Assembly: GCA_938023075.1 (NCBI GenBank)
Contig: CALHDG010000124.1
Location: 1 to 33,693, forward strand
Source of the DNA: an uncultured Chitinophagales bacterium
GTDB lineage: Bacteria; Bacteroidota; Bacteroidia; Chitinophagales; JAHDHT01
Direction of reading: 5' to 3'
DNA: 33,693 nucleotides
Part shown: piece after piece, positions 1 to 33,693 of the stretch
Numbering within the stretch: the first letter of the stretch is position 1
Layout: every line of letters begins with the position of its first letter
Notes under the pieces: model-generated
What the model saw: the letters and a program-made list of their open reading frames with translations, nothing else
Database searches by the model: none
What the model was told of the DNA's origin: nothing
Program-made: the position numbers and the translations under genes

Positions 1-1827
1 TTCCAAAATTAATAATATCAGCTCTTCAGTTTTTTCAATGCCTAGACCGTCGCCAATATCTACTCCATTTACAGGATCAGTAGAACCTTGCGTTATCAAA
101 TAAAACCAATAATTGAATATTTGCATGTTTGTATATGGAGCTTCAATATCCTGTGGATCTGTTGAGTTATTCCAATTGGAATTGGTATCCTTAAACTTTG
201 TAGCTCCTTCTGGTATTGATTTCGCTGGATTTTGAAAATCTCTATGTAATTTATATTCATCAAAATCATTACTACTACCATTGTAATGTTTTTTTTCACC
301 AGTTATCCAATTGTTATTGTTAAATATTTTATAATATATTATGACACTCATTATATCACATATTGCTTCATGCAAAGCCCTTGTTTCAGATATTGGAGTT
401 GGCTGTTGTAATCCAATATATTTATAAAGTACGGCGTGAGTATACTCATGATAGATAGTTTTAGGGCCTACTATAGTTGTATACATTGTCAAATCGCCTG
501 CGCCAAATTCCCAAAATGCATTTTCTGGAAACCATTGAGCGTTATTTGAACCTGTCATTGGGGGACCAAAATTCATCTTATTTACGAAAGCAATCAATTG
601 GGTAGCAGAATTGTTATCATAACCAGTAATATTGAGTTCATCCAAATAATAATCGTATGCTTCCTGAAAGCCTTTCATCACATCAAAACCTTGGGTAACA
701 ACCTGATCAAATTTTTGAAACTCAATGAAATCATTAAATCCCGACGTGCTGATTCCATCTATACTAATAGGCTTATTATTGGTTGAAGTCTGTTTATCTG
801 CTACAATTATGTTTCTATTACTGTCATATAAAAAAAACACACCTTCATTATCATCAATATTTCCATCAATTACTAAACATTCATTTCTATAATTTTGGTA
901 CGAAGGTAATGGCACATTGGCTTTAGTAAGCAATTGATAGTCTGAGGGACTTACATTGTAATTTGTTAATGCCATTGAGCAATTACTTGATATAATTTCA
1001 GTTGAACTATTTACATCACATTCGTAGCATTTTGGAAATGCCTGAAAACTATTAGAATGTTTTAACTGTATATCTTTTGTTTTTGGATCAATATAGTATT
1101 TCATTTCATCCGAAAAAGCTGATAAAATAAACTTGTAACCAAAATAAAACTTATTATGTGGTTGGTGATAATATATTTTCAATTCTCCTTTAGGTAGTTT
1201 TTGTTCTTCTTCCGGTATTCTTTTTCCTTCCTTCCAACTTGGAATGTCTGGATATTCAAAATAAAATGCTATATGTTTATTACCATCTGAAAAATCTGCT
1301 TTTGCTACTTCAAAAGCTTCTTGTTCAGTAATATTCACCGTTATATCTACATCCATTTCTGGGTAGATAGACCCTGTTGCTTTGTTACCGCTAATTTTTA
1401 TGGCAAACCTATCAACTTCTATCCCTTTGTACAGCATTTGCCATCTGTCCTCTCCTCTTTTGTAGCTAAACACCTGTTCATTTAAGTTAAACATATCTTT
1501 AACTACTTGCAATTTTTCTACTTCACTAAGTTTATTTCCATTAGCGTTAAATTCAATTATAAAACTATCATGCATTTTTCCATAACGTCTATGAAGTTTA
1601 ATCTCAGTAACATATTCGTTTGGTTCGGCTACAATATTATACCCGCCAATTTGAACTGTATCTCTTTTAGCAGTTTTTTCTTCTTTTTGCTTGACTGTTT
1701 CAGCAGTAGTATCAATCTTGCTGATATCTGGTTTTTGGGCATTAAATTTTTCATTACATCCTATTGTCAGTAATAGTCCAAAAATGAATACTACCGGCAA
1801 TGCAACCCACCCTTTTTTCACATACAT
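1..1827 (-). CDS. M4 (thermolysin-like) metallopeptidase lipoprotein, C-terminus beyond window
   Basis: This frame is open for 609 codons from the ATG at 1827 to the window edge, so the C-terminus is missing. The N-terminus is a lipoprotein signal with a hydrophobic stretch ending in LLTIGC (Cys24). Residues about 90-150 resemble the fungalysin/thermolysin propeptide (QMLYKGIEVDRFAIKISG), followed by a PepSY-like part ending KYYIDPKTKDI. The catalytic zinc motif HEYTH is at residues 460-464, and the third ligand is probably Glu487 in ALHEAICDIMS. NYWFYLITQGS matches the conserved helix after the thermolysin active site. The family consists of secreted zinc endopeptidases made as inactive precursors. 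This one is probably anchored in the outer membrane or periplasm as a lipoprotein. Substrate is unknown. The active-site His equivalent to thermolysin His231 would lie outside the window. Confidence 0.9.
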   Translation of the reverse strand, partial: MYVKKGWVALPVVFIFGLLLTIGCNEKFNAQKPDISKIDTTAETVKQKEEKTAKRDTVQIGGYNIVAEPNEYVTEIKLHRRYGKMHDSFIIEFNANGNKLSEVEKLQVVKDMFNLNEQVFSYKRGEDRWQMLYKGIEVDRFAIKISGNKATGSIYPEMDVDITVNITEQEAFEVAKADFSDGNKHIAFYFEYPDIPSWKEGKRIPEEEQKLPKGELKIYYHQPHNKFYFGYKFILSAFSDEMKYYIDPKTKDIQLKHSNSFQAFPKCYECDVNSSTEIISSNCSMALTNYNVSPSDYQLLTKANVPLPSYQNYRNECLVIDGNIDDNEGVFFLYDSNRNIIVADKQTSTNNKPISIDGISTSGFNDFIEFQKFDQVVTQGFDVMKGFQEAYDYYLDELNITGYDNNSATQLIAFVNKMNFGPPMTGSNNAQWFPENAFWEFGAGDLTMYTTIVGPKTIYHEYTHAVLYKYIGLQQPTPISETRALHEAICDIMSVIIYYKIFNNNNWITGEKKHYNGSSNDFDEYKLHRDFQNPAKSIPEGATKFKDTNSNWNNSTDPQDIEAPYTNMQIFNYWFYLITQGSTDPVNGVDIGDGLGIEKTEELILLILE

Positions 1828-1851
1828 TTTAAAAGCAATTGTTTGTTGAGC

Positions 1852-1860
1852 GGGGGGGGG
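1852..1860. repeat. Nine-G homopolymer upstream of the M4 peptidase
   Basis: Nine consecutive G (C on the coding strand) lie about 25 bp upstream of the M4 peptidase start, flanked by GTTGAG on both sides. It is the longest G/C run seen here and stands out in AT-rich DNA. It falls in the expected promoter-leader region. Confidence 0.6.
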
Positions 1861-2032
1861 CGTTGAGGAGTTTGTTTTTACGTAAACTTTGTTTCATGTT
1901 ACAAAAATTTTAATGTTTAAATAATAGTAGATTACTTAATGTTTGTGTCAAATGTATTTTAAAAATTGGAAAGGCGCAAGTTATCATTATATTTTTTTAT
2001 GCTATTTGTAGGGTATTTATATTTAATATGAA

Positions 2033-3388
2033 TTAAAGTTTATGGTGTGTTATGTTTGAAATCTCTTTTGAACTTTGTTGAAAATCTAACTCATTCAGAA
2101 TGGCTTTTCGCAATTGCATCAATTCAGCTAATTCACCACTATTTAGTAAGCGGTTCTTTTTTAGTTGAGATATGAATTTAATAACTGCCACATTATAACG
2201 ATACCAAAAAATTCCCAAAAGCGGTAAGCTGATAAAATACAACAAACCGGCAAGTATGCTTTTCGTGAAAACAGCAAGTAACATCGCTTGTAACAAAAAC
2301 AGCCATCCGCTTACAAACAAACCCAATACAAATTTTATAGAGCCCAAAAAATAAATAGTCAAGCCCATTTTTTTAATCAGCAAACGGTTAAGCAAATAGG
2401 CTACACCACAATTGAAAACCGCACACAACCATAGCGGACTTAAACACAGTAAACCAAAAAATTGAGCAAACAGTACACCCATACTTTTGTTTTGCACCAG
2501 GGTTTTATCTTTCAAATTATGCTGTTTCAATACATTTAAATAGTGCTTAAGTTGTTGTATAAGATGATGATAATTGTCGGGATGATCGTTTTTAAAAGTT
2601 GTTAGCTGATTAATATAAACCTGACTGCTTTCTACCCAATGAAGTGGTCGTTTTTTTTGTTTTAAAGCAGCTTCGTTTTGAAGCATATGTAAAGCCATCA
2701 GCTGTTCATCATAATTTTCAACCGAGGGAAAGTGCAACATTTTTTCTTGAATACCATTTCTAATAGCCTCCATTAATTGTTTGATGCCTTTGGCGGCACT
2801 TTGTTCATAAGCTGTTTTATAATCCGCTACACCAATTGGTTTACCGAAGTTAACAACAATGTTAGATTGAAAACCGGTGTGTTTGCTATAATGAATGCCA
2901 ACCGGCACAACATGTAAATTTAAATTGAATTGATTGCTCGCCTCCGCACCGAAGGCTAAACGGGCAATACCTTTTTTAAAAGAGCGTAAATGCCACGCTA
3001 AACCATTGCTGCCTTCCGGAAAAATAATAATGGCACCTTTCTTTTTAAAAAAGGCGAAACAATCTTTAAAGGTTTCTTCATTTTTTTCTCTAATATCAAC
3101 CTTATCTCTTGGTCGGTAAATGGGTATCATCATTAAGGCAGTTAATAAGCGTTTTACCCATGGCTTTTTAAAAATATCGGCACGAGCTAAAGAAGCGATA
3201 TGTAAGTTAGAACTACAAATAATTAAAACCGCATCCATTAAAGTACCTTGATGATTAGAGGTAAAAATGAGTGGCACATCTTTGGGTACTTGCTCATAAC
3301 CATGCACTTCCAATTTGCGATAAAACAAACGTAAAGCAATGCTAACCATCCCTTTCAAAAAACCGTAAACGCTATTTCTTCGCTTCAT
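2033..3388 (-). CDS. PlsC-like lysophospholipid acyltransferase with C-terminal membrane segments
   Basis: The 451-aa protein has an LPLAT/PlsC domain in roughly residues 20-220. Motif I is SNHQGTLMDAV, with H and D separated by five residues instead of the classical four. Motif II is PIYRPRDK and motif III is IIFPEGSNGL. Members move acyl chains from acyl-ACP or acyl-CoA to glycerophosphate or lysophosphatidate at the inner membrane. Residues about 300-400 hold several hydrophobic segments (GVLFAQFFGLLCLSPLWL, then GLTIYFLGSIKFVLGLFV), an arrangement I recall for long Bacteroidota members. It starts 15 bp downstream of the polysaccharide ligase gene on the same strand, so it is probably the last gene of that operon. 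It could serve phospholipid synthesis or acylation of an envelope glycolipid. The acceptor cannot be told from sequence. Confidence 0.85.
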   Translation of the reverse strand: MKRRNSVYGFLKGMVSIALRLFYRKLEVHGYEQVPKDVPLIFTSNHQGTLMDAVLIICSSNLHIASLARADIFKKPWVKRLLTALMMIPIYRPRDKVDIREKNEETFKDCFAFFKKKGAIIIFPEGSNGLAWHLRSFKKGIARLAFGAEASNQFNLNLHVVPVGIHYSKHTGFQSNIVVNFGKPIGVADYKTAYEQSAAKGIKQLMEAIRNGIQEKMLHFPSVENYDEQLMALHMLQNEAALKQKKRPLHWVESSQVYINQLTTFKNDHPDNYHHLIQQLKHYLNVLKQHNLKDKTLVQNKSMGVLFAQFFGLLCLSPLWLCAVFNCGVAYLLNRLLIKKMGLTIYFLGSIKFVLGLFVSGWLFLLQAMLLAVFTKSILAGLLYFISLPLLGIFWYRYNVAVIKFISQLKKNRLLNSGELAELMQLRKAILNELDFQQSSKEISNITHHKL

Positions 3389-3403
3389 TAATATATAATA
3401 CGG

Positions 3404-4876
3404 TTATGTTTTTTTTTGTTCAGATAAATGTGTGCTGTTTTTTAGATCAAACACTACAATAAATGCCATATTTAAAAAAAGCAAAGAGCCGGTTTTGTCA
3501 ATCTCCACCAAATCTGCCAAAAAATTATTAGCCAGTAAAACGATTAAGGAAACCCCGCTTGCCAAAATAATCCATTGGTCTGTTTCCGGTATTTTGGAAT
3601 GATAGAGTTGTTGCACCTTCAACAAACAAACAACTATCAGCAACAATAAAATTAGCAAACCAACAATGCCTTGTTCTACCAAAGTCAACAAATAATAATT
3701 ATGCACGGTTGATTTTTCAGGATTATCACTCACAAAGGTTTGGAAACTGCTCACCGTATATTCTTTGTAATTTTCGTAAAACGTTCCGGGTCCAAAACCT
3801 ACTACCGGTTTGTCTAAGATCATTCTAAAAGCAGCAATCCAACGGTAAACACGCTCCATGGCTGAGGCATCTTCAAAGTTAACGGTGGCTCTTATGTGTT
3901 TTTTCCAACTGTCGTTATAAATGGTTTTATCATAATCGGGTGCATAATTTAAATAGGCATTATTACTTGCCATATTTATAATAAAAGCGGTTGCTATAAT
4001 GGCGGCAATGCCAATCGCGTAATGCATCAACTTAAAACGGAAAATTAAATAGGCAAATACTATAATGACAAGACTGCCAATAGCAGCACGGGTATACGAA
4101 TAGTAAATACCGGCTACCAACAAAACAATGCCTCCATCAATAATTAGCCGGGCTACTGAGCCTTGTTTGTATAGAAATCTGCAAAACAAACAAAAAGGCA
4201 AAAAGGCAACTTGCGTAACTGCAGAATCCACATGGTTTGAAAAGAAGGGACTCATAGTTCGATTGACCAAAGCAAAGGAGAAATTAAAGCTCGCATGTTT
4301 AACCAAAATATAAATAGTTACTAACAACATAGTGGAGAAGAAACACCAGAAAAACAATTTAAAATGGTTGGTGTTTTGAATACTTAAAACTGCCACCAAA
4401 AAAAAACCGGCTACAAACCATGCTTTCGCAATTAAAAATTTGATAGAGATCGTTTTTTCAGTTGAAAACAAAAAGCTAATAACCGTCCAGAAAACCAACA
4501 ACAACAACAATTGACTGATGGGGTGTTTGATAACTGCCAAACTACGGTGATCGCGATTTAGCAAAAAGTAAAAGGGCATCAAGAGTAAAAAACCTGCCAG
4601 CAAGGGTTCGGTCGGTAAATTAAGGGCAATGCCTCCAGGAAAAAAATAAGCAATGGAAACCGGAATAGTAGCAACCAATACATAAAACAAAATTCTAAAA
4701 TTGATGAGCGCAACTGCTGTAACCAACATGGCTGCCGGCAATAACAATAGTATAATTTGGTTAAACCAAAAGCCTGCACTTATGCAAGCCACGCTAAACA
4801 AACTGCTTATATAAAAAGCGATTAGCAGCGGTTTATCAATTGGCTGTTTTGCTGATTTAAGTAGTGCGTTTATCAA
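3404..4876 (-). CDS. O-antigen ligase/polymerase family (Wzy_C) membrane protein
   Basis: This 490-aa polytopic membrane protein has about a dozen hydrophobic helices. A large extracytoplasmic loop precedes the Wzy_C signature VVGFGPGTFYENY and the conserved His region KSTVHNYYLLTLVEQGIVG. The family includes WaaL O-antigen ligases and Wzy polymerases, which transfer undecaprenyl-linked glycans in the periplasm, and the two activities cannot be separated by sequence alone. The start is taken as TTG at 4876, which overlaps the end of the wzz-like gene by 20 bp and suggests translational coupling. Pairing with a chain-length determinant favours a polymerase role in surface polysaccharide synthesis. 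Confidence 0.88.
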   Translation of the reverse strand: MINALLKSAKQPIDKPLLIAFYISSLFSVACISAGFWFNQIILLLLPAAMLVTAVALINFRILFYVLVATIPVSIAYFFPGGIALNLPTEPLLAGFLLLMPFYFLLNRDHRSLAVIKHPISQLLLLLVFWTVISFLFSTEKTISIKFLIAKAWFVAGFFLVAVLSIQNTNHFKLFFWCFFSTMLLVTIYILVKHASFNFSFALVNRTMSPFFSNHVDSAVTQVAFLPFCLFCRFLYKQGSVARLIIDGGIVLLVAGIYYSYTRAAIGSLVIIVFAYLIFRFKLMHYAIGIAAIIATAFIINMASNNAYLNYAPDYDKTIYNDSWKKHIRATVNFEDASAMERVYRWIAAFRMILDKPVVGFGPGTFYENYKEYTVSSFQTFVSDNPEKSTVHNYYLLTLVEQGIVGLLILLLLIVVCLLKVQQLYHSKIPETDQWIILASGVSLIVLLANNFLADLVEIDKTGSLLFLNMAFIVVFDLKNSTHLSEQKKT

Positions 4877-5735
4877 AGTATCCCGCAGCTTTTAATTGTT
4901 CAAAAATAATGGCAAAGCCTGCGCTACAAAACAGTGCTGCCAACAAGGTACTCAATACGATGATAGATCGTTTGGGTTTCGATTTTTTTACCGCCGGTGC
5001 AGCTTGTTGTAAAATATACACCGATGAAAACTCATTACTTGCCAGTGTTTTGTATTGATCTTTAACTACTTCGGCATCGGTTAAATCTTCTATGGCAGCA
5101 TCTCTTAGGGTTTCTAAAGTTTCTAAGGCTTTGCTATTGCCGGTAGATTTTACTTTGTTGATGCTATCATTTAATACGCCTAATTTTTTTTGAATATCGT
5201 TAATATTGTAATTCAACATGCCTGCCATATCGGCTTTACTTTTAGCCATAATACTTAAATGAATGGAGTCAATTTTTCTTACAATATCATTTGCCATATC
5301 TGCTGCTTTTTGCGGCTCGGTATCTTCCACATGCACTTCAACAGCATCCAACGGGTTTTTTAAGATTTTGTAATTACCCCACAATTTTTCATTTACCTTA
5401 AAGGCAGCGAGCGGATCGCTTTCATCAATTTCATAATGTTTAATGAGTTGATATTTGTGAATAATGTAATCAATTAAGGGTTGCGATTTCCCGATAGACA
5501 ATAAGCGATCAATTTCGCGGCTGCTGCCAAACATAAACACCGGATTTTCGCCGGGCGTTTTACTAAAAATATTCGACCGGTCAATCATATACGGATTGGC
5601 TGCCAAAAATACTACTGTTGATTTGAAAAAATTCGGTTTCATCAGCGATAAGCCAACACTTAGCAAACCGGCAATTAAACAAACCACGGCAATGGGCAAT
5701 TTCCAACGTAACACGATACCTATTAACTCAATCAT
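4857..5735 (-). CDS. Wzz-like chain-length determinant (polysaccharide co-polymerase)
   Basis: The 292-aa protein has a transmembrane helix near the N-terminus (residues about 12-33) and another near the C-terminus (about 258-280). Between them is a long periplasmic part with a helical stretch (LNYNINDIQKKLGVLNDSI). RWKLPIAVVCLIAGLLSVG followed by KSTVVFLAANP matches the start of the Wzz domain. There is no cytoplasmic tyrosine-kinase domain, so it is a kinase-less co-polymerase. Such proteins set the modal length of the glycan made by the Wzy polymerase. It is the first gene of the three-gene unit with the ligase/polymerase and acyltransferase. No convincing promoter box was found in front of it. 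Confidence 0.85.
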   Translation of the reverse strand: MIELIGIVLRWKLPIAVVCLIAGLLSVGLSLMKPNFFKSTVVFLAANPYMIDRSNIFSKTPGENPVFMFGSSREIDRLLSIGKSQPLIDYIIHKYQLIKHYEIDESDPLAAFKVNEKLWGNYKILKNPLDAVEVHVEDTEPQKAADMANDIVRKIDSIHLSIMAKSKADMAGMLNYNINDIQKKLGVLNDSINKVKSTGNSKALETLETLRDAAIEDLTDAEVVKDQYKTLASNEFSSVYILQQAAPAVKKSKPKRSIIVLSTLLAALFCSAGFAIIFEQLKAAGYFDKRTT

Positions 5736-5814
5736 ATATTTATAAGGGGGGAGTTATTTTAAACTGTGTGCGAAGGTAAAAACTTATTGTGCATTTTCAT
5801 AGAGGTTTGATGGC

Positions 5815-5921
5815 AGATGCGAGATGCCAGAAGTCAGAGGTTAGATGCGAGCTGCCAGAAGTGAGAAGTCAGATGTAAGATTCTTCAACTCTCGGCTCTC
5901 ACATCTCGACTCTGACATTTC
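5815..5921. repeat. Short direct and inverted repeat cluster between wzz and nudix genes
   Basis: Two imperfect 27-bp direct copies, both beginning AGATGCGAG and containing TGCCAGAAGT, lie at 5815-5841 and 5843-5869. They are followed at about 5890-5921 by partly complementary sequence (TCTCACATCTCGACTCTGAC). The whole can fold into an imperfect hairpin. It sits between divergent genes and has no coding potential I can see. Confidence 0.6.
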
Positions 5922-5945
5922 GCCTCAAATACTTACTTTTACGGC

Positions 5946-6494
5946 ATGAATACATTGTTAACGCTATTGAAAAACCATAAGGGATATTATGCTACTGAAC
6001 AGCAAATGGTTTTGGATACTATTGCGTTTATGCTGAAACATCCGGTGGGTCAGCAGCCGAATTGTTTTGAGCGGGCTTTGCATGTTGGGCATATTACGGC
6101 TTCGGCTTGGATTACCGATGCTGCCGTCGAACAAGCCTTGTTTACCCATCATAAAAAAATTGGAAAGTGGCTGCAATTGGGTGGGCATTGTGATGGCAAT
6201 CCTGATGTGGTTGAAGTAGCACTTACTGAAGCCAAAGAAGAATCAGGGTTGAGCGATTTTCAATTAAAACAACCGGCTATTTTTGATGTGGATATTCATT
6301 TAATCCCTGCACATAAAGATATACCCGCACATCATCATTATGACATCCGGTTTTGGTTTATAGCCGACTCGACATTGCCTTTGCAAATCAGCCACGAATC
6401 AAAAGATTTGAAGTGGTTGCCTATTGATGAAATTGAACAGTATAATAATGAAGCTTCTGTAATGCGCATGGTTGAAAAGTGTAAAACACAATAA
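5946..6494 (+). CDS. NUDIX hydrolase
   Basis: The 182-aa protein carries a Nudix box around residues 78-101. It starts GGHCDGNPDVVEVAL and ends TEAKEESGL. The metal-binding EE pair and the terminal G-L are present. The first Glu of the textbook box is Pro and the Arg is Thr, so this is a variant GX5EX7REUXEEXGU. The family cleaves nucleoside diphosphates linked to another group, and substrate cannot be predicted from the box. An HH-rich segment (HKDIPAHHHYDIRFWFI) follows and is common in this subgroup as I recall it. The ATG at 5946 follows the repeat cluster closely. A weak -7-like sequence (TACTTTTA) lies just upstream. It is a single gene that diverges from the polysaccharide operon. Confidence 0.85.
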   Translation: MNTLLTLLKNHKGYYATEQQMVLDTIAFMLKHPVGQQPNCFERALHVGHITASAWITDAAVEQALFTHHKKIGKWLQLGGHCDGNPDVVEVALTEAKEESGLSDFQLKQPAIFDVDIHLIPAHKDIPAHHHYDIRFWFIADSTLPLQISHESKDLKWLPIDEIEQYNNEASVMRMVEKCKTQ

Positions 6495-6542
6495 TCATTG
6501 TATTAGAATTTGGTGTTTCATTTTTTGGAAATTTCTTACACA

Positions 6543-6573
6543 TTGATTTTTATACCAATACCGCTTACCTTTG
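6543..6573 (+). promoter_or_regulatory. Bacteroidota-type promoter for the CHU_C adhesin gene
   Basis: The -33-like TTG at 6543-6545 is separated by 20 bp from TACCTTTG at 6566-6573, which matches the TAnnTTTG -7 consensus. Transcription would start around 6580. The leader would therefore contain the structured repeat at 6660-6789. The box covers the most upstream possible TTG start at 6571, which rules that start out. Confidence 0.6.
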
Positions 6574-6659
6574 CTAAAATCTTCGCACATTAAACAGTTA
6601 TTTTTTATACTATTTTTCCGGCAAATTTTTAGAGTGGGTTTTGGTAGGTTTTTTTGTTT

Positions 6660-6789
6660 TACGAAGAACCAAAGCCGGCAAACTAGCCCCGATTGCAGCG
6701 GTTATTGCCTGGAGCTTGCGGAAGGCAATTTGAGCGGAAAGCGGGACTACCCTTTCTACAAGGCTACAACCGGTTCGCTTCAAAAAAAG
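6660..6789 (+). repeat. Structured dispersed repeat, copy 1 (in leader of CHU_C gene)
   Basis: The core runs from TAGCCCCGATTGCAGCGGTT (6684 onward) to TTGAGCGGAAAGCGGGA. A variable stem of ATTGCC (6704-6709) paired with GGCAAT (6724-6729) lies between. The flanks are ACGAAGAACC on the left and GGTTCGCTTCAAAAAAA on the right. It lies between the promoter and the likely start codon, so it would be transcribed. The ORF stays open through it by chance. Similar copies are at 11554, 21426 (minus), 21675 and 28322 (minus). Confidence 0.8.
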
Positions 6790-6804
6790 AAGATCAACTT
6801 TTTT

Positions 6805-8595
6805 TTGGCTCGGCTTAATGGCTTATTGATGATTGGCTTTTCTTTTTTTTGTTATTCGTTATTTGGGCAAAATAGTATTCAAGCTAATGCTGATTCTATT
6901 CAAATTAAAGAAGAACAAAGTATTGACATTAATGTATTACAAAACGATTCGATTGACCTGAATAACAACATCAGCTTAAGTATTGTTCAACCTCCATTTA
7001 AGGGTAGTGCTTTTTTGCACAATGGTATCCAAATCAGGTATTCGCCAACTTTTAATTTTTTTGGTTTAGATAGTTTGTTGTATGAAATTTGTGATGATCA
7101 GCTGGTTTGTGATTCGGCTTATGTACATATAAAGGTAACACCGGTAAACGATGCGCCTATTGCTATTGATGATATTATAGTGGCGGCAGAGGAGCAGGTA
7201 AGCACTTTTTATCCGAGCCGAAACGATATTGATGTGGATGCCGATAGCTTAACGATACAACTAGGCACAGCACCTAATCATGGTAATTTTGCCATAGGAG
7301 CCAATCAAAGTTTAGTGTATTTACCGGTCATCAATTTTATTGGTTGGGATACCTTAAGTTATTTTAGTTGTGATAGTTTGTTGCTTTGCGATGAAGCATT
7401 GGTATATATATTAGTAGAAGCAGTAAATGATGCGCCGACCATTTTAACCGAAACTTTTGAAACCGATATGGGTAAAGCCGTACAAATTAATCTAATTGAA
7501 AATGATGTGGATGAGGAGGGCAATTACATTATTTTAAGCATTGTAAACGGACCAAACAACGGTAGCCTTTCTGGCGATGTTCAACAGACCTTTACTTATA
7601 TGCCGGCAGTTAATTTTACAGGGATAGATTCCATTTTTTATGCCCTTTGTGATGATGGTTACCCGGTGGCTTGCGATACCGGTTTTGCCACCATTTATGT
7701 AAAAGGCAACCAACGCCCGGTAGCTATTAACGATACCATTTACGTAACCGATGTAGAAATGGGTGAAGTTTTGATCTTGCAAAATGACTTTGACCCGGAT
7801 AATCATCAACTTTTTTACGTATTAAATCATTTAATTAACCAAGAAACCGAATTGGGTAAGGTTTTTGATGAAGGACATGGCAGAATACGGTATAAAGCTA
7901 AACGAGCCTATAATGGGATGGACGAATTTACCTACACGTTGTTTGATGATGGAGGCTTACCGCAATTGAGCGATGAGGCATCTATAGTAGTGATTGCCAA
8001 TAAAACCAATTTACCACCGGTAGCCTTGGCAGATAGTGTTTGGATAGATCAGGCAGCTACCGTTCAATTTAACCTATTAGATAACGATAGCGACCCGGAA
8101 AATGATCCGTTGACATTTGAAATAATAACATATCCGAAAGGAGGCACACTCGATATTGATGACCATGGCAACCTCACCTATTCGGGTAATTATTTTTTTA
8201 GTGGCATAGACCAACTGACCTATCAATTGTGCGATTCTACAGATAATTGTGTGACTGCGCCTGTTTTGATAACCGTTAATGCTTTTAGTATTGAAGATTT
8301 ACTTGGAGCTATACCCAATACAATTACTCCAAACCATGATGGGAAAAATGACTTTTTTACCATTAGAAATATAACGAGTTACCCTAATAACAAGTTAAGC
8401 ATATTTAACCGGTGGGGGCAATTGGTTTACGAAACCACAAACTACCAAAATAACTGGAATGGACAAAGTTTAATTGGCTCAAAAAACAAGCCTGAAATGA
8501 GGGTTACGGACGGAACCTACTATTACATTTTAAGTATTACTACTCGTTTTAATGAGCTAAAACAACAAAGAGGATTCATACAAATAATGCAATAA
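6805..8595 (+). CDS. Multi-domain Ig/cadherin-like adhesin with T9SS type B (CHU_C) C-terminal domain
   Basis: The frame is open from TTG 6571, but that start sits in a promoter box and the next 70 codons run through a repeat element. I prefer TTG 6805, giving MARLNGLLMIGFSFFCYSLF then GQ, a good signal peptide; ATG 6829 is the alternative. The mature part holds about five tandem repeats of the Ig/cadherin-like type, each with an ND motif (VNDAPIAIDD, LIENDVDEEGN, LLDNDSDPENDPL). The last ~94 residues are a gliding-motility-associated C-terminal domain (IPNTITPNHDGKNDFF, LSIFNRWGQLVYE, WNGQ, DGTYYYIL). This domain directs export through the type IX system. The protein is probably a secreted or surface adhesin. 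A PorE-like T9SS gene follows on the same strand. Confidence 0.88.
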   Translation: MARLNGLLMIGFSFFCYSLFGQNSIQANADSIQIKEEQSIDINVLQNDSIDLNNNISLSIVQPPFKGSAFLHNGIQIRYSPTFNFFGLDSLLYEICDDQLVCDSAYVHIKVTPVNDAPIAIDDIIVAAEEQVSTFYPSRNDIDVDADSLTIQLGTAPNHGNFAIGANQSLVYLPVINFIGWDTLSYFSCDSLLLCDEALVYILVEAVNDAPTILTETFETDMGKAVQINLIENDVDEEGNYIILSIVNGPNNGSLSGDVQQTFTYMPAVNFTGIDSIFYALCDDGYPVACDTGFATIYVKGNQRPVAINDTIYVTDVEMGEVLILQNDFDPDNHQLFYVLNHLINQETELGKVFDEGHGRIRYKAKRAYNGMDEFTYTLFDDGGLPQLSDEASIVVIANKTNLPPVALADSVWIDQAATVQFNLLDNDSDPENDPLTFEIITYPKGGTLDIDDHGNLTYSGNYFFSGIDQLTYQLCDSTDNCVTAPVLITVNAFSIEDLLGAIPNTITPNHDGKNDFFTIRNITSYPNNKLSIFNRWGQLVYETTNYQNNWNGQSLIGSKNKPEMRVTDGTYYYILSITTRFNELKQQRGFIQIMQ

Positions 8596-8610
8596 TCCGA
8601 AAGAAATTGT

Positions 8611-8618
8611 TAGTTTTG
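8611..8618 (+). promoter_or_regulatory. Possible -7 promoter box for the PorE-like gene
   Basis: TAGTTTTG matches TAnnTTTG and lies 82 bp upstream of the ATG at 8700. No clear TTTG lies 17-20 bp further upstream, so support is partial. Confidence 0.35.
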
Positions 8619-8699
8619 CGGGTCAATTAGAAATTATTCCTTATAAACAAATCAACACAACAGCAATAACATATTAAAAATATAGATAATAATAGTACA

Positions 8700-11054
8700 A
8701 TGAAAAATCTTTATCTAATGATAATAATGTGTGTAATTGGCACAAGCCTTAGTTATGCACAATCGCAGTTAAAAAAAGCAGACAAACTTTTTGAAGAATT
8801 TAAGTTTGTTAAAGCCTTAGATCAATATATGGCTGCCTATGAAAAAGAGCAAAGTGAAGCGGCTATTTCTGGCATCATCGAATCATACAAAAGAATGGGG
8901 GCTTTAAATGAAGCCGAAAGTTATTTACAGCAATTGGTCAATATGCCTTCTACCCGTCCGGTATATAAATTATATTTGGGGCAATCGTTATTAAGCAACG
9001 GCAAATATAAAGAAGCGATGGAAGCCTTTACAGCTTATGCCGAATTGGTTCCTTCTGATTCAAGAGGAAAATCATTTTTGGATGTTGCCGATAACTACAC
9101 TAAGTTAAATATGGATGATCCGCAAATGATGGTGCGAGCTTTGGATATGAATTCGCCATACGATGATTACAGTCCGTGTTTTTATAAAGATGGGTTCATT
9201 TTTTCATCGGATAGAGGTGGTGTAGATGCCAATAAAATGTACGATGTTACGGGTAGACCATTTTGCGATTTGTATTTCACACCGAGTGAAGGAGATTTAC
9301 AGCATTCCGTTTCTGATTTATGGGGGGGCAACATCAATACCGAATATCACGAAGGAACTTGTGCTTTTTCTAACGATGGCAATAAAGTATATTTTACCAG
9401 AGATAATTATTTTAAAAGAAGATTAACGCCAAGTTCAGATGATATTGTTCAACTAAAACTATTTGTAGCCGAAAGAGAAGACGAAGATGCCAAGTGGGAA
9501 ATTGTTGATGAAATTCCATTTAATAATGATGATTATTCCGTGATGCATCCTTCATTAAGTGAAGATGGTAATGCGCTGTATTTTGCTTCGACTATGCCGG
9601 GGGGTTATGGTGAAAGTGATATTTATGTGTCTTACCGGGTAGGCTCCTCTTGGGGTACACCAGAAAACTTAGGTCCTGAAATTAACTCAGAAGGGCGCGA
9701 TCAATTTCCATTTATAGCCAAAGATGGTACTTTATTTTATGCCTCTGATGGTATTGCCGGCTTAGGCGGTTTAGATATTTTTAAATCGAGATTAATTGAT
9801 GGCAATTGGGCATCACCAAAAAATATGGGGGCTCCTTTAAACTCTAATGGCGACGATTTTGGTTTGATTATGGAAACCGAATCCCGTTCAGGTTACTTCA
9901 CCTCTCGTAGGGCAGGCGGTAGCGGCTTAGATGATATTTATTCTTTCAAACAAACCGATTGCATCACTTTAAGCGGTACGGTTGTAGACGAAGAAACCGG
10001 CGCAGCAGTAGCCAATGCCCGGGTAATGATTAAAGATGAAGATGGTGCCGTAGTGTTTGAAGATGATGCCGATGCGAATGGTATGTTTTCCACTTGTCTC
10101 GATGCCGAAAATAATTATGCGGTAAGTGCCAATCATGAAAATTATAATCAAAGTGGCAATGAAAATATTTCTACTTATGGAATAACTGAAAAGTCTGCTT
10201 CATTACAAGTTAATATGTCGAATAAACTTATTGAAGAAGAAGTAGCTAGCGATGATAATACCACACCTGTTGCAGATGCCGGTACAGATGCTTCTGAAAC
10301 AGCCACCAATACTGGCGATGAAGGTGGATGTACGCTTTCCGGTAGAGTTTTTGATAATGCTAGCGGAACAGGCTTACAAGGCAGCAAAGTTACTTTGCAA
10401 GCTTTAAGTGGTGGTGCACAAGAAACTTATACGGATGCTTCGGGTTATTATAGCTTTAGCATTAGTGCCGATACAGATTACAAAGTTTATTCAAATACTA
10501 CCGATTATTATACTGCCAATACAGGCTTTAAAACCGTTGCCGGCGATTGTAATAAAAATTTGGATTTAGGTTTAGATAGAATTGAAATGAACAAAGCGAT
10601 TACCTTAGAGCATATATATTATGATTTGGGCAGCGCGAATATCCGACAAGATGCCGTACCTGAATTAGAAAAATTAGTGACTTTAATGCAAGAAAATCCT
10701 GGTATTACCGTCACCTTATGTTCACATACCGATTCAAGAGGTAGTGATTCTAATAACTTAGATTTGTCGCAACGAAGAGCACAAGCGGCTGTTGAATATA
10801 TTGTTTCACGAGGCGTTGATGCCAGTAGAATAACACCAACCGGTTTTGGTGAATCGCAATTGTTAAACGAATGTGCCGATGGGGTAACTTGTAGTGATGC
10901 AAAGCATCAACAAAACAGAAGAACCGAATTTAAAATTACCGGCTACGATTCTGGCATTTTATATTCAGAGTCTAAATATTTTGATGGCAGTAGTACCGTT
11001 CCTTCCTCAGATATTTATGGTTCGGGCACTTCGCCTATGTTTATTGATAAATAA
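8700..11054 (+). CDS. PorE-like OmpA family protein (TPR, PD40 propeller, two CRD folds, OmpA)
   Basis: The 784-aa protein has a signal peptide (MKNLYLMIIMCVIGTSLSYA). Next come TPR-like helices to about residue 125 and a WD40/PD40-type propeller at about 145-410 (DDYSPCFYKDGFIFSSDR, HPSLSEDGNALYFAS, DIFKSRLIDGNW). Two carboxypeptidase-regulatory-like folds start near residues 421 (CITLSGTVVDEETGAAV) and 544 (CTLSGRVFDNASGTGL). A C-terminal OmpA domain lies at about 634-755 (CSHTDSRGSDSNNLDLSQRR, TPTGFGE). The order TPR-propeller-CRD-OmpA is that of PorE, the periplasmic T9SS component that anchors the machine to peptidoglycan. Here the CRD is doubled, with an acidic linker between the two. 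Several paralogues with this layout are usual, so orthology to PorE is likely but not proven. A terminator follows 44 bp after the stop. Confidence 0.85.
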   Translation: MKNLYLMIIMCVIGTSLSYAQSQLKKADKLFEEFKFVKALDQYMAAYEKEQSEAAISGIIESYKRMGALNEAESYLQQLVNMPSTRPVYKLYLGQSLLSNGKYKEAMEAFTAYAELVPSDSRGKSFLDVADNYTKLNMDDPQMMVRALDMNSPYDDYSPCFYKDGFIFSSDRGGVDANKMYDVTGRPFCDLYFTPSEGDLQHSVSDLWGGNINTEYHEGTCAFSNDGNKVYFTRDNYFKRRLTPSSDDIVQLKLFVAEREDEDAKWEIVDEIPFNNDDYSVMHPSLSEDGNALYFASTMPGGYGESDIYVSYRVGSSWGTPENLGPEINSEGRDQFPFIAKDGTLFYASDGIAGLGGLDIFKSRLIDGNWASPKNMGAPLNSNGDDFGLIMETESRSGYFTSRRAGGSGLDDIYSFKQTDCITLSGTVVDEETGAAVANARVMIKDEDGAVVFEDDADANGMFSTCLDAENNYAVSANHENYNQSGNENISTYGITEKSASLQVNMSNKLIEEEVASDDNTTPVADAGTDASETATNTGDEGGCTLSGRVFDNASGTGLQGSKVTLQALSGGAQETYTDASGYYSFSISADTDYKVYSNTTDYYTANTGFKTVAGDCNKNLDLGLDRIEMNKAITLEHIYYDLGSANIRQDAVPELEKLVTLMQENPGITVTLCSHTDSRGSDSNNLDLSQRRAQAAVEYIVSRGVDASRITPTGFGESQLLNECADGVTCSDAKHQQNRRTEFKITGYDSGILYSESKYFDGSSTVPSSDIYGSGTSPMFIDK

Positions 11055-11097
11055 TTTTTTTTAAATACACACCTAACAAACTAGACTATTATGAGAT

Positions 11098-11134
11098 GGG
11101 AGGCTTGATGCAAATTGAGCCTCCCTCTTTTTTT
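11098..11134 (+). terminator. Rho-independent terminator after the PorE-like gene
   Basis: The stem GGGAGGCT (11098-11105) pairs perfectly with AGCCTCCC (11118-11125) over a 12-nt loop, followed by TCTTTTTTT. Confidence 0.9.
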
Positions 11135-11171
11135 GGTTGAGCTATACAGCTTTTTGAGCTGATTGTTATTA

Positions 11172-11472
11172 ACTCATGTTTCGCATGTTATTTTCCGTTT
11201 ATAAAATGTTGATTATCAAAGTGTAATTATAAGATTGTGCGAATAATTTTCAATTGCGCAACAGAAGGAAAAAATTAAGACAAACGTCATCCCAGAAACC
11301 TGTGCTGAACTTGATTCAGTATTTGAAGCCATAGCGAAACAAATTATCAGGGATCGTTCTCAAACATTACAAGCGAGATCGCTGATATTCTACTCCGCTC
11401 CACTCCGCAGAATTCTGCGATGACGTTTGTTCTGAAGTTTAGCATATACTTTTAAACGTGCGAAACGTGAGT
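11172..11472. repeat. Composite nested inverted repeat (MITE-like)
   Basis: Outer arms ACTCATGTTTCGCATGTTA (11172-11190) and its complement at 11454-11472 match at 16 of 19 positions. An inner pair ACAAACGTCAT (11280-11290) and ATGACGTTTGT (11420-11430) is perfect and encloses 151 bp of imperfectly self-complementary DNA. No ORF is present. No target-site duplication is visible at the outer arms. It is probably a non-autonomous element, perhaps one inserted in another. Confidence 0.65.
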
Positions 11473-11553
11473 CATTGAAATTAGCAACAACTTTGCTGTT
11501 ACTTTATGATAATTATTTTTACACATTATTTTATATTACATCTTAAAACAAGT

Positions 11554-11750
11554 TTATCAAAGTGGTTGATACTTTCCTGTTTTCGAGTGCCTGTGTTTTT
11601 GATTCTACGAAGAACCGAAGTTTTTAAACTAGCCCCGATTGCAGCGGTTATGCTGCCTGAAGGGCATGATTTTGCAGCCTAGCCGCAGCATTTGAGCGAA
11701 AAGCGGGACGGGTGTTATTATGATGCTATAAGGTTTCGCTTCAAAAAAAA
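11554..11750 (+). repeat. Structured dispersed repeat, copy 2
   Basis: The core is CTAGCCCCGATTGCAGCGGT from 11629. The variable stem ATGCTGC (11650-11656) pairs with GCAGCAT (11685-11691). The 3' core is GAGCGAAAAGCGGGA and the tail is GGTTTCGCTTCAAAAAAAA. The left flank from 11554 (GTGGTTGATACTTTCCTG, GAGTGCCTG, TACGAAGAACCGAAG) is shared with copy 3. It lies 85 bp upstream of the peroxiredoxin-like gene. Confidence 0.82.
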
Positions 11751-11834
11751 CAATGCAAAAGTGTCAACTACTTTGTTGTTTGGATAAACTTGTCCATCTT
11801 AATGATTATTTTTGACGCCTAAATATTAAACGTT

Positions 11835-12425
11835 ATGCAGTTATCCTTCTACATATTATTAGTTGTTAGTTTTATTGGATTGAACAGTATCGAAATAAAA
11901 CAATTAGAAGTTGGCGACAAAGCCCCCCTTTTTGTTGGTGTTAACCAAATTGACGAAACTATTAGTTTAGAAGCCTTGTTGGAAGAGGGTCCGGTAGTGA
12001 TGACTTTTTACCGCGGCAAGTGGTGTCCTTTTTGCAACAAATATTTAGCTGAGTTGGATGAAAATTATCCGAAAATGAAAGAGCTTGGTGCCAACTTAAT
12101 TGCGATATCGCCTGAATTACCCAAACATATACAGCAGACCGCCAATAAAATGGAACACCCTTATTCCATCATTTCTGGTGGAACATCCATTATGCAACAA
12201 TATGGTGTTGATTTTCAGTTAGACAAAAAAACCAAAACAAAGTATAAACTGTTCGGTATAAATGTTGCTAAACGCAATGGTATGGATGATTACACTTTAC
12301 CGGTACCTGCCACCTATGTAATTGACAAAAAAGGTGTAATCGTGTATAAACATTTTGACGAAAATTATAAAGTAAGAGCAGAGGTTAAAGACATTTTGAA
12401 TGCTTTGGAAGCATTGCAGCATTAA
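11835..12425 (+). CDS. Peroxiredoxin-like (AhpC/TSA family) exported protein
   Basis: The 196-aa protein begins with a short hydrophobic segment (MQLSFYILLVVSFIGLNSI), which suggests export or membrane anchoring. The thioredoxin-fold core has VMTFYRGKWCPFC, with the redox Cys pair at the start of the first helix. LPVPATYVIDKKGVIVY supplies the cis-Pro loop and final strands. These match the peroxiredoxin-like group of AhpC/TSA proteins, which reduce peroxides or exchange thiols. The CPFC pair sits where the peroxidatic Cys of peroxiredoxins lies. It is a single gene between two repeat-rich gaps with no obvious operon partner. Confidence 0.85.
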   Translation: MQLSFYILLVVSFIGLNSIEIKQLEVGDKAPLFVGVNQIDETISLEALLEEGPVVMTFYRGKWCPFCNKYLAELDENYPKMKELGANLIAISPELPKHIQQTANKMEHPYSIISGGTSIMQQYGVDFQLDKKTKTKYKLFGINVAKRNGMDDYTLPVPATYVIDKKGVIVYKHFDENYKVRAEVKDILNALEALQH

Positions 12426-12460
12426 TATACCTAACAGTAACGTATATCAAAATATGAGTA

Positions 12461-12707
12461 ACTTAATTTTCGGTAGTAAAATAATTGCTGTTCCATTGTG
12501 TCAACAAATGCCACTTTACTGCAACAAGTGAACAGGTTCACTTGGATGGTTTTATGCTTTATATTTTGAATTAAGTTAACTTAAGCCCCACTAAGCCTGC
12601 GTTTTTCAACTCGTCTGTCAAAAAATGGCTTTATCAGAGTTGATAAATTTATTTTCTCATCGTTCGTTATGAAATAAATACATAAATACTACTACCGAAA
12701 CTTAAGT
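12461..12707. mobile_element. MITE-like element with 18-bp TIRs and 5-bp target duplication
   Basis: The left end ACTTAATTTTCGGTAGTA (12461-12478) and the complement of 12690-12707 agree at 17 of 18 positions. The pentamer GAGTA directly flanks both ends (12456-12460 and 12708-12712) in direct orientation, as expected for a target-site duplication. The 247-bp body has no transposase. It contains a palindrome with 9-bp arms, CAAGTGAAC-AG-GTTCACTTG (12525-12544). The right end lies 71 bp from the carB start, so the element is probably part of, or upstream of, the carB control region. Confidence 0.8.
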
Positions 12708-12778
12708 GAGTAAGCATCAAAAATTTTAATGCTTAAAAAAGCGAATTGCTTACCTTAGCCCAAAATGTAAAACAGGCA

Positions 12779-15595
12779 ATGCCAAAAGACCAGTCTATTA
12801 AAAGTATATTAATTATCGGTAGCGGTCCTATAATCATCGGGCAGGCTTGCGAGTTTGATTATGCCGGCTCACAAGCCGCACGTTCCTTGCGCGAAGAAGG
12901 GATAGAAGTGTCATTAATCAACAGTAATCCGGCTACTATAATGACGGATGAAGTAACGGCAGACCACATTTATCTGCTGCCTTTAACCGTAGCTTCGCTG
13001 GCACAAATTTTAGAGGAAAGGCAAATTGATGCAGTCTTACCAACTATGGGTGGACAAACTGCCCTTAACCTTTGCATTGAAGCCGATGAGCAAGGGCTTT
13101 GGGAAATGCATCAGGTAAAAATTGTTGGGGTAGAAATTGATGCCATTGAAAGAACGGAAAATAGAGAAATTTTTCGTCAGTTGATGATTGATATTGGGAT
13201 GCCAATAGCCACCTCTAAAATTGCCAATTCTTTTTTAGAAGGTAAAGAAACGGCACAGGAAATTGGCTTTCCTTTGGTGATTAGACCCTCGTTTACTTTA
13301 GGCGGATACGGCGGAAGTTTTGTACACAGCAAAGAAGAATTGAACGATGCTTTAGAACGCGGTTTAGAGGCATCGCCCACCCACGAGGTATTGGTAGAGC
13401 AAGCCGTTATCGGCTGGAAAGAATATGAATTGGAATTGCTACGTGACAATGATGACAACGTCGTAATTATTTGCACGGTTGAAAATATGGACCCCATGGG
13501 CATACATACCGGCGACAGTATTACCGTTGCACCAGCCATGACTTTAAGCGATACGGCTTATCAAAATATGCGGAATATGGCGATCAAAATGATGCGATCC
13601 TTAGGGCATTTTGCCGGTGGTTGTAATGTGCAATTTGCCATTAACCCATCAGACGAATCGTTAATTGCAATTGAAATTAATCCGAGAGTTTCGCGTTCAT
13701 CGGCATTGGCAAGTAAGGCAACCGGTTACCCTATTGCAAAAATTGCCGCTAAGTTAGCCATTGGATATAATTTATATGAATTAAAAAATCAAATTACACA
13801 AACGACCTCTGCCTATTTTGAACCGGCTTTAGATTATGTAATTGTAAAAGTGCCACGCTGGAATTTTGATAAGTTTCCCGGTGCATCAACTACTTTGGGT
13901 TTGCAAATGAAATCGGTTGGTGAAGTAATGGCAATTGGCAGAAGTTTTAAAGAGGCGATTCAAAAAGCATGTCAAAGTTTAGAAAGTAACCGCTTGGGTT
14001 TGGGTGCCGATGGCAAAATGTGGACGCGGGTTGATGATATTGTGCATAGCCTTGAAAACCCAAGTTGGGACAGGCTATTTAAAATTAAAGATGCACTCAC
14101 TATTGGGGTTCCTGTTAAAACCATATTTGATAAAACTAAAATTGACAAATGGTACATCCAACAAATTAATGATTTGGTGGAGTTAGAAAAAATCATTAAA
14201 AAATACACTCTCGATACCTTACCACAAAATTTATTTATAGAAGCCAAACAAAATGGGTATTCCGATGCACAGCTTGCTTTTTTGTTGGGTAGAATTAATG
14301 AAGATTTGGTGCGAACCCGCCGCTTTGAATTAGGCATTAAACGCACCTACAAAATGGTAGATACTTGCGCTGCCGAATTTGAAGCACAAACGCCGTATTA
14401 TTATTCATCATTTGAGGGCGAAAATGAAAGCATCGTTTCTGATAAAAAGAAAGTGATTGTGTTAGGCAGTGGGCCCAATCGAATTGGACAAGGCATTGAG
14501 TTTGATTATTGTTGTGTGCATGGTGTGTTGGCTTTAAAAGAAGAAGGCTACGAAGCCATAATGGTCAACTGCAATCCAGAAACGGTTTCAACTGATTTTG
14601 ACATTTCTGATAAACTGTATTTTGAACCCATTTTTTGGGAGCATATTGCTGATATTATAGACCATGAAAAACCAGAAGGCGTAATTGTTCAGCTTGGCGG
14701 ACAAACGGCTTTGAAGTTGGCAGAGAAATTTCACGAAAACGGCATTAAAATTTTTGGTACGTCTTTTAAAGGAATGGACCTCGCCGAAGACCGCGGCGCA
14801 TTTTCCGATTTATTGAAAGAGTTAGACATTCCTTATCCTGATTATGGCGCAGCTACCACCGTTGATGAAGCCATAGCAATTGCCCACCGGGTGGGCTTTC
14901 CCGTTTTGGTACGACCTTCCTATGTATTGGGCGGACAAAAAATGCGTATCGTAATAAATGATGAAGAATTGGAGCGAGGTGTTATCGATATTTTAAAACA
15001 CTTTCCGGAAAATCGTATTTTAATTGACCATTTTTTAGACCGTGCTTCCGAAGGCGAAGTTGATGCTATATGCGACGGAGAACAAGTTCAAATAATGGGT
15101 ATTATGGAACATATTGAACCTTGTGGTATCCATTCGGGCGATAGTAATTCGGTATTGCCACCTTATGGTTTGTCGCCATTGGCGGTAGATTTAATGAAAG
15201 AGTACAGCGAAAAATTAGCTGTAGCTTTAGAAATTAAAGGCTTACTCAATATTCAATTTGCCATTAAAGATGATATGGTTTATGTGATAGAAGCCAATCC
15301 AAGAGCCTCGCGTACCGTTCCGTTTATTTGCAAGGCTTATCAAATTCCTTACCTCAATGTGGCGACAAAAGTAATGATGGGCAACAAACAATTAAGCGAC
15401 TATACTTTTGAAGAACGCTTGGAGGGTTACGCCATTAAAGAACCCGTTTTCTCCTTCCATAAATTCCCCAATGTAAACAAACAACTCGGACCTGAAATGA
15501 AAAGTACGGGTGAGCGCATTTATTTTATTAAGGATACTAAGGATGCGCATTTTCGGGAGTTGTATCGGAATAAGAGTAGGTATTTGAGCCGGTAG
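12779..15595 (+). CDS. carB: Carbamoyl-phosphate synthase large subunit
   Basis: The frame is open from TTG 12746, but family proteins start MPKD, so I take ATG 12779 (938 aa). Two ATP-grasp halves are clear. The first opens IKSILIIGSGPIIIGQACEF and the second KKVIVLGSGPNRIGQGIEFD. Phosphate-loop and ligand motifs are present (VIRPSFTLGGYGGSF, EINPRVSRSSALASKATGYP, VRPSYVLGGQ, EANPRASRTVPFICKA). It makes carbamoyl phosphate from bicarbonate, ATP and ammonia delivered by CarA, for pyrimidine and arginine synthesis. The protein ends soon after the second synthetase half (GPEMKSTGERIYFIKDTKDA). The C-terminal MGS-like regulatory domain of the 1073-residue E. coli enzyme is therefore absent. I recall this shortened form from other Bacteroidota. 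carA is not in the window. A small hairpin (TAAGCAT at 12711, ATGCTTA at 12729) lies upstream. Confidence 0.95.
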   Translation: MPKDQSIKSILIIGSGPIIIGQACEFDYAGSQAARSLREEGIEVSLINSNPATIMTDEVTADHIYLLPLTVASLAQILEERQIDAVLPTMGGQTALNLCIEADEQGLWEMHQVKIVGVEIDAIERTENREIFRQLMIDIGMPIATSKIANSFLEGKETAQEIGFPLVIRPSFTLGGYGGSFVHSKEELNDALERGLEASPTHEVLVEQAVIGWKEYELELLRDNDDNVVIICTVENMDPMGIHTGDSITVAPAMTLSDTAYQNMRNMAIKMMRSLGHFAGGCNVQFAINPSDESLIAIEINPRVSRSSALASKATGYPIAKIAAKLAIGYNLYELKNQITQTTSAYFEPALDYVIVKVPRWNFDKFPGASTTLGLQMKSVGEVMAIGRSFKEAIQKACQSLESNRLGLGADGKMWTRVDDIVHSLENPSWDRLFKIKDALTIGVPVKTIFDKTKIDKWYIQQINDLVELEKIIKKYTLDTLPQNLFIEAKQNGYSDAQLAFLLGRINEDLVRTRRFELGIKRTYKMVDTCAAEFEAQTPYYYSSFEGENESIVSDKKKVIVLGSGPNRIGQGIEFDYCCVHGVLALKEEGYEAIMVNCNPETVSTDFDISDKLYFEPIFWEHIADIIDHEKPEGVIVQLGGQTALKLAEKFHENGIKIFGTSFKGMDLAEDRGAFSDLLKELDIPYPDYGAATTVDEAIAIAHRVGFPVLVRPSYVLGGQKMRIVINDEELERGVIDILKHFPENRILIDHFLDRASEGEVDAICDGEQVQIMGIMEHIEPCGIHSGDSNSVLPPYGLSPLAVDLMKEYSEKLAVALEIKGLLNIQFAIKDDMVYVIEANPRASRTVPFICKAYQIPYLNVATKVMMGNKQLSDYTFEERLEGYAIKEPVFSFHKFPNVNKQLGPEMKSTGERIYFIKDTKDAHFRELYRNKSRYLSR

Positions 15596-15608
15596 GAAGT
15601 AGCAGGAT

Positions 15609-15857
15609 CTATTTGTTAAACTTATGATAAGTATGTATAAATTCTTTATGATACTCTTTGGATTGTTCCAATAATTCACGATATGTCTTTACAAAAACCT
15701 CCCCAGAAGTAATATAAGTTTTTTCTTTCTTTTTAAATTTGTAGTCTCCTGATTTTTCACCACCTACTACATAGCAAACAACACGAGAAAATCCAGTTTC
15801 TGATGCATATTTATGTAAATATAATCGTCTTATATCCCTTTTTCCTAAAAAGGTTTT
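15609..15857 (-). pseudogene. Fragment of a second protein behind the truncated cytosine methyltransferase
   Basis: In the frame +1 to the methyltransferase, an open stretch of 82 codons with no start ends at TAG 15609-15611. It reads like real protein (RRLYLHKYASETGFSRVVCY, KKKEKTYITSGEVFVKTYRE, YHKEFIHTYHKFNK). It overlaps the last codons of the methyltransferase in another frame. The simplest reading is the C-terminal end of the gene that once followed dcm, most likely the partner restriction enzyme or an ATPase of that system. A deletion would have brought it next to the broken methyltransferase. The identity is inferred from context. Confidence 0.5.
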
Positions 15858-16392
15858 TCATATTGTTCAGGTATCTTCCACCCCTGGCAGATTTTAATCC
15901 AATAACATTTTCGAACACAAAAATTTTTGGTTGATACTTTTCAAGATACTTTGCATAATGTACATACAAATAGTTTCTGCTGTCACCTTCCATTCCATCG
16001 GAAGATCTTGCTCTGCCAACTAAAGAATAGGCTTGGCATGGCGGACCTCCAATTATTAAATCTACTTCTCTCTTTTTAAGTATCTGGTTAATTTTTTTAT
16101 GAATTTGCACATTAAATTTTGCCCCAACAGGTAAGTTAATGACTTGTTCCAATAGCTCGACCGGAACATAATAATAAAGTTCTGATCTGGACAGGTTTCC
16201 TTTTAAGTAATCCACATATTTATCAAATTGATTAGTTGATTTTAAATAATGGTAAGCTATTCGGGTCTTGAGGGTGAAACAAGCACTTTTATCCATTTCA
16301 ACATGGCAAACGGGTTTAAATCCTGCTTTAACAAATCCTTCCGACAATCCGCCGGCCCCTGAAAACAATGATATAAAACGAAATTCTGACAT
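15811..16392 (-). pseudogene. DNA cytosine-5 methyltransferase, truncated before motif VIII
   Basis: The 193-aa frame carries motif I (FISLFSGAGGLSEGF), motif IV with the catalytic Cys (GGPPCQAYS) and motif VI (FVFENV). It stops right after NLFRKKGYKTIIFT. Motif VIII, the target-recognition domain, and motifs IX and X are missing. The typical enzyme is more than 300 aa, so this is a 3' deletion product that should not recognise or methylate DNA. Its ATG overlaps the vsr stop (TAATG), the normal arrangement for a coupled operon. The fragment in the other frame at 15609-15857 marks the far side of the likely deletion. The original system cannot be named. Confidence 0.85.
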
Positions 16393-16811
16393 TAACTCGA
16401 TTTAAAATCTAATAGCAATTTATTAAGACTTCCTTCTCTTTTATCTGGTTTTAATGCACATTCCCAAATTGTAAAAACTTTCCATCCCATAACCTGAAGT
16501 AACATTGTGCTTTCTGCATCTTTTTGTCTTGTTCTGTTTATTTTATTTAACCACCATTCTGTTCTGGTTTTAGGAATAACGAAATATTTACAATTTTGAT
16601 GTCCATGCCAAAAACAACCATTTACAAAAATTACCTTTTTGTGCCTTGCAAAAACTAAGTCAGGCTTGCCGGGTAATTTTTTATGATGTAAACGATATCT
16701 GTATCCATTAGTAAAAAAGAATTTTCTAACAAGTAGTTCAGGCTTCGTATCTTTAGACCCTATTCTACTCATATTAAAACTCCTTACTTTCTTTGAATGG
16801 ACATCTGCCAT
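16392..16811 (-). CDS. vsr: Very short patch repair (Vsr) endonuclease
   Basis: The 139-aa protein has the full set of Vsr motifs: MSRIGSKDTKPELLVRKFFF, YRLHHKKLPGKPDLVFA with the metal-binding Asp, and VIFVNGCFWHGHQNC with catalytic and zinc-binding His and Cys residues. PKTRTEWWLNKINRTRQKD and GWKVFTIWECAL follow. Vsr nicks next to the T of T:G mismatches that arise when 5-methylcytosine deaminates at the partner methylase site. It precedes the broken methyltransferase with a 1-nt overlap. It appears complete although its partner is dead. A TAATTTTG -7-like box lies at 16829-16836, without a clear -33. Confidence 0.93.
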   Translation of the reverse strand: MADVHSKKVRSFNMSRIGSKDTKPELLVRKFFFTNGYRYRLHHKKLPGKPDLVFARHKKVIFVNGCFWHGHQNCKYFVIPKTRTEWWLNKINRTRQKDAESTMLLQVMGWKVFTIWECALKPDKREGSLNKLLLDFKSS

Positions 16812-16940
16812 AGATCATATTTATTAATCAAAATTAGCAGATATTATTGCAATATTATAAAGTTGTAGAATTTTTGTAGAAATTATTTTCTTTTAGTATA
16901 AAAGGTATTTAAATTAAAATCACTTTTTTTCCAATCCTTC

Positions 16941-17028
16941 ATGGTGGATTCAATCGATTTTCTCCAGCATCATACAAAATCAATTTGATACTATTCTATT
17001 AATATAACCATGCTTCATGCCAAAGCCA
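16941..17028 (-). pseudogene. Decayed 3' fragment of a glyoxalase-family gene
   Basis: These 88 bp align without gaps to 18916-19003 in the intact glyoxalase gene, with 71 of 88 bases identical. Read on the minus strand, the fragment gives WLWHEAWLY followed by two stops where the intact gene has DPDG. It then gives KLILYDAGENRLNPP. It is a dead partial copy in the same orientation, 1.97 kb from the live one. The rest of the 16812-17195 gap holds only AT-rich DNA and a small palindrome (CATCATATGATG). Confidence 0.8.
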
Positions 17029-17195
17029 AGATTAATGAAATTAAATGTCAAGTACTTCTTTTCAGCTAAACACCAAAATTTTAAATGAAAACCCCAAAAA
17101 GGCATCATATGATGTTGATATAATGTTCATGCATAAGTCAACAAAATCCTCCTGAAAGTATATTTTTATGCTACGATAACAAAAACAGCAATCAA

Positions 17196-18842
17196 ATGAT
17201 CATAAAACTTAAAAGTAAAATTTATTTAAGTGATTGGCTCATGTTTAAACCTTATGAAAAACAAGCACCAACGGATATGTATTACCTTAAACTAGGTAAC
17301 AGGGTAAAAAATGCGCTTGAAAAAAGTATGCTACACTCAATTCTTAGCACCTATTTACCCAATGAAAACATAAATGAAGAATTGAATAGGTTGGCTTGCT
17401 TCCTCACTTCTTATTTTGAAGATTTAATATCAGAAACTAACCTTTGGTGTGCCTTTTTCACCAAGCATCAGCAAATGTATAGTAAGCCGCTACCTTTTTA
17501 TGATACCACAGATTATTACGAAGGGGAAATTAACCAACAAGATGTCAATTTTTTAATTTGGTATTTTGTTAATTGTGTGCAAGATGAAAATTACATTGAA
17601 CCGGTTCAACCTTTTTTGAAAGATGCTGCCGAAAAAGTAATGGTTGAATTGGAGGCAGCGTGGGAAACGGCACCTGAAAATGAAAACCTACAAGCCTACT
17701 ACCGAATTGATGAATTCGAAAAAGACTATTATAAAGTGAAACAGTTTACCGAAACTATTTTATTTTATTCTTATTTGTTTTTCCCTGATACTGGATTAAA
17801 AGCTATAGATAGACAGCAATCAATACAAGATGATAAGAGGTCAGCAGAAAACCAGGAAATGTTTTTATATGACGACTTAACGAGCTATGTACATGCTGCA
17901 AAAACCCAATTGCTGAGCATGTCAGGTCAAGAGTGGGCTGCTGCTATTTTAGGAGAACAGCACCAATTAAGTGAAGCCTTGCTTAAAATGTCGAAAAGAT
18001 TAACCGGTTTATTTTTATATAAAGGTCAAGATGAAGAATACGTACATATCGAACACATTGCATCTAGCAAAAAATTTGCCGTAACTATACAATCTATTCA
18101 AGGTGCTCATCTGTTGAAAGAAATTGATACTATTGTATGTATGGGTATCATAAAATGGAAGAAACAGTGGTGGTTTTCAGGTGCCATGTTTCAGCAGCCC
18201 TATAGTGCAGCTATCGTTTCAGAACAAAAAAAATCTCAACAAAGTATAAAAGCGGTTAATTTTTTAGATGAATATAAAAGAGCTGAAGAAGCAACTCAAA
18301 AATATTTAAAATACTTTTTGCAGTTTAACAAAGGCAGCCAAATTGCCTTTATGCCCACCAACAAAATAGATGAGTTTGTTGTTGATTTTTACCAATTTTA
18401 CAATAACACGATAAGATTTGCCTCTAAGGAAAATGAAGAAAAATATGAAAAAATGGAAAAACAGGGAGCTATTAATAACTTTGCAGGTCATCAGTATTTT
18501 TCCAATTTAGGAGAAGATTCGCCAGAAAGTGGCTTAGTGTTTTTTAATCCAAAATCCGGTTTAGAAATGGCGCTTGGAATAAATAGTGCATTTCCAATGC
18601 CCAACAATCCTTTTTATAATGTAGAAGAAAGTGAAGAGTGCATTTTTAGCTTGTTGGAGGGCAAAGAATTTTCGAAAGAATTAGTGATGTATTGCATGGA
18701 GCATTGTAAAGATGATCTATACTTTTTCAACTACGATGCAAATGGTGAACGCTATTTAAAAGATCTCGATTTTTTGTTGCGCTTTTGGAAAGCAGAAGCT
18801 TATCATTCTAAACCTACTATAACTTTAATTGAAAGAGATTAA
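17196..18842 (+). CDS. Hypothetical protein, possibly DUF3843-like
   Basis: The 548-aa soluble protein has no signal peptide or membrane helix. The N-terminus (IYLSDWLMFKPYEKQAPTDM followed by YYLKLGNRVKNAL) resembles what I remember of DUF3843, an uncharacterised Bacteroidota family, but I cannot confirm this. The middle is helical and rich in acidic and aromatic residues (EGEINQQDVNFLIWYFVNCV). No catalytic motif stands out. The C-terminal third includes NPKSGLEMALGINSAFPMPN and EHCKDDLYFFNYDANGERYL. It is a single gene bracketed by the dead and live glyoxalase ends. Codon use looks like its neighbours. Function is unknown. Confidence 0.7.
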   Translation: MIIKLKSKIYLSDWLMFKPYEKQAPTDMYYLKLGNRVKNALEKSMLHSILSTYLPNENINEELNRLACFLTSYFEDLISETNLWCAFFTKHQQMYSKPLPFYDTTDYYEGEINQQDVNFLIWYFVNCVQDENYIEPVQPFLKDAAEKVMVELEAAWETAPENENLQAYYRIDEFEKDYYKVKQFTETILFYSYLFFPDTGLKAIDRQQSIQDDKRSAENQEMFLYDDLTSYVHAAKTQLLSMSGQEWAAAILGEQHQLSEALLKMSKRLTGLFLYKGQDEEYVHIEHIASSKKFAVTIQSIQGAHLLKEIDTIVCMGIIKWKKQWWFSGAMFQQPYSAAIVSEQKKSQQSIKAVNFLDEYKRAEEATQKYLKYFLQFNKGSQIAFMPTNKIDEFVVDFYQFYNNTIRFASKENEEKYEKMEKQGAINNFAGHQYFSNLGEDSPESGLVFFNPKSGLEMALGINSAFPMPNNPFYNVEESEECIFSLLEGKEFSKELVMYCMEHCKDDLYFFNYDANGERYLKDLDFLLRFWKAEAYHSKPTITLIERD

Positions 18843-18892
18843 TCTAACAATATTAAGTAAATTAATTGCGCAGTATCAAATAAGAAGATGTA

Positions 18893-19282
18893 CTATTCCT
18901 GATGCTTAATTTTCCATGGCGGATTTAATCGATTTTCGCCGGCCTCATACAAAATCAATTTGTTGCCATCAGGGTCATACAACCATGCTTCGCGCCAAAG
19001 CCATGGTTTGTCGTTGGGCAATTCGTCAAATTGAATTCCTTTTTTTTCTAACTCTTCAACATAAGTATCTAAATGATCGCATTCAAAATAAACCCAAACA
19101 CCATTACTGCCTTTCGGTAACTGATCAGTTTGATGAATGGAAAATGTAGCATCTCCGGTAACACAGGTAAACCGTGCATAATGTGGCATTGATTGTACAA
19201 TCATGGTTAAACCTAATTTTTCATAAAATGGAATAGACTTAGTTAAATCTAATGATGGTATAGTAATGTGATTTAATTTCAT
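18893..19282 (-). CDS. Glyoxalase/bleomycin-resistance (VOC) family protein
   Basis: The 129-aa protein has the paired beta-alpha-beta-beta-beta units of the VOC fold. The start is KLNHITIPSLDLTKSIPFYE, with His4 as the first metal ligand. A second strand contains VWVYFECDHLDTYVEEL. The end is WREAWLYDPDGNKLILYEAG, with Glu as the last ligand. The superfamily covers isomerases, dioxygenases and antibiotic-binding proteins, so the reaction cannot be assigned. It starts with ATG at 19282 and diverges from the LptG-like gene. A dead copy of its 3' end lies at 16941-17028. Confidence 0.87.
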   Translation of the reverse strand: MKLNHITIPSLDLTKSIPFYEKLGLTMIVQSMPHYARFTCVTGDATFSIHQTDQLPKGSNGVWVYFECDHLDTYVEELEKKGIQFDELPNDKPWLWREAWLYDPDGNKLILYEAGENRLNPPWKIKHQE

Positions 19283-19384
19283 TTAATTTGTCTTTTTTGA
19301 AGTTGTATTTTCTATTAGGTACGAAAATCTATTCCTAAAGATACTACTTTTCAATTTTTAAAAAACACCCCTTAAACAATATTA

Positions 19385-19416
19385 AGTGAAACATACAAAG
19401 TGTTTCACTAAATTTG
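19385..19416 (+). promoter_or_regulatory. -7 box with overlapping inverted repeat upstream of lptG-like gene
   Basis: TAAATTTG (19409-19416) fits the TAnnTTTG -7 box and lies 6 bp before the ATG at 19423, which implies a very short or absent leader. A perfect inverted repeat AGTGAAAC (19385-19392) / GTTTCACT (19402-19409) ends on the first base of the box and is placed like a repressor site. Confidence 0.5.
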
Positions 19417-19422
19417 CGCTCC

Positions 19423-20499
19423 ATGTTTAAAAAACTCGATTGGTACATTATAAAAAAGTTTTTGGGCACCTTCTTTTTTACGCTGATACTATTTATGGCA
19501 GTATCAGTAGTAATTGATATCTCCGAAAATGTAGACGATTTTGTAGAAAAAGAAGTGCCTCTTAATAAAGTGATTTCTGGTTACTACCTTAATTTTGTAC
19601 CGCAAATTAGCTTTATGCTGTTTCCGATCTTTATTTTTATTGCAGTTATCTTTTTTACCTCGCGTTTAGCAAACCGCTCCGAAATTGTGGCTGCCTATGG
19701 TACGGGAGTAAGCTTTTATCGCATTTTATTTGTTCCTTATATGTTGTGTGCCTTTTTGCTAACCGGCATTCAATTATATGCCAATCATTATTGGGTGCCA
19801 CAAGCGAGTGAGCGTTTATTAAATTTCGAAAATACCTACATTAGCAAAAGTAATTATCACCGAAGTAGAAATATACATTATCAAGTGAGTAAAAACGAAT
19901 ATGCTTATCTCGAAAATTATAGTGTTAAAGACAGTACCGGTTATAAATTTGCTTTAGAAAAAATGCGCGATAAAAAATTGGTGTACAAAATACGAGCAGA
20001 TAAAATTAAATGGAAAACCGACCATTGGGAAATTGTAAACTATTACAAACGATACATTAATGGTTTAGATGAAAAAATTGAACAAGGCGAAAAAATGGAT
20101 ACTACCCTCGCCTTGTTGCCTGAAGATTTTGGCAAAACCGAACAAAACAAAGACATGATGATTACCCCAGACCTAAAACAATACATTGCCAAAGAACGAA
20201 GTAGAGGCGTGTCGGGTTTATCGCTTTTTGAAGTAGAAGTACACCGCCGTAGCGCGGTCCCGGTGGCAACCATTCTGTTAACCATTATGGGCTATGCTAT
20301 TGCCTCACGGAAAATGCGAGGTGGTATGGGCTTGCATCTCGCTTTTGGGGCGGGTTTAAGTTCAGCTTTTGTGATGTTGCAACAATTTTCGCAAACCTTT
20401 TCTACAAAAGGTGGCTTAGATCCCGCTATCGGCTCGTGGATGCCTAATATTATTTTTACTATTATCTGTATATATCTTTTAAAAGTTGCGCAAAAGTAA
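19423..20499 (+). CDS. LptF/LptG (YjgP/YjgQ) family permease
   Basis: The 358-aa protein has the YjgP/YjgQ layout: an N-terminal helix pair beginning KKLDWYIIKKFLGTFFFTLI, the motif FFTSRLANRSEIVAAYGTGV, a soluble periplasmic beta-rich central part (residues about 140-260), and C-terminal helices (VPVATILLTIMGYAIASRKM). LptF and LptG form the inner-membrane part of the ABC exporter that pulls lipopolysaccharide out of the membrane. ATG 19423 is chosen because the in-frame TTG at 19414 lies in the promoter box. It overlaps the next gene by 14 bp. I cannot separate LptF from LptG by eye. Confidence 0.88.
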   Translation: MFKKLDWYIIKKFLGTFFFTLILFMAVSVVIDISENVDDFVEKEVPLNKVISGYYLNFVPQISFMLFPIFIFIAVIFFTSRLANRSEIVAAYGTGVSFYRILFVPYMLCAFLLTGIQLYANHYWVPQASERLLNFENTYISKSNYHRSRNIHYQVSKNEYAYLENYSVKDSTGYKFALEKMRDKKLVYKIRADKIKWKTDHWEIVNYYKRYINGLDEKIEQGEKMDTTLALLPEDFGKTEQNKDMMITPDLKQYIAKERSRGVSGLSLFEVEVHRRSAVPVATILLTIMGYAIASRKMRGGMGLHLAFGAGLSSAFVMLQQFSQTFSTKGGLDPAIGSWMPNIIFTIICIYLLKVAQK

Positions 20500-21394
20500 T
20501 TTCAGCGATCAAATACATTTACATTTTATTGTATTGATATTTGGTTTTACCGGTATTTTAGGAAAACTCATTTCGGTTGATGCCTTGCATTTAACCACCA
20601 TTCGCATGTTTTTAGCTTCATTGGGTTTGTATGGCTATTACCGCTATAGTCTTTCCCGCCGTAGGAAGTCAAACAAAAACAAATCAGCAAGCATTAAAGG
20701 TAAAACATTTATTAAGGTTTGTGGAGTAGGCATACTCATGGCAGTTCATTGGTTTACCTTTTATCATGCCATTAAAATTTCTAATGTATCGGTTGCCTTG
20801 GCATGTTTTTCGGCAACTACTTTATTTACCAGTTTAATAGAACCCTTAGTAGAAAAAAGAAAAATTTATTGGATTGAAGTGGTGCTGGGTTTGGTCATCA
20901 TTGTTGGACTGTCTATTATTTTTCAATTCGAGTTTCGTTATTATCAAGGTATTTTGGTGGGTGTTTTTTCTGCATTTGTTATCAGCATTGCCACCGTAAT
21001 TAACCGGCAATTGGTGCAACAATACGATCATACTTATATGAGCATTGTTGAGTTAGCCATAGGTGCTGTTTTTTTGCTGCTTATCTTTTTGTTGCAAGGC
21101 GGTACTTTGCCGGGCTTAGTCAACGTTGCCGCTATCGATTGGTTTTGGTTAATCATCCTCAGTTTAGTTTGTACCTCTTATGCCTTTACCGCTGTTATGG
21201 AATTAATGAAACGCATCAGTGCCTATAAAGTAAACTTGGCAATTAGTCTCGAGCCGGTGTATGGCATCATTCTCGCCTTACTTATTTTTGGCGAATCCGA
21301 ACAAATGAGCCCTATGTTTTATGTAGGGGCAGTGCTGGTTTTTCTGGCAGTGTTTAGTTACCCATTTTTAATGGCAAGGTTTGGTAATAACTAA
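20486..21394 (+). CDS. EamA/DMT-family transporter
   Basis: The 302-aa protein has about ten hydrophobic segments arranged as two EamA repeats. One contains LISVDALHLTTIRMFLASLG and AVHWFTFYHAIKISNVSVAL. The other contains VCTSYAFTAVMELMKRISAY and INLAISLEPVYG-like sequence (VNLAISLEPVYGIILALLIF). The last motif is the typical EP-containing helix of drug/metabolite transporters. The TTG start at 20486 lies inside the end of the permease gene (14-bp overlap). No ATG exists before the first helix, so this start is preferred. Substrate is unknown. The gene is probably co-translated with the LptG-like gene. Confidence 0.87.
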   Translation: MRKSNFSDQIHLHFIVLIFGFTGILGKLISVDALHLTTIRMFLASLGLYGYYRYSLSRRRKSNKNKSASIKGKTFIKVCGVGILMAVHWFTFYHAIKISNVSVALACFSATTLFTSLIEPLVEKRKIYWIEVVLGLVIIVGLSIIFQFEFRYYQGILVGVFSAFVISIATVINRQLVQQYDHTYMSIVELAIGAVFLLLIFLLQGGTLPGLVNVAAIDWFWLIILSLVCTSYAFTAVMELMKRISAYKVNLAISLEPVYGIILALLIFGESEQMSPMFYVGAVLVFLAVFSYPFLMARFGNN

Positions 21395-21425
21395 AAACAA
21401 GCTGTTCAAAACACCATTATTTATT

Positions 21426-21617
21426 AGAAGCGAAACTGCCAGACTATATAATAACACCCGTCCCGCTTTCCGCTCAAATGCCATTTGCCTTCGCTGCAAA
21501 AGCCCTTCAAAATGGCATAACCGCTGCAATCGGGGCTAGTTTGCAAACTTCGGTGCTTCGTAGAAAAATAAAAAACGAAGGCACTCGAAAACAGAAAAGT
21601 ATTAACCACCTCGATAA
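21426..21617 (-). repeat. Structured dispersed repeat, copy 3
   Basis: On the minus strand the core CTAGCCCCGATTGCAGCGGT is followed by the variable stem ATGCCATTT (21510-21518 complement) paired with AAATGGCAT (21478-21486 complement). GAGCGGAAAGCGGGA and a GTTTCGCTTC tail follow. The left flank (GTGGTTAATACTTTTCTG, GAGTGCCT, TACGAAGCACCGAAG) is shared with copy 2 over about 70 bp. Confidence 0.82.
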
Positions 21618-21674
21618 ATCTGAATTAAGATTAAGTGTTCTGATTTTATAAATTATAAAAGGCTTGATTGTAGG

Positions 21675-21808
21675 AGTGCCCTTAGAAGCCTAGCCCCGAT
21701 TGCAACGGTTATGTTGCCTGAAGCGTTGGCATTTGTCGTCAAGCCGCAACATTTGAGTGGAAAGCGGGGAGCTCGTTTTTAAAATGCTTTGCTGTTTCGC
21801 TTCTAAAA
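21675..21808 (+). repeat. Structured dispersed repeat, copy 4
   Basis: The core is CTAGCCCCGATTGCAACGGT from 21690. The variable stem ATGTTGC (21711-21717) pairs with GCAACAT (21746-21752). The 3' core is GAGTGGAAAGCGGGG. The outer pair TTAGAAGC (21682-21689) / GCTTCTAA (21799-21806) is perfect. Together with copy 3, in opposite orientation, it fills most of the 431-bp gap between eamA and the next gene. Confidence 0.82.
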
Positions 21809-21825
21809 AAAATGGAACACTACAA

Positions 21826-23256
21826 TTAGAGATCATCTGATGGATCTAAACTTATCTCCTCATCCCCATCTTCGTACAAGGTGTAGTTGATGATGAATTG
21901 CAACATCTCGTCGGTGGTGCGCATGCTGCCGTTGCGCTCGCTAACGGTTTGTGGCGGGCTAAATGGGTTGAGTGGATTGTGGATGGTGTTGTCGTAAAGG
22001 GCTTCTACTTTGATGGTGTAACCGGCAGGTATTTTCAACATTTTTTGAAAGGTGTAAAAGTATTGCCAACGAAAATCCCACTGAGGTAAATAGACTAATG
22101 GAATCGTGTCGCGCTGTGGAGCAAAAGCATAGGCTTTAAAACTTTTACCCAACAAATGCATATGCGGGTTGATAGTTAACAACGAAATATTTTGATTAAC
22201 AACAAACTGTGTAGTGAATGTCATGACGGTATCGGGCGGAATAACCAAAGGCGGCACAATAGGGGAAACGCCATGGGTGCCCAATTGGGTTTCTTGTACT
22301 TTTCTACGAGGGGCTTCGGTAGCAAAAAATATATTAAAGTGTGATTGATCGGTGGCATCGATGGGGCTGGGACCATAATGCAAATCGTGAATTAAAATAG
22401 CCCCTTTTTTGGTCATACGAAAAGTGCCGATGCCTTCAGGATAGATAGTGGCTACTACGCCCGGCAAATAATTGGCGACCAAAGGTTTTAAAACCGGGTA
22501 GCTTCCATCATCGTTTAAAAGGTCTAATATTTTGAAAGCCGTTTTATCATCGGTTTGCTCAATGTCTACAATCCGTTCGCCTCCGTAAATGCTTTGTTTG
22601 GCGCCTTCGGCATATTTAATGATATGTCCGTTTACGTGGTGCACCAATTTTTTATTATCGGGTACAAATTCGATGGCTTTGATAAAGGTATCTTGTGCTA
22701 ATTGAAAGGGTAATTTGGCAATTAGAAAGTTATCGCGGTTGTTGCCTTTTATTTGGAACGCCTTTTCCATTTTTACCACTTTGTCGGGTTTGCCGATTAA
22801 TGAACCTTTGGGATATTGAGGTGGAGATGGCATTAAGTTGGGGTTACCTTGTTGGTTGCCTTGTTTTACCCAAGTGTTGATTAACTCAATTTCGGTATCG
22901 GTTAGTATTTTTTCGCCAACAAAATGCCGGTACGTTGGGTCGGCGGGCCAAGGGGGCATATAGCCCGAGCGGGTTACCGAACGTATCATTTTGGCTCTTT
23001 TACGTATATCTTTATAGGTAATTAAATTAAATGGACCAGCACTTTCGGGGCGATGGCAAGGCATACAATGATGGTGAATTAGCGGGGCGATGTGCTCCGT
23101 GAAAGTTACTTGTTTGGGTAGTTGATTGAGTGCTTGGTATGGAGTAATTGTTTTAGGTTGATCGTTTGATTTTGTATGTGTTGAATGGTTTTGACAAGCA
23201 AATAGTAAACACATCCACCCACCGAAAATTATTATTATTATTAGTGGTTGGAACAT
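21826..23256 (-). CDS. Cytochrome c / copper type II monooxygenase-like lipoprotein
   Basis: The frame opens at TTG 23355, but the first 33 codons cover a repeat region. ATG 23256 gives a lipoprotein signal (MFQPLIIIIIFGGWMCLLFAC) and 476 aa. Residues about 60-140 hold a heme c site (HHHCMPCHRPESAGPF) with a likely Met ligand in SGYMPPWPADP. The rest resembles the two-copper fold of peptidylglycine and dopamine monooxygenases: HHVNGH, HDLHYGPS, NPHMHLLGK for the second copper, and VEALYDNTIHNPLNP then TTDEML with the Met ligand. In animals these domains hydroxylate substrates using ascorbate. In bacteria the substrate is not known to me. The heme domain may supply electrons. A redoxin lipoprotein is directly upstream on the same strand. 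Confidence 0.82.
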   Translation of the reverse strand: MFQPLIIIIIFGGWMCLLFACQNHSTHTKSNDQPKTITPYQALNQLPKQVTFTEHIAPLIHHHCMPCHRPESAGPFNLITYKDIRKRAKMIRSVTRSGYMPPWPADPTYRHFVGEKILTDTEIELINTWVKQGNQQGNPNLMPSPPQYPKGSLIGKPDKVVKMEKAFQIKGNNRDNFLIAKLPFQLAQDTFIKAIEFVPDNKKLVHHVNGHIIKYAEGAKQSIYGGERIVDIEQTDDKTAFKILDLLNDDGSYPVLKPLVANYLPGVVATIYPEGIGTFRMTKKGAILIHDLHYGPSPIDATDQSHFNIFFATEAPRRKVQETQLGTHGVSPIVPPLVIPPDTVMTFTTQFVVNQNISLLTINPHMHLLGKSFKAYAFAPQRDTIPLVYLPQWDFRWQYFYTFQKMLKIPAGYTIKVEALYDNTIHNPLNPFSPPQTVSERNGSMRTTDEMLQFIINYTLYEDGDEEISLDPSDDL

Positions 23257-23314
23257 TATTTTTTTAGTATGTCCGATTTTGTATTTCAAATTTTGTTCAA
23301 TTTCTTGCTTTAGC

Positions 23315-23347
23315 AAAGATGACACCTTTTTTAAAGATGTCACCTTT
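23315..23347. repeat. Two tandem near-palindromes between redoxin and monooxygenase genes
   Basis: AAAGATGACACCTTT (23315-23329) and AAAGATGTCACCTTT (23333-23347) repeat at 18-bp spacing. Each is almost its own reverse complement. They fill the 99-bp gap between the two lipoprotein genes if ATG 23256 is the start. Confidence 0.7.
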
Positions 23348-23355
23348 GCACCCAA

Positions 23356-23946
23356 TTATTCAATAAGGCAACCAATGGCTTCTGTTTTTGATATGCTTAA
23401 GGGCGTGTTGTTTACGATTGATTGGAAGGCTTCTTCCAAATAAAATTTGGTGATTACTCTTCTTTTAATGCCTAAGGCTTGTATCCAATTATCAATTTTG
23501 CCTTCGTATATGGTTTCGCTTTTTGCATTCACTACAAATACTTCTGGGGTAACTTTCGCATTAAAAAAATTACAAAAGGCGTATTGGGTATCTAACAATA
23601 CTTGTATGTTTAATTGATAGGTTGTTAAAAAAGAATCGATCTGTTCAACTGAATAATAGTTGCCGGGTACAATGCCGATTAGTTCTATTTTTTCGTTTTT
23701 GAATTGTTTTTGCAATGTGTTTATTGTGAGGCTATAGTTTTCGCAAAGGGGGCATTCTGGTGAAATGAAGATGAACGCTGTTGCCTTATTTTGTTGTAGA
23801 TTTTCCCAATTAAAGGTTTCACCTTTTAAGTTGCTTACTTGTATGCTGATGGGGTTGGTAACGTTTAGGTAAGGGTAAATGGGGTTTTGGTTGGATGTTT
23901 GGCATCCTGCAATAATTAAAATAGTACCGAGTAAAAAGCGTAGCAA
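23356..23946 (-). CDS. Redoxin/thioredoxin-fold lipoprotein
   Basis: The 196-aa protein has a lipoprotein signal (MLRFLLGTILIIAGC) from a TTG start. The thioredoxin fold has IFISPECPLCENYS with a CPLC redox pair and KVTPEVFVVNAKSETIYEG as the cis-Pro loop and last strands. The tail SKTEAIGCLIE contains a further Cys. It belongs to the AhpC/TSA-redoxin group. It lies 99 bp upstream of the cytochrome/copper monooxygenase-like gene on the same strand, and both are predicted lipoproteins. A role in the redox chemistry or assembly of that protein is likely by context. A peroxidase role is possible. Confidence 0.82.
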   Translation of the reverse strand: MLRFLLGTILIIAGCQTSNQNPIYPYLNVTNPISIQVSNLKGETFNWENLQQNKATAFIFISPECPLCENYSLTINTLQKQFKNEKIELIGIVPGNYYSVEQIDSFLTTYQLNIQVLLDTQYAFCNFFNAKVTPEVFVVNAKSETIYEGKIDNWIQALGIKRRVITKFYLEEAFQSIVNNTPLSISKTEAIGCLIE

Positions 23947-23991
23947 AATTGAAAAATTTGTATCACAAATGTAGCAAGTAATATGAAAAAA

Positions 23992-24453
23992 TTATCCCCT
24001 ATACTTCAACTGAAGCCCCATTAAAAAATTTCTTAATATTTGGTCTTTGCAAATGCGGTACTGGTTTTGTTTTGGATGCCTAAAAAAGGCACTCAATTCG
24101 TGCGGACTGATTGACAAATCAGCTTTTTTCAGGACTGCCAAAACATCTTCATTTTTAAAGTTTAAGGCAATTTTGAGTTTGCGTAATATAACATTGTTGT
24201 TGATGCTGGTTTCTATTGGAGGTGGTGTAGCCCCTTCTTTTTTGCCGCGTTTGTGAACAATTAAGCCATTCAAAAAAATTGCCAATTGTTTATCGGTCAT
24301 TTCTTCAAAATTGATTTGGTCATCTTTGCTTAACCATTTAATAACCTGATCTTTTGAAAATGGGCGATCTGTTAAACTAAAAATCTGAACTACTTCCGAA
24401 TCTTTCCAATTGAAAATATACCGTAATTTTTTAAGTATGTCGTTGTTTTGCAT
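23992..24453 (-). CDS. DUF1456 family protein (YehS-like)
   Basis: The 153-aa protein has two copies of the ~70-residue DUF1456 repeat. The first begins NNDILKKLRYIFNWKDSEVV and the second NNNVILRKLKIALNFKNEDV. Both end in a helix with NGLIVHKRG or MGLQLKYRG. The family is widespread, helical and uncharacterised. It lies 29 bp after the methyltransferase gene and 45 bp before the redoxin gene, so co-transcription is likely but not evidence of a shared function. Confidence 0.88.
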   Translation of the reverse strand: MQNNDILKKLRYIFNWKDSEVVQIFSLTDRPFSKDQVIKWLSKDDQINFEEMTDKQLAIFLNGLIVHKRGKKEGATPPPIETSINNNVILRKLKIALNFKNEDVLAVLKKADLSISPHELSAFFRHPKQNQYRICKDQILRNFLMGLQLKYRG

Positions 24454-24482
24454 ATTTATGATTTAAGAAATGAGAAAAAAAT

Positions 24483-25217
24483 TTAAAACTCCAGCAATTG
24501 GGTGAGCATTAATCCGGGTACTATTTGATTGTTGTAATCTTTATCATGATAGGGGTAACTCAATAAACTTTGACAAGTTAAAGAAAAGGGCGGAGCCTCT
24601 AAAAAGATACCAGAGGTTTGCTTGTTTTGTAAACGAATGTATCCGTTGGCTTGTTTATTACCATTTTTTATTTTTGGATGTAGCGGAATGTGTTCAGTAA
24701 TAATTACATATTTATAGGGCTTTAATTTTTGTAAGATATCTATTATTTGTTGGTTGCTTAAATGTTGCAATACCTGCCGGATAATACATAAATCAGCCTT
24801 AGGGTATTGCTGCGCTTCAACAGCATTCATATGTATAAATTGAATTTGTTTGGTAGCGAAGGTGTTGTTTAAATGGTTGACCACGTTTTTTACTATATCA
24901 GCACCGGTATAGTATATTTGCGGATAAGGGTTTAGTACTTTCGACATAATACTAAAATCGCCACAACCAATTTCAAAAATATGTTGTATGTTTTTTTGTT
25001 GGATAAACTCTTGCACTACTTCAATGTATTGAGTCACGTTATCCTCTACTGTGCCTTTGCCGGAGCAATATTTTCTACCATCAGCAGCTTCACCCCATAG
25101 TTTTTTTTCATAAATTTCAGTAAAAATAGTTTCGGTAGATTTACGTTTGTTGGCATAGGTTTGTAAAAAGCGCAAAAGCTGATTTGGTACAATTTTTTTT
25201 ATGGCTTGTTTAATCAC
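24483..25217 (-). CDS. Class I SAM-dependent methyltransferase
   Basis: The 244-aa protein starts with GTG at 25217. Motif I is HIFEIGCGDFSIMSKVL, the acidic residue ending strand 2 is in YYTGADIV, and motif post-II is ADLCIIRQVLQHLSNQQI. These mark a Rossmann-fold methyltransferase. KYVIITEHIP follows as the next strand. The N-terminal part (KKLWGEAADGRKYCSGKGTV) suggests a small-molecule or glycan methyltransferase family. The substrate is not identifiable. It is probably the first gene of the minus-strand run down to 21826. Confidence 0.8.
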   Translation of the reverse strand: MIKQAIKKIVPNQLLRFLQTYANKRKSTETIFTEIYEKKLWGEAADGRKYCSGKGTVEDNVTQYIEVVQEFIQQKNIQHIFEIGCGDFSIMSKVLNPYPQIYYTGADIVKNVVNHLNNTFATKQIQFIHMNAVEAQQYPKADLCIIRQVLQHLSNQQIIDILQKLKPYKYVIITEHIPLHPKIKNGNKQANGYIRLQNKQTSGIFLEAPPFSLTCQSLLSYPYHDKDYNNQIVPGLMLTQLLEF

Positions 25218-25484
25218 GATATGGCAAATTTACAATTCGTGCATCGATTATCAAGTGGAATGTGCAATTTTATTGGTTGGATGGCTTTTTAAATTTCCAA
25301 TTTCAGCTTATCTCTTCGTAAATTAAAAACACTCATTTTTTTAGTACCATTATCTTTGTCTTCCAATGGTTAGGTTTTCGACTGAAATTAATATTTAAGG
25401 AGGAGCTTTACTTTACGAGGAATCGAATTTTCTGGCAGGCATCTATACTTGCTTTAATTAACTACAAAATATTTTTTCTTATTT

Positions 25485-27215
25485 TTAAACAAGTACTCGC
25501 TTATAATTTTGATTGTTAACTTGAGCATTTATCCGCCGCTCTTTATAATCTTCTATTGCATCGTGTAAATACATAAAATGGTTTTCTTTCCCAATTTTTT
25601 CATACAAGCCCGATTTAATAATGAGATCACGCACCGGGCCAATGGCTGAAGTAAAGTACACTTCAATTTTATTGCGGGCAAGCCAATTGTATAACTCATT
25701 TAAAACATGTAAGCCACTACTGTCAATATCGTACATGCTTTTGGCATCAATAAACAATACTTTGGCACGCATCTCGTCAGCAAGCAGTAAATCTTTTATC
25801 GTATCTTTAAAAAAAGTAGCGTTGCCAAAAAACAATTGATTGTCAAAACGCACAATCAACATATCGGGGTTTTGCTCAATATCAGGAAAGCGTTCAATAT
25901 TTCGATAGTAAGTTGTGTTGGGCACTTTGCCAAGAACAGCCAAATGTGGTCTAGAACTTTTATACATAACCGTTAATACCGATAAAATAACACCAACCAA
26001 AACACCTAACTCAATACCCAACAACAAAGTAAGCAAAAAGGTAGTTAACATTAAGCAAAAGTCTCGCCGGTGCGTTTTCCATAAATACCAGGCTTCTTTA
26101 TAATCAAACAAACCCATTGCCGAAATTAAAATGATAGCCGCTAAAACTGCTTTTGGTAAGTAATAAAAAAGCGGCGTAAAAAATTGTAAGGTTAACAAAA
26201 CAATAACAACGGTAATAATGGATGCAATACCAGTTTGAGCACCAACTGCATTGTTAACCGCCGAACGGCTAAAACTACCCGACGTAGGTATCGCCTGAAA
26301 AAAGGAAGCCGCTATTTTTGAAATGCCAAGTGCCAACAACTCTTGATTGGGTTGCACTACATAATGCTGATGTTGCCGTTCGATGGTTTTTGCGATGCCG
26401 TAACTTTCAACAATACCAATAGCGGTAACGGTAAAAACAGTGGGCAGCAATTGTAAAAAAGTAGCATAGCTTAGGTTAGGTATTTGAAAAGCCGGCAAAC
26501 CAGCAGGTACAGAATTGACAATTGCTAAGCTATGAAACTCTTGCCACTGAAACCAAGCACATAAAACGGTAGACAACACAACCACAATTAAAGCTGCAGG
26601 TATCAATCGACTTATGCGCCGCAATATTAACAATACTACTACCGATGCAACACTCAAACTTAAAGCCAGGTAGTTGGTTTCTCCAATCAATCGCAAATCA
26701 TATAAAAAGGTTTCGTACACATGAACTGAGCGTGGAATATCAACACCAATTAAATCTTTTATTTGATTAATAATAATGATAACTGCCGCAGCTGAAGTAA
26801 AACCACTAATAACCGGATGCGATAAAAAGTTAACCAAAAAACCCAACTTGAATAAACTAAACAGCAATTGCATTATGCCAACCAGCAAGCCTGTAGTAAT
26901 AACCAATTGAATATATGCCGGGCTACCGGGTTCTGCAATTTGACCAACGCCCGACAACACCAACAGCGCCGAAACCGCTACCGGACCAACCGACATTTGC
27001 CGGGAAGTACCCATTAAGGCATATAAAAAAGTAGGTACTAAGCTTGCATACAAACCATAAATAGGCGGCATACCGGCTAAGTAAGCATAAGCCATTGCTT
27101 GAGGCACCAACATAATTGCTACGGTTATTCCAGCTATCGCATCTAACTTAAAATGGGTGTTCCGATAACCTTTCAGGTCGGCAATTACAGGGAATATTTT
27201 TTGTATATATTTCAG
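25485..27215 (-). CDS. SulP family inorganic anion transporter with STAS domain
   Basis: The first ATG (27113) gives MLVPQAMAYAYLAGMPPIYG, but SulP proteins have a conserved segment before this. The frame continues upstream with DLKGYRNTHFKLDAIAGITV, a good match to that segment. No ATG, GTG or TTG lies between the upstream stop and the ATG. CTG 27215, 1 nt after the DUF72 stop (TAATCTG), is the most plausible start and gives 576 aa. The membrane domain has GTSRQMSVGPVAVSALLVLS and SGSFSRSAVNNAVGAQTG. The C-terminal STAS domain has the phospho-site motif MYDIDSSGLHVL. SulP transporters move sulfate, bicarbonate or other anions. The substrate is not predictable here. It forms an operon with DUF72. 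Confidence 0.88.
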   Translation of the reverse strand: MKYIQKIFPVIADLKGYRNTHFKLDAIAGITVAIMLVPQAMAYAYLAGMPPIYGLYASLVPTFLYALMGTSRQMSVGPVAVSALLVLSGVGQIAEPGSPAYIQLVITTGLLVGIMQLLFSLFKLGFLVNFLSHPVISGFTSAAAVIIIINQIKDLIGVDIPRSVHVYETFLYDLRLIGETNYLALSLSVASVVVLLILRRISRLIPAALIVVVLSTVLCAWFQWQEFHSLAIVNSVPAGLPAFQIPNLSYATFLQLLPTVFTVTAIGIVESYGIAKTIERQHQHYVVQPNQELLALGISKIAASFFQAIPTSGSFSRSAVNNAVGAQTGIASIITVVIVLLTLQFFTPLFYYLPKAVLAAIILISAMGLFDYKEAWYLWKTHRRDFCLMLTTFLLTLLLGIELGVLVGVILSVLTVMYKSSRPHLAVLGKVPNTTYYRNIERFPDIEQNPDMLIVRFDNQLFFGNATFFKDTIKDLLLADEMRAKVLFIDAKSMYDIDSSGLHVLNELYNWLARNKIEVYFTSAIGPVRDLIIKSGLYEKIGKENHFMYLHDAIEDYKERRINAQVNNQNYKRVLV

Positions 27216-27216
27216 A

Positions 27217-28125
27217 TTAAAATAACTTTAAGATGTTTTGCTTGTTCGGTGTGTTGACTTTTCCGGCTAGTTGCGGTACCTTTAAATTTACGGATAAACG
27301 TTGATTAAGTTGCTCTATAAAGTATTTAGATAACCACGGATATGCCTCCTCGTGATTTTGATGTACAAAAAAATACAAGTTTTTTAGCCCTTGCTTTATC
27401 CAAATTTCAATGCGATCAATCCAATCATCTAAACGGGCATAATCACTTTTATGGTTTGTTCCATTGTATCGTATAAACGCATCTTTAGAAGTTAATCTCA
27501 TATGTAGCAAGTCTCTTCTGCCGGCAGTATCTACTATAATATTAGAAATTTTATATTGTTCAAATAGTTTGTAAACGGTATTGGCAGTATCTGTGTTAAA
27601 CCAGTCGATATGCCGTAACTCAACCGCCAGCGGAAAACCTTTAGGCCAATGTTCAATAAACCGTTGCAAAGATACAAAACTCTTGGGAGCAAAATTAGGG
27701 TTCATTTGCAAAAAGATCATCCCCAATTTTTCTTTCAAGTGTGCAATACTATCTAAGTAGGCATTTTGCTCGGCTTCGCAATTTTTCAATCGTCTAAACT
27801 GACTAATGATTTGTGGCACTTTTGGAAAAAACTTAAAATCGTTATCTGCCTTGTTGTACCAATTTTCAACCGTACTCGACGGAAAAATACGATAGTATGT
27901 CGCATTCAATTCAATACTGTTAAACTGCGTGGCGTAATAAGTCAATGCATCTTTGGTACCTCTTGGGTAAAAGCCCTTTAAATCCTGCTTATTCCATTTG
28001 GCGCAACCCACAAAAATGTTGGTCTTGTTTAAGGCTTTGCCACCTAAAACTTTTTTGGTGTCCGCATGGTCTTTCGGAAGAAAAAAATCAATGTCTCCAG
28101 GGTTATCAACTTTGCCAAATTTCAT
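27217..28125 (-). CDS. DUF72 (YecE-like) family protein
   Basis: The 302-aa protein has the TIM-barrel-like DUF72 signature: NIFVGCAKWNKQDLKGFYPR, YYATQFNSIELNATYYRIFP, FKFFPKVPQIISQFRRL, then LAVELRHIDWF and RYNGTNHKSDYARLDDW. LKNLYFFVHQNHEEAYPW closes the fold. The family is widespread with unclear activity. The stop codon at 27217 abuts the likely SulP start. The first ~30 residues (KVDNPGDIDFFLPKDHADTK) are an extension I recall from Bacteroidota members. Confidence 0.88.
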   Translation of the reverse strand: MKFGKVDNPGDIDFFLPKDHADTKKVLGGKALNKTNIFVGCAKWNKQDLKGFYPRGTKDALTYYATQFNSIELNATYYRIFPSSTVENWYNKADNDFKFFPKVPQIISQFRRLKNCEAEQNAYLDSIAHLKEKLGMIFLQMNPNFAPKSFVSLQRFIEHWPKGFPLAVELRHIDWFNTDTANTVYKLFEQYKISNIIVDTAGRRDLLHMRLTSKDAFIRYNGTNHKSDYARLDDWIDRIEIWIKQGLKNLYFFVHQNHEEAYPWLSKYFIEQLNQRLSVNLKVPQLAGKVNTPNKQNILKLF

Positions 28126-28150
28126 TGTTCAATAATCAACTTAGGAATGA

Positions 28151-28294
28151 TGAGAAAATAAATTTACCATCTATGATAAAGCAATTTTTTGATAGACGAG
28201 GCGAAAAACGCAGTCTTAGTGGGCTAAGACGAGACTTTTCAACGAAGTATATCAGAAAATTGCAAAGTCAGCATGTAAATTTATTTTTTTCTCA
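28151..28294. repeat. Long imperfect palindrome (MITE-like hairpin)
   Basis: Three nested arm pairs share one centre. TGAGAAAATAAATTTAC (28151-28167) pairs with GTAAATTTATTTTTTTCTCA (28275-28294), with two unpaired bases. GCAATTTTTTGATA (28181-28194) pairs with TATCAGAAAATTGC (28250-28263). GTCTTAG (28213-28219) pairs with CTAAGAC (28224-28230) over a TGGG loop. No coding potential is seen. Confidence 0.75.
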
Positions 28295-28321
28295 CTCCTT
28301 AATTAAATTTAAAAGTACTTG

Positions 28322-28432
28322 TTTTTTTTGAAACGAACCGGAAGAACTCGCAGAAAGGAGCAGCCTGCTTTCCATTCCAATCTTTCCCGTCACTTCGTGA
28401 ACGGGAAAGGATTTCCATTGCAATCAGGGTTA
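28322..28432 (-). repeat. Structured dispersed repeat, divergent copy 5
   Basis: On the minus strand it reads TAACCCTGATTGCAATGG, then a hairpin CTTTCCCGT / ACGGGAAAG (28382-28409), then GAATGGAAAGCAGG, ending CCGGTTCGTTTCAAAAAAAA. Layout and tail match copies 1-4. The CCCG/CGGG helix of those copies is replaced by the equally paired CCTG/CAGG. It abuts the dead toxin gene. Confidence 0.72.
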
Positions 28433-28476
28433 GATTATAAAGGGCAGTCCTCCGTTGGAAAATGGGCAAATTTGGT

Positions 28477-28581
28477 TTACACTATAATTTCAGAAAATTG
28501 TGTTTCCAAATAATACACGATATTTTGAAATCCGTTCTGAGCTGAAGCCGACCAAATAATTTTATTTGAAATATTTTGCAT
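28477..28581 (-). pseudogene. Truncated RelE/ParE-type toxin gene
   Basis: A 34-codon frame from ATG 28581, overlapping the antitoxin end by 20 bp, reads MQNISNKIIWSASAQNGFQN then IVYYLETQFSEIIV and a stop. The pattern IIW-S-A-x-x-x-x-F-x-x-I-x-x-YL is the N-terminal strand and helix of RelE/ParE toxins. A complete toxin is about 95 aa, so two thirds are missing. The sequence beyond the stop runs into repeat copy 5. The overlap with the antitoxin gene supports an original antitoxin-toxin operon. Confidence 0.7.
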
Positions 28582-28795
28582 GTCTTTTTCTCACTTCTTC
28601 ATCTGTCAAAACATTACCTTCTTCAAAATCTTTAAGCCCCTGTTCCAATGCTTTTTTTTCTCCAACAGAAAGTTGAACACTATCTTCATTTCCACTTAGC
28701 TCTTCGACATATTTTTTAATCTTATGAATTACTTCAACATCGTTGATTTGATCAATCCACTCAATTAATCCAATCTTTTCCTCTTTTATATCCAT
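28562..28795 (-). CDS. Antitoxin-like small protein, toxin partner truncated
   Basis: The 77-aa acidic protein begins MDIKEEKIGLIEWIDQINDV and has a helical N-terminal half. Its C-terminal part (VGEKKALEQGLKDFEEGNVL followed by TDEEVRKRHAKYFK) is the neutralising-tail pattern seen in small Bacteroidota antitoxins that precede RelE/ParE toxins. The toxin start lies inside its 3' end. With the toxin truncated, it is an orphan. It may still be expressed and could protect against related toxins. Confidence 0.7.
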   Translation of the reverse strand: MDIKEEKIGLIEWIDQINDVEVIHKIKKYVEELSGNEDSVQLSVGEKKALEQGLKDFEEGNVLTDEEVRKRHAKYFK

Positions 28796-28893
28796 TTTTA
28801 AACTTTAAACAAAGTTAGTTGAAAATTACTAATAAATAAATTGTGTTACATTTTAAATAAACAAAAATTGAAGATTAGGTGAAAACTTTATCT

Positions 28894-29532
28894 TCAACCC
28901 AACACCCAAATTAAATCGCTCAAAGTAGTATGCTCCGGCTCAAATGAAAAACGGCGTAATCGACCTGCCTCAAATTGATGTAAATATTGATAAACTGCCA
29001 GTTCTATTTTTTGAAGATTCGCTTTAAGTTGCCAATGCTCCCCTTTATGATCGTATAAAACAACAAACAATCTATTTTTTAAATGATGTCGCCCTTGTTG
29101 ACTTTGATGTTTATACAACCATTCAATTAAGTTCTCCGGTTGATTGATCGCTTCATTGAAAGTGCCTTTAAATTGTTTAGGGAACACCGTAGTTTTATGG
29201 TCAAATGGAATATCACCAATAAAAAAATCTTTTTCCCTATCTTTTGCATTTACAGTTTGGCTTACTAATGGATGGCTTTTAAAAATTCGTTCTACTGCCA
29301 TGGCACTATGAAAATTATACCAGCGATTTAGTGCATAATTTTTCAAGTTTTCTTTTTCCGTCAACGTTTTAAAACGCAACTCGATCTGTGCTAATAAATC
29401 CTCAAAAGTTTCGGTTTTGTAAATAAAACGAGTTAGTTTATCTAATTGATCGGTTTGTTTGGTGCCCCATTGATAAGGGTAAACCAAGCGCTTTTTCAAT
29501 TCCCTTTCAATATGTAGTAAAACCCTATCCAT
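28894..29532 (-). CDS. Hypothetical protein, possible PD-(D/E)XK nuclease-like fold
   Basis: The 212-aa protein has no signal or membrane helix. The central part is AMAVERIFKSHPLV, then EKDFFIGDIPFDHKTTVFP, then NRLFVVLYDH. A Glu-bearing helix followed by Asp and D-x-K on neighbouring strands resembles the PD-(D/E)XK core of restriction-type nucleases. This is a pattern match by eye, not a firm assignment. It is the last gene of the dtd operon, 6 bp after the pyrophosphohydrolase, and may be related to nucleic-acid or nucleotide housekeeping. No family name is known to me. Confidence 0.6.
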   Translation of the reverse strand: MDRVLLHIERELKKRLVYPYQWGTKQTDQLDKLTRFIYKTETFEDLLAQIELRFKTLTEKENLKNYALNRWYNFHSAMAVERIFKSHPLVSQTVNAKDREKDFFIGDIPFDHKTTVFPKQFKGTFNEAINQPENLIEWLYKHQSQQGRHHLKNRLFVVLYDHKGEHWQLKANLQKIELAVYQYLHQFEAGRLRRFSFEPEHTTLSDLIWVLG

Positions 29533-29538
29533 AAAGAT

Positions 29539-29868
29539 TCAGTTTTTCAGCTTTTCATTTTGTTGATGCCGTTGTGCATCCCGGTTAGTTTTTTTTGCCA
29601 GATTTTTTTGCAAGGCTTCTGTTAGATTAACTCCCGTTTGGTTAGCAATACAAATCAACACAAAAAACACATCGGCTAGTTCATCAGCCAAATCAAGGTC
29701 TGCTTCTTTATTTTTAAAAGATTGTTCTCCATATTGCCGCGCCATAATTCTGGCAACTTCTCCTACTTCTTCCATCAACAAAGCGGTATTGGTTAATTCA
29801 TTAAAATACCGTACGCCGGTTGTGTTAATCCATTCATTAACTACTTGTTGCGTTTGTTCAATTGTCAT
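29539..29868 (-). CDS. MazG-like nucleotide pyrophosphohydrolase
   Basis: The 109-aa all-helical protein carries the NTP-PPase metal-binding pattern ALLMEEVGEVARIM (EExxE) and DLADELADVFFVLICIAN (ExxD). Small MazG-like enzymes hydrolyse non-canonical or excess NTPs or dNTPs to monophosphate and pyrophosphate, with Mg2+. It starts at ATG 29868, 5 bp after the dtd stop, so the two are co-transcribed. The pairing of dtd and this enzyme is a known gene neighbourhood in Bacteroidota as I recall. Confidence 0.87.
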   Translation of the reverse strand: MTIEQTQQVVNEWINTTGVRYFNELTNTALLMEEVGEVARIMARQYGEQSFKNKEADLDLADELADVFFVLICIANQTGVNLTEALQKNLAKKTNRDAQRHQQNEKLKN

Positions 29869-29873
29869 AAAAC

Positions 29874-30326
29874 TTATTGTTTGTTTTTGCTATCCATAAA
29901 AATGGTCACCGGTCCATCGTTAACTAATTGAACTTGCATCATTGCCCCAAAGGCTCCGGTTGCCGGTGCTTTACCCATTAGTTGAGTCACTTGTTCTAAA
30001 AAATATTCGTACAACGGAATCGCTTTTTCGGGGCGGGCAGCATGTATAAAAGAAGGACGGTTTCCTTTTTTAGTGGAAGCGTGTAAGGTAAATTGACTAA
30101 CCACCAACAGTGCTCCCTCAACATCCATCACACTTAAATTCATTTTATCATCTGCATCTTTAAAAATACGCATGTTCACAATTTTTTGAGCCAACCATTC
30201 TGCATCCTTTTGCTCATCTTCATTTTCAATACCTAGCAGCACTAAAAACCCTTTTTCTATTTTACCAATAATTTTACCATCTACCGTAACATTGGCTTCC
30301 TTTACTCTTTGTATAATTACTCTCAT
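29874..30326 (-). CDS. dtd: D-aminoacyl-tRNA deacylase
   Basis: The 150-aa protein matches Dtd end to end. It starts RVIIQRVKEANVTVDG, has LVVSQFTLHASTKKGNRPSF (SQFTLxA active-site motif) and ends with NDGPVTIFMDS (the second, NxGP-like motif, here NDGP). It removes D-amino acids and glycine mischarged on tRNAs, acting as a dimer in the cytoplasm. It is the first gene of a three-gene minus-strand operon. The motifs are intact, so activity is expected. Confidence 0.95.
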   Translation of the reverse strand: MRVIIQRVKEANVTVDGKIIGKIEKGFLVLLGIENEDEQKDAEWLAQKIVNMRIFKDADDKMNLSVMDVEGALLVVSQFTLHASTKKGNRPSFIHAARPEKAIPLYEYFLEQVTQLMGKAPATGAFGAMMQVQLVNDGPVTIFMDSKNKQ

Positions 30327-30354
30327 ATTTTTCGTAAACTATAAATAAACAACA

Positions 30355-30388
30355 CGGGCTTGCCCGATATTATTAAGTTTCAAAAATA
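30355..30388 (-). promoter_or_regulatory. Possible -7 box and leader hairpin for the dtd operon
   Basis: On the minus strand TATTTTTG (30381-30388) fits TAnnTTTG. A perfect palindrome CGGGCTTGCCCG (30355-30366) follows in the leader. No good -33 box at 19-20 bp was found, so support is partial. Confidence 0.4.
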
Positions 30389-30490
30389 GAAATTCCTTTG
30401 CAAAAAAGGCTTGGCTTTAGAGTATTGGCAGGTTTATTTTCTTAAAAGGAATGCGGTCTATTGATAAGTCAAAATAAATGTAAAATAAGT

Positions 30491-30521
30491 TTTGCTGGAA
30501 ATAAAAATTGTTATATCTTTG
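30491..30521 (+). promoter_or_regulatory. Bacteroidota-type promoter for tRNA-fMet
   Basis: TTTG at 30491-30494, a 19-bp spacer, and TATCTTTG at 30514-30521 match the -33/-7 consensus. The tRNA begins 12 bp after the -7 box. Confidence 0.8.
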
Positions 30522-30532
30522 CACTCCCATAG

Positions 30533-30605
<73 letters not shown>

Positions 30606-30613
30606 CAAAGTAT

Positions 30614-30653
30614 AATCCTAAGTTATTGTAAATCAATTGCTTAGGATTTTTTT
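30614..30653 (+). terminator. Rho-independent terminator after tRNA-fMet
   Basis: AATCCTAAG (30614-30622) pairs perfectly with CTTAGGATT (30640-30648), followed by a T run to 30653. Confidence 0.85.
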
Positions 30654-31356
30654 ATGGCTAACATTGGTCGGAATGTTGGTCGGTTTTTGTGTTTTACCTA
30701 TGAATATGCTGTTTTTCTTTCTAAAAATTGGTTCTACTGTTGACAGACACATTTAACTACTATCTAAAGGCTTCTTTATCTAATCTCTATTCAACAAGTA
30801 CCAACAGAACCAATACTTTCTATTGACTATATAATACTAGGGTGGAATAAGAAATTTATACAACCGAACCCCCCCCTTTAAAAACCAATTGCGCAATTAA
30901 CAACAATGTGGTGTTAACTGTATAACTGTTTCAGCCCTCACCTTCTAATGTGTAGTAAATCCATCATGGGTAAACTATTTAAAAATGCTTCTGCTGCTGA
31001 CATCAAATATTCAAAACATTATAAAAGGATATAGACAAATTATATAGGGTAAGTATAAACAGAAAAAAATTTTATTTACCTGATTATTGGGTAATACAAG
31101 AATTGCGACAAATCAAACCAACTAAAGAAATTGAAGCTAAATTTTATAACAGTAAAGCCAGTTCAAAATACTAATTCGGTAATGTTTTTGGGCGTAGTTG
31201 ATAATGTTAAAATGCCGTAAAAAGGCGGTCTTACTGCCCCCGATCCCCTAAAACCAAAAAATAGTGCTTTGCATTGGTTTAGCTTGTTAAAACAGCCTAA
31301 ATACAAGGTTTTTGGGCGTTTCCGTAATCCGAATATAGGTGAACTGTCCTACCCGA
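30654..31356. other. Gene-poor accessory stretch downstream of tRNA-fMet
   Basis: I see no convincing gene in these ~700 bp. There is a TTGGTCGG direct repeat at 30664-30671 and 30676-30683, an 8-C run near 30869-30877, and TTTTTGGGCGT twice (about 31185 and 31308). The tRNA-adjacent position and this debris would suit the remains of an integrated element. No integrase or duplicated tRNA end is visible. Confidence 0.5.
30967..31172 (+). pseudogene. Possible frameshifted remnant of a small gene
   Basis: ATG 30967 opens a 22-codon frame (MGKLFKNASAADIKYSKHYK, then RI and stop). In another frame from about 31039 an open stretch reads LYRVSINRKKFYLPDYWVIQ followed by ELRQIKPTKEIEAKFYNSKA and ends at about 31172. 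Together they could be one ~65-aa basic protein broken by a frameshift. I do not recognise it, and composition alone could mislead. Confidence 0.3.
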
Positions 31357-31432
31357 CCCCCTTTCAAAACCCTTTTTTAAAAAGGCTCGAAAAAACACCA
31401 TAAGTCCAGTATGTATGCGGCTTGTAGAAGAA
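31357..31432. repeat. 76-bp direct repeat, unit A
   Basis: It begins CCCCCTTTCAAAACCC, contains a CCTTTTTTAAAAAGG palindrome, and ends GTATGCGGCTTGTAGAAGAA. It matches unit B at 31519-31594 with only a few differences and no net length change. The unit start-to-start distance is 162 bp. Confidence 0.85.
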
Positions 31433-31518
31433 ACCGTCTGCACAAAAGCCTCCTATCGAATTTAGCCCAATATGGTAAACTACTACTTTTGCTTTTTAAT
31501 GAGTACCCATTATAGCAC

Positions 31519-31594
31519 CCCCCTTTCAAAACCCTTTTTAAAAAAGGCTCGAAAAACTGCCATAAATCCAGTGTGTATGCGGCTTGTAGAAGAA
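31519..31594. repeat. 76-bp direct repeat, unit B
   Basis: This is the second copy of unit A in the same orientation. The duplication explains the self-similar minus-strand frame at 31377-31631, which I reject as a gene. The DNA between the units shows nothing recognisable. Confidence 0.85.
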
Positions 31595-31648
31595 TTACAC
31601 TGTCAAAAAATGTAAAAACCAAAACAGCCAAAAACCACTTAATTTTGC

Positions 31649-31882
31649 CTAAATGAGTAGAAACGGTTTAGCTCCCCAAATGCAAAAACGGTTTTGTGTA
31701 TGGCTGATTGAATTGTACAAATGACTAATAATACTATTCTGCTGTTTGGTATGCTGATAACAATAACCGTTACTCAATTTGGTACGATGTTTACACCTTG
31801 TTCCTTTTTGTGTAGTTCCTTTACATTGTAAACTTTCGGCTGTACCTACTGCTTTGTTTGTGCTGTAACTACTGGAATACAA
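31649..31882 (-). CDS. Small protein with Cys/His zinc-binding-like motif (DUF5763-like)
   Basis: The frame contains LQCKGTTQKGTRCKHRTKLS then NGYCYQHT. This gives C-x8-C-x9-C-x3-H spacing, the pattern I recall from DUF5763-type tails at the ends of Bacteroidota nucleases and other proteins. The start is uncertain (TTG 31882). The frame stays open upstream (QSIEKSPKTIYQVCKPPQKY) to a stop near 31950, with no usable ATG. It is probably the C-terminal remnant of a longer gene, though a 77-aa protein is possible. It diverges from the peptidase gene. Confidence 0.5.
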   Translation of the reverse strand: MYSSSYSTNKAVGTAESLQCKGTTQKGTRCKHRTKLSNGYCYQHTKQQNSIISHLYNSISHTQNRFCIWGAKPFLLI

Positions 31883-31970
31883 AGCATACTTTTGTGGTGG
31901 CTTACAAACTTGGTAAATTGTTTTCGGTGATTTTTCTATTGATTGTAGTGATAAATATTATATTTAACAA

Positions 31971-33464
31971 ATGAGTTGGATTCAATTTAACATAGTACCC
32001 GTAGAAGATTCTATTGATTTAATAATTGATGCTTTAAGGAAAGAATTTAGTATAAGTGATGAAGATATAATTGAGCTTGAAGCTAAAATTTATGGACTAT
32101 TTGAAGAATTAATTGACACCCTTTATGTTGTTATTGAAACTCCTTATGTAGACAAATTTTACAGAGATAGTTATTACACTTACTTTGCTTCAAAACATAA
32201 AGAATATAAACGAGACTGTATTAGATTGTCATTATTTCAAGATGGAATAACACAAGATCATTTTAGAAATGTGGACTTGTTTAAACAGTTACAAAAATAC
32301 TTTTTGGGTTATATCATTCTTAGACCAACTGTTCCAAATATTATTGGAAGATCAATCATAAGCCGGCATTGTTTAAAAGATAAAAACATGCTTATCTGTT
32401 CATATAAATCTAACATACTTATAAATGGTGTTAAACTTGAAATAGATGGATTTCCGCATAGCTCACAAGATGGTGAAAGTATTACCTGTGCGGAAACTAC
32501 TATTTGGGGTTTAATGGAATACTTTGGAAATCGCTATCCCGATTATAGACCAATAGCAATATCGGGAATTATCGAAGTGCTATCAAAATATTCTAAAAAA
32601 AGAATGCTCCCGTCAAGTGGGTTAACTGTTGACCAAATAAGCTACGCTATAAAAGAGTTTGGTTTTGGAACATATATTTATTCAAGAGAAGGTGCTTATG
32701 AAGATAAAATTGAGCAAGTTATAAGCATATATATTGAAAGTGGCATACCAGTACTTGCTGTACTTGAAAATGATGAGTTAGCGCATGCCATTCTTGTTGT
32801 AGGCTATGAAAAAGAGGCTCAAATTGATTTTAATACTCAAACCAAAAGAACGCTAAGTTTTTCAGATGAAGATGTAACGTACATTGATTATTCAGATGTA
32901 GAAAGAAAATATGTAATACAGGATGATAATTTGAAGCCACTTAGAAAAATATTACTATCTAAACCCGATAAGCCATATTTAGATGTAGAGCAAGAAGAAT
33001 GGAAAGATGTAAAAATAGATTCTATTGTTGTTCCATTATATAAGCGAATATATTTAGAAGCTGAAATGGCAAAACAGTTAGCTCTTAATGTGCTAAATGA
33101 TGCCGATTTAGGTTATAAATTTGAACCTGATTTTATCTTTCGATTTTACTTAACATCAAGTAGATCATTTAAATATCATATAGCTAAGTTAGATGATATT
33201 GAGGGAAAAATAGCCGATGAACTAATTTTACAAAGGATGCCAAAATTTATTTGGGTAGCAGAAATTTACAAAAAAGATGATTATAAAAGGAATTTAGCAA
33301 GCGGATTGATTGTTATAGATGCTACGGAGGCAAGAGAAAATGTTAAAGATGCAGTATTGACTGGACTTTATCCTGATAGGTGCATTTTTAAAAGTGGCAG
33401 AGATTTTGTAGTTTTATCGCAAGAATTTAAAAATTATTATAGATTTCAAAACAATCTTAATTGA
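31971..33464 (+). CDS. Papain/C39-like cysteine peptidase-type protein
   Basis: The 497-aa protein has no signal peptide. Residues 166-176 read QDGESITCAET, with Gln166 and Cys173 placed like the oxyanion Gln and nucleophile of papain-fold enzymes. GIPVLAVLENDELAHAILVV supplies His272, and YVIQDDNLKP supplies Asp318 or Asp319. The order Q-C-H-D is that of C39-like and papain-like hydrolases. The N-terminal ~160 residues are helical and end in FLGYIILRPTVPNIIGRSII. The C-terminal ~170 residues form an unknown domain (FIFRFYLTSSRSFKYHIAKL, FIWVAEIYKKDDYKRNLASG). Without a signal it should be cytoplasmic. Its TGA overlaps the TTG start of a small basic protein. Peptidase activity and target are inferred only. 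Confidence 0.65.
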   Translation: MSWIQFNIVPVEDSIDLIIDALRKEFSISDEDIIELEAKIYGLFEELIDTLYVVIETPYVDKFYRDSYYTYFASKHKEYKRDCIRLSLFQDGITQDHFRNVDLFKQLQKYFLGYIILRPTVPNIIGRSIISRHCLKDKNMLICSYKSNILINGVKLEIDGFPHSSQDGESITCAETTIWGLMEYFGNRYPDYRPIAISGIIEVLSKYSKKRMLPSSGLTVDQISYAIKEFGFGTYIYSREGAYEDKIEQVISIYIESGIPVLAVLENDELAHAILVVGYEKEAQIDFNTQTKRTLSFSDEDVTYIDYSDVERKYVIQDDNLKPLRKILLSKPDKPYLDVEQEEWKDVKIDSIVVPLYKRIYLEAEMAKQLALNVLNDADLGYKFEPDFIFRFYLTSSRSFKYHIAKLDDIEGKIADELILQRMPKFIWVAEIYKKDDYKRNLASGLIVIDATEARENVKDAVLTGLYPDRCIFKSGRDFVVLSQEFKNYYRFQNNLN

Positions 33465-33649
33465 GTAAAAGAAAAACATATCACATTAAATCAGCTTCAA
33501 AATCAGCAACATATACCAAAATTTCTGCTGATAAAGTTTCCTCATTTAATAGCAGAGCTTCTGCTGCTATGAAGGTAGCAAACCGGGATTTTAGAAAAAA
33601 ACAAAAGGTGTCTGCTAAAAAAGCATCAAATATTGTTTTAAATGCCTAA
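33461..33649 (+). CDS. Small lysine- and serine-rich protein paired with the peptidase-like gene
   Basis: The 62-aa frame starts with TTG at 33461, which overlaps the upstream TGA (TTGA), a coupled arrangement. The product is strongly basic with about 13 Lys and many Ser and Ala, has no Cys, and shows no membrane segment or leader (SKRKTYHIKSASKSATYTKI, FRKKQKVSAKKASNIVLNA). It could be a substrate, partner or nucleic-acid binder of the peptidase-like protein. I do not recognise it. The start and reality rest on the coupling and its composition. Confidence 0.5.
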   Translation: MSKRKTYHIKSASKSATYTKISADKVSSFNSRASAAMKVANRDFRKKQKVSAKKASNIVLNA

Positions 33650-33693
33650 CTCTTAACTTTCCCCTTCAATTGTTCAACATAATATTAAACATA

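Follow-up and report, generated by a model that had tools for sequence, protein, structure and literature searches.

The window analysed here, a stretch of 33,693 nucleotides from an uncultured Chitinophagales bacterium, contains a dispersed repeat in which a variable stem is held between shared flanks, and this raises the question of what the repeats are, how they spread and why their fold is kept. They are copies of Flavo-1 (Rfam RF01705), a family already catalogued, which has been listed since 2010 as a non-coding RNA without an assigned function (Weinberg et al. 2010, PMC2864571). Its Rfam type is Gene; sRNA, and a review names it in the part devoted to the most abundant small RNAs, where no function is given for it (PMC9029176). 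All five copies in the window match the RF01705 covariance model, four of them under the Rfam cut-off (gathering score) of 42 bits (33.1–38.9 bits; E 5e-5 to 0.0019) and one above it. In the whole source genome (6.1 Mb) at least 137 of 142 scored candidates match, with scores on both sides of the cut-off. The motif TAGCCCCGAT occurs exactly at 6684, 11630, 21529 (minus) and 21691 of the window, and when one mismatch is allowed there are four matches against 1.14 expected, a number reached in one of 100 shuffles.

Features of the window that relate to Flavo-1 and its carrier
Feature	Position	Strand	Remarks
Flavo-1 copy 1, core	6681..6752	+	RF01705 38.9 bits, E 5e-5; 6679-6789 including closing helix; row of alignment A1
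Target-site duplication, left, CATCTTAA	11539..11546	+	
MITE, 248 bp, carrier of Flavo-1 copy 2	11547..11794	+	inverted repeats at both ends
Flavo-1 copy 2, core	11627..11714	+	RF01705 34.9 bits
Copy 2 closing helix	AGC 11631-11633 with GCT 11738-11740	+	RNAalifold on combined own alignment, and pair counts
Target-site duplication, right, CATCTTAA	11795..11802	+	
Flavo-1 copy 3, core	21455..21541	-	RF01705 38.3 bits; 21418-21543 including closing helix; between convergent ORFs
Flavo-1 copy 4, core	21688..21775	+	RF01705 33.1 bits; 21686-21812 including closing helix; convergent gap shared with copy 3
Flavo-1 copy 5, core, A-type	28357..28435	-	RF01705 65.2 bits, above cut-off; row L007 of alignment A1
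Copy 5 closing helix	28320-28437 including helix	-	AAC with GTT

The original prediction had described a dispersed structured family with two-sided stem changes, and this description stands, while the catalogued identity and the transposon carrier had been overlooked. The four copies that it listed are real, but the starts given for them include flanking bases relative to the Rfam spans; the strongest copy, number 5, had been missed. The stems it gave (ATTGCC/GGCAAT, ATGCTGC/GCAGCAT, ATGCCATTT/AAATGGCAT and ATGTTGC/GCAACAT) are all present, and copies 2 and 4 do differ by a C-to-T change that is matched by G-to-A on the opposite arm. Its shared right-hand motif fails for copy 2, which reads GAGCGAAAAGCGGG, one base different. 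Its statement that such elements occur in other Bacteroidota is borne out too, Flavo-1 being present in 53 of 395 genomes sampled across that phylum.

New here is the observation that many Flavo-1 copies of the source genome sit within a miniature transposon (MITE), which has inverted ends and is flanked by duplicated target sites. Within the source genome 37 copies, including copy 2 of the window, lie inside a MITE of about 248 bp with inverted ends GACAAGTTTATC; the number is 38 minus one artefact of negative length. The 8-bp target duplications are exact in 10 of these 37, and are found in 18 with at most one mismatch and in 24 with at most two, against 0.00 exact and 0.33 with at most one mismatch expected from mispaired flanks. 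The 17-base end has 118 matches in the genome with at most one mismatch, against none for the backwards pattern, and in most flanked copies the ends stand at fixed distances from the Flavo-1 core. Copy 2 and the 36 others display two inverted ends and a length of about 250 bp, and as a group they carry target-site duplications at the rates just given, all features of a MITE; for copy 2, no listed open reading frame of 80 or more amino acids overlaps 11547-11794 of the window. In an initial test for inverted flanks, 1 of 124 copies had exceeded the 99% level set by mispaired ones; the test came out near-empty because the ends are common to many copies, and the question was settled by the target duplication.

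The MITE does not account for every copy, since in the source genome no recognisable end is seen at 38 of the 91 B-type copies or at 30 of the 33 of A-type, and at the A-type copies there was no signal of target duplication. Copies in other families likewise lack these ends: both ends were found at none of 75 Flavo-1 copies from other genomes, with a right-end-like match alone in six. Near flanks of these 75 copies share 8-mers in 7 cases against 3.2 expected and 7-mers in 14 against 9.9, and the few offset pairs with five or six matches are possibly internal repeats, so that the target-duplication signal outside the lineage of the source genome is weak at best. The same ends also enclose other interiors with exact duplications, both in the source genome (L382, L392, L395 and L405) and in Saprospiraceae MAGs (L445 and L473), which makes Flavo-1 a passenger. 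Concerning a partner for the ends, no transposase frame stood out beside them when part of the 118 places in this draft genome was judged by eye, and an IS1595-type partner was rejected, as the single such gene in the genome is without MITE ends. Plasmid and phage collections held no match to one 201-base query from another genome (L117), and of 40 papers returned by a literature search for the motif letters, the 15 listed appear unrelated, judged by title.

The fold can be followed through both sets of copies. Across 122 copies of the source genome 99.5% of 1,708 cells are paired, with 93 double against 4 single changes, and the 75 copies from other genomes agree, with 95 two-sided and 7 one-sided cells. 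Sequence patterns served to select the copies, with up to two substitutions allowed over 14 bases at one end and up to one over 9 at the other, hence the paired percentages are upper bounds; such selection gives double changes no advantage over single ones. Of 125 hits one was dropped as a duplicate, and so were two of the 124 copies, which are cut by contig ends. In both sets the pairing, the two-sided cells and the covariation score lie above every one of 500 shuffles and above the slid versions, although two cruder measures do not; this bears out the claim that the stem changes on both sides at once, and the consensus core stem is conserved by covariation. Core stems of the source genome's copies are Watson-Crick in 990 of 992 pairs, with one GT, no AC and one other. 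Four core positions are A-G or G-A mismatches in 124 of 124 copies, a constancy that is favoured by the pattern-based picking, the loosely picked set from other genomes (false matches included) being more variable.

The window copies and RF01705 are alike in sequence and core structure, but the model leaves TAGC unpaired and contains neither the transposon ends nor the closing helix seen here, in which TAGC pairs with a downstream GCT. This helix co-varies in the source genome and is returned by RNAalifold from the combined alignment of that genome and from both other-genome sets, though not from B-type or A-type copies alone; it makes a longer covariance model possible for finding copies. A long outer helix (GAAG/CTTC, CGAA/TTCG) is not claimed, B-type copies having 34 AC against 44 GT cells. 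In the gapless stems of the outer hairpin the strand test gave 16 GT against 22 AC (p 0.42; source genome 7/0, others 9/22), a count that was, we think, spoilt by a bulge. Hand-picked hairpin columns, with neither the outer helix nor loop position 43/101 among them, gave 38 GT against 8 AC (own B-type 13/3, own A-type 12/3, others 13/2). Taken together, the wobble counts are only a lean to one strand. The fold may act either as RNA or as single-stranded DNA, the two options that the original prediction had named.

In another genus Flavo-1 is present in some genomes and absent from others at orthologous gaps, the states being unpolarised and no duplication being seen there. At site X (aligned without G421 and G431, and with the row of G449 left out and its state read separately from the alignment) two-sided changes occur and the G436 copy is degenerate. 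At site Y (aligned without G436, G429, G431 and G449, and with the row of G443 left out) a core pair is broken in two of three copies, those of G424 and G423. Lasting selection on each single copy is therefore not established.

The best explanation, to which a probability of about 0.78 is given, is that Flavo-1 is non-autonomous mobile DNA, with its B-type copies partly the interior of a MITE and its fold under selection, rather than a set of ordinary small-RNA genes. In the source genome the longer B-type copies would owe their spread, at least partly, to being carried inside the MITE of about 248 bp. A transposase acting in trans would presumably cut at the GACAAGTTTATC ends and make the 8-bp duplications, the folded core riding along as a passenger. 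Selection would act on the fold itself at the level of the nucleic acid, to judge from the near-strict Watson-Crick core, the AGC/GCU closing helix and the constant A-G positions, and the fold might conceivably be a one-strand hairpin bound by a protein or other machinery that helps the element to persist or spread. It is possible, if doubtful, that Flavo-1 is more generally a portable structured module of Bacteroidota, older than its carriers and changing vehicles, with a MITE here and another vehicle elsewhere. Its single-strand fold, selfish or useful to the host, would then be read by a protein of the host or the element, which would be why the Watson-Crick core and the fixed A-G positions are kept.

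A stand-alone small RNA family, as the Rfam type implies, would suit the strong covariation and the one-strand lean of the hand-picked columns, as well as a promoter-like TAnnTTTG box that lies, in small excess, upstream of 7 of 33 A-type copies of the source genome in sense against 1 of 33 in antisense (1 and 3 of 33 in controls farther away). It is nonetheless unlikely, for the box is not enriched upstream of the B-type copies (8 of 91 in sense, 12 in antisense, controls 13 and 3) or of copies in other genomes (7 of 75, 10, controls 5 and 17). Moreover, the 70 nt that follow the element on its 3' side in sense show no enrichment of T-runs (9/33 A-type, 16/91 B-type and 21/75 in other genomes, against controls of 16 and 13, 24 and 28, and 21 and 13), and A-runs are common there (25/33, 80/91 and 54/75). 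In Flavobacterium psychrophilum the Flavo-1 hits lie sense or antisense to transcripts and many fall outside them, according to the portion of PMC9723704 that treats them. These indirect signs are mostly negative, and little points to an independent transcript. A tentative alternative is that the MITE is transcribed and that its RNA hairpin affects neighbouring mRNAs in cis, like ERIC or NEMIS, which agrees with the MITE anatomy, the wobble lean in the hand-picked columns and a position downstream of genes (convergent gaps 32, divergent 10, among 123 copies of the source genome). Between co-directional genes, however, these copies show no clear orientation preference (>F> 23, <F< 31), and the element at site Y lies past a terminator-like hairpin, where the gene on the other side, by eye, apparently ends too. 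A cruciform binding site in double-stranded DNA is very improbable; the core stems nearly free of G-T and the gapless count of the outer hairpin would fit it, but GT exceeds AC in the column counts. Double changes could also arise without selection, through template-switch correction of imperfect palindromes in which one arm is copied onto the other. The scarcity of one-sided intermediates in both sets is as expected from this, yet it would have erased the four A-G/G-A core mismatches kept in all the pattern-picked copies, and it is barely credible.

Movement as single-stranded DNA by a Y1 (IS200/RAYT-type) HUH transposase, like REPs, is distinctly improbable, even though a one-strand hairpin, nine Y1 matches in the source genome and a lagging-strand bias in G445 (18 of 23) and G441 (12 of 15) point towards it. 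The bias is absent in G326 (7 vs 8) and G334 (19 vs 19), and the source genome has a weak opposite lean (79 vs 43 of 123 copies). In these four genomes other than the source genome, the replication-strand tests were limited to copies over the Rfam cut-off (23 of 37 listed in G445, 15 of 27 in G441, 15 of 39 in G326 and 38 of 39 in G334), with G423 and G188 in the strand listings and outside the test. A genus-wide replication-strand orientation, suggested by those listings, is contradicted by the G326 and G334 counts. None of the nine Y1 loci, which span roughly 3 kb at most, contains a Flavo-1 match. Among 40 genomes the numbers of Y1 and Flavo-1 matches show no clear dependence (rho 0.30, p 0.058), and the five without a Y1 match carry 35, 27, 7, 4 and 2 copies; Y1/RAYT mobilisation was accordingly rejected. 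REP/REPIN elements with their RAYT transposases are dispersed intergenic palindromes, as is Flavo-1, but for Flavo-1 no association with a Y1 gene was found, and the type of its ends and of the target duplication is a different one, which fits double-strand cut-and-paste instead.

As mobile DNA, the present MITE resembles ERIC/IRU, Correia/NEMIS and RUP, which are described as small, non-coding and mostly intergenic, with inverted ends, target duplication and foldable transcripts (PMC2229807, PMC10969869). Unlike in these, the Flavo-1 module is far more widespread than its vehicle, which for its part also encloses interiors unrelated to the module. BrickBuilt of Porphyromonas gingivalis is likewise an intergenic MITE in Bacteroidota in the passages that present it (PMC4596501, PMC10969869), but it contains a minisatellite (PMC4596501), unlike the present MITE, from which it is set apart by description and not by sequence.

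That many copies in the source genome are cargo suggests that they are mobile DNA and not small-RNA genes of the ordinary kind. Should transposons indeed carry many of the copies, mobile DNA inflates the small-RNA counts in the annotation of Bacteroidota, and the function of Flavo-1 splits into two questions, that of the transposase of the vehicle and that of the factor reading the fold. An integron-like cassette array was also considered for one cluster of the source genome with four copies (L023) and was rejected, copies elsewhere being mostly single. The genes around the L023 copies are toxin-antitoxin-like as read here, and a partly duplicated gene at the same place reflects a 185-base duplication (89%), not a target duplication.

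The four places that the original prediction listed as a dispersed repeat family match the Flavo-1 model of Rfam (RF01705), a folded repeat, at 33.1 to 38.9 bits in cmscan with a relaxed threshold, all below the model's cut-off of 42 bits, and the motifs and stems quoted for them are present in the window sequence. The observation therefore holds, except that one further copy was overlooked (copy 5 in the table) and that the family is already known, the window repeats being Flavo-1. Flavo-1 is listed in Weinberg et al. 2010 (PMC2864571), and the accessible text of a review (PMC9029176) names no function for it. In the Flavobacterium psychrophilum transcriptome, according to the available part of that report (PMC9723704), Flavo-1 matches lie indistinctly sense or antisense to transcribed regions, with many outside them.

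Flavo-1 and carrier element features located in the window
Feature	Position	Strand	Basis
Flavo-1 copy 5	28357-28435	minus	RF01705, 65.2 bits, cmscan against Rfam
MITE with Flavo-1 copy 2	11547-11794		inverted ends and target duplication CATCTTAA

The claim that pairing is kept while the sequence changes was borne out in two sets of copies, although in both the counts are inflated by related copies and the null consists of shuffles rather than being tree-based. From the contig's own genome, 124 distinct copies were chosen by sequence patterns and 122 were aligned; across 14 pairs, 99.5% of 1,708 cells pair, with two-sided changes in 93 cells and one-sided changes in 4, whilst structures slid along the alignment pair only 31 to 53%. 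On pairing, on two-sided cells and on covariation score, none of 500 shuffles comes up to the real alignment; 8 reach the number of pairs with two-sided change and 65 the number of pair types. In 75 copies from other genomes, 98.3% of 825 cells (11 pairs) pair, with 95 two-sided versus 7 one-sided changes, and pairing, two-sided cells and score are again matched by 0 of 500 shuffles; the number of pairs with two-sided change (258/500) and of pair types (499/500) gives no support here. One core pair in this set takes all four Watson-Crick types (UA 39, AU 29, GC 5, CG 1). Four mismatched core positions, all A and G, are identical in 124/124 own-genome copies, an upper bound on their constancy since these copies were picked by pattern.

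The Rfam model leaves out a closing helix in which the AGC that follows the first T pairs with a GCT lying 3' of the core (the Rfam-matched part of a copy). RNAalifold proposed it on the own-genome alignment of both classes combined and on each of the two other-genome sets, and not on either own-genome class alone (the longer B-type or the A-type, to which copy 5 belongs). Two of its three pairs change in step in the own genome (13 and 10 two-sided cells), and the other-genome set has no two-sided change, with 3 GU cells. Remoter matches at L002, L006, L008 and L144 carry GGGATAG or similar instead of TAGCCCCGAT and, by eye, another closing helix and an additional 3' hairpin. Judged from such sequences, Flavo-1 may be a broader family than its Rfam model implies.

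When flanks were compared, some copies proved to lie between inverted repeats. With up to one mismatch allowed, the 17-base end TTGACAAGTTTATCNAA matches 118 places in the own genome and its reversed pattern none, and in both-ended copies the ends stand mostly about 84 bases before and about 150 bases after the core start, in one orientation, and farther from the core at L023, L025 and L389. The enclosed element measures 243 to 261 bp in 35 of 37 both-ended copies and 224 and 274 bp in the remaining two. Of these 37, 10 have identical 8-base flanks, 18 have no more than one mismatch between them and 24 no more than two; mispaired left and right flanks would give 0.00, 0.33 and 2.28. The both-ended carriers are thus MITEs with an 8-bp target duplication, and such an element carrying Flavo-1 is new for the lineage; no published account of one was found among the papers listed on Flavo-1/RF01705 and on Bacteroidetes or Flavobacterium MITE or REP elements, where subscription journals are sparsely covered. 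By eye, no transposase stood out beside the MITE ends examined, the one IS1595-type gene in the own genome is without such ends, and Pfam places none of the 19 window proteins in a transposase family. The window also has, at 15811-16811, a frame of 193 aa that matches C-5 cytosine methylase in two stretches and stands next to a Vsr mismatch endonuclease gene.

Vehicle and passenger are separable. Among the matches listed, at least 113 stretches, MITE ends enclose interiors other than Flavo-1 between exact 8-bp duplications at L382, L392, L395 and L405 in the own genome and at L445 and L473 in Saprospiraceae MAGs; the duplication has one mismatch at L407 (own genome), and 4 and 3 at L438 and L483 (Saprospiraceae). 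The vehicle therefore does not need Flavo-1. Its occurrence in that family hints, short of proof, at a Saprospiraceae origin of the window. Matches in unrelated taxa (L442, L452, L454, L471) look like chance, with 5 to 8 flank mismatches. Conversely, in other families none of 75 Flavo-1 copies has both MITE ends and 6 have a right-end-like match, so Flavo-1 does not need the vehicle. A separate own-genome count gave both ends, one end and none in 24, 29 and 38 of 91 B-type copies and in 2, 1 and 30 of 33 A-type copies. L382 and L395 (294 and 292 bp in total) share near-identical end regions, and their interior is perhaps a second type of cargo.

Flavo-1 is spread unevenly over genomes, in the manner of mobile DNA. 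With an E-value limit of 0.001, 137 matches were counted in the own genome (6.12 Mb, 288 contigs), a number possibly too low as only 142 candidates were scored. Copies also sit a few bases from the ends of contigs C173 and C119, so contigs may be cut at these repeats during assembly, which would again make the copy count too low. Matches occur in 6 of 20 genomes, the own genome included, and, with stricter filters, in 53 of 395 genomes drawn from the phylum (22 of 171 genera; E up to 1e-5), in agreement with the original prediction, which places similar elements in other Bacteroidota genomes. In genus g37, 39 of 40 genomes have Flavo-1, at 0 to 41 copies each. Three orthologous intergenic gaps of this genus differ in its presence, unpolarised as to gain or loss, and no target duplication was seen at any of them. 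At site X it is found in six genomes (G424, G449, G423, G429, G443, G445), degenerate in G436 and absent in G434. At site Y it lies beyond a terminator-like hairpin in G424, G443 and G423, and the gap has about 80 bases in G434 and G421 versus about 480 in G424; G445 also lacks it (125 bases versus 420). At site Z it is present in G423, the gaps of G436 and G431 are about 100 bases shorter, and that of G445 is equally long with a different sequence. Near Flavo-1 copies of this genus stand further repeats, about 100-270 bases long and high in copy number (L175:9429-9658, L180:16957-17109, L180:6434-6700), with many matching places across several genomes.

As to what the fold does, the evidence on an independent sRNA is mixed and mostly negative. 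TAnnTTTG lies upstream in sense in 7 of 33 own A-type copies versus 1 to 3 in controls, with no excess for own B-type or other-genome copies, and T-runs are not enriched at Flavo-1 copies. By approximate gene calls, 123 own-genome copies show no clear preference between co-directional genes (23 sense, 31 antisense) and favour convergent over divergent gaps (32 versus 10). Wobble pairs in hand-picked hairpin columns lean to the TAGCCCC strand (38 GT versus 8 AC), a lean absent from a second count (16 GT versus 22 AC). Counting only copies over the cut-off, leading/lagging placement is 5/18 in G445 and 3/12 in G441, with no bias in G326 (7/8) or G334 (19/19), and local skew in the own genome leans the opposite way, 79 to 43. 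Across 40 genomes, copy number does not clearly depend on Y1 (HUH, IS200/RAYT-type) transposases (rho 0.30, p 0.058), which are absent from the genomes that carry 35 and 27 copies. The reading adopted from these results is that Flavo-1 is a mobile, selected single-strand fold, of RNA or DNA, that would be read by a protein.

Four A-type copies cluster in about 4.3 kb of the own genome at L023 (C102:42598-49895), where they alternate with gene pairs that resemble toxin-antitoxin systems, to judge by reading, and with a piece of an oxidase-like gene that is duplicated in part. Around two of the four copies runs a 251-base repeat that contains more small palindromes.

What the first reader, a model, noticed from the sequence alone, without database searches (positions are those of the whole stretch)
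31971..33649. Two-gene cassette: cytoplasmic papain/C39-like protein plus tiny basic protein
The 497-aa protein has an apparent Q-C-H-D catalytic set but no signal, ABC transporter or secretion partner, and large unknown N- and C-terminal domains. A 62-aa Lys-rich protein is coupled by a TTGA overlap. The pair lies in tRNA-adjacent accessory DNA. Peptidase-small protein pairs can act as defence, toxin or peptide-modification modules, but which applies is not shown.
Basis: inference. Interest (0 to 1): 0.6.

Follow-up and report, generated by a model that had tools for sequence, protein, structure and literature searches.

The report
Defence-island cysteine protease plus small partner
This is a mobile two-gene cassette, found in about 3% of sampled related genomes and on a few plasmids, that encodes a cytoplasmic papain-type cutting enzyme together with a ~60-residue partner that probably keeps it in check, and it sits so often among anti-virus genes that it is likely an undescribed bacterial defence or toxin module.

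Summary
The 497-aa ORF (31971-33464) is predicted with high confidence (pLDDT 89, pTM 0.91) to contain a papain/C39-fold cysteine peptidase. Gln166, Cys173, His272 and Asp319 are invariant in all 25 aligned homologues, many only ~20% identical. The 62-aa ORF is real: a small gene is coupled to the protease in 25 of 26 assessable loci, on the 3' side in the window's clade and on the 5' side in the two other clades, under purifying selection where testable. What is conserved in the small protein is not basic charge (net +14 to -16) but a hydrophobic pair at positions -3/-4 from the C-terminus. Neither protein matches a Pfam, NCBIfam or PADLOC family above cut-off. The cassette is sporadic (about 3% of sampled Bacteroidota genomes; also proteobacterial plasmids). 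It lies next to restriction systems, an RT_III-A reverse transcriptase, Mokosh, PARIS/AbiL-like genes, caspases or, in 7 of 26 loci, bacterial ubiquitin-like conjugation genes. Best explanation: a cytoplasmic cysteine protease held by a co-encoded small regulator (inhibitor/antitoxin), serving phage defence. Fold, residues, linkage and context were computed here; inhibition, trigger, substrate and defence activity are inferred.

The parts
31971..33464 (+). 497-aa cytoplasmic papain/C39-fold cysteine peptidase with N- and C-terminal domains of unknown family
   Evidence: ORF; AF2 pLDDT 89.2, pTM 0.91; Foldseek prob 1.00 to staphopain, the ComA/PCAT1 C39 domains and phytochelatin synthase, 0.99 to ZUP1
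32466..32468 (+). codon of Gln166, predicted oxyanion-hole residue
   Evidence: invariant in 25 homologues
32487..32489 (+). codon of Cys173, predicted nucleophile at the N-terminus of helix 173-188
   Evidence: invariant in 25 homologues; helix position
32784..32786 (+). codon of His272, predicted catalytic base at the start of strand 271-280
   Evidence: invariant in 25 homologues
32925..32927 (+). codon of Asp319, predicted third catalytic residue (Asp318 is also invariant)
   Evidence: invariant in 25 homologues
33461..33464 (+). TTGA overlap: stop of the protease gene and start of the small gene
   Evidence: sequence; junctions compared in 9 further loci
33461..33649 (+). 62-aa small partner, predicted mainly helical
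   Evidence: conserved partner gene in 25 of 26 assessable loci; purifying selection in orthologues; alignment A2; helix in the L004 pair model
33632..33646 (+). C-terminal IVLNA of the small partner: the conserved hydrophobic -3/-4 signature

Best explanation
The cassette encodes a cytoplasmic papain/C39-fold cysteine endopeptidase and its dedicated small regulator. The small protein is a helix with a short C-terminal tail (hydrophobic at -3/-4). It binds the protease, most likely with the tail in or near the active-site cleft, and keeps it inactive like an antitoxin or a staphostatin/Spi-type inhibitor. During phage infection the restraint is lost or reversed, and the protease cuts host or phage proteins, stopping phage growth or the cell. 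Computed here: fold, catalytic residues, near-obligate linkage, selection, C-terminal signature, mobility, defence-island context. Inferred: direct binding, inhibition, trigger, substrate and anti-phage outcome.
For: Papain fold at high confidence, with catalytic residues invariant at about 20% identity, so an active enzyme is under selection. A partner gene is present in 25 of 26 assessable loci, 3' in one clade and 5' in the two others, which fits a functional unit better than an accident of gene order. The small ORF is under purifying selection: L018/L020 dN 0.07, dS 0.77; L018/L019 0.29, 1.66. Hydrophobic residues at -3/-4 from the C-terminus: 14 and 12 of 19 non-redundant proteins against 5 expected, 0 of 5000 shuffles jointly; defined on clade I and tested on clades II+III, 16 of 5000. 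No secretion signal. Sporadic presence (11 of 395 and 12 of 395 genomes), plasmid carriage, low GC, a tree that does not follow the genomes. Defence genes next door: type I RM (L021, 5e-164), RT_III-A (L022, 2e-162), MkoA (L052, 2e-134), AbiLi/AriA (L069, 1e-77), caspases (L004, L032), HipA-like/PDC-M66 (L023), C5 methylase plus ATPase (L020), ubiquitin-like systems (7 loci). Precedent: papain-fold staphopain and SpeB are juxtaposed with genes for small specific inhibitors, and Bacteroides C10 proteases are co-transcribed with staphostatin-like ones on mobile elements (PMC2873492).
Against: No binding, inhibition or toxicity was measured. The AF2 model of the natural in-frame pair in L004 gave a low-confidence small protein (pLDDT about 50-72), and no coordinates could be inspected, so the interface is not shown. 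Defence islands collect passengers, so context does not prove function. One homologue (L053) has no recognisable small gene. An activator or a substrate would explain the linkage equally well. PADLOC has no model for either protein, and no paper describing the pair was found in the held library.
Confidence: 0.5

Rival explanations
1. Protease-substrate effector pair: the protease is the infection-activated enzyme and the small protein is its substrate. Cleavage releases or activates a peptide that does the harm or signals onward.
For: Near-obligate pairing, two gene orders, and a constrained C-terminus that could be a released peptide or a docking site. Other bacterial conflict systems pair peptidases with dedicated partner proteins (PMC7159879).
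Against: No conserved internal cleavage-like motif: apart from the C-terminus the small proteins of the three clades are not alignable. None has a TM or toxin-like hydrophobic segment.
Confidence: 0.2
2. Deconjugating or maturing peptidase of bacterial ubiquitin-like systems: the papain-fold enzyme cuts the Ubl made by neighbouring multiubiquitin/ThiF genes, and the small protein is an adaptor or inhibitor.
For: 7 of 26 loci sit beside Ubl-conjugation genes, in at least four separate branches of the tree; about 0.004 Multi_ubiq neighbours expected by chance (from 13 of 247 genomes). Foldseek hits include the deubiquitinases ZUP1 and, for the L004 model, Josephin-2.
Against: 19 of 26 loci show no such genes nearby, and the window's own genome has no Multi_ubiq match. 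Orientation varies (convergent, divergent, tandem), which suits two modules better than one operon. L066 already carries a JAB peptidase domain.
Confidence: 0.12
3. Plasmid or island addiction module: a toxin-antitoxin pair with a protease as toxin, kept for its own maintenance and not selected for defence.
For: Two-gene unit, small partner, sporadic distribution, plasmids and mobile elements.
Against: Most loci found are on genome contigs beside many kinds of defence gene. Antitoxins of type II systems usually carry a DNA-binding domain, and none was found.
Confidence: 0.1
4. Peptide-maturation cassette: a C39-like enzyme trims the small precursor peptide for export as a bacteriocin or signal.
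For: Structural similarity to C39 domains of ComA and PCAT1; adjacent small peptide gene.
Against: No ABC transporter, no double-glycine leader, no signal in either protein. The conserved part is the C-terminus.
Confidence: 0.04

Closest known systems
Staphopain-staphostatin pairs (C47 enzymes with co-encoded inhibitors)
   Same: Papain-fold cysteine peptidase (Foldseek E 6e-4 to 4e-3, prob 0.99-1.00) encoded beside a small dedicated protein.
   Different: Staphopains are secreted and staphostatins are lipocalin-like proteins of about 110 aa (PMC2873492; size and secretion from general knowledge). Here both proteins lack secretion signals, the partner is ~60 aa and predicted helical, and the context is defence islands.
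SpeB-Spi and Bacteroides Bfp-Bfi (peptidase family C10)
   Same: Papain-fold protease juxtaposed with, and in Bacteroides co-transcribed with, small inhibitor genes; Bacteroides examples are on mobile elements (PMC2873492). A weak C10 profile match (E 0.1).
   Different: C10 enzymes are secreted zymogens. The match here is below cut-off, there is no signal peptide, and the partner has no Pfam match to known inhibitors.
Peptidase_C39_2 (PF13529) and C39 domains of ComA/PCAT1
   Same: Same fold and the same Q-C-H-D set. One member matches PF13529 at E 4e-5 and three at E<1; Foldseek prob 1.00.
   Different: The window protein does not reach the Pfam cut-off (12.4 vs 24 bits). It has large extra N- and C-domains, no ABC transporter, and a dedicated small partner.
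Caspase/trypsin peptidases with dedicated partner genes in bacterial conflict systems (PMC7159879)
   Same: Peptidase plus dedicated partner gene in defence contexts. The caspase and alpha/beta-hydrolase pair that the paper describes appears to lie next to the Flavobacterium cassette (L004; the hydrolase is by inspection).
   Different: A different peptidase fold (papain, not caspase or trypsin) and an unrelated, much smaller partner.

Membership tests
Papain-like fold cysteine peptidase (clan CA) | Papain fold with Cys at the N-terminus of the central helix, His on the following beta-sheet | tested here: met
   AF2 pTM 0.91; helix begins at C173, H272 on strand 271-280; Foldseek prob 1.00 to papain-fold enzymes
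Papain-like fold cysteine peptidase (clan CA) | Gln (oxyanion), Cys, His, Asp/Asn conserved | tested here: met
   Q166, C173, H272, D319 invariant in 25 homologues
Papain-like fold cysteine peptidase (clan CA) | Proteolytic activity | not testable with these tools
   needs purified protein
Pfam Peptidase_C39_2 (PF13529) | Match above the curated cut-off | tested here: not met
   window protein 12.4 bits vs cut-off 24; best member E 4e-5
Peptidase C10 (SpeB) | Match above the curated cut-off | tested here: not met
   13.3 bits vs cut-off 26
Peptidase C10 (SpeB) | Secreted enzyme with signal peptide | tested here: not met
   no N-terminal hydrophobic segment
Staphopain-staphostatin type pair | Adjacent small gene conserved with the protease gene | tested here: met
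   25 of 26 assessable loci
Staphopain-staphostatin type pair | Partner has the lipocalin-like beta-barrel fold of about 110 aa | tested here: not met
   52-76 aa, predicted mostly helical in the pair model (low confidence)
Staphopain-staphostatin type pair | Partner binds and inhibits the protease | not testable with these tools
   no interface could be read from the model
Known anti-phage system (PADLOC v2) | Protein matches a PADLOC model | tested here: not met
Known anti-phage system (PADLOC v2) | Located among defence genes | tested here: met
   (homologous loci; the window contig ends too early to test its own downstream side)
Type II toxin-antitoxin system | Toxicity alone, neutralised by the partner | not testable with these tools
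   needs expression assay
Type II toxin-antitoxin system | Antitoxin with a DNA-binding domain for autoregulation | tested here: not met
   no Pfam domain in the small proteins; some loci instead have a separate HTH gene upstream (L048-L051)
Deubiquitinase-like enzyme of bacterial Ubl systems | Constant linkage to Ubl/E1 genes | tested here: not met
   7 of 26 loci only; no Multi_ubiq in the window genome
Double-glycine bacteriocin maturation peptidase | ABC transporter and GG-leader substrate | tested here: not met
   neither seen

The most novel reading that the evidence does not exclude
An undescribed anti-phage system in which a cytoplasmic papain-fold protease is gated by a ~60-aa helical partner whose C-terminal tail occupies the active site, and which in several lineages works with bacterial ubiquitin-like conjugation, either reading or removing the modifier. 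That would be a prokaryotic papain-fold protease and Ubl partnership, which a 2006 survey thought possible from phage tail proteins but could not show (PMC1779556).
Probability: 0.2. Interest if true: 0.78.

Novelty: new variant of a known kind. Interest (0 to 1): 0.57.

Why it matters
If right, it adds a papain-fold, cytoplasmic protease to the short list of bacterial immune proteases, with a minimal 60-residue regulator that makes release and inhibition directly testable. Its repeated placement next to multiubiquitin/ThiF operons offers a way to ask whether papain-type proteases met ubiquitin-like signalling in bacteria before eukaryotes. It also gives a name and a test to a group of proteins now annotated only as hypothetical.

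Tried and rejected
Family scans gave nothing above cut-off for the window proteins in Pfam, NCBIfam or PADLOC. Profile search against PDB sequences found no relative. No homologue in phages or in viral contigs by peptide patterns; profile-based viral search was impossible because no stretch was conserved enough. The 44-bit DNA match on contig C237 is not a second small gene; the frame is unrelated. The G296 hit (2.5e-4, with a stop) did not recur in the profile search and was dropped. I suspected that the N- and C-terminal domains are a duplication because of a similar order of strands and helices; hhalign gave probability 0.2%, so rejected. Pair modelling through the in-frame L004 genes gave a low-confidence helix and no readable interface; alignments with more small-protein rows misaligned them. 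'Basic DNA-binding partner' was rejected because charge is not conserved. Peptide-maturation reading: see rivals.

Full report
THE OBSERVATION. The window is a whole contig and ends 44 bases after the small gene, so the downstream side cannot be read. The nearest upstream landmark is tRNA-Met at 30533-30606. The cassette is poorer in GC than the rest of the contig (30.3% vs 36.1%; GC3 18.5% vs 29-37% in three upstream genes), as expected of imported DNA.

THE LARGE PROTEIN. Family libraries fall short: Peptidase_C10 E 0.1 and Peptidase_C39_2 E 0.24, both far below cut-off, and nothing in NCBIfam or PADLOC. Homologues were found in Flavobacterium sp. Sd200 (42%), in genomes of the same phylum, as a paralogue in the window's own genome (contig C143), and on plasmids of Mesorhizobium, Shewanella, Pseudomonas and Hymenobacter. 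In an alignment of 25, Gln166, Cys173, His272, Asp318 and Asp319 are invariant, as are residues outside the peptidase core such as Glu56, Arg85, Trp428 and Asp450. AlphaFold2 with 21 sequences gave pLDDT 89.2 and pTM 0.91, with Cys173 at the start of a helix and His272 at the start of a strand. Foldseek against the PDB returned papain-fold enzymes almost exclusively at the top: staphopains, the C39 domains of ComA and PCAT1, phytochelatin synthase, ZUP1; an independent lower-quality model of the Flavobacterium orthologue gave SpeB and Josephin-2. Only the core is matched. The N-terminal ~150 and C-terminal ~170 residues have no recognised family, and they are not detectably a duplication of each other.

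THE SMALL PROTEIN. Every close homologue (12 of 12) is followed by a 61-76 aa ORF, overlapping the protease gene by a few bases in several. Of 14 assessable distant homologues, 13 are instead preceded by a 52-71 aa ORF (L053 is the exception); four of these are annotated as CDS in plasmid records. Two more homologues are cut by contig ends and were not counted. The tree puts the 3' arrangement in one clade and the 5' arrangement in two others. Nei-Gojobori dN/dS is about 0.1-0.2 for comparable pairs, so the ORF is coding and constrained. The small proteins of different clades hardly align, but anchored at the C-terminus they share hydrophobic residues at -3 and -4: 14 and 12 of 19 non-redundant proteins against 5 expected, none of 5000 shuffles jointly. 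The rule was read from clade I and then tested on clades II and III, where 16 of 5000 shuffles reach the observed sum. Net charge ranges from +14 (window) to -16 (L024), so 'basic' is a local property. None has a long hydrophobic segment.

CONTEXT. The cassette is sporadic: 11 of 395 genomes drawn from the phylum and 12 of 395 of the class (the weakest, G179 at 9e-4, is doubtful). Neighbours named by profile search or annotation: type I restriction (L021), an RT_III-A reverse transcriptase with PRTase-CE, NA37 and an effector-type endonuclease on the same strand (L022), MkoA of Mokosh plus a PLD-domain protein (L052), AbiLi/AriA (L069), C5 cytosine methylase with an ATPase (L020), caspase (L004, L032), HipA-like/PDC-M66 (L023). 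Seven of 26 loci adjoin ubiquitin-like conjugation genes: Multi_ubiq with ThiF and in four of five DUF6527-type genes (L030, L033, L049, L050, L066), ThiF (L026), and a DUF7665 operon whose other members look like JAB and E1 proteins by eye but had no Pfam match (L051). DUF6527 itself was confirmed only in L033 (annotation) and L049 (Pfam); in L050 and L066 it is by similarity of the sequences. Multi_ubiq occurs in 13 of 247 class genomes, so about 0.004 such neighbours would be expected by chance among 26 loci. The Ubl neighbours occur in at least four separate branches. Clustering of defence genes in islands explains part of this, and the orientation varies, so I read it as association between modules and not as one operon.

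MECHANISM. The computed facts are: an active-looking cytoplasmic papain-fold enzyme; a near-obligate, fast-evolving small partner, whichever side it is encoded on; a constrained free C-terminus on that partner; mobility; defence-island context. Known papain-fold proteases that would harm their own cell are juxtaposed with small inhibitor genes: SpeB with Spi, staphopain with staphostatin, and Bacteroides C10 proteases with co-transcribed staphostatin-like proteins on mobile elements (PMC2873492). I therefore think it most likely that the small protein restrains the protease, perhaps with its C-terminal tail in the cleft, and that phage infection lifts the restraint. That the partner is an activator or a substrate is not excluded. 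The pair model offered no readable interface to decide.

NOVELTY. A protease with a co-encoded small regulator is a known kind of arrangement; a cytoplasmic papain-fold version with a ~60-aa helical partner in defence islands is not in PADLOC v2 or the curated family libraries, and literature searches found no description. The library holds open-licence papers only, so an earlier description elsewhere is possible. I file it as a new variant of a known kind.

Noticed in passing
L003/L025 (window genome contig C143, about 6694-8328 +): The window's own genome carries a second, distant member (25% identity) with its small gene upstream: two clades of the family in one genome.
   Followed up: yes
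L022:6993-15781 (-): A run of same-strand genes: effector-type endonuclease, NA37, PRTase-CE, RT_III-A reverse transcriptase, a 212-aa unknown, then the protease pair. The pair may belong to this RT locus or only sit behind it.
   Followed up: partly
L051:2860-6200: A DUF7665 operon with HTH regulator, and proteins that look by eye like a Ubl, JAB and E1 but have no Pfam match, divergent from the protease pair; possibly an undescribed Ubl-conjugation operon.
   Followed up: no
L048-L051, L066: HTH genes, in L066 with an IrrE-type (Peptidase_M78) gene and in L049/L050 with an apparently similar one, lie upstream of or near the pair; they may control expression.
   Followed up: partly
L032:4580-11581: A caspase gene and a DEAD helicase with its own N-terminal caspase domain flank the protease pair on a Hymenobacter plasmid.
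   Followed up: no
window:31357-31432 and 31519-31594: Two 76-nt direct repeats (92% identical, 162 nt apart) in the non-coding stretch between tRNA-Met and the cassette.
   Followed up: no
window:31649-31882 (-) and L067:5936-6085 (+): Small Cys/His-rich ORFs lie just upstream of the protease gene in both loci, in opposite orientations; similarity may be chance.
   Followed up: no
model md60091ccec8e (window 497-aa protein): Three low-probability Foldseek matches (prob 0.03-0.06) are DNA sliding clamps; probably noise, but the N- and C-terminal domains remain unassigned.
   Followed up: no
L069:308-1999 (-): In G810 the protease gene is broken (split in two frames; could be an assembly error) while the small gene is intact.
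   Followed up: no
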